Source: a virus
Reading direction: 5' to 3' (one strand)
Virus record (IMG/VR): IMGVR_UViG_3300049847_000125
Location: 1 to 23,691 of that record
Length of the DNA stretch: 23,691 nt
The translations under genes and the position numbers were made by a program. Within the stretch, counting starts at the first letter, position 1; each line of letters opens with the position of its first letter. The notes below the pieces were generated by a model, which was given only the letters and a program-made list of their open reading frames with translations, was not told the origin of the DNA and searched no databases. Below are positions 1-23,691 of this stretch, piece after piece.

Positions 1-310
1 CTTCCAGACTGCTCGCCTCGCGCTTATAAATACCTTCTCGCGCCTGATCTGTTTTCTGGGCAAGCTTATTTCCCGCATACGCACTACCGATCTGCGTAAC
101 TGCCCCGGCGATATTAGGGACATACACCCTACCGGCCATCGTACCGGCTTCAGGTTGATAGTTACGGAGCTTATCCGCTATATCACTCTGTCCCTGCAAT
201 CCCTGTAGTTCAGCCGGATCTCCGATACTAGCGAGGAGAGCCTGAATCTGCTCAGGAGTAAGCCCGCTAAGAGAGGCAATACTGTCTAAGCCGTCATCCT
301 GATTATCCAT
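1..310 (-). CDS. Virion/ejection-type protein, C-terminus outside window
   Basis: Reading frame open from an ATG at 310 to the window edge; about 103 residues are visible. The N-terminus is acidic (MDNQDDGLDSIASLSG), followed by short Leu/Gln-rich helical segments, a Gly/Ala stretch (about 63-82) and a charged end. A GGGGA ribosome site lies about 6 nt before the ATG, and the gene starts 3 nt after the stop of the upstream gene, so it is the next cistron of the leftward late operon. Its place after the tail hub and next to a protein of internal-virion type suggests a small structural or DNA-ejection protein. I do not recognise a domain; the role is inferred from position only. Confidence 0.6.
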   Translation of the reverse strand, partial: MDNQDDGLDSIASLSGLTPEQIQALLASIGDPAELQGLQGQSDIADKLRNYQPEAGTMAGRVYVPNIAGAVTQIGSAYAGNKLAQKTDQAREGIYKREASSLE

Positions 311-313
311 ATC

Positions 314-1222
314 TTATCCCCATGCCTTGATAGCCGCGCCACCAAGATTTCCGAACATACTTGCGAGATTACCCCACCCAGCGTTCTGCGCATTAGCCGC
401 ATCCAGCGCTGCACCGTACTGATTCTGCGCCGCCCCCATGTAGTTAGTAGCAGGGGCTTGCCCGGCCTGCGAGAAGGAAGGCATATTAGGCATTCCCACT
501 TGCTGCCCACTAAGTAGCCCGTTGATCTCGTTAAGAGAGAAGCCGCGCTTTTGCATCTCTTCTGCGATCTGCTGCTGGCGCTGTTGCGTGTTATAGCCGC
601 CGGCTCCAATGTCCATCCCCTGCATGCGACTGCCTTCCTGGCCGGCTAGCTGTGTAGCCTGCGCAGCAGCGGACTGACGGGCATCATTCTGCTCCTGCTC
701 CAGTTGCTTCATCTGCCGATCGTACGCCTCATCCCCTGGGGAGAGCCCCTGATTGCGAAGCTGTGTCTGCACAGCATCTGCCTTCTGAGCCATAAGCGGC
801 TCCATGCGGCTCGTAAACTGCTGCATCAGAGCATCACCGGCCTTGCCGGTGTAGTAGTTACCTCCCCCAACAGCACTTCCGCCGGGAGAAAACTTATTCC
901 AATCCATCGTGGGGCCGTACTCTTGGCTTACACGATTCAGCATGTTATTGCCGATCTCAGAGCGAGCGCGAGTAATGTTAAGCTGGCTATTTAGTGCGCT
1001 TTGCGCCTGCGGCGTGAGCTGATTATTCTGCGTCCAGTTAGTAACCTTCTGCCCAGTGGCAGGATCAACCGTGGCCGCTGTCTGCCACGTCTGACTGCCG
1101 AATGGAGTATAGATAGTCGGCCGATTCGCAAAGTTCTGAGTAGTCAGATTCTCTTTAGACGAAGCGGCTTGCTTTTCAGCAGCGCCTGTATAATCCGGCG
1201 GAGCGGGAGTGCTTTTACTCAT
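314..1222 (-). CDS. Putative internal virion (ejection) protein
   Basis: 302 residues. The N-terminus (MSKSTPAPPDYTGAAEKQAA, then a YTPFGSQTW segment near residue 40 and TNWTQNNQLTPQAQ near 60-75) matches a pattern I know from uncharacterised podovirus virion proteins encoded after the tail genes. The middle (about 130-225) is Gln/Met-rich and helical, and the end is Gly/Ala-rich (GGAAIKAWG). That composition is typical of short podoviral ejection proteins that leave the capsid with the DNA. The start overlaps the stop of the preceding gene by 4 nt, implying translational coupling. No enzyme motif is visible. Family membership is from recalled sequence pattern, not a search; function is inferred. 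Confidence 0.75.
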   Translation of the reverse strand: MSKSTPAPPDYTGAAEKQAASSKENLTTQNFANRPTIYTPFGSQTWQTAATVDPATGQKVTNWTQNNQLTPQAQSALNSQLNITRARSEIGNNMLNRVSQEYGPTMDWNKFSPGGSAVGGGNYYTGKAGDALMQQFTSRMEPLMAQKADAVQTQLRNQGLSPGDEAYDRQMKQLEQEQNDARQSAAAQATQLAGQEGSRMQGMDIGAGGYNTQQRQQQIAEEMQKRGFSLNEINGLLSGQQVGMPNMPSFSQAGQAPATNYMGAAQNQYGAALDAANAQNAGWGNLASMFGNLGGAAIKAWG

Positions 1223-1620
1223 GCCAGCGGTCCTTTAGAAGTTCTGGTTCGCAACATCCGCGCGGCGGTAGCCTGCGGCGTCCCTCCGCTTACTGATGGT
1301 GCGGTCGAAGTTGTCGGAGGGGGCGTATAGGACGGCGGCGCGCTAGACGGGGCGCCCACTACCGAAGGGGAGGGAGGAGCCGCCGGAGTAGCCGGAAATC
1401 CCCCTCCAGATTGTACCTGCATCGGAGGAATAACTCCTGCCTGCGTAGGAGAGCCTCCAATAGCCTGAGCTATGGGGCCAAAATTAGGAGGAGCGGATGC
1501 CGAATTCCCGCCACCAATGCCGGCTTTTTGAAGAGGCGGAGGGTTAGACGCGGAGTACATCCCAGGCGCCTGTGAAGGGCTGCCCGGCCCGGTAACTCCT
1601 AGTCCTTGTCCCATACTCAT
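1219..1620 (-). CDS. Low-complexity Pro/Gly/Ser/Ala-rich phage protein
   Basis: 133 residues, almost entirely Pro, Gly, Ser, Ala and Thr (for example a PPSYTPPPTTSTAPS run near residue 95-110), ending in a short basic tail (MLRTRTSKGPLA). It has no membrane segment or Cys, so it is probably disordered. It is coupled at its 3' end to the 302-residue virion protein (4-nt overlap). An AGGAG lies about 10 nt before the ATG at 1620; a second in-frame ATG follows two codons later and could also be used. Disordered, proline-rich small proteins occur as linkers or minor virion parts in podoviruses. The gene is real by position and frame, but its function is unknown. Confidence 0.65.
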   Translation of the reverse strand: MSMGQGLGVTGPGSPSQAPGMYSASNPPPLQKAGIGGGNSASAPPNFGPIAQAIGGSPTQAGVIPPMQVQSGGGFPATPAAPPSPSVVGAPSSAPPSYTPPPTTSTAPSVSGGTPQATAARMLRTRTSKGPLA

Positions 1621-1633
1621 AGTTCGCTCGCTC

Positions 1634-2044
1634 CTACAGCCACCGACAAGAGTCGGGGCGCATCTCGGTAATAATCATGTCTACGCCTACATCCCATCCA
1701 TCTCGAATCACAGCGATCTGCTTAAAGCCTATGTGCGCGTTGAATTTAAGAGCTTTCGGCAGATTAGACGGGGTAACACCTACAATCAACTTTTTCCCGG
1801 CTTGGACGAAGGCATAACGCAACGACTCTTTAATCAGCGCGTATCCCTTCAGGGCCAGAGGACTGTCTATCCAGACGTGTATCTGTACACTCGCCGGCGT
1901 CCAGTGGTCAAACCCCACCATCCCCAGTAAAACGCCATTAGGGCTGACAGCCTTAATCCCTCGAAAATGCTCACCTACACAATATCCGGTAGACTTCTCA
2001 AAGAGGCGCTTATCCTCTTCGGTAGCCGGCACGATACTAGGCAT
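1634..2044 (-). CDS. GNAT-like acetyltransferase
   Basis: 136 residues with the shape of a small GNAT domain. A beta-rich N-terminal half (GVLLGMVGFDHWTPASVQIHVW) is followed by a helix (ALIKESLRYAFVQAGKKLIVG) and the typical C-terminal segment, in which an Asn (VTPSNLPKALKFNAHIGFK) precedes a strand that would pack beside acetyl-CoA. The canonical Q/RxxGxG/A pyrophosphate loop is not clearly preserved: the corresponding region reads SPLALKGYALIKES. It may therefore be a divergent or non-catalytic member. GNAT-like genes are known passengers between tail genes in podoviruses. It starts 1 nt before the tail-hub stop and has no strong RBS, so translation is probably coupled. Substrate unknown. 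Confidence 0.75.
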   Translation of the reverse strand: MPSIVPATEEDKRLFEKSTGYCVGEHFRGIKAVSPNGVLLGMVGFDHWTPASVQIHVWIDSPLALKGYALIKESLRYAFVQAGKKLIVGVTPSNLPKALKFNAHIGFKQIAVIRDGWDVGVDMIITEMRPDSCRWL

Positions 2045-2045
2045 G

Positions 2046-3674
2046 TTACAGGAAGCCGCCTGTCGTAAACATCAAGTCTATTCTTAGAAGTAGTGTCTCG
2101 CCCGTGCTAGTGCCAAGTAGCACCGCTGCAACGGCTCTACCAAGCCCCGTTCCGCCAGTCACCGACTCGATGGTAGCTGCGTCAGCTCCCCACAGTGCCG
2201 TATCCCATATGGCGTTCGCCGCATCCCACAAGTAAGCATTCGTAGTGGCTGATATAGCAGTTCCGCTATAATCATCTGTGTTGTAGTCATATCGCGCGGC
2301 GATACTGTAACTCGGGACAGCCGAAGCCCGGAAGATCGGGCGCAAAAGCTGTACCTGATGATACAGCGCGCTCTCGCCCAGATCTGAAAACGCGGTAATG
2401 AGAGAGAAGGTAATGGCGTTACCGCCAGTTCCAGTAAGCGATACTTTATCGCTATGCCCTGTCATCTTGTAGACTACGCCGCCAGCAGAGCCTATATAGA
2501 ACGTACCGTTCCACTGATCTCCCGTAACGTACTCTAGGTCTTGAAAGACACACCACCCGCTAGTGTGTGTCGACATGGCATACTGCTTGTACGCTAGTCC
2601 TGTTTGCTTAGGAACAGAGACTATAAAGACGTTTTCGCTAGGGATATTTCTAAGTTCCCACCCCTGCGTGGTACGGGACACTCCCATCTCGGTTGTAATC
2701 AGCGGGGAGATGTTGCGCGAAGCGTAAATATCGTTTGTCTGTACTGGGGCGCCAGAGATCAACTTGGAGAGCGGGAGTACACCGAGCTGACTCAGCAGGA
2801 ACAACTCACCACCAAAGGCAGCCCCCTGTCTACGCCCCGCCGGAACGCTGCCTATGTAATACTGGCCTACCACGTCCCAAGTTGCGGCGGCGGAGGGGTC
2901 AGTTCCTTTGTAGACGATCACGTCTCCGCCAGAACTGAGCGCCACTAAGTGGTCGTCAACACCGATACCACCGTCCACCGTCCAGTTCCACAGCCCAACC
3001 AGCGTACCACCGTGCTTGAACTTGTTGCCGAAGTCGAAGCGTGTAGCAGCGCCGGAAATCGCACCAGCGGCTAGATACCAGGCTCGTGCAGAATTATTCT
3101 CTACAAACCACAGGCGCCCTTTGTGCTGTACCACGAACATCAGCGTAGCTGATCCGCCTGCCGGGCCGGTAATGCCGGCTCCAGTCGCTACCCACGGGCC
3201 GCCTGATGGGTATTGATACAGGCCGTTTACAGCATCAGCGTAGAATACGTAATGCGCGCCATTATCCAGCACGAAGTCGGTCCACACCCCAAAGCCCGCA
3301 TCGCCAGTAGTCGTGCCGAAGGCAATAGAAGTAGCCCATGCCCCGCTTCCGCCTGCCGTAATATCGTAGATTCCAGCCGTACCAGTAACAAACAGCTTAT
3401 TGGTGGCTACGGTCGCCCCCTCGAAAGGGATGATCGTACGAATATCTGAACTACCGACGTTGGTAGCAAACTGCTGCGTCCCAGAACGTACTCTAAGCCC
3501 CCTTCCTTCAGCAATTAGGTTGTTGGCTAATACCGAGAAGCTAGGCTCAAGAGACGCCAGCGGATCGACAGCGTTAATCCCGCCTACTGGGGCCGGGAAC
3601 GGAACGCCCTGTAGATTAGCCGGACGCTTCTGCCCGAGCATACTCCCCTTCTGTACGGCAAATCCAGTACCCAT
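2046..3674 (-). CDS. Tail hub / packaged-DNA stabilisation protein (P22 gp10-like)
   Basis: 542 residues, rich in short beta strands with repeated G-x-x-Y/V patterns and aromatic turns (GRLWFVENNSARAWYL, GDVIVYKGTDPSAAATW, FYIGSAGGVVYKMTG), as expected of a beta-propeller-like podoviral tail nozzle. The N-terminus (VPFPAPVGGINAVDPLASLEP, then NNLIAEGRGLRVRSG) is the pattern usual at the start of this family. Length is close to P22 gp10 (about 470) and related hubs. It lies directly after the head-tail adaptor, as in P22-type modules, where it plugs the portal after packaging and attaches spikes or fibres. There is no strong RBS, and the start lies 3 nt after the previous stop. The structural assignment is confident; exact orthology is not. 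Confidence 0.8.
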   Translation of the reverse strand: MGTGFAVQKGSMLGQKRPANLQGVPFPAPVGGINAVDPLASLEPSFSVLANNLIAEGRGLRVRSGTQQFATNVGSSDIRTIIPFEGATVATNKLFVTGTAGIYDITAGGSGAWATSIAFGTTTGDAGFGVWTDFVLDNGAHYVFYADAVNGLYQYPSGGPWVATGAGITGPAGGSATLMFVVQHKGRLWFVENNSARAWYLAAGAISGAATRFDFGNKFKHGGTLVGLWNWTVDGGIGVDDHLVALSSGGDVIVYKGTDPSAAATWDVVGQYYIGSVPAGRRQGAAFGGELFLLSQLGVLPLSKLISGAPVQTNDIYASRNISPLITTEMGVSRTTQGWELRNIPSENVFIVSVPKQTGLAYKQYAMSTHTSGWCVFQDLEYVTGDQWNGTFYIGSAGGVVYKMTGHSDKVSLTGTGGNAITFSLITAFSDLGESALYHQVQLLRPIFRASAVPSYSIAARYDYNTDDYSGTAISATTNAYLWDAANAIWDTALWGADAATIESVTGGTGLGRAVAAVLLGTSTGETLLLRIDLMFTTGGFL

Positions 3675-3677
3675 CAG

Positions 3678-4424
3678 TTAAAGTCCGAAGCCGCTAACAG
3701 GAAGATTCGTCCAAACATTGATATAGGGGAAGCCGGCTCGGCCAGAGAGGCTAAGAATCTCCGCAGGAGTGTTGATAGAAGTGAAAGTGGCGAACATCGC
3801 CTGAAACTGTTCCAGTGCAGCTCCGGCATCAAGTCCCTTCGCCTGCTTATAACGGGCGACCAGGAACTTAACCATCAGGATCGCATCGAATAATACGACA
3901 TCGGCTGCGTTAGCTACTTTATTGGCAGTTGTAGAGCCACCATTAACCAACACCCAGTTCTGTGACTGATAGGAAAAATTAATCGTCTGGTTCGCAGGGG
4001 CAGGTTTCGGAAGAATCTGTATCTTGCGATCAGCGATCTTAAACGACAGGTAGATCGTCGAAGCGGCTAGGTTAGTATTAACCAACGCCTGCCACGTCTG
4101 CTCACTCAACGGCCCTGCCAGCGGCAGGCCCAGCCCGCCAGATGTAGGCGTCCAGCCAGTCTGGTTAATCATGTAACCGAAGTCAGTCGGAAGGGTAAAG
4201 AGCCCATCAGACGGGGGGACAGCCCCAGTGGAGAACGAATAGCTCTTGCTAAGCTGCTGCCACTCATAAAGACCACTGGCAAGCTCCCTTCCGGCATTGG
4301 TCAGGAGCGTGCGCAGTTGGATCATCTCTGGCGCAGTCGAGCTGAACGGGTCACTAGCCGTGGCTAAGCCACACTCGACGGCTGTCGAGTTGATAATGTC
4401 CGCTGCTGTATCGTATTGCGCCAT
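3678..4424 (-). CDS. Head-tail adaptor / head completion protein (P22 gp4-like)
   Basis: 248 residues. The helical N-terminal part (ADIINSTAVECGLA, then LRTLLTNAGRELASGLYEWQQL) is followed by LPTDFGYMINQTGW, GPLSEQTWQALV and a beta segment IQILPKPAPANQTINFSYQS. This order is characteristic of the podoviral adaptor that docks on the portal and extends the channel. The C-terminal helix LLDAILMVKFLVARY-like region (about 180-200) fits as well. It lies between a coiled-coil virion protein and the tail hub. An AGGA lies 6 nt before the ATG, supporting the start. Family placement is by recognised sequence pattern and gene order. Confidence 0.8.
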   Translation of the reverse strand: MAQYDTAADIINSTAVECGLATASDPFSSTAPEMIQLRTLLTNAGRELASGLYEWQQLSKSYSFSTGAVPPSDGLFTLPTDFGYMINQTGWTPTSGGLGLPLAGPLSEQTWQALVNTNLAASTIYLSFKIADRKIQILPKPAPANQTINFSYQSQNWVLVNGGSTTANKVANAADVVLFDAILMVKFLVARYKQAKGLDAGAALEQFQAMFATFTSINTPAEILSLSGRAGFPYINVWTNLPVSGFGL

Positions 4425-4433
4425 TGATCTTCC

Positions 4434-5012
4434 TTACTTGGCCGCCTTGGCGGTCGTCCCCAAAGATTCCATTCTCTCGGCAAGCTTCTTGAGTTGATCC
4501 TGGAGAGCCTCGATCTTGTTATCGCGCTCTTCCAGTTCTTTCTGCAACTTAAGCGTAGGAGCTGCGTCCTTAGCAGAAGCCAGATACTGCTGCGCGTTCT
4601 GCTTAAGGGCATGAACTCCCATCATGCTACTGGCGAAGTTATCAGCGACGTTGGCAAGCTGCTCGACCGTGCGGATATTGAAGTAGTCCAGTTCGCGCCG
4701 CTGCGATTCCGTTACCAGAGGCCACGCACTAAGCGGCGTCCCTACCAGTGCCTCGCCCTGACGATTCTTGAATGCCTGATACTGGAGCGGAAAGCGCTGC
4801 TTATCAGAGGCCATCACAGGCCGATTAATCGTCAGAGTCTTATCGCCCGGAATCAGGATCGTAACAAACTCAACGTCCCGATATACTTCTCTGCCTTCCT
4901 CTTCCGTTCTGCGCGAATCAATGCGCGGCTGGAGGGAGAAGCGAACTACTAGGCGGCGATCAGCCTCACTAGTGTCCACATTAGGCATCTCATAATCATC
5001 GTTCATAGCCAT
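4434..5012 (-). CDS. Conserved phage virion-associated protein with C-terminal coiled coil
   Basis: 192 residues. The N-terminal half is polar and mixed alpha/beta (MPNVDTSEADRRLVVRFSLQ; VEFVTILIPGDKTLTINRPV). Residues about 140-185 form a clear heptad-pattern coiled coil (LKLQKELEERDNKIEALQD, then QLKKLAERMESLG). Start at 5012 is favoured because GAGGA is 7 nt upstream; an in-frame ATG two codons later is the alternative. Its leader carries a hairpin and a TAATAACACTT motif shared with the gene at 16086-16376, so expression may be separately tuned. Proteins of this type occur upstream of the adaptor in several podoviruses; I do not know a function. Confidence 0.7.
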   Translation of the reverse strand: MAMNDDYEMPNVDTSEADRRLVVRFSLQPRIDSRRTEEEGREVYRDVEFVTILIPGDKTLTINRPVMASDKQRFPLQYQAFKNRQGEALVGTPLSAWPLVTESQRRELDYFNIRTVEQLANVADNFASSMMGVHALKQNAQQYLASAKDAAPTLKLQKELEERDNKIEALQDQLKKLAERMESLGTTAKAAK

Positions 5013-5061
5013 GATAGTATCCTCAACTAAGTGTTATTAGGACTAGATAACCGGCTAGTCC
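5013..5061 (-). promoter_or_regulatory. Structured leader: 7-bp hairpin, TAATAACACTT motif and RBS
   Basis: Read on the minus strand, GGACTAG (5055-5061) pairs with CTAGTCC (5040-5046) around an 8-nt loop. Then come TAATAACACTT (5029-5039) and TTGAGGATACTAT directly before the start codon. The same order recurs before the gene starting at 16376, with only about three differences from TAATAACACTT to GGATACTAT. There is no T-run after the stem, so it is not an ordinary intrinsic terminator. A translational leader or an RNA processing site is more likely. Confidence 0.6.
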
Positions 5062-5068
5062 ATCCGGA

Positions 5069-5467
5069 TTAAACGTCAACATAGTAGAAAGCGTTAAGGC
5101 GCCAGATCACACCAGTAGACACGGGAGCTACAATCGTAGCGGCCGTATTTGCAGCCGATCCTTTAAGGGGAACGCCGAAAGATATTTGAATGCGGTCAAT
5201 CAGAGCGCCTACGGCCGAAATAGGCTGGGCTAGGCTGAAAGTAGGTGTTCCAGTAATGCCCGTGGTCGTAACCAATATCGGCGCAGCCGATCCAGCCGCA
5301 ATTGCTGTGGAACAGAGTTCGGTAATTTCAAGATGCGTGATATAATTAAACAGTCCTGCGCCCGCCGCAGGAATCGTAAGAGTCACACCCGTGCTTACGG
5401 CAGCGGTCGCCGAAACTGCGTTTGTCGCTGGTACTGGATATGCGATTACTGCTTGACCTGCTGCCAT
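5069..5467 (-). CDS. Small Ala/Thr-rich putative virion protein
   Basis: 132 residues from the ATG at 5467, chosen because GGAG stands 6 nt upstream; the longer frame upstream would run into the neighbouring gene. The composition (VSATAAVSTGVTLTIPAAGAG; STGVIWRLNAFYYVDV at the end) predicts an all-beta surface protein with few charges. It follows the 493-residue protein with a 2-nt gap, in a run of similar beta-rich small proteins, which points to capsid decoration or fibre-like parts. The family is not recognised. The hairpin at 5040-5061 follows this gene. Confidence 0.65.
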   Translation of the reverse strand: MAAGQAVIAYPVPATNAVSATAAVSTGVTLTIPAAGAGLFNYITHLEITELCSTAIAAGSAAPILVTTTGITGTPTFSLAQPISAVGALIDRIQISFGVPLKGSAANTAATIVAPVSTGVIWRLNAFYYVDV

Positions 5468-5469
5468 GA

Positions 5470-6951
5470 TTACTCCATGTACCCATCGTAAGTGACCAAG
5501 AACGTGATTACGCCGGCAGTAGAAACTGTGCCAACATTCTTCGCGCAAATGGCAATAAATGAACCGGCCTCAACAAAGATCGGCGTATCGAATTTAATAT
5601 AAATGCCGCCGTGCGGCGTCGCAATTGAACCAATCGCAGCATTTACTTGATATGCTTCGCAGCCCAAGGGGATGCGGCGCGGGGCCTTCGTAGTGCCAGA
5701 AGTAAAGCTGGTCTGTTCGGCAGTAGCCATGGACACAGCAGTATGCCCAAAGGCCAGTGAATAGAAGTAGATGATCGGGCCGGCATTGGCCAACGTAGTC
5801 GTGACAGCAGACTGAATACGAACGCCAGTTACAATCAGGTTACGGGGAGTTTGTGTGTTGCTGCCGCTTGGCACCTGGAACGACTGCATGATGCCGTCGG
5901 TATTTGCAGCCAATGTGGGCAAGGCGGCAAACTGGCCACCCAGTCCCGTGCCTAGGGCAGCCGTCGTGTTGGTCATCGCAGCGCCGGCACCCGGCGCTAA
6001 GGAGTTCGTGTACAGCGCGGCGGTTCCCATCGTCCCGCCGTTCTGCCCCTGATAGAGCGAGCGCCCAACTCCGGCTAACTGCGTCGCCCACGTACGCACG
6101 GGATCAGAGCCTAGCTGCGTAATGATAATATTCGTGATCTTAAGCTGCGTGGCGGCGGCAGGAGCCGAGCCTCCGTTAACTACGCGGGCCGTCCATGACT
6201 GTGTGCCGCGCTGGCAGGGCTGGCCTTGGCCGGGAGCATCCGTGGTGAGAACAATCTTACCAGCCAGCACGCCGTCAATGTAGAACATCACTGAATCAGT
6301 GAGTGCTACAATCAAGTAATCGTGGACTACGTTCGCTGACGGAACCGTCATCGCAGCCGTCTGCGTTTCAACGCCCGCGTATGAGATTACTCCACGAAGT
6401 TCTGCACTCGCGTTGTAGCGGAAGAAAATTCCATCGGACGGCGCTGCAGCGCCAGGAATTGCTACTGAAATCAGCCCTAGTTCAATCGTGCAGTTGGTCT
6501 GAGGGGCAGTCGTTAGAAGCGCAGATGTGTTGCAGCGCGTCTCTGTCTTACCAAATATCGGAAAACTCTTCCACGTCGTATAACCACAGTTCGTGTTAAT
6601 CGTGGTGATGGAAGAGTTGTTGAGAATCAGGAAGCCGCCGGCCTGTGCGCCGGTCATTGTCGTAGCACCGAAGAAATAGTTTGCCGTGTTCTGCGCTGTG
6701 GCGTTAAACGCATCATCCCACAGCAGAGCGGGCTGAGCGGAGGCTAGATAGTTCCCTTCGGTACCATAGATGCGGCGGATACGCCCGCCCGTAACTTGCG
6801 TACCATCATCGTTCTTTCCAGCAAGCGCGGCAAAGCCGACACCGGAAGTGGAGTCAGCGATTGGAGTACGAGGCAGCGTAACGTTAAGGTTAAAGCCCGT
6901 ATCTACGTTGGCTTTGCCCGAGACGCTTGCGCCGTTATCAATTACTGCCAT
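5470..6951 (-). CDS. Large beta-rich virion protein with lectin-like middle domain
   Basis: 493 residues. The N-terminal part (NVTLPRTPIADSTSGVGFAAL, about 20-45) is conserved-looking and may anchor to the virion. Residues about 80-290 resemble a concanavalin/laminin-G jelly-roll (DGIFFRYNASAELRG, then VHDYLIVALTDSVMFYIDG, followed by KITNIIITQLGSDP). The C-terminal part (about 330-493) is a second beta region ending in IYIKFDTPIFVEAGSFIAICAKN. No enzyme motif is seen. It sits among small beta-rich structural genes, so a capsid-surface or fibre role that may bind sugars is plausible. There is no clear Shine-Dalgarno; the ATG lies 3 nt from the previous stop and is probably coupled. Function inferred. 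Confidence 0.65.
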   Translation of the reverse strand: MAVIDNGASVSGKANVDTGFNLNVTLPRTPIADSTSGVGFAALAGKNDDGTQVTGGRIRRIYGTEGNYLASAQPALLWDDAFNATAQNTANYFFGATTMTGAQAGGFLILNNSSITTINTNCGYTTWKSFPIFGKTETRCNTSALLTTAPQTNCTIELGLISVAIPGAAAPSDGIFFRYNASAELRGVISYAGVETQTAAMTVPSANVVHDYLIVALTDSVMFYIDGVLAGKIVLTTDAPGQGQPCQRGTQSWTARVVNGGSAPAAATQLKITNIIITQLGSDPVRTWATQLAGVGRSLYQGQNGGTMGTAALYTNSLAPGAGAAMTNTTAALGTGLGGQFAALPTLAANTDGIMQSFQVPSGSNTQTPRNLIVTGVRIQSAVTTTLANAGPIIYFYSLAFGHTAVSMATAEQTSFTSGTTKAPRRIPLGCEAYQVNAAIGSIATPHGGIYIKFDTPIFVEAGSFIAICAKNVGTVSTAGVITFLVTYDGYME

Positions 6952-6954
6952 AGT

Positions 6955-7560
6955 CTATGCTGCCAGTGAATAATGAAGTTTGCGCTTTCCAACCACGGGG
7001 CCAGGAACAGCGCGACATTGGGCGGTGAAGGAGCCAGCGGCAGGAAGCGCGGTGACTACAATAGAATCCCAGAGGGAGTCACCTGTAGCTCTACCAGTAG
7101 CTGCCTTCCCTGATTCTTGCACAATTACCTTATAGGTAGAATTAACGACGGAGGCATCTGTGATTACGAAACTGGCGTCCCATGTGGGCGTTGTTCCGAA
7201 ATCCACCTCGACTTCCGTTATCGCAAAGGTGCCAGCTCCGCCGGCCGGGATGTTGACTGTAACGGTGTTTACGGCACGAGACGCAGTTACGCCCCCGCCA
7301 GTAAAGTTCACCGTATCTACAGTCCCAGAGGCCCCTAGATTAATCCCCTCGTCCTGGAACTGAAGGGCGGCCTGACTACCCCCGCCCGTGGCATTAATCG
7401 TTATCGTACCACCGGGGCCGCTATCAACCAGCGATATATTCGTGCCAGCAGTAAGAACACGCTCGTTGGTGAGTGTCGCGTCAGTAGACAGCGTTACATA
7501 CGTAGCATCTACAGGCGCGCTAGCGCTAACCGGAAGGGGCGTAATCCCACGAAGAGCCAT
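6955..7560 (-). CDS. Beta-rich virion protein with tail-fibre-type repeat motif
   Basis: 201 residues. The segment VTLSTDATLTNERVLTAGTN, continuing ISLVDSGPGGTITI (about 22-57), is a motif widely seen at the start of phage fibre and decoration proteins. A weaker related beta stretch follows (VDTVNFTGGGVTASRAVNTVTVNI-type sequence, about 80-105). The C-terminal half (about 110-201) reads as a compact beta domain (TEVEVDFGTTPTWDASFVIT; KVIVQESGKAATGRATGDS). The ATG overlaps the upstream stop as TAATG, and GGAGG stands about 6 nt before it, so the start is secure. A structural role is likely; the exact part of the virion is unknown. Confidence 0.65.
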   Translation of the reverse strand: MALRGITPLPVSASAPVDATYVTLSTDATLTNERVLTAGTNISLVDSGPGGTITINATGGGSQAALQFQDEGINLGASGTVDTVNFTGGGVTASRAVNTVTVNIPAGGAGTFAITEVEVDFGTTPTWDASFVITDASVVNSTYKVIVQESGKAATGRATGDSLWDSIVVTALPAAGSFTAQCRAVPGPVVGKRKLHYSLAA

Positions 7561-7862
7561 TACTCGCCTCCACCTCTAACGCAGTACAGATTCCCGGTAC
7601 CGCTCGATAAAACTGCCGTGACGTGAGTAATTTCACGAGGAACAGAGAACAGTTCTGTGACTTTAGGAGCTATGAAATTATCAGCAGACGTGGCCGTCTG
7701 CCCCCCACCGACGCTGAACTTGAAGTAAGCCACGTTCGTTGCATCATTGTACAAGCGAACTACCGTAGTGGCGTGTCCCGACCCTGTTAGTGGCGCTTCA
7801 GCGCTCACTACTGACATCGCCAGAACTAGCGTATTGCCTAATGGAGAGAACTGTGCGCCCAT
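7560..7862 (-). CDS. Small putative virion protein, 100 aa
   Basis: 100 residues, predicted mostly beta (VVRLYNDATNVAYFKFSVGG; PREITHVTAVLSSGTGNLYC), ending in a flexible RGGGE tail. The pattern of a short sandwich with ATTVVRLYN-type strands is common among small phage head proteins whose role is unknown. It is coupled to the next gene by a one-base TAATG overlap and begins one base after the stop of the previous gene. There is no good RBS of its own. Functional name not possible. Confidence 0.6.
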   Translation of the reverse strand: MGAQFSPLGNTLVLAMSVVSAEAPLTGSGHATTVVRLYNDATNVAYFKFSVGGGQTATSADNFIAPKVTELFSVPREITHVTAVLSSGTGNLYCVRGGGE

Positions 7863-7863
7863 G

Positions 7864-8202
7864 CTAGATACAAGCTAACGCGCCGTTAGCATCCTGTGGG
7901 TTTCCATTACCGTACTGCGTAGCAGCACCTACCACATATACAAGTGCGCCGGCCGTAGAGCGTCTCGCCCCGGCCTGATACTCGTCACTACCAGCAGTCA
8001 CCGTCGTACCATACAGCGCGCCTGTGGAGTTTTGCGCAAAACCATTAATACTATTCGATCCCGCTACAGCATTAGTATCTATAGCAAGACTTCCATTGTT
8101 CATGTACCCAATCCCTTCATTCAAGAAATCAGGTGCCTGACCGGGGGACGCGGTGATACTCACCCGCCCACCGGAAATAGTCAAACTCGGAGAAATAGCC
8201 AT
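7864..8202 (-). CDS. Small Gly/Ala/Asn-rich putative virion protein, 112 aa
   Basis: 112 residues, low in charge, with many Gly, Ala, Ser and Asn. It contains a FLNEGIGYMNNGSLAIDT segment and an SDEYQAGARRSTAGALVYV segment, typical of small conserved phage proteins that lie just behind the capsid genes. It has no signal peptide or membrane helix. The ATG at 8202 has only a weak upstream GGG, and the preceding stop is 7 nt away, so reinitiation from the upstream gene is likely. A minor capsid role is inferred from position. Confidence 0.6.
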   Translation of the reverse strand: MAISPSLTISGGRVSITASPGQAPDFLNEGIGYMNNGSLAIDTNAVAGSNSINGFAQNSTGALYGTTVTAGSDEYQAGARRSTAGALVYVVGAATQYGNGNPQDANGALACI

Positions 8203-8209
8203 AAGGCTA

Positions 8210-8416
8210 TTAACCCGGCGTAACGATTTGCTGGCCGTCCGTCGTGGTCAGTAAAGACGCAGGCGGCTGCGCAAGATCAGGACGCCGACTAAGAATAGTC
8301 AGTAAAGCTCCAATCATCGTAGCCTCAGCCGTAGTCGTGCCTCCGCCCATCTGCGTAGCAACGTTAGCAGCATTCGCAGTAATGCGCGAGCCAGCATTAG
8401 TCAAAGTAATCGCCAT
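8210..8416 (-). CDS. Small protein, first gene after the capsid terminator
   Basis: 68 residues from the ATG at 8416 (MAITLTNAGSRITANAANV), chosen because AGGAG lies 6 nt upstream; a TTG two codons earlier is less likely. The sequence has an Ala/Thr-rich first half and a short helix (ATMIGALLTILSRRP). It is the first cistron beyond the terminator at 8432-8469 and starts the run of small beta-rich virion genes. No promoter is obvious in the short gap, so read-through of the terminator probably supplies expression. Function unknown. Confidence 0.6.
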   Translation of the reverse strand: MAITLTNAGSRITANAANVATQMGGGTTTAEATMIGALLTILSRRPDLAQPPASLLTTTDGQQIVTPG

Positions 8417-8431
8417 TGTCAACTCCTAGAT

Positions 8432-8469
8432 AAAAAAGAAAGGGGGAGCCGAATTGCTCCGACTCCCCC
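8432..8469 (-). terminator. Intrinsic terminator after capsid and decoration genes
   Basis: On the minus strand GGGGGAG (8463-8469) pairs with CTCCCCC (8442-8448). Three further inner pairs (one a T-G wobble) give a stem of about 10 bp with an 8-nt loop, followed directly by TTTCTTTTTT (8432-8441). This is a textbook Rho-independent terminator. It lies 7 nt beyond the decoration gene stop and would lower expression of the downstream tail genes relative to capsid genes. Confidence 0.9.
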
Positions 8470-8475
8470 GTTCCA

Positions 8476-9249
8476 TTAGGTGATAGCACCCTGAGCAAAC
8501 GCACGGTTCAACGACACGACATTGTAGAAAATCGTAGCGTTGTTGTACGTAATCGTGACGTTACCAGTCACCGCAGCAGAGTTAGCGACGCTAACAGTAA
8601 TGACACTGTTCTTGTCGTCAACAGCCGTGATGATGGCGGACGCACCGACACCCGTACCCGAGACGTAGCCACCCACGAAGAAGCCCTGCGTTGAAGCAAG
8701 CCCGATTCGCGTGTCGCCAGAGGCCCCGAACGTAGCAGCAGACACAACCGTCTGAGTGGCCGGAGTCACAGTCGTGGCATTCACAACCTGCACAGAGACC
8801 GCGTTAGTCGTCCCCTGCCCAGCAGCGTTATGCCCGAAAGTAACAGCAGCAGCCACCGACGCAGAACAGTTCAGCGGTGTACGGCCACTGGTCATAAACC
8901 AGCCGTACTGACCAACCGTGAAGGCGTTGACAGCACTGCCAACACCCGCACCAACTCCCTGCGCCACATACACGGACCTAGCCAGCAGTGTCGTAGTCGG
9001 ACACTCCGTCATATTGTACGTGTACACCTTATTGGTCGAGTCCCAGACTTCCGTCAGCACGCAAAGGCCGTACAGACGGATCGTGCCGTTAGCACGAGCG
9101 TAGATGAACTCACCCGGACCCCAGACCGGATCTTCCGCTTCGACAATGATGCCGGGCGGAATGGTCAGGGCAGAAAGTGTAGCCGGAACCGGCGTAACAC
9201 TCTCAATCGGCGGAGCGCCGATATACCGATAATCAAGTTTGTAACTCAT
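8476..9249 (-). CDS. Putative capsid decoration protein
   Basis: 257 residues directly after the major capsid gene (16-nt gap). The N-terminal segment MSKL-like start (MSYKLDYRYIGAPPIESVTP), the strand IPPGIIVEAEDPVWGPGEFIYA and GQYGWFMTSGRTPLNCSAS give the all-beta, Gly/Val-rich look of podoviral decoration or head-fibre proteins. The second half contains a VSAATFGASGDTRIGLASTQ segment followed by GFFVGGYVSGTGVGASAIIT, a pattern found in phage surface proteins. It shares the capsid transcript and is followed by a strong terminator, so it should be made in high amounts. The role is inferred from position and composition. Confidence 0.7.
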   Translation of the reverse strand: MSYKLDYRYIGAPPIESVTPVPATLSALTIPPGIIVEAEDPVWGPGEFIYARANGTIRLYGLCVLTEVWDSTNKVYTYNMTECPTTTLLARSVYVAQGVGAGVGSAVNAFTVGQYGWFMTSGRTPLNCSASVAAAVTFGHNAAGQGTTNAVSVQVVNATTVTPATQTVVSAATFGASGDTRIGLASTQGFFVGGYVSGTGVGASAIITAVDDKNSVITVSVANSAAVTGNVTITYNNATIFYNVVSLNRAFAQGAIT

Positions 9250-9265
9250 GTTACTGACACCCCTA

Positions 9266-10231
9266 TTAGTTATTATCCCAGCGGCCCTGGAACTGTGCGC
9301 CCGAGGTCGTGAGATTTCCAGCGAATGCCAGAATGTTGACTTCTGCGTCCTGATTCACGGCGTAACGCTTATCCGGGCTCAGGGCAACCATATTACGGTC
9401 GCGGTGTGGGCGCCAGAAGAGATACTTCGTATTCAGGAAGAAGGCCGTGTTGGCAGGAGCGTTACCGCCCACGCCACCATCGAGAACCACGTCAGCATTC
9501 ATGTACTTAACCGAGGAGAAGCCAGCATCCGCAGACATGGTGTTCTGGAAACGCTGAATCGCCTGGAGCGAGTTCATGTAGATCTGCCAAGTGGCGTTAT
9601 CAACGATAATCAGGTTCGGAGAATCACTACCACGCACAAGCTTGGCGTAGAGTGAGTTCCACGAGGACTGAACGGTAGCAGCAGTAATACCGCTGGTGTC
9701 GACAACCTGGTTCTTCCAGAACGTCCACACGGTACGGTCAATGCCGCCGTAGGTATTCGTCGGAGTAACCGGGACAGCCGCACCGAGGCCGGTGATCTGC
9801 TTGCCGCCTGAACCCGTGCCATCTGAGTAGATGCCGTTGGCGATCAGGTTAGCCATCGAAGCCTCAGCGACGGCAAGCCGTCCCTCAAGCAGATCGATGA
9901 TCTCTTCCTTACCGCTATTCTGCAACTGCTCAAGACCAGAGATAACCACAGGCACTGCAACCTGCTTAATCTGGTACTCAGCCGCTGAAATGACATCCTG
10001 TGCCGCAACCGGGAGAAGGTCATAACCGCTGTAGTAACCGGCGTTACCGTTGGCCTGGAACGAAAGTTCCTGCAAGATCGAAGAGCCGCCGGAGAACGTT
10101 TTCATGTTCCCCTGCTTGCTCAGCCACGTAAGAACAGCGTTGTTCTGCGTGACGTTATCGGCAATAGCGTGCGTACGTGACTGAATAGTCGTAGCAACGA
10201 TATCCGAAATTGAACTATTTGCGAATGCCAT
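9266..10231 (-). CDS. Major capsid protein (HK97-like fold)
   Basis: 321 residues. The helical N-arm (IQSRTHAIADNVTQNNAVLTWLSKQ) is followed by SGGSSILQELSFQAN and YSGYDLLPVAAQDVISAAEY, the extended-loop region. QVAVPVVISGLEQLQNSGKE starts a spine helix (about 105-135), and residues about 205-310 form the A-domain with NLIIVDNATWQIYMNSLQAI and FFLNTKYLFWRPHRDRNM. This is the pattern of podoviral and siphoviral HK97-type capsid proteins of about 320-340 residues. The strongest ribosome site in the late module (AGGAGG, 8 nt before the ATG) precedes it. It sits between scaffold and decoration genes. Assignment is by pattern and gene order. Confidence 0.88.
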   Translation of the reverse strand: MAFANSSISDIVATTIQSRTHAIADNVTQNNAVLTWLSKQGNMKTFSGGSSILQELSFQANGNAGYYSGYDLLPVAAQDVISAAEYQIKQVAVPVVISGLEQLQNSGKEEIIDLLEGRLAVAEASMANLIANGIYSDGTGSGGKQITGLGAAVPVTPTNTYGGIDRTVWTFWKNQVVDTSGITAATVQSSWNSLYAKLVRGSDSPNLIIVDNATWQIYMNSLQAIQRFQNTMSADAGFSSVKYMNADVVLDGGVGGNAPANTAFFLNTKYLFWRPHRDRNMVALSPDKRYAVNQDAEVNILAFAGNLTTSGAQFQGRWDNN

Positions 10232-10378
10232 TAGGGCATCCTCCTATATTGGTTTTAACTGTTGGTAGTGCGTTCCGTCGAACTTGAGCTGCACTCAGTG
10301 ATCCAATATGGGTCTGTGTGGCTAGGTCGGGGCGCGAGACAAAGCGAACTCTCTTTCGAGTGGGTAGGCTCTTTTTCT
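10232..10378 (-). promoter_or_regulatory. Scaffold-capsid intergenic leader with possible RBS-flanking pairing
   Basis: 147 nt without an ORF, the longest gap inside the late module. On the transcript, ATATTGG (complement of 10303-10309) can pair with CCAATAT (complement of 10246-10252), and the second arm abuts the AGGAGG at 10240-10245. A small GGGTA/TACCC stem lies just beyond the scaffold stop. No sigma70 promoter is clear. The leader could adjust capsid translation relative to scaffold. Confidence 0.35.
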
Positions 10379-11404
10379 TTACCCGTCAATCGCAGCCGTG
10401 ATAGCATCACGGAGCGTGGCGGGCTTTGCGCCAGTGCTGCCTTTCGGCGCCCCGGCGACGGATGAAGCAGCTCTACGGCTTCGGGCCATAATAGCTGCCG
10501 CTTCAGAGACATTCGGACTTGCTGCCACTGGGGCTGGCGCCAAGCCAGCTAGTGAAAGCGCGTGATCGTATGCCTGCTTGACTGTCAATGGACGGCCGCG
10601 CTGTGCGGCCAAGTCCAGAATATCTGCCATATCTTCCCGCAGATCCTCGAAGTGCGGGAGAGCGGCCACTTCCTCTACAGCAGCGTCCACTTTAGCGGCT
10701 TGGGCTGCTTTGAACTGTTCGGCTATCTGAAACAGCGGAGCAAGTTCTGGAACACTCTTAGGATCGAACTGCGGAGTAGCCGGTACCGGCATCTGCGGCC
10801 TCGGCCCTCTCACTAGGTAATCGTCCAACTGCTTAATATCTACGTTGAATTGATACACTAGATTGGCCAACAGCTCGGCTTTCTGCGCCGGAGTACCGAC
10901 TTCCAAAGCAGCACGAGTCTGCATGAGCGGCACAATGGCTGTGATGGGGTCTTTTACCCCATACGCCTGCAAGAGCGGCTCAAAAGGGGCGAGAGCCTGT
11001 GTAAAGCTCTGTTGGAGCTTGCGGGCATCAGCGGAGGTGCTTAAGGCCCTCTGCGTCTCGCTTTCCCGGCGCATGATGGCTGCACGGGCTTCAGGAGGAA
11101 CCTTATCCCAGGATGCCTTTTCGGCAGCTCGCCAGGAGGCCGGAGCGGCTACAGGAGCCGGAGCGGCCGGAGGGGCGGGCGGCGTACCAGTATCGGTAAC
11201 TTCCGTTTTAGGCGGCGTAGCTGTCGGAGGCGGGGTAGCGGGCTTAGCCGCAGGTTCCTGTCCTATCGCCGGGGCTGGAGTAGGCTCAGCAGCGCCTATT
11301 ACAGTAGGGATCGTCGCAGCAGGGGCTTCTGGAGCGGGAGTCGGGACTTCCTTTTCTTCCGCAGCAAACGCCTGAGTAAGAGCCTCACGAATCGAATCAG
11401 CCAT
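10379..11404 (-). CDS. Scaffold / prohead assembly protein
   Basis: 341 residues. The N-terminus is acidic (ALTQAFAAEEKEVPT). Residues about 22-95 are Pro/Ala-rich and disordered, followed by PASWRAAEKASWDKVPPEARAAIM-type sequence (about 88-115) and a long helical region (about 115-275). The Ala/Ser/Arg-rich C-terminus ends in GSTGAKPATLRDAITAAIDG. An acidic-helical body with a basic tail just upstream of the capsid gene is the usual layout of podoviral scaffolds, which bind capsid subunits through the C-terminus and leave before or during packaging. AAGGA stands about 9 nt before the ATG. No protease motif is seen, so it is not a protease-scaffold fusion. Confidence 0.82.
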   Translation of the reverse strand: MADSIREALTQAFAAEEKEVPTPAPEAPAATIPTVIGAAEPTPAPAIGQEPAAKPATPPPTATPPKTEVTDTGTPPAPPAAPAPVAAPASWRAAEKASWDKVPPEARAAIMRRESETQRALSTSADARKLQQSFTQALAPFEPLLQAYGVKDPITAIVPLMQTRAALEVGTPAQKAELLANLVYQFNVDIKQLDDYLVRGPRPQMPVPATPQFDPKSVPELAPLFQIAEQFKAAQAAKVDAAVEEVAALPHFEDLREDMADILDLAAQRGRPLTVKQAYDHALSLAGLAPAPVAASPNVSEAAAIMARSRRAASSVAGAPKGSTGAKPATLRDAITAAIDG

Positions 11405-11431
11405 TTAAGTGCTTCCTTTAAGGATGGGCAA

Positions 11432-11442
11432 AAGTGTTATTA
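11432..11442 (-). promoter_or_regulatory. Third TAATAACACTT motif
   Basis: TAATAACACTT on the minus strand, identical to the motifs at 5029-5039 and 16390-16400. Here the TAA is also the stop codon of the gene at 11440-11787. The motif lies about 27 nt before the scaffold start, but no strong hairpin precedes it and the following bases differ from the other two. It may be part of the same leader family or chance. Confidence 0.3.
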
Positions 11443-11787
11443 TCGTCTCCACGTCCCTTTGGCAATACGTTCATTCCGTACTCGCTCAAAGGCGTCGCTG
11501 ATAAAGCGGACTCGCTCAGCACGTACTTCAGGATGTGTCCCCTTAATACGCTCTTCACGTTCCCTGGCCTTCTTGGCCGCATGTTCTTTGTAGTCATCAG
11601 CAAAGACTACATCATGCCGTTTCATGTGATCCCGCAGTTGTGAGCGGGAGTTAATAATGGCGCCATTGATCGGAGACTTAAATGGAGTAATATCCATTTG
11701 AAGTTCGTGGGTCTGTGGGGCGCTGTACTTGGTGGAGACTTCCACCATAGACTTTGTTACAGGATCAAACCGATACCGCCGACGCAT
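11440..11787 (-). CDS. Small conserved basic phage protein between portal and scaffold
   Basis: 115 residues, strongly basic and helical in the second half (DYKEHAAKKAREREERIKG; VRFISDAFERVRNERIAKG). The segment SPINGAIINSRSQLRDHMKRHDVV resembles a zinc-finger-like or HNH-like fold remnant, but only His and no Cys pairs are present. This pattern (MVEV..., then SPI-G-I-SR-LR-H-KRH) occurs in unnamed proteins near podovirus portal genes. Its start overlaps the portal end by 23 nt, and AAGG lies upstream within the portal gene. A DNA- or portal-binding role is possible, but there is no evidence for one. Confidence 0.65.
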   Translation of the reverse strand: MRRRYRFDPVTKSMVEVSTKYSAPQTHELQMDITPFKSPINGAIINSRSQLRDHMKRHDVVFADDYKEHAAKKAREREERIKGTHPEVRAERVRFISDAFERVRNERIAKGTWRR

Positions 11788-13867
11788 TCTCTACCTTGGC
11801 CTCAGCCGTTGCTTTTGCTGCATCAACTTTCGCTTGTGAAGTAATCACAATGGCATTTAACTGAGCCGCGATCTCTGCCATGCGAAGTGCATGCTCTTTT
11901 CTGTCTAACTGCATCTGTTGTTGCATTTCCATCAGTCTGATGTTGCCTTCCTGCTGCGCCTGCTGCATCTCCTGTTGGCGAAGAGCCGATTCCTGCTGGA
12001 ACTGTTGCTGCGCGAGTTGAGCATCCTGTTGTTTGGCCTGAGCATCAGCCTGGGCCTTAATCATGGCAGGATCAGGCGGAGGAGGCGGAGGGGGCTGGGC
12101 AAGTTTCTGTTTCACCTGCGCGGCGAACTGGTCAATAACCCCCTCCATCTCAGCCGCCCCATTAAAGCCCGCCACGGAGAACTGGAGCAACTCCAGAAGG
12201 AACGGAGCGGATTCGGGCTGCTTCTCGATCATCGGGGTAGCCATCCCGAGGAATTGCGCCACCCCCTGAATCAACGCAGCGCGCTGCTCTTTCACGGCAT
12301 CCAGGTTTTCCTGGGCCATACTCTCACTGCGCACCGCAACGCGGATATTGAATTGATCTGAGTTCTTAATCAGCGCCACAGCCTGATCGGCAAGTTGCGC
12401 ATCAGGGGTATTCAAGATGTTGGAAAGCTGTTTAATCCGCTCAGGATCATAGAAGCGCTGGATAAGCTGAACTTTCTTGTTCAACAGGTCAGAAGTGAAG
12501 GAGGCAAACTCTTCCTGAATGGCTTGAATCCTACCAGAGCCGAATTGTGCCTTGATCCTCTGTTCTGTAGCAGTCACATTATTCTGCGTAGCCTGCCCAC
12601 GCATGATATCAGACAGGCCAGTTACCTGATAGAGCTGATTGATTCTTGATGCCTGTTGCGCGCTGAGTACGCTAATTGCGTTAACGACAGAATCAAGCGG
12701 GAGCCAGTCGGTCATTCCCTTGATTCCGCCCTTCTCTGCAAACATCGCCCAGTTATCCACCGGGATCATCTCATTCTCGACGCCCTCTTTGAGCATGCGT
12801 CCGATGTCTTTGCTGCCGCGATCATAGACACCAACACACTTAGCTGCCTGTGTCAGCAGCGCAATACGGGTTTCTAGTTCGTCAATCTCAGAGTAGAGGT
12901 CTTGCGCAAAGAAATAGTCCGGCTTCGGAAGATACTTGGAGGTGGACGTATTGGCAAGCATCGGCTTAGCATCTGGATAGAAGCCGCCCAGTTCCATAGG
13001 ATCGGGCTGCACTTCCAGGAACTTGCTATATCCTTCCACCAGCCAGCAGGTCTGCTTTCCTTCTCCATCCCACACTTCCCAGATTTCAGCCTCTGCTTTA
13101 ACCTGCTCAATATCGTTGGCCTTATCAGCCTGTAAACGCGGAGCGCTACGGGTGTACGGGATAGCTTCTGCTGTCTCTACTCCCCACCGCTTCTCTACTT
13201 CGTCCTTCGTCATGTAGGAGCGAAACGCTTTCCAGCGAAGTTCACTAGCTACGCGAGAGGGACTCCAGAGAATATCACGCCAGTGGACATAAATAGTATC
13301 GCACCACTCATCAGACTTCTGCGTGAGAGGCTGCCCCGTAGCAGGGTCTATGGCCTGCTGCCCTGTCGTGTAGTCAACTACCGGAGTTTCATCCATGTAG
13401 TATTTGACACGAGCGGTACCGAGACCGCTAACGAGACGATCCTGTAAACAGCTCTTCAGAACATCGTTCAACTTATCATCAGGATCATTCATGTCGTTCT
13501 GAATGATCCGAGTAACCATTTCAGCCGCTACACGGGCAACATCGTCTGCCGGATCAAAGAACCTTCGGTCTGCCTCAGCCTTCGGAATCTTAGCATACAG
13601 CATAGATTCCAGAGTAACAATATTGGAATGGAACAGATTAAGCCGATACAGCGGAGCGGTTCCTACCGCCTCTCCCTGCCCTTTGCTCTTGTTATCCAAA
13701 TACCGATCAACCGCCTTCTGCGCCTGCTTATGGAAGGGCTCGAAGAATTTCTTAGCCTGACGCAATTCATCCTGCCACTTAGCGACAGTTTCGGCTTCAG
13801 TGGGCGGAGCTGTGCTACCGGCAGCGCCGGATACCACTCTCGTCAATAGTTCGCGCAAAGCTCCCAT
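11765..13867 (-). CDS. Portal protein (P22-type, long)
   Basis: 700 residues. Recognisable podoviral portal features, in order: the N-terminal helical region with FEPFHKQAQKAVDRYLDN (about 42-60); LYRLNLFHSNIVTLESMLYA; FDPADDVARVAAEMVTRIIQ; WRDILWSPSRVASELRWKAF (clip/wing); YLPKPDYFFAQDLYSEIDEL; and VTGLSDIMRGQATQNNVTAT followed by a long stem helix (about 440-470). Residues about 591-700 form a Pro-run and then a Gln-rich barrel-like coiled coil (QQQFQQESALRQQEMQQAQQ), like the C-terminal barrel of P22 gp1 (725 aa). It forms the dodecameric vertex through which DNA is packaged and ejected. AAGGA lies 5 nt before the ATG, 1 nt after the terminase stop. Confidence 0.9.
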   Translation of the reverse strand: MGALRELLTRVVSGAAGSTAPPTEAETVAKWQDELRQAKKFFEPFHKQAQKAVDRYLDNKSKGQGEAVGTAPLYRLNLFHSNIVTLESMLYAKIPKAEADRRFFDPADDVARVAAEMVTRIIQNDMNDPDDKLNDVLKSCLQDRLVSGLGTARVKYYMDETPVVDYTTGQQAIDPATGQPLTQKSDEWCDTIYVHWRDILWSPSRVASELRWKAFRSYMTKDEVEKRWGVETAEAIPYTRSAPRLQADKANDIEQVKAEAEIWEVWDGEGKQTCWLVEGYSKFLEVQPDPMELGGFYPDAKPMLANTSTSKYLPKPDYFFAQDLYSEIDELETRIALLTQAAKCVGVYDRGSKDIGRMLKEGVENEMIPVDNWAMFAEKGGIKGMTDWLPLDSVVNAISVLSAQQASRINQLYQVTGLSDIMRGQATQNNVTATEQRIKAQFGSGRIQAIQEEFASFTSDLLNKKVQLIQRFYDPERIKQLSNILNTPDAQLADQAVALIKNSDQFNIRVAVRSESMAQENLDAVKEQRAALIQGVAQFLGMATPMIEKQPESAPFLLELLQFSVAGFNGAAEMEGVIDQFAAQVKQKLAQPPPPPPPDPAMIKAQADAQAKQQDAQLAQQQFQQESALRQQEMQQAQQEGNIRLMEMQQQMQLDRKEHALRMAEIAAQLNAIVITSQAKVDAAKATAEAKVENASAVSV

Positions 13868-15334
13868 TTACATCCTTACTCGTCGATTTTGACGTTCGTG
13901 GTCATTCCACAGATCATCTAATTTGTATCCTAACACCCGTGCCTCTTTAGGACGAGCAATCTCGGTAGTCCAGGGGCGGCTCATACACCCATAACGTATG
14001 GCATCCAGCGCATGATCTTCACCAGAGCTGTCCAGATCTTCTGGCTTATTAGGGTCGTGCTGTGCCGCAGGAAGTGTTCGGATGAGGTCAGGACAAGTTG
14101 AAAAGACATAGATCATCGGTCCTTCTGAAGTTCCTCGGAGTCTCTCTCGCACCATATCCCATCCAGGAAGGCGCTTGTTATCCCCTCGGCGGAACATAAC
14201 ACTTCCATCCGTTGCCCGCGCTATGCGCTCGGCTATGGATGGCCCGCCATTCTGAGCCCAGGCGGCTGGATCAATGACAGAATCACTGATCGTCTCATTC
14301 ACTTCCTTGTTCCGAATCCCCTCCCCTACTTCCTCCGCCGTCATCTTCAATCCGACGTTAGCAGACTTAGCTCCGTACCACTCCCGATAGACAACCATCG
14401 CCCCTTTAGGGTAACGTCGTCCATCGTAGGTAGGAACTCCATCCGATATAGCGATCCAGTAGACGGCAAACGGAGCTGCACTCCCCCAGTCACAGCACCG
14501 CAGGCGAGTCCAGGAAAGCGGGATCTCAAAGGGGGAGATAACGTGCTTGGACGTATCGAATTCAGGAAAGTAAGCTCCCTGAACAACACTCCAGTCTCCT
14601 TCAAGCCACGCTCTTACCAGCTCAGGAGAGCCTAGGGACTTAAGACGCCCGATATACCCAGGATCTGACTTAAGTAGGATCTTATTATCTTGAACGCGAG
14701 AGGCGATGAACAGTCTATTCATCCCTGATTCATCTTCAGGGGATAAGAGCATCCCACCGTGCGGGTAGCGATCAATCCCGAAGTATTCTTTCACCCAGGA
14801 ATGTCCAGGGCCTCCGGGATTCGCAGTCGCTCTAATTCGCCTGAATTTAACGTGAGGATGCGCTGAACGCAATCGCGCTTTCATGCGCAGGTAGTTAGTC
14901 GGAGATGCCCAGGTAGTTAGCTCATCATACCCAATCCACCCATAAGCATGCCCCTGGTACTCCATCCAATCTTCCTCGTTTTCGAGGAAGCGAAGCTTGA
15001 GGCTAGCTCCGTTAGCCCACTTCCAGGTCTTTTCCCCTACCATCCATTTTACAAGCCCTTTATTCTTCGGATCAAACCATTGAGGATAGACTTCAAGCGA
15101 GCGCTTAATGAGTTCTTCCAATTGCGGATATGTTCTACGAAAGAGTATGCCATGCCAGCCTGGGCCTCCTGCCGTTGGTACGTCTTGGCCGAAATCACCA
15201 AGAAGGAAATCGGATTTACCCCCGCCTGCTGCTCCCCCATAGAGGAGTTCTTCAACCCACGCTTTGCGGATGGCTTCTTTTTGCGGCCCTTCCTGGGGGC
15301 GCCACGCACCGGATGTTTTTGGGGCATTGCTCAC
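13868..15334 (-). CDS. terL: Terminase large subunit
   Basis: 488 residues. The ATPase domain has Walker A GGAAGGGKS (33-41), Walker B WIGYDE (133-138) with the catalytic Glu, and coupling motif ATANPGG (169-175). The RNase H-like nuclease domain carries acidic residues in RCCDWG (D282), SVIDPAAW (D355) and GEDHALDAIRYG (D444). This is the DNA-packaging motor and headful or site-specific nuclease. The start is a GTG at 15334 overlapping the previous stop as GTGA; no in-frame ATG is nearby and the RBS is weak, so translation is probably coupled. Length and motif spacing are normal for the family. Confidence 0.95.
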   Translation of the reverse strand: MSNAPKTSGAWRPQEGPQKEAIRKAWVEELLYGGAAGGGKSDFLLGDFGQDVPTAGGPGWHGILFRRTYPQLEELIKRSLEVYPQWFDPKNKGLVKWMVGEKTWKWANGASLKLRFLENEEDWMEYQGHAYGWIGYDELTTWASPTNYLRMKARLRSAHPHVKFRRIRATANPGGPGHSWVKEYFGIDRYPHGGMLLSPEDESGMNRLFIASRVQDNKILLKSDPGYIGRLKSLGSPELVRAWLEGDWSVVQGAYFPEFDTSKHVISPFEIPLSWTRLRCCDWGSAAPFAVYWIAISDGVPTYDGRRYPKGAMVVYREWYGAKSANVGLKMTAEEVGEGIRNKEVNETISDSVIDPAAWAQNGGPSIAERIARATDGSVMFRRGDNKRLPGWDMVRERLRGTSEGPMIYVFSTCPDLIRTLPAAQHDPNKPEDLDSSGEDHALDAIRYGCMSRPWTTEIARPKEARVLGYKLDDLWNDHERQNRRVRM

Positions 15335-15558
15335 AGCTTCAGTTGGTCTTTAATGTAACGCTTCCAGGAAGGAAGCGGAAGAGATGCCTCGAACAGCCTC
15401 CCATCAGGACCACAGGGATGCTTAGGGTAGCGCTCGACATGACACACGGCAGTTCCGAATACCACATTGCGTGCTGAGGCTTTCGGATGTAAACAAGTGT
15501 TAGGGTCGCGATAGAAGCGACAGTCGACACAGACTGGAACAGCCTCTTCATCACTCAT
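15331..15558 (-). CDS. Cys-rich small protein, possible zinc binder, before the large terminase
   Basis: 75 residues from the ATG at 15558 (MSDEEAVPVCVDCRFYRDPN), chosen over upstream ATGs that lie well inside the preceding gene. C-x2-C (10, 13), a third Cys-His (TCLHP), a later Cys-His (AVCHVERYP) and HPCGPDGRLFE make a probable zinc-binding fold. The motif order C-DC-FY...C-HP...CGP-GRLFE is one I know from unnamed phage proteins. It overlaps the previous gene (ATG within its final codons) and the terminase (4 nt), so it belongs to the packaging operon. A packaging accessory role is inferred. Confidence 0.7.
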   Translation of the reverse strand: MSDEEAVPVCVDCRFYRDPNTCLHPKASARNVVFGTAVCHVERYPKHPCGPDGRLFEASLPLPSWKRYIKDQLKL

Positions 15559-16078
15559 TAGGAGGAGGCTCTTCACACTCTGTGGTAGGGAGAATAGGAA
15601 CAGTATCCATCGGAGGAGCATCATCGAAGAGCGGAAGCTTCTCTAACTCAACGAACTCCGCCTCGGTCGATACTTCCTCAGCAGTCGATGGAATAACTCG
15701 AGGATCTTTCTCTCGCTCCTCAACAGCAACGAAGTGCTGGTGCTGAACATTGACAGTGCCCGAGGTCTCAAGACGCGAGAGTTTAGGCATCAGATACTCG
15801 ATCATATCCCGATAGAACTGGATGACTACATCAGGACGGCGGGCAGCTATGCTCTCAAGGGCTTTAGGAAGCTCGGTATGGAGAGCTGCCATAGTCTGAG
15901 ACAGCGCAGCCTTCATCAGCTTCTCAGGATCAGTAATCCCCTCAAGATTGAGCGGAGGGAGATTAATGAGCGTCTGAGTCGGCTCTTTAGGAGCCTGGAC
16001 TCGTTCTATGACATTAACGACTATGGGCTTTCTAGGACGCCCTGGAGGCTTTCCAGTCGGGATGTAGTTCCGAACCAT
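15551..16078 (-). CDS. Putative terminase small subunit / packaging protein
   Basis: 175 residues. An AT-hook-like basic N-terminus (TGKPPGRPRKPIVV, about 7-20) could touch DNA. The helical core (about 55-105) contains LMKAALSQTMAALHTELPKA and YRDMIEYLMPKLSRLETSGT, similar to a core I associate with small-terminase-like phage proteins. The C-terminal third is acidic and disordered. Its position two genes before the large terminase fits a DNA-recognition subunit, but no helix-turn-helix is obvious. The function is therefore inferred from context and partial pattern. The start at 16078 leaves 7 nt to the preceding stop. Confidence 0.55.
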   Translation of the reverse strand: MVRNYIPTGKPPGRPRKPIVVNVIERVQAPKEPTQTLINLPPLNLEGITDPEKLMKAALSQTMAALHTELPKALESIAARRPDVVIQFYRDMIEYLMPKLSRLETSGTVNVQHQHFVAVEEREKDPRVIPSTAEEVSTEAEFVELEKLPLFDDAPPMDTVPILPTTECEEPPPNE

Positions 16079-16085
16079 AGAGAGC

Positions 16086-16376
16086 CTACTTAGGCTGTTC
16101 TAAGAATGCGGCTAACTGCCCATACACCAGAGTGGGGAATACCTCAATAGCACTCTTCAGAAGAGCCAGCTCATCTACTGATAGGTCAGGAGATTCATCC
16201 TTCTGAAGCTTAAGGAAGAGCGCAAAGCGCTTAGCCTTATCAGCGGTAGTAATCCCCTGCGGGTCAGACAGTAGGGCATTGATAAAGGCGGTCTTAATGT
16301 AAGCTGGCTTACCAGACTCTTCCTTACCTTCAGTCCCATCAATGTTAATCAGGACTTTCGAGAAGTCGTACAGCAT
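16086..16376 (-). CDS. Small conserved phage protein of unknown function
   Basis: 96 residues from the ATG at 16376 (MLYDFSKVLINIDGTEGKEE); an upstream TTG at 16391 is rejected because GGGGA stands at the right distance from the ATG. The layout of a short beta start (SKVLINIDGTEG), AFINALLSDPQGITTADKAK, then a helix (LFLKLQKDESPDLSVDELAL) and an IEVFPTLVYGQLAAFLEQ end is a pattern seen in small phage proteins near packaging genes. The shared hairpin/TAATAACACTT leader precedes it. No catalytic residues are visible and function is unknown. Confidence 0.65.
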   Translation of the reverse strand: MLYDFSKVLINIDGTEGKEESGKPAYIKTAFINALLSDPQGITTADKAKRFALFLKLQKDESPDLSVDELALLKSAIEVFPTLVYGQLAAFLEQPK

Positions 16377-16417
16377 AGTATCCCCAATCAAGTGTTATTA
16401 TCCGCTCTTAGAGCGGA
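16377..16417 (-). promoter_or_regulatory. Structured leader: 7-bp hairpin, TAATAACACTT motif and RBS (second copy)
   Basis: On the minus strand TCCGCTC (16411-16417) pairs with GAGCGGA (16401-16407) around a 3-nt loop. TAATAACACTT (16390-16400) and TTGGGGATACTAT before the ATG follow. It matches the leader at 5013-5061 in layout and from the motif to the start codon, although the stem sequence differs while pairing is kept. That covariation favours an RNA role over a protein-DNA site. Confidence 0.6.
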
Positions 16418-16429
16418 GGAAAGAAACTC

Positions 16430-16630
16430 TTAGTCGCTATCGCCTATTTCAGGATAGCGGGAATGTACCTTAGCTCTCACCTGAGCCTTCTCTTCAGCAG
16501 TACCGTACTGAGAGACTCTTGCCAGGGCATTCCTGGCATGATTCTCATCCTCAATCGGATACCGGCGGTTACGAAGAGCGAAGGCGGATGCCTTCAGCTC
16601 TGCTCTGGCGGATGCGGTAAGTTTAGCCAT
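16430..16630 (-). CDS. Small conserved basic protein, first gene of the leftward late operon
   Basis: 66 residues: MAKLTASARAELKASAFALR, then YPIEDENHARNALARVSQYG and VRAKVHSRYPEIGDSD. The layout 'A-F-A, R-YPI-D-HAR-AL-RV-QYG, VR--V--RYP-I' is a small conserved family found in phages, plasmids and bacterial genomes, of unknown function. It is entirely helical by eye. The ribosome site is weak. A TATAAT box lies about 30 nt upstream, so it may have a very short leader from a proximal promoter in addition to read-through from the distal one. Confidence 0.75.
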   Translation of the reverse strand: MAKLTASARAELKASAFALRNRRYPIEDENHARNALARVSQYGTAEEKAQVRAKVHSRYPEIGDSD

Positions 16631-16660
16631 TGGTCTTACTCAAGACGCAGTTATAGCGGG

Positions 16661-16666
16661 ATTATA
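16661..16666 (-). promoter_or_regulatory. Possible proximal late promoter, -10 TATAAT
   Basis: TATAAT on the minus strand about 30 nt before the first late gene, with an overlapping alternative TGT-TATGAT extended -10 about a turn upstream. No good TTGACA-like hexamer stands 16-18 bp upstream. It is either a weak or activator-dependent promoter, or simply part of the AT-rich stretch. Confidence 0.35.
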
Positions 16667-16704
16667 TAAGATCATAACAGTTAAGAACTAACTAACTTAA
16701 CTAG

Positions 16705-16722
16705 GCAGCCCTAGTGGGCTGC
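16705..16722. other. Perfect 7-bp hairpin GCAGCCC / GGGCTGC
   Basis: Arms 16705-16711 and 16716-16722 with a 4-nt loop, in the non-coding region between the control promoter and the late genes. No T-run follows on either strand, so it is not a classical terminator. If the late mRNA starts near 17106, this would be a stem in its long leader. Confidence 0.55.
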
Positions 16723-16756
16723 TAAGTCATTGATTATATTAGTATTAGTTAACTAA

Positions 16757-16774
16757 GCGCCCCTTGGGGGGCGC
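16757..16774. other. Perfect 7-bp GC hairpin GCGCCCC / GGGGCGC
   Basis: Arms 16757-16763 and 16768-16774 around a 4-nt loop, flanked by CTAA/TTAG that can extend the stem after small mismatches. It is the most stable hairpin of the leader. An AT-rich flank rather than a T-run follows, so attenuation or RNA protection is more likely than simple termination. Confidence 0.55.
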
Positions 16775-16834
16775 ATATTAGCTTAGTCTTAAGGAGCGAA
16801 GTCCCAAGACGGAGCGACTATTTAACTAGTCTTA

Positions 16835-16858
16835 GTGCAGCGCACCAATTAGCTGCAC
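16835..16858. other. Perfect 7-bp hairpin GTGCAGC / GCTGCAC
   Basis: Arms 16835-16841 and 16852-16858, loop 10 nt. It is the third strong stem of the leader between the distal leftward promoter and the first late gene. Just left of it, two GGAGCGA direct repeats (within 16792-16818) and GTCTT/AAGAC arms add further possible pairing. Confidence 0.5.
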
Positions 16859-16859
16859 G

Positions 16860-17089
16860 TAACATACCCGTAGAGTGCATCCCTCTCCCTTAAGAGTAGA
16901 GATGTCCAAGCCTGGAGCGGAAATCGACTCCGTCTCCCTCTCGCTAGTTATCAGCACTGCCAGTCGATTACTTGTACGGCTGGCTATTTGGTTAGCTGTT
17001 TATGGGGGTTGCCCTTGGCTGGCTCCCCCCTCCCCGGGTTTAACAGGGATAGGCGTCGGCGCTATTGTGTCTGGCACACCGATCAGACA
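16860..17089. other. Gene-free segment of the divergent control region
   Basis: No supported gene. It contains a weak 6-bp stem TGTCTG/CAGACA (17068-17073 with 17084-17089) and a C/G-run pair (GGGGG near 17005 with CCCCC near 17027). An open frame at 16875-17093 starts with GTG, lacks a ribosome site and has low-quality composition, so it was not called. It probably forms the 5' part of the late leader RNA. Confidence 0.5.
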
Positions 17090-17141
17090 GTAAATTCTCA
17101 TTTACCTTTAGTATTATAACATATCCTGAGAGAAAAGTCAA
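17090..17141 (-). promoter_or_regulatory. Strong leftward sigma70 promoter with downstream inverted repeat, copy 1
   Basis: On the minus strand: -35 TTGACT (17136-17141), 17-bp spacer, extended -10 TGT-TATAAT (17113-17118). The expected start is near 17106, and from there GTAAAT (arms 17090-17095 and 17100-17105) forms an inverted repeat around TCTC. The cassette is repeated at 21399-21450. It would drive the late operon with a leader of about 475 nt. The inverted repeat is either a repressor operator at +2 or a 5'-terminal RNA stem. Confidence 0.8.
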
Positions 17142-17143
17142 GC

Positions 17144-17182
17144 CCTTTTAACGAAAAAGAGTAAAAATAGTAAAAAATTATT
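17144..17182. other. AT-rich tract, possible DNA unwinding element
   Basis: About 39 bp made almost only of A and T with strand bias (runs such as GTAAAAATAG and TAAAAAATTATT). It lies between the leftward promoter and the DnaA boxes, the usual layout of a DnaA-type origin. It is followed by CCCCCGGGAGGGG and by a bulged stem GGGGATAAA/TTTATTCCCC (about 17193-17217). Confidence 0.4.
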
Positions 17183-17279
17183 CCCCCGGGAGGGGATAAA
17201 TGCCTCTTTATTCCCCATTGCGCTTCGCCTTTCCAGGGGGCGCAGAACAGAGAAAAACAGAGAGGAAATACTAGTCATG

Positions 17280-17422
17280 TTGCAGTGCAGCAAGAAGCTT
17301 GCCCCAGTTTAAAAAATTGTAATGGAAACAGGCATTTAGGGGTGTTAAGGGGAGAGTAGAAGTAACCCGTTTCATTCCGCTCAACTCACCCCCCTCCCAT
17401 CCCAGATCATACTGCACTGCAA
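17280..17422. repeat. Perfect 11-bp inverted repeat TTGCAGTGCAG / CTGCACTGCAA
   Basis: TTGCAGTGCAG at 17280-17290 and its exact reverse complement at 17412-17422, 121 bp apart. The right arm ends 6 bp before the first DnaA box. Nothing resembling a gene lies between. It may be an initiator- or repressor-binding pair allowing DNA looping. Confidence 0.5.
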
Positions 17423-17427
17423 AAGAG

Positions 17428-17447
17428 TTATCCACAGCTTATCCACA
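17428..17447 (+). promoter_or_regulatory. Two perfect DnaA boxes (TTATCCACA), putative replication origin core
   Basis: TTATCCACA at 17428-17436 and again at 17439-17447, the consensus high-affinity DnaA box, in the same orientation and 11 bp apart (one helical turn). Two exact copies so close, beside an AT-rich tract and several palindromes in the largest gene-free region, strongly suggest a DnaA-assisted origin or host DnaA control of the switch. Confidence 0.6.
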
Positions 17448-17463
17448 GGCCCTGTCCACCGAC

Positions 17464-17535
17464 TAGACACGTGTCTAATGAGTAGACATGTGTACGCGTG
17501 ATCGCACCCATTCTACCCAGTTTAGACACATTCTA
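17464..17535. promoter_or_regulatory. TAGACA palindrome family, putative operators
   Basis: TAGACACGTGTCTA (17464-17477) is a perfect 14-bp palindrome. Related sites follow: TAGACATGTGTA (17483-17494), matching all but one base of the symmetric consensus, and TAGACACATTCTA (17523-17535). The spacing is 19 and 40 bp, both near whole or half helical turns. This is the pattern of a multi-site operator for a dimeric repressor or activator, placed between the DnaA boxes and the rightward genes. Confidence 0.5.
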
Positions 17536-17603
17536 AGCTTCGGGCAAGTCTGCGTCGCCCAAGGGCTCCTGGGGGGAGCATCTAAGTCTTGCTGCGTTGC
17601 CAT

Positions 17604-17662
17604 GTGACACGGATTGTCACAATGTGACCTGATCATGGTCACAATGTGACGTGGATTGTCAC
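17604..17662. promoter_or_regulatory. Mirror-symmetric array of six GTGAC/GTCAC half-sites
   Basis: Half-sites start at 17604, 17616, 17624, 17638, 17646 and 17658, alternating GTGAC and GTCAC, with gaps of 7-3-9-3-7 bp: a perfect mirror about position 17633. Two exact 13-bp palindromes GTCACAATGTGAC (17616-17628 and 17638-17650) are 22 bp apart, two helical turns. The pattern indicates cooperative dimer binding. It sits about 100-160 bp before the first rightward gene and could be its main operator, or origin iterons. Confidence 0.65.
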
Positions 17663-17703
17663 TCATGATGCAATGCAGCGTCTATGAATCAAGAACTTAG
17701 CTA

Positions 17704-17731
17704 TTGGCACGGATCATGCTACTCTTACAGT
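17704..17731 (+). promoter_or_regulatory. Possible rightward early promoter
   Basis: TTGGCA (17704-17709), 16-bp spacer, TACAGT (17726-17731), giving a leader of about 27 nt that includes AGGAG before the ATG at 17765. Both hexamers are only fair matches, so activation by a protein bound at 17604-17662 is plausible. Confidence 0.4.
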
Positions 17732-17764
17732 AGGATCAATCACACAGACAGGAGACACACAGAC

Positions 17765-18034
17765 ATGAACAGCAACACACACACGCCGGCGAGCGGCGTA
17801 GCCCGAGCCGGGCATACACCGGGGCCGTGGAATTGCTACTTCGACGAAGGCTGGAATCTTCGGCACGAAGTCACGGACGAGCGCATTCCGTTTTCTACTG
17901 CTAACGCTCGCCTTATCGCTGCCACGCCCGACTTGCTGGCGGCGCTGAAGCGTGCCGAGTACCTGGTTACCGGACAGGAGTACCTGGACGCGCTCGCCGT
18001 GATCCGCGCCGCGCTGGCTAAGGCAGGCAACTAG
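17765..18034 (+). CDS. Small phage protein of the 'TPGPW' type, first early gene
   Basis: 89 residues from the ATG at 17765. AGGAG lies about 11 nt upstream; the longer open frame from 17684 has no ribosome site and starts in the operator region. HTPGPWNCYFDEGWNLR near the N-terminus and ANARLIAATPDLLAALKRAE in the middle are the hallmarks of a very common phage family of unknown function. An Ala-rich helix ends the protein (ALAVIRAALAKAGN). It lies at the head of the rightward operon, downstream of the half-site array, so early expression is expected. Confidence 0.8.
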   Translation: MNSNTHTPASGVARAGHTPGPWNCYFDEGWNLRHEVTDERIPFSTANARLIAATPDLLAALKRAEYLVTGQEYLDALAVIRAALAKAGN

Positions 18035-18045
18035 GCTATTGCATA

Positions 18046-18074
18046 GGCTAGTACAGTCTGATACTGTACTAGCC
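18046..18074. promoter_or_regulatory. Perfect 12-bp inverted repeat after the first early gene
   Basis: GGCTAGTACAGT (18046-18057) and ACTGTACTAGCC (18063-18074) around the loop CTGAT. There is no T-run, so intrinsic termination is unlikely; the downstream gene starts 33 nt later. It could be an mRNA processing hairpin, an antiterminator-like element or a protein operator. ACAGT/ACTGT halves echo the LexA box at 21452 in reverse polarity, but it is not a LexA site. Confidence 0.6.
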
Positions 18075-18107
18075 GTTGGAATTGCTTAGACTCAACCGGA
18101 GTGCCAC

Positions 18108-18338
18108 ATGAAACCGCTATGCACAACGATTCATCTAAACACCGTATTGCGGGCAATGGCCGGCGATATGCGCCGCAATGCCCGAAGCATGGGAGTACCG
18201 CCAGCGTCCGCCAGAGAGTGCGTTCAGCGCGCTCTCTTGACGCTAGGCTTCGACACTCATACTTATAACTACGATGACCAGACATTCTGCAAGGCAATCC
18301 TGCTAATCACTAAAGACATCGCAAAGGAATCGGAGTAA
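18108..18338 (+). CDS. Small basic early protein of unknown function
   Basis: 76 residues with GGAG 7 nt before the ATG. Helical throughout: VLRAMAGDMRRNARSMGVPP, then RECVQRALLTLGFDTHTYNY and an amphipathic C-terminal helix (FCKAILLITKDIAKESE). The three Cys (5, 38 and 61) are scattered and do not form a zinc motif. It ends 5 nt before the amidoligase ATG, so the two are co-transcribed and perhaps co-translated. It could be a regulatory or partner subunit for the downstream enzyme pair, but only adjacency supports this. Confidence 0.65.
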   Translation: MKPLCTTIHLNTVLRAMAGDMRRNARSMGVPPASARECVQRALLTLGFDTHTYNYDDQTFCKAILLITKDIAKESE

Positions 18339-18343
18339 CTACC

Positions 18344-19432
18344 ATGCCCGAAGCAACTACACCTGGGGATCTACTTAGAGAGCCCACCACGGAAGAACAT
18401 GAAGCAGACGCTATGTATGGCGAGGAAGATGACCGCCGCTATACTCCCGAAGGAACAGCGATCCCACAATCTCTGTGGGATTCTTATCTCTGGAGTGAAC
18501 CGCAGAACGGATTTATTCCCGAAGCTACCGCTATCCGGCTTGCGGATAGTGACGACTGGGTAACGCGCGCATGGGCAGGGCTACATGCCTATTATCACGG
18601 GGATAGCGAGACTTGGTATGCCGAGGAAGATAATGTTCCGCAACCGGATTGCCCTGAGATATTCGGCTATGGGGAAAATGTTCTCAATCACTTTCTATTC
18701 GACCGCAATACTAAGGAATTGGTATTCGGTATCGAATTGGAAATGGAATCCAACGATGAGGATAATTCTGGAATGCTCTCTGCCCTTAATTCCCCGATAG
18801 GGGATCAGTACATAGTCAAGGAAGACGGGAGCCTACAGAACGGAGCGGAACTCGTATCTGTGCCAATGACGCTAGAACAGCATCGCACGCATAATTGGGA
18901 ACGGATTCTTAGAAACGTGCGCTCGCACGCGGCCGCCGGAACTACCAGCACCTGCGGCTTTCACGTCCATATCAACCGTCGCGCTTTGACACCTCTTACT
19001 GTCGGCAAGATGCTAGTAATGACTAACAGCATCGCCCCTGAGATGGTTAAGCTACTGGAAACCATCGCACAGCGTAGTGCCGGGCATTGGTGCCAGAAAA
19101 CTAAGAAAACGCTGGCGGATGGTAGGAAGCTTGATAGTTCGCACTACGAAATTCTCGGTCTTACTCGCAGGGGAACGTGCGAGCTACGCATGTTCCGTAG
19201 CAATCTGCGTTCCGATCGCGTGTACAAGAATATCGAATTCTGTCACGCTCTCGTCCGCTACTGCCAAGCTACTGCCGCTCGCTACATTGAACGAGCGGAT
19301 GTTTTCTTAGCTTGGCTGTACGGTAAGCGCAAAGACTATCCCGCGCTATGCGCCTTTCTTAGCGAAAAGAATCTGCCGGGCTGGACAGCTCTCACCGGAC
19401 ATGATACTATAACCGAAACCGAGGAAGCCTAA
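18344..19432 (+). CDS. Amidoligase-fold enzyme (COOH-NH2 ligase superfamily)
   Basis: 362 residues. An acidic N-terminal extension (about 1-120) precedes the catalytic region with the motifs of the putative phage/bacterial amidoligase family: VFGIELEME (127-135), VKEDGSLQNGAELVSVPM (158-175), TCGFHVHINR (203-212) and the closing YEILGLTRRGTCELRMFRS (268-286). The Glu pair in FGIELE, the Glu in KEDGS and GAELVS and the His pair in GFHVHI are the expected metal/ATP site residues of this glutamine-synthetase-like fold. Family knowledge: such enzymes are predicted to join a carboxylate to an amine using ATP. GGAG stands 8 nt upstream. The next gene, a glutamine amidotransferase 2 nt away, could supply ammonia. 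The substrate is unknown. Confidence 0.85.
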   Translation: MPEATTPGDLLREPTTEEHEADAMYGEEDDRRYTPEGTAIPQSLWDSYLWSEPQNGFIPEATAIRLADSDDWVTRAWAGLHAYYHGDSETWYAEEDNVPQPDCPEIFGYGENVLNHFLFDRNTKELVFGIELEMESNDEDNSGMLSALNSPIGDQYIVKEDGSLQNGAELVSVPMTLEQHRTHNWERILRNVRSHAAAGTTSTCGFHVHINRRALTPLTVGKMLVMTNSIAPEMVKLLETIAQRSAGHWCQKTKKTLADGRKLDSSHYEILGLTRRGTCELRMFRSNLRSDRVYKNIEFCHALVRYCQATAARYIERADVFLAWLYGKRKDYPALCAFLSEKNLPGWTALTGHDTITETEEA

Positions 19433-19434
19433 CC

Positions 19435-20298
19435 ATGTGTCTAATCATCTATTCCCCGAAAGGGGAGCCTATCGAACGGCGGATCTTCGAGTTTGCCCGT
19501 CGAGAAAATCCCGATGGCATTGGCATAATGTCGCCGGGAGGTGTAGGCAAATTCATCGGCAAAAAGAGTAGCAAGAAAGCATGGGCTCTCTTGACTAGGC
19601 TTTCTAAGAATAATACGCCTTTTGCTATTCACTTCCGCTGGCGTACTCACGGGCCGATCAATCGTGACCTATGCCACCCATACGCCAGCACCGATGGCGG
19701 GACACTGGTTATGCACAATGGCGTTATCTACGCCACGGGCAAGGATGCGAAAGAGCATGAATCCGATACCTTAGTATTCGTGCGCGACTACGTAGATCTA
19801 ACCGGCATGCTCCCTGATTCCCCTAGCTATAAGCGGGAGCTAGTAGAGTATGAGAAATTCATAGGCTACGGTAACAAGCTATGCGTGCTGGATATTGCTA
19901 CCGGCACGTTTAGCCTATGCAATGAATATCAGGGGAGCTGGATAGGCGGGCTTTGGTACAGCAACGAGTACAGCCTACCGTATGACTTGCAGACGCCTAC
20001 CTATCATCAGGGCTTGGTAACTAAGTACACTGGCGGGCCGCTGGCGCTTACGCCTTACTCCCTGTCGGCGGACGAGAATGGCGCGCTAGACCGCGCTCTA
20101 GCTAAGGTGAAGCGTGAGAGCGCCGCACATCTAGACAACGAGAATAGTTACTACCGCGCCAAGTCACAAGAGCCCGGATACTTTGACGACGGTGCGGAGT
20201 TAGGCGTGTACGCAGCGCTTCGCGCTTGGGGAGATAATGACGATAGGGACTATAGAGTCATGCTTAGACGCGCCGCTATCAGCGGCAAGGGGCATTAA
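19435..20298 (+). CDS. Class II glutamine amidotransferase (Ntn hydrolase)
   Basis: 287 residues. After Met removal Cys2 becomes the N-terminal nucleophile (MCLIIYS). The other class II landmarks are present: RRENPDGIGIM (22-32), HFRWRTHGPI (66-75), the MHNGVI oxyanion motif (93-98) and HESDT (108-112). Residues about 142-175 resemble the end of the domain; the remaining 110 residues are unassigned and charged. The enzyme should hydrolyse glutamine to glutamate and release ammonia. It has no fused synthase or QueC domain, so it must act alone or with a partner. The adjacent amidoligase, 2 nt upstream, is the natural one. GAGG lies about 9 nt before the start. Confidence 0.88.
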   Translation: MCLIIYSPKGEPIERRIFEFARRENPDGIGIMSPGGVGKFIGKKSSKKAWALLTRLSKNNTPFAIHFRWRTHGPINRDLCHPYASTDGGTLVMHNGVIYATGKDAKEHESDTLVFVRDYVDLTGMLPDSPSYKRELVEYEKFIGYGNKLCVLDIATGTFSLCNEYQGSWIGGLWYSNEYSLPYDLQTPTYHQGLVTKYTGGPLALTPYSLSADENGALDRALAKVKRESAAHLDNENSYYRAKSQEPGYFDDGAELGVYAALRAWGDNDDRDYRVMLRRAAISGKGH

Positions 20299-20299
20299 T

Positions 20300-20485
20300 A
20301 TGCACTACTTAGATAGGCTAGCGCGCGAACAAGCGCGAACAGTTGAGTATGCGCGCTTGTACAAAGCCCTGAGAAGCAAAAACTTCGTCGAGGCGTACAT
20401 GGGCCTTGATCCATACGTGCTACCGTATGGTCCAGCTCTGGACCAAGCAATCCGAGAGGCAATCAAGCAAAAGGAACGGACATGA
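20300..20485 (+). CDS. Small early protein, 61 aa
   Basis: 61 residues from the ATG at 20300 (MHYLDRLAREQARTVEYARL), preferred over an upstream start inside the amidotransferase because AAGGGG lies about 8 nt before it and it follows that stop by 1 nt. N-terminal basic helix (LAREQARTVEYARLYKALRS), a VEAYMGLDPYVLPYGPALDQ middle and a charged helical end (AIREAIKQKERT). Function not recognised; the tight spacing suggests it belongs to the same translational unit as the enzyme pair. Confidence 0.65.
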   Translation: MHYLDRLAREQARTVEYARLYKALRSKNFVEAYMGLDPYVLPYGPALDQAIREAIKQKERT

Positions 20486-20682
20486 ATACCGAAACAGGAC
20501 GCTACAGACTGCTGGACACCTACTACCCGAGTAAGTCTCCGGCATCGCAGTACATGACGCTATTCGCTGCTACTACCGCAGCCATGCTGCGCAACATAGC
20601 TACAGGGCAGCCGCACCGATACATTGTGCGCAGCGTAGTCATGGAAGCCGTAGAGCCCTTTCGAAGCATAGGCGCGCTCTAA
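20482..20682 (+). CDS. Small early protein, 66 aa
   Basis: 66 residues; the start overlaps the previous stop by 4 nt (ATGA) and AAGGAA precedes it. TGRYRLLDTYYPSKSPASQY is followed by a helical stretch MTLFAATTAAMLRNIATGQP and VRSVVMEAVEPFRSIGAL. The middle helix is moderately hydrophobic but too short and polar at its ends for a sure membrane span. No family recognised; it is part of the chain of coupled tiny genes. Confidence 0.6.
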   Translation: MNTETGRYRLLDTYYPSKSPASQYMTLFAATTAAMLRNIATGQPHRYIVRSVVMEAVEPFRSIGAL

Positions 20683-20683
20683 T

Positions 20684-20800
20684 ATGATCCGAGATACCAG
20701 CTTCGAGCGTATCCTACCGCTAATCGCGTGCGCTCTAGGAGTTGTGGTCATGCTGGCAGTCGCCAGTGTTGCCATGGTCGTCTACGCCACCACCAAGTAA
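20684..20800 (+). CDS. 38-residue single-span membrane peptide
   Basis: Reading frame MIRDTSFERILPLIACALGV continuing to VVYATTK, 38 residues, starting 1 nt after the previous stop (TAATATG). Residues about 10-34 are strongly hydrophobic (LPLIACALGVVVMLAVASVA) with a positively charged N-terminal side (R3, R9) and a Lys at the end, so it should insert as one transmembrane helix. There is no own ribosome site, so coupling is likely. It could be a small holin-like, antiholin or superinfection-exclusion peptide; sequence alone cannot decide. Confidence 0.55.
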   Translation: MIRDTSFERILPLIACALGVVVMLAVASVAMVVYATTK

Positions 20801-20827
20801 TTTCATACACCCAATAGGTGAACACAA

Positions 20828-21022
20828 ATGGGAATGGATGAATACGAACAAGAACAGCTTGCCTACTTACTGGCTGATTGCGCTCATACACTAAACGAGA
20901 TAGGCGCATTCTTAGATTCTATCCGTGATGAAGTACCTGGAACTTATAATTGTTATGATGGAGATATTCTAAGAAAGCGTATCCGAGAAACCGTGGAGCG
21001 TATTACCTGTGCGGGCTACTGA
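20828..21022 (+). CDS. Small acidic early protein, 64 aa
   Basis: 64 residues with AGGTG 7-8 nt before the ATG at 20828; a second in-frame ATG follows two codons later. The N-terminus is acidic (MGMDEYEQEQLAYLLADCAH), followed by a helix (TLNEIGAFLDSIRDEVPGTY) and a C-terminal helix LRKRIRETVERITCAGY. Small acidic early proteins of phages often bind host factors or mimic DNA, but nothing specific is visible here. Confidence 0.65.
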   Translation: MGMDEYEQEQLAYLLADCAHTLNEIGAFLDSIRDEVPGTYNCYDGDILRKRIRETVERITCAGY

Positions 21023-21236
21023 ATACAAGCTTATGCTAGCGCGTAAGCGCATAGCTACTCTGGAAAGACAGTGTAACAGCTATGGGACAAAGATTCTAAG
21101 TCTTACCATGTCTCTGAGGATGGCTAGAAAGAAGCTAGCTAGTTTACCCCTTAGTCCTGAGATACAGTACGCTATTGCCCCGCTATCGCGGGGAAGGGTA
21201 GACTTACTCCGGGAGAGATTCTGCACTAGGGGATGA
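21009..21236 (+). CDS. Small basic coiled-coil protein, last gene before the LexA node
   Basis: 75 residues from a GTG at 21009, overlapping the previous gene by 14 nt; GGAG lies about 11 nt upstream. An ATG at 21033 (MLARKRIATLERQ) is the alternative start but has no ribosome site. Basic, with a coiled-coil-like helix (LMLARKRIATLERQCNSYGT) and RMARKKLASLPLSPEIQY, then RGRVDLLRERFCTRG. It is the opposite in charge to the acidic neighbour with which it overlaps, so the two could form a complex; this is speculation. A leftward RNA from the promoter at 21399-21450 would be antisense to its end. Confidence 0.55.
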   Translation: MRATEYKLMLARKRIATLERQCNSYGTKILSLTMSLRMARKKLASLPLSPEIQYAIAPLSRGRVDLLRERFCTRG

Positions 21237-21338
21237 TCCCAGATCGGCATAACCCCCCAAACCCCCCAGTGTTGCTTATATACAACACAAGAGAGTCTGG
21301 GAGCGTTACACGCGACTGGTATGATCCCGAGTCGGCAT
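21233..21338. repeat. Imperfect direct repeat and hairpin in the second control region
   Basis: An 18-bp unit (ATGATCCC, 3 bp, TCGGCAT) at 21233-21250 recurs at 21321-21338 with 15 of 18 bases identical. Between them are AACCCCCCAAACCCCCCAG and a stem GTGTTG/CAACAC (21269-21274 with 21283-21288). No gene is present in 21237-21514. The repeats may be protein sites or remnants of a duplication. Confidence 0.45.
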
Positions 21339-21398
21339 GATCCGACAGAGTACTTATAGCGCGCCTTTCTCTGCTACGGAAGTTTCCCCCCGGCGCGT

Positions 21399-21450
21399 GT
21401 AAATTCTCAATTTACCTACCTATTATAGCATAGTCTGAGCCCGCTGTCAA
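21399..21450 (-). promoter_or_regulatory. Consensus leftward sigma70 promoter with downstream inverted repeat, copy 2
   Basis: On the minus strand: -35 TTGACA (21445-21450), 17-bp spacer, extended -10 TGC-TATAAT (21422-21427), a full consensus match. The expected start is near 21415, and there begins an inverted repeat GTAAATT/AATTTAC (21399-21415). It is the same cassette as at 17090-17141. No leftward ORF longer than a few codons follows, so the product would be an untranslated or antisense RNA running into the early gene cluster. Confidence 0.8.
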
Positions 21451-21451
21451 G

Positions 21452-21471
21452 TACTGTATATAATTACAGTA
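21452..21471. promoter_or_regulatory. LexA box (SOS box) between divergent promoters
   Basis: TACTGTATATAATTACAGTA: 18 of 20 bases equal the E. coli LexA consensus, and the CTGT-N8-ACAG core and both outer TA pairs are intact. It lies exactly between the two -35 boxes (leftward 21445-21450, rightward 21472-21477), so bound LexA would block both promoters. DNA damage in the host would release them. Confidence 0.85.
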
Positions 21472-21500
21472 TTGACTTATTCCGCTGAGTGTGCTATAAT
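21472..21500 (+). promoter_or_regulatory. Rightward sigma70 promoter under LexA control
   Basis: TTGACT (21472-21477), 17-bp spacer, extended -10 TGC-TATAAT (21495-21500). Transcription should start near 21506-21508, only about 8 nt before the first ATG at 21515 or 20 nt before the second in-frame ATG at 21527. It drives the 127-residue gene and probably the downstream genes. Confidence 0.85.
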
Positions 21501-21514
21501 ACATAGGTATAACA

Positions 21515-21898
21515 ATGAAGCATACTATGCCTAACTATATCCCGCCCAACGAGTTCATAGACGAACTGGCAGCGTTTAATCCTCGCTGGCAGCAATGCTA
21601 TGCCACAATCTTAGAAACTGCCCGGGCTGCCGGCCTTGAGGCCAGTTACTGGGGATGGCTGTCCAGTAGTGAGGGGAGGCACTATGCTGAGACTATGAGG
21701 GGGGTACCGGATACTCTGGGGGCTCAAAGGCGCGCTAGGGCCGCATTAGATCGTCTAATGGCGGACATCGCGGCAGACCTGGGGGGTAGGGCAGGGGGTA
21801 ATGAGGAAGGCGAAGGGGTTGACAGCAGGGAGGATTCCTGCTATAGTGACGAAACAGGGGATATTTGCTTAATTCCAACGGAGAGAGATTATGTTTAA
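21515..21898 (+). CDS. SOS-regulated early protein of unknown function
   Basis: 127 residues (123 if started at the ATG at 21527, which would have a more normal leader; the first ATG has only AGG and a nearly leaderless message). A helical N-terminal region (NEFIDELAAFNPRWQQCYAT, then ILETARAAGLEASYWGW) is followed by SSEGRHYAETMRGVPDTLGA and an Arg/Ala-rich helix (RRARAALDRLMADIAADLGG). The tail (about 90-127) is Gly/Glu/Asp-rich and probably disordered. No family recognised. Known LexA-controlled phage genes encode antirepressors or other induction proteins (coliphage 186 Tum is one), so such a role is a hypothesis. Its 3' end contains a promoter for the next gene. Confidence 0.65.
   Translation: MKHTMPNYIPPNEFIDELAAFNPRWQQCYATILETARAAGLEASYWGWLSSSEGRHYAETMRGVPDTLGAQRRARAALDRLMADIAADLGGRAGGNEEGEGVDSREDSCYSDETGDICLIPTERDYV
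21819..21847 (+). promoter_or_regulatory. Promoter with palindromic spacer before the secreted-protein gene
   Basis: TTGACA (21819-21824), 17-bp spacer, extended -10 TGC-TATAGT (21842-21847), inside the end of the upstream gene. The spacer is filled by an inverted repeat AGCAGG/CCTGCT (21824-21829 and 21837-21842), a probable operator whose occupancy would exclude RNA polymerase. The leader to the ATG at 21891 is about 37 nt and contains GGAGAG. Confidence 0.65.
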
Positions 21899-22322
21899 GG
21901 GAACGATTGCTGCCGCCATGCTGGCGGCGAGTGCTGTGGCGGCGGCGGATACTGTGTATCCGTTGCCTGATCCGACGATTACCGTCAATCCGAGCGTGTA
22001 TGGAAATACGATTGTCTCGGTTGATGGTGTTGTCTATAGGGGGCCGACAGCCTTTGTCTATGTGAGTGAGTGTCCGACGCCAGACGGCCCGCGCTATCAC
22101 TGCAATATCGTGCGTGAGGATAACGTGCCGCTGTATGCGACGGACGGAAGTGGGGCCTACGTCACTGTGACGCTGGTTGTGCAGATGGGTGCGCGCCTGA
22201 TTACGTCTGGGCATAATTGGTGGAGATCGTTCGCCATGGTTCTCGACGGTAGTGTTACCGTGCCGGATGCTGTAGTCCCGGCCGCTGATCCGGTTCCGGT
22301 CGATACGGTGCCGGCTGCGTAA
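21891..22322 (+). CDS. Secreted (periplasmic) phage protein
   Basis: 143 residues with a clear Sec signal peptide: basic start MFKG, hydrophobic core IAAAMLAASAV and likely cleavage after AVAAA (residue 19/20). The mature part is beta-rich with two Cys that could form a disulfide (YVSECPTPDGPRYHCN, about 58-73). It also has a VTVTLVVQMGARLITSGHNW segment and a Pro/Ala/Val-rich end. GGAGAG precedes the ATG, which overlaps the previous stop by 8 nt. It probably acts in the periplasm or cell envelope; superinfection exclusion or envelope modification are possibilities. No family recognised. Confidence 0.7.
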   Translation: MFKGTIAAAMLAASAVAAADTVYPLPDPTITVNPSVYGNTIVSVDGVVYRGPTAFVYVSECPTPDGPRYHCNIVREDNVPLYATDGSGAYVTVTLVVQMGARLITSGHNWWRSFAMVLDGSVTVPDAVVPAADPVPVDTVPAA

Positions 22323-22323
22323 C

Positions 22324-23133
22324 ATGCTGTCCGATTCTCAAGTCGCAGAGTTACTGCGTCGCACCGAAGGCCAGTCAGGGAATAACCTTACGACTGAATG
22401 CCCGACATGCGGGGAGCGTAACTTTACAGTGAAGCGTGAGGGAGTAAAGCTGCTATGGCATTGCTTCCGCGCTTCGTGCGGCGAGCAGGGCGGAGTGTTC
22501 ATTCCCGGAGCGCTCTCAATGTCCGATGACACAGCGAGAGTCTCCGAGGAAGCCGCCTTGCGCCCCTATCGCGGGGATATACTTAGCTTAAGCGATGCTC
22601 AGGCAGAAAAACTGAGCGCTAGATTTGGAGTAAACCCTAAGCTACTGAAACAGCACGTTTACACCGATAATCTGCGCTATGTGCTGCCTATTTATGCGCC
22701 CCGAGGAACGACTCGGGGCCATACTTTACGCCTCCCCTGGGGCGGTACTGAACTAGGGGATAAGAAAGCTATCGCCGGAGTTAAGAGCCTAACTTTTCAG
22801 AGTGAAGTAGGGCCGCTAATGAGCTGGTATGGCCCTAGCACGGAACAACTACCGACAATCTTAGTTGAAGATCAGATGAGTGCGATCAAGATAAGCGCAC
22901 GGCTAGTGCGCTCTGTGGCCTTGCTTGGAACGAATCTAAACACAGATAAGGTGGCGGAGTTGCAAAGATACACAAGACGTGTTATACTAGCGCTAGACGC
23001 TGATGCTACGTCCAAGGCGTTTGATCTAGCACGAACATGGCAACATGCGTTCGATTATTTTCGCGTGGTGATTCTGACTAAAGACGTTAAAGACATGAGT
23101 CATACAGAGATCAGCTATGCATTTACCATTTAA
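22324..23133 (+). CDS. DNA primase: zinc finger plus TOPRIM, no helicase domain
   Basis: 269 residues. An N-terminal zinc ribbon with Cys26, Cys29, Cys47 and Cys52 (TECPTCGERN; WHCFRASCGEQGG) should read the primase start site. A middle region (about 75-165) leads to the TOPRIM fold with ILVEDQMSAIKIS (Glu182) and VILALDADATSKAF (Asp225, Asp227), then VVILTKDVKDMS as the last acidic strand. This corresponds to the primase half of T7 gp4 and should make RNA primers on single-stranded DNA. No Walker helicase domain follows, and none is encoded before the window end. The start is 1 nt after the previous stop with no strong ribosome site. Confidence 0.85.
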   Translation: MLSDSQVAELLRRTEGQSGNNLTTECPTCGERNFTVKREGVKLLWHCFRASCGEQGGVFIPGALSMSDDTARVSEEAALRPYRGDILSLSDAQAEKLSARFGVNPKLLKQHVYTDNLRYVLPIYAPRGTTRGHTLRLPWGGTELGDKKAIAGVKSLTFQSEVGPLMSWYGPSTEQLPTILVEDQMSAIKISARLVRSVALLGTNLNTDKVAELQRYTRRVILALDADATSKAFDLARTWQHAFDYFRVVILTKDVKDMSHTEISYAFTI

Positions 23134-23461
23134 AGCGGAGAAACACCTGCTGTTGATAGCGCAGGTAGCCGCACTGACGGCTAGCGGCTTGTTTGTGTGG
23201 ATCCTGGGAGACGCGCACGGAAAGCGCGAGAGAACCTTAGACCCGCAAGCCGTCTCCGCAGTTATTATCCAGCAATGCGGACTAACGAAGGCGCTGGTGC
23301 TGACTTGGGAAGATCGAGGGCCGCAGATTATTACTATGAGTTCGACATTTCCGTCGTGGAAGTTGGACTATCTGGCGACGGGGACTAGAACCGGCTATGT
23401 TACAGTGGTGAGTGAGTGTCATTTGCCCCTACAACGGCTAGCACAGCGAGGGTGGATGTAA
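23117..23461 (+). CDS. Single-span membrane protein of unknown function
   Basis: 114 residues, overlapping the end of the primase by 17 nt. Residues about 11-30 (LLLIAQVAALTASGLFVWIL) form a transmembrane helix after a basic N-terminus (KAEKH), so the C-terminal 80 residues are probably periplasmic. They contain two Cys (QQCGLTK; VSECHLP) and beta-type strands (ALVLTWEDRGPQIITMSS; RTGYVTVVSEC). It lacks the coiled coil of Rz-type spanins, although a lipoprotein gene follows in spanin-like arrangement. An envelope function shared with neighbours is likely. Confidence 0.65.
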   Translation: MHLPFKAEKHLLLIAQVAALTASGLFVWILGDAHGKRERTLDPQAVSAVIIQQCGLTKALVLTWEDRGPQIITMSSTFPSWKLDYLATGTRTGYVTVVSECHLPLQRLAQRGWM

Positions 23462-23691
23462 TGAGAGTTATAGCAATACTTGTCGGAATTATTCTAAGTA
23501 TTCCGCTAATCTTGTCTGGGTGTTCTTCAGCTAGTAATGCCGCCGGGCCGGTGGCAGGCAAAGCGAATCTTACGTGGACCCCTCCGACTACCAATGCGGA
23601 CGGAAGCCCGCTGACTGACTTGACAAGCTATGCCATCTATCGAGGGCCTAGTGCCTCAACGATGGCGTTGCTTACTATCGTACCTGCAACC
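23461..23691 (+). CDS. Lipoprotein with FnIII-like domain, C-terminus outside window
   Basis: 77 residues visible and open at the window edge. The signal MRVIAILVGIILSIPLILSG ends in the lipobox LSGC, so Cys21 should be acylated and the protein sent to the outer membrane or periplasmic face. After a short linker (SSASNAAGPVAGKA) comes NLTWTPPTTNADGSPLTDLT followed by SYAIYRG, a typical fibronectin type III start. ATG overlaps the previous stop (TAATG) and a GGGTGG precedes. Phage lipoproteins of this kind serve in superinfection exclusion or as outer-membrane spanins; the FnIII-like part argues against a simple Rz1. Confidence 0.75.
   Translation, partial: MRVIAILVGIILSIPLILSGCSSASNAAGPVAGKANLTWTPPTTNADGSPLTDLTSYAIYRGPSASTMALLTIVPAT

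Follow-up and report, generated by a model that had tools for sequence, protein, structure and literature searches.

Amidoligase_2 paired with a class II glutamine amidotransferase-type protein, a predicted amide module, in a phage genome fragment

A phage fragment from IMG/VR, a partial genome of 23,691 bases that is referred to here in its entirety as the window, carries an Amidoligase_2 gene followed on the same (plus) strand, after 2 nt, by the gene for a class II (Ntn) glutamine amidotransferase-type protein (Table 1). The catalytic residues of both families are intact, the two genes are near-obligatorily paired across phages and bacteria and, in some relatives of the amidoligase, the amidotransferase is replaced by gamma-glutamyl cyclotransferase (GGCT). 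The pair adds a new, reduced member to a phage cassette type that is already known, and lies upstream of a primase. From sequences and models it is tentatively predicted to be a two-enzyme amide module, combining ATP-dependent gamma-glutamyl-type ligation with cleavage of gamma-glutamyl amides.

Table 1. Features of the window in and around the amidoligase/amidotransferase pair
Feature	Position	Strand	Basis or comment
76-aa ORF, upstream	18108..18338	+	not conserved; excluded from the system
Amidoligase_2 (PF12224) protein, 362 aa, YbdK/GS/GCS carboxylate-amine ligase fold	18344..19432	+	Pfam; fold match (model)
FGIELE motif, predicted metal/ATP site	18725..18742	+	G129, E131 and E133 invariant in 28 relatives (alignment)
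Stand-alone class II (Ntn) glutamine amidotransferase-type protein, 287 aa, without acceptor domain	19435..20298	+	GlmS profile and fold matches
Cys2, predicted N-terminal nucleophile once Met is removed	19438..19440	+	invariant in 27 relatives
HFRWRTHG motif, predicted glutamine carboxylate-binding Arg68 (GlmS Arg73)	19630..19653	+	alignment; PDB profile match
HNG motif, predicted oxyanion hole	19714..19722	+	alignment; PDB profile match
SDT motif, Asp111 (GlmS Asp123 equivalent)	19762..19770	+	sequence; alignment of relatives
61-aa ORF, downstream, ATG at 20300	20300..20485	+	not conserved; excluded from the system
DNA primase (Toprim)	22324..23133	+	Pfam and PHROGs matches; ties the pair to the replication region, cf. 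LUZ24 and phiEco32

Results

Families and folds of the two proteins

The first protein is an Amidoligase_2 enzyme, as a preliminary description of this DNA had proposed: PF12224 matches it with an E-value of 5e-12 and 46.6 bits, above the curated cut-off of 22, and PHROGs amidoligase families match it as well, placing it within the amidoligase superfamily. The FGIELE, KEDGS, GAELVS and GFHVHI motifs are all present, and the ExE, D-G-S, E, C-G-x-H-x-H and T-E-x-R columns of the amidoligase alignment are invariant. AlphaFold2 models of both proteins were made, the input in each case being the window sequence together with those of relatives from IMG/VR. The amidoligase model (mean pLDDT 74) has YbdK as its best PDB match (1r8g, E 7e-6), followed by glutamine synthetase (GS), the Pup ligase PafA and depupylase Dop, and gamma-glutamylcysteine synthetase (GCS); by sequence, no match was obtained in the PDB. 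The modelled fold is thus that of the carboxylate-amine ligases, with the proviso that the TM-scores of both protein models are modest (0.5 at best) and that parts of each model are of low confidence. The enzyme is predicted to make amide bonds with ATP. Before the amidoligase core, near relatives with a readable N-terminus have at least one CxxC motif and the window protein has none, the CxxC zinc-ribbon of those relatives having been lost from its N-terminal region (18344-18724).

The second protein is of the class II (Ntn) type, with a complete set of predicted catalytic residues that do not vary in the alignment and, in its model, the fold of the GlmS glutaminase. Cys2, NPDG, HFRWRTHG, HNG and SDT are all found in it, every amidotransferase locus examined begins Met1-Cys2 (MC), and the HFRWRTHG and HNG motifs align with GlmS in a profile comparison. 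The family profile matched the GlmS glutaminase in the PDB (1xff, E 2e-5) and also PurF; the model (mean pLDDT 72), in which the N-terminal 180 residues are confident and the C-terminus is not, placed the GlmS glutaminase domain first (E 5e-7), with weaker fold matches to EgtC (E 2e-3), AsnB and PurF. A comparison of EgtC with the amidotransferase family by sequence gave no match. Because GATase_6 (PF13522) scored 21.4 bits, below its gathering cut-off of 27, the protein is named by its residues and fold rather than by Pfam, and it is on the residues, the GlmS profile match and the GlmS fold that the class II assignment of the preliminary description is upheld. An NCBIfam assignment was set aside, the only matches being short ones to GlmS that fall far under the cut-off. 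Both genes are under purifying selection, with dN/dS of about 0.1-0.3.

Pairing of the amidoligase and the amidotransferase

Used as the sole query in a scan of IMG/VR, the amidotransferase found 42 loci, 41 of which have an Amidoligase_2 gene (above cut-off) directly upstream in the same order, the contig of the remaining one (L022) starting 90 nt before the amidotransferase. Searching from the other side, an amidotransferase lies downstream in 76 of the 80 viral loci found by their amidoligase (the first distance rule counts 68, and 8 more have ORF ends that overlap by >100 nt); in the remaining four, the sequence breaks off within ~54 nt of the amidoligase. The amidotransferase is a separate downstream gene in 74/80 bacterial loci; the other six comprise one single ORF, one defective amidotransferase, one locus without the amidotransferase (L079) and three contig-end cuts. 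Within clade 2, to which the window belongs, 217 of 220 uncut loci are paired, many of these loci being related, and the three unpaired ones include a single ORF with both domains and a truncated amidotransferase; after dereplication, this amidotransferase is the partner in 72/72 representatives. The tree took in loci with a readable partner and left the others out, and the viral and bacterial locus sets are partly redundant. The median ORF gap between the two genes is 2 nt. Conservation of the pair in related phages, on which the preliminary description had made its reading depend, is therefore found, and the genomic data support the proposal that the two proteins form one conserved functional unit.

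Three unusual loci were observed. In a Clostridia MAG a 723-aa ORF (L116:1674-3845) spans the two domains, amidoligase and amidotransferase; as evidence for a fusion protein it is not firm, since the catalytic Cys would lie inside the ORF unless translation starts internally. An amidotransferase ORF without the catalytic stretch (L054:9119-9691), probably decaying, lies beside an intact-looking amidoligase. A 102-kb phage contig (L142) has two amidoligase ORFs, with an amidotransferase after each.

The bacterial copies of the pair sit mostly on mobile elements, resolvases being present within ~6 kb in 49/80 loci, integrases in 28, relaxases in 24 and DUF960 genes in 22.

Exchange of the partner with GGCT

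Among the canonical, full-profile Amidoligase_2 genes of the bacterial genomes searched (17 loci, mostly Clostridia), GGCT lies directly downstream in 14 and the amidotransferase in none. One subclade of gut phages (Heliusvirales) has both partner types: the amidotransferase accompanies the amidoligase in L048, L209, L210, L211, L213 and L216, and GGCT does so in L212, L215, L217, L218 and L219. Amidoligases across the two partner types are 55-78% identical. When ten whole gut-phage records were searched, five had the amidotransferase, five had GGCT and none had both (Fisher p 0.008, the ten records being related to one another); chance accounts poorly for this exclusivity, albeit among related records. 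The complete genomes PV036454 and PV036419, whose amidoligases are 72% identical, have one partner type apiece, located behind two or three small genes, and in L048, L209, L212 and L219 either kind of partner precedes the same convergent downstream gene block. A tree made by a quick method needs four partner changes, at least three of them forced by strongly supported branches; in it the gut-phage swap clade is separate from that of the window, which is amidotransferase-only.

Replacement of the partner without co-occurrence in the records searched spans L048, L209-L219 and L260. Ten phage loci (L145, L146, L147, L151, L162, L167, L168, L170, L177 and L204) have a gene of the GGCT type, but of another subtype, >2.5 kb downstream of the pair.

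Neighbouring genes in the window

The late genes (terminase, portal and major head protein) occupy the minus strand of the window, and a plus-strand block holds both the pair and the primase, which lies ~2 kb 3' of the pair (~2.3 kb in the nearest phages). The pair is located next to replication genes, upstream of the primase as in LUZ24 and phiEco32. The two ORFs, their spacing, their motifs and the flanking 76-aa and 61-aa ORFs exist as the preliminary description gave them. Its suggestion that these tightly spaced flanking genes might be partner subunits is not supported: zero homologues of either were present among ~250 fetched loci, unlike the window primase and a 127-aa window gene, homologues of which are present. 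Since neither is conserved, a subunit role for them is unlikely as judged from the loci compared.

Neither Pfam nor PHROGs gave a match to a COOH-NH2 ligase, an ATP-grasp protein or GGCT in the ORFs scanned between the amidotransferase and the primase (20299-22323), and no GGCT was found in the 23,691 bases of this partial contig. A search with PF14395 (COOH-NH2 ligase) gave no signal in the window, and none in the controls either, and is hence uninformative.

The position of the pair on the replication side, and its occurrence on phages and on conjugative or integrative elements, would suit a role in counter-defence or nucleic-acid modification, with the pair amidating a base, a nucleotide or a defence protein. 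Such a role is nevertheless very unlikely, in that no linked nucleotide-modification genes were recognised near the window pair with Pfam or PHROGs and PADLOC returned no match; a defence system identity for the pair was rejected on the latter ground.

Two minus-strand genes were noted in addition: a GNAT-like acyltransferase (phrog_4470, 1634-2044) among the late genes, and an ORF (2046-3674) that matches a PHROG labelled "amidase (lysis)" yet adjoins a tail gene, such that the label may be a misannotation.

Discussion

The phiEco32/LUZ24-type cassette of Iyer et al. 2009 is said to comprise LUZ24 gp16-gp22 and phiEco32 gp77-gp86. In both phages a COOH-NH2 ligase, an amidoligase, a class II amidotransferase, a RimK-like ATP-grasp protein and GGCT are followed by primase/helicase, and the profiles built in this analysis hit the amidoligase and the amidotransferase of each phage. 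As in the window, the amidoligase is followed directly by the class II amidotransferase, with the primase downstream. By contrast, neither a COOH-NH2 ligase nor a RimK-like ATP-grasp protein or GGCT was recognised between amidotransferase and primase in the window; the proteins of the two phages are also very divergent from those of the window, their amidotransferases having 510 and 676 aa as compared with 287 aa. Because the extra cassette enzymes were not found, the window is described as holding the core pair and not the cassette.

Earlier papers already report that phiEco32, LUZ24-like phages, Marvin and OM43 phages carry the pair (PMC10580990, PMC3890496, PMC5498523). The OM43 phages MEP401/402 and the mycobacteriophage Marvin cluster (PMC10580990) have a two-gene version in the order of the window, with homologous domain cores, but belong to other phage lineages, have larger amidoligases and are 25-33% identical. 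In mobile elements of Firmicutes (Tn6164, PMC3485107; Clostridium prophages, PMC11318856), the same ligase family also has its partner directly downstream, the partner there being GGCT (AIG2) and not a class II amidotransferase.

Further afield, ergothioneine synthesis employs EgtA, a GCS-type ligase that works with EgtC, a class II-fold gamma-glutamyl hydrolase. This is likewise a ligase with a class II-fold partner; it differs from the window pair in its unrelated pathway, in the lack of a sequence match to EgtC and in a fold match to EgtC weaker than that to GlmS.

With regard to mechanism, the amidoligase would activate a carboxylate with ATP and join the activated group to an amine, a gamma-glutamyl-type amide being the best guess for its product from the fold and the identity of its partners. 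The amidotransferase would be an N-terminal-Cys enzyme cleaving gamma-glutamyl amides, either glutamine or a gamma-glutamylated intermediate, and would contribute to the pathway of the amidoligase by editing, by deprotection or by release of an amine. The module may be regarded as accessory to the phages and other mobile elements that carry it; its target is probably some molecule of the host, which may belong to the cell envelope. We infer that the enzymes are active, that their substrate is of the gamma-glutamyl type and that the target lies in the host; the preliminary description held the substrates of phage amidoligases to be undefined, with which we agree.

The main alternative as to chemistry, and that favoured in the preliminary description, is transfer of ammonia: the class II domain would hydrolyse glutamine and the amidoligase would amidate a host carboxylate, e.g. 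that of a peptidoglycan stem peptide. The intact GlmS-type glutaminase signature, the lack of an acceptor domain in the amidotransferase itself, the tight adjacency of the genes and the one single ORF with both domains are as would be expected for this process, and enzymes of the GS fold can use ammonia. Replacement by GGCT in relatives with 55-78% identical amidoligases is hard to reconcile with it unless GGCT also frees an amine, and GGCT is not known to donate ammonia. Ammonia transfer is thus somewhat weakened by the finding of GGCT at the same place in a related clade, and we consider it possible but doubtful. Gamma-glutamyl ligation and cleavage comes slightly ahead of pure ammonia transfer because class II amidotransferases and GGCT share the cleavage of gamma-glutamyl amides. 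Counting against the gamma-glutamyl proposal, LUZ24 and phiEco32 keep both partners in one cassette and ten phage loci have GGCT farther downstream of the pair, so that the roles of the partners are not always exclusive; the HFRW-THG/SDT signature is nearer to the ammonia-yielding GlmS than to EgtC-type hydrolases; and the gut-phage swap belongs to a clade other than that of the window. In LUZ24-type phages an extra ATP-grasp ligase adjoins GGCT. The two chemistries would be unified if either partner, by cleaving a gamma-glutamyl amide, released an amine, which might be ammonia or something larger.

A bolder form of the gamma-glutamyl proposal, which seems improbable at present, is that the amidotransferase and GGCT are interchangeable "erasers" and Amidoligase_2 the "writer" in reversible gamma-glutamyl tagging of a host protein or envelope amine by phages and mobile elements. 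The Amidoligase_2 enzyme shares its fold superfamily with the Pup ligase PafA.

A further proposal, made for phiEco32-type cassettes in papers that cite Iyer 2009 (PMC10580990, PMC5498523, PMC11318856), is that cell-wall or surface modification serves superinfection exclusion, the ligases building unusual peptide links which the amidotransferase and GGCT trim. Since it concerns target and purpose, it fits gamma-glutamyl or ammonia chemistry alike. The gene order is the same in LUZ24 and phiEco32, which argues for it; the lack, between amidotransferase and primase of the window, of the additional cassette enzymes does not, nor does the presence of the pair on integrative and conjugative elements, where such a role is less obvious. 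Together with the finding of no experiment on it in a literature search, these points lead us to regard it as rather unlikely.

Phages and mobile elements of Firmicutes carry the pair widely, and the literature search found no experiment on its activity. Near-obligatory pairing and the clean exchange with GGCT make the open annotation directly testable, the exchange of partners being the part worth following: if GGCT could stand in for the amidotransferase, the chemistry would be indicated and the search for the host target narrowed.
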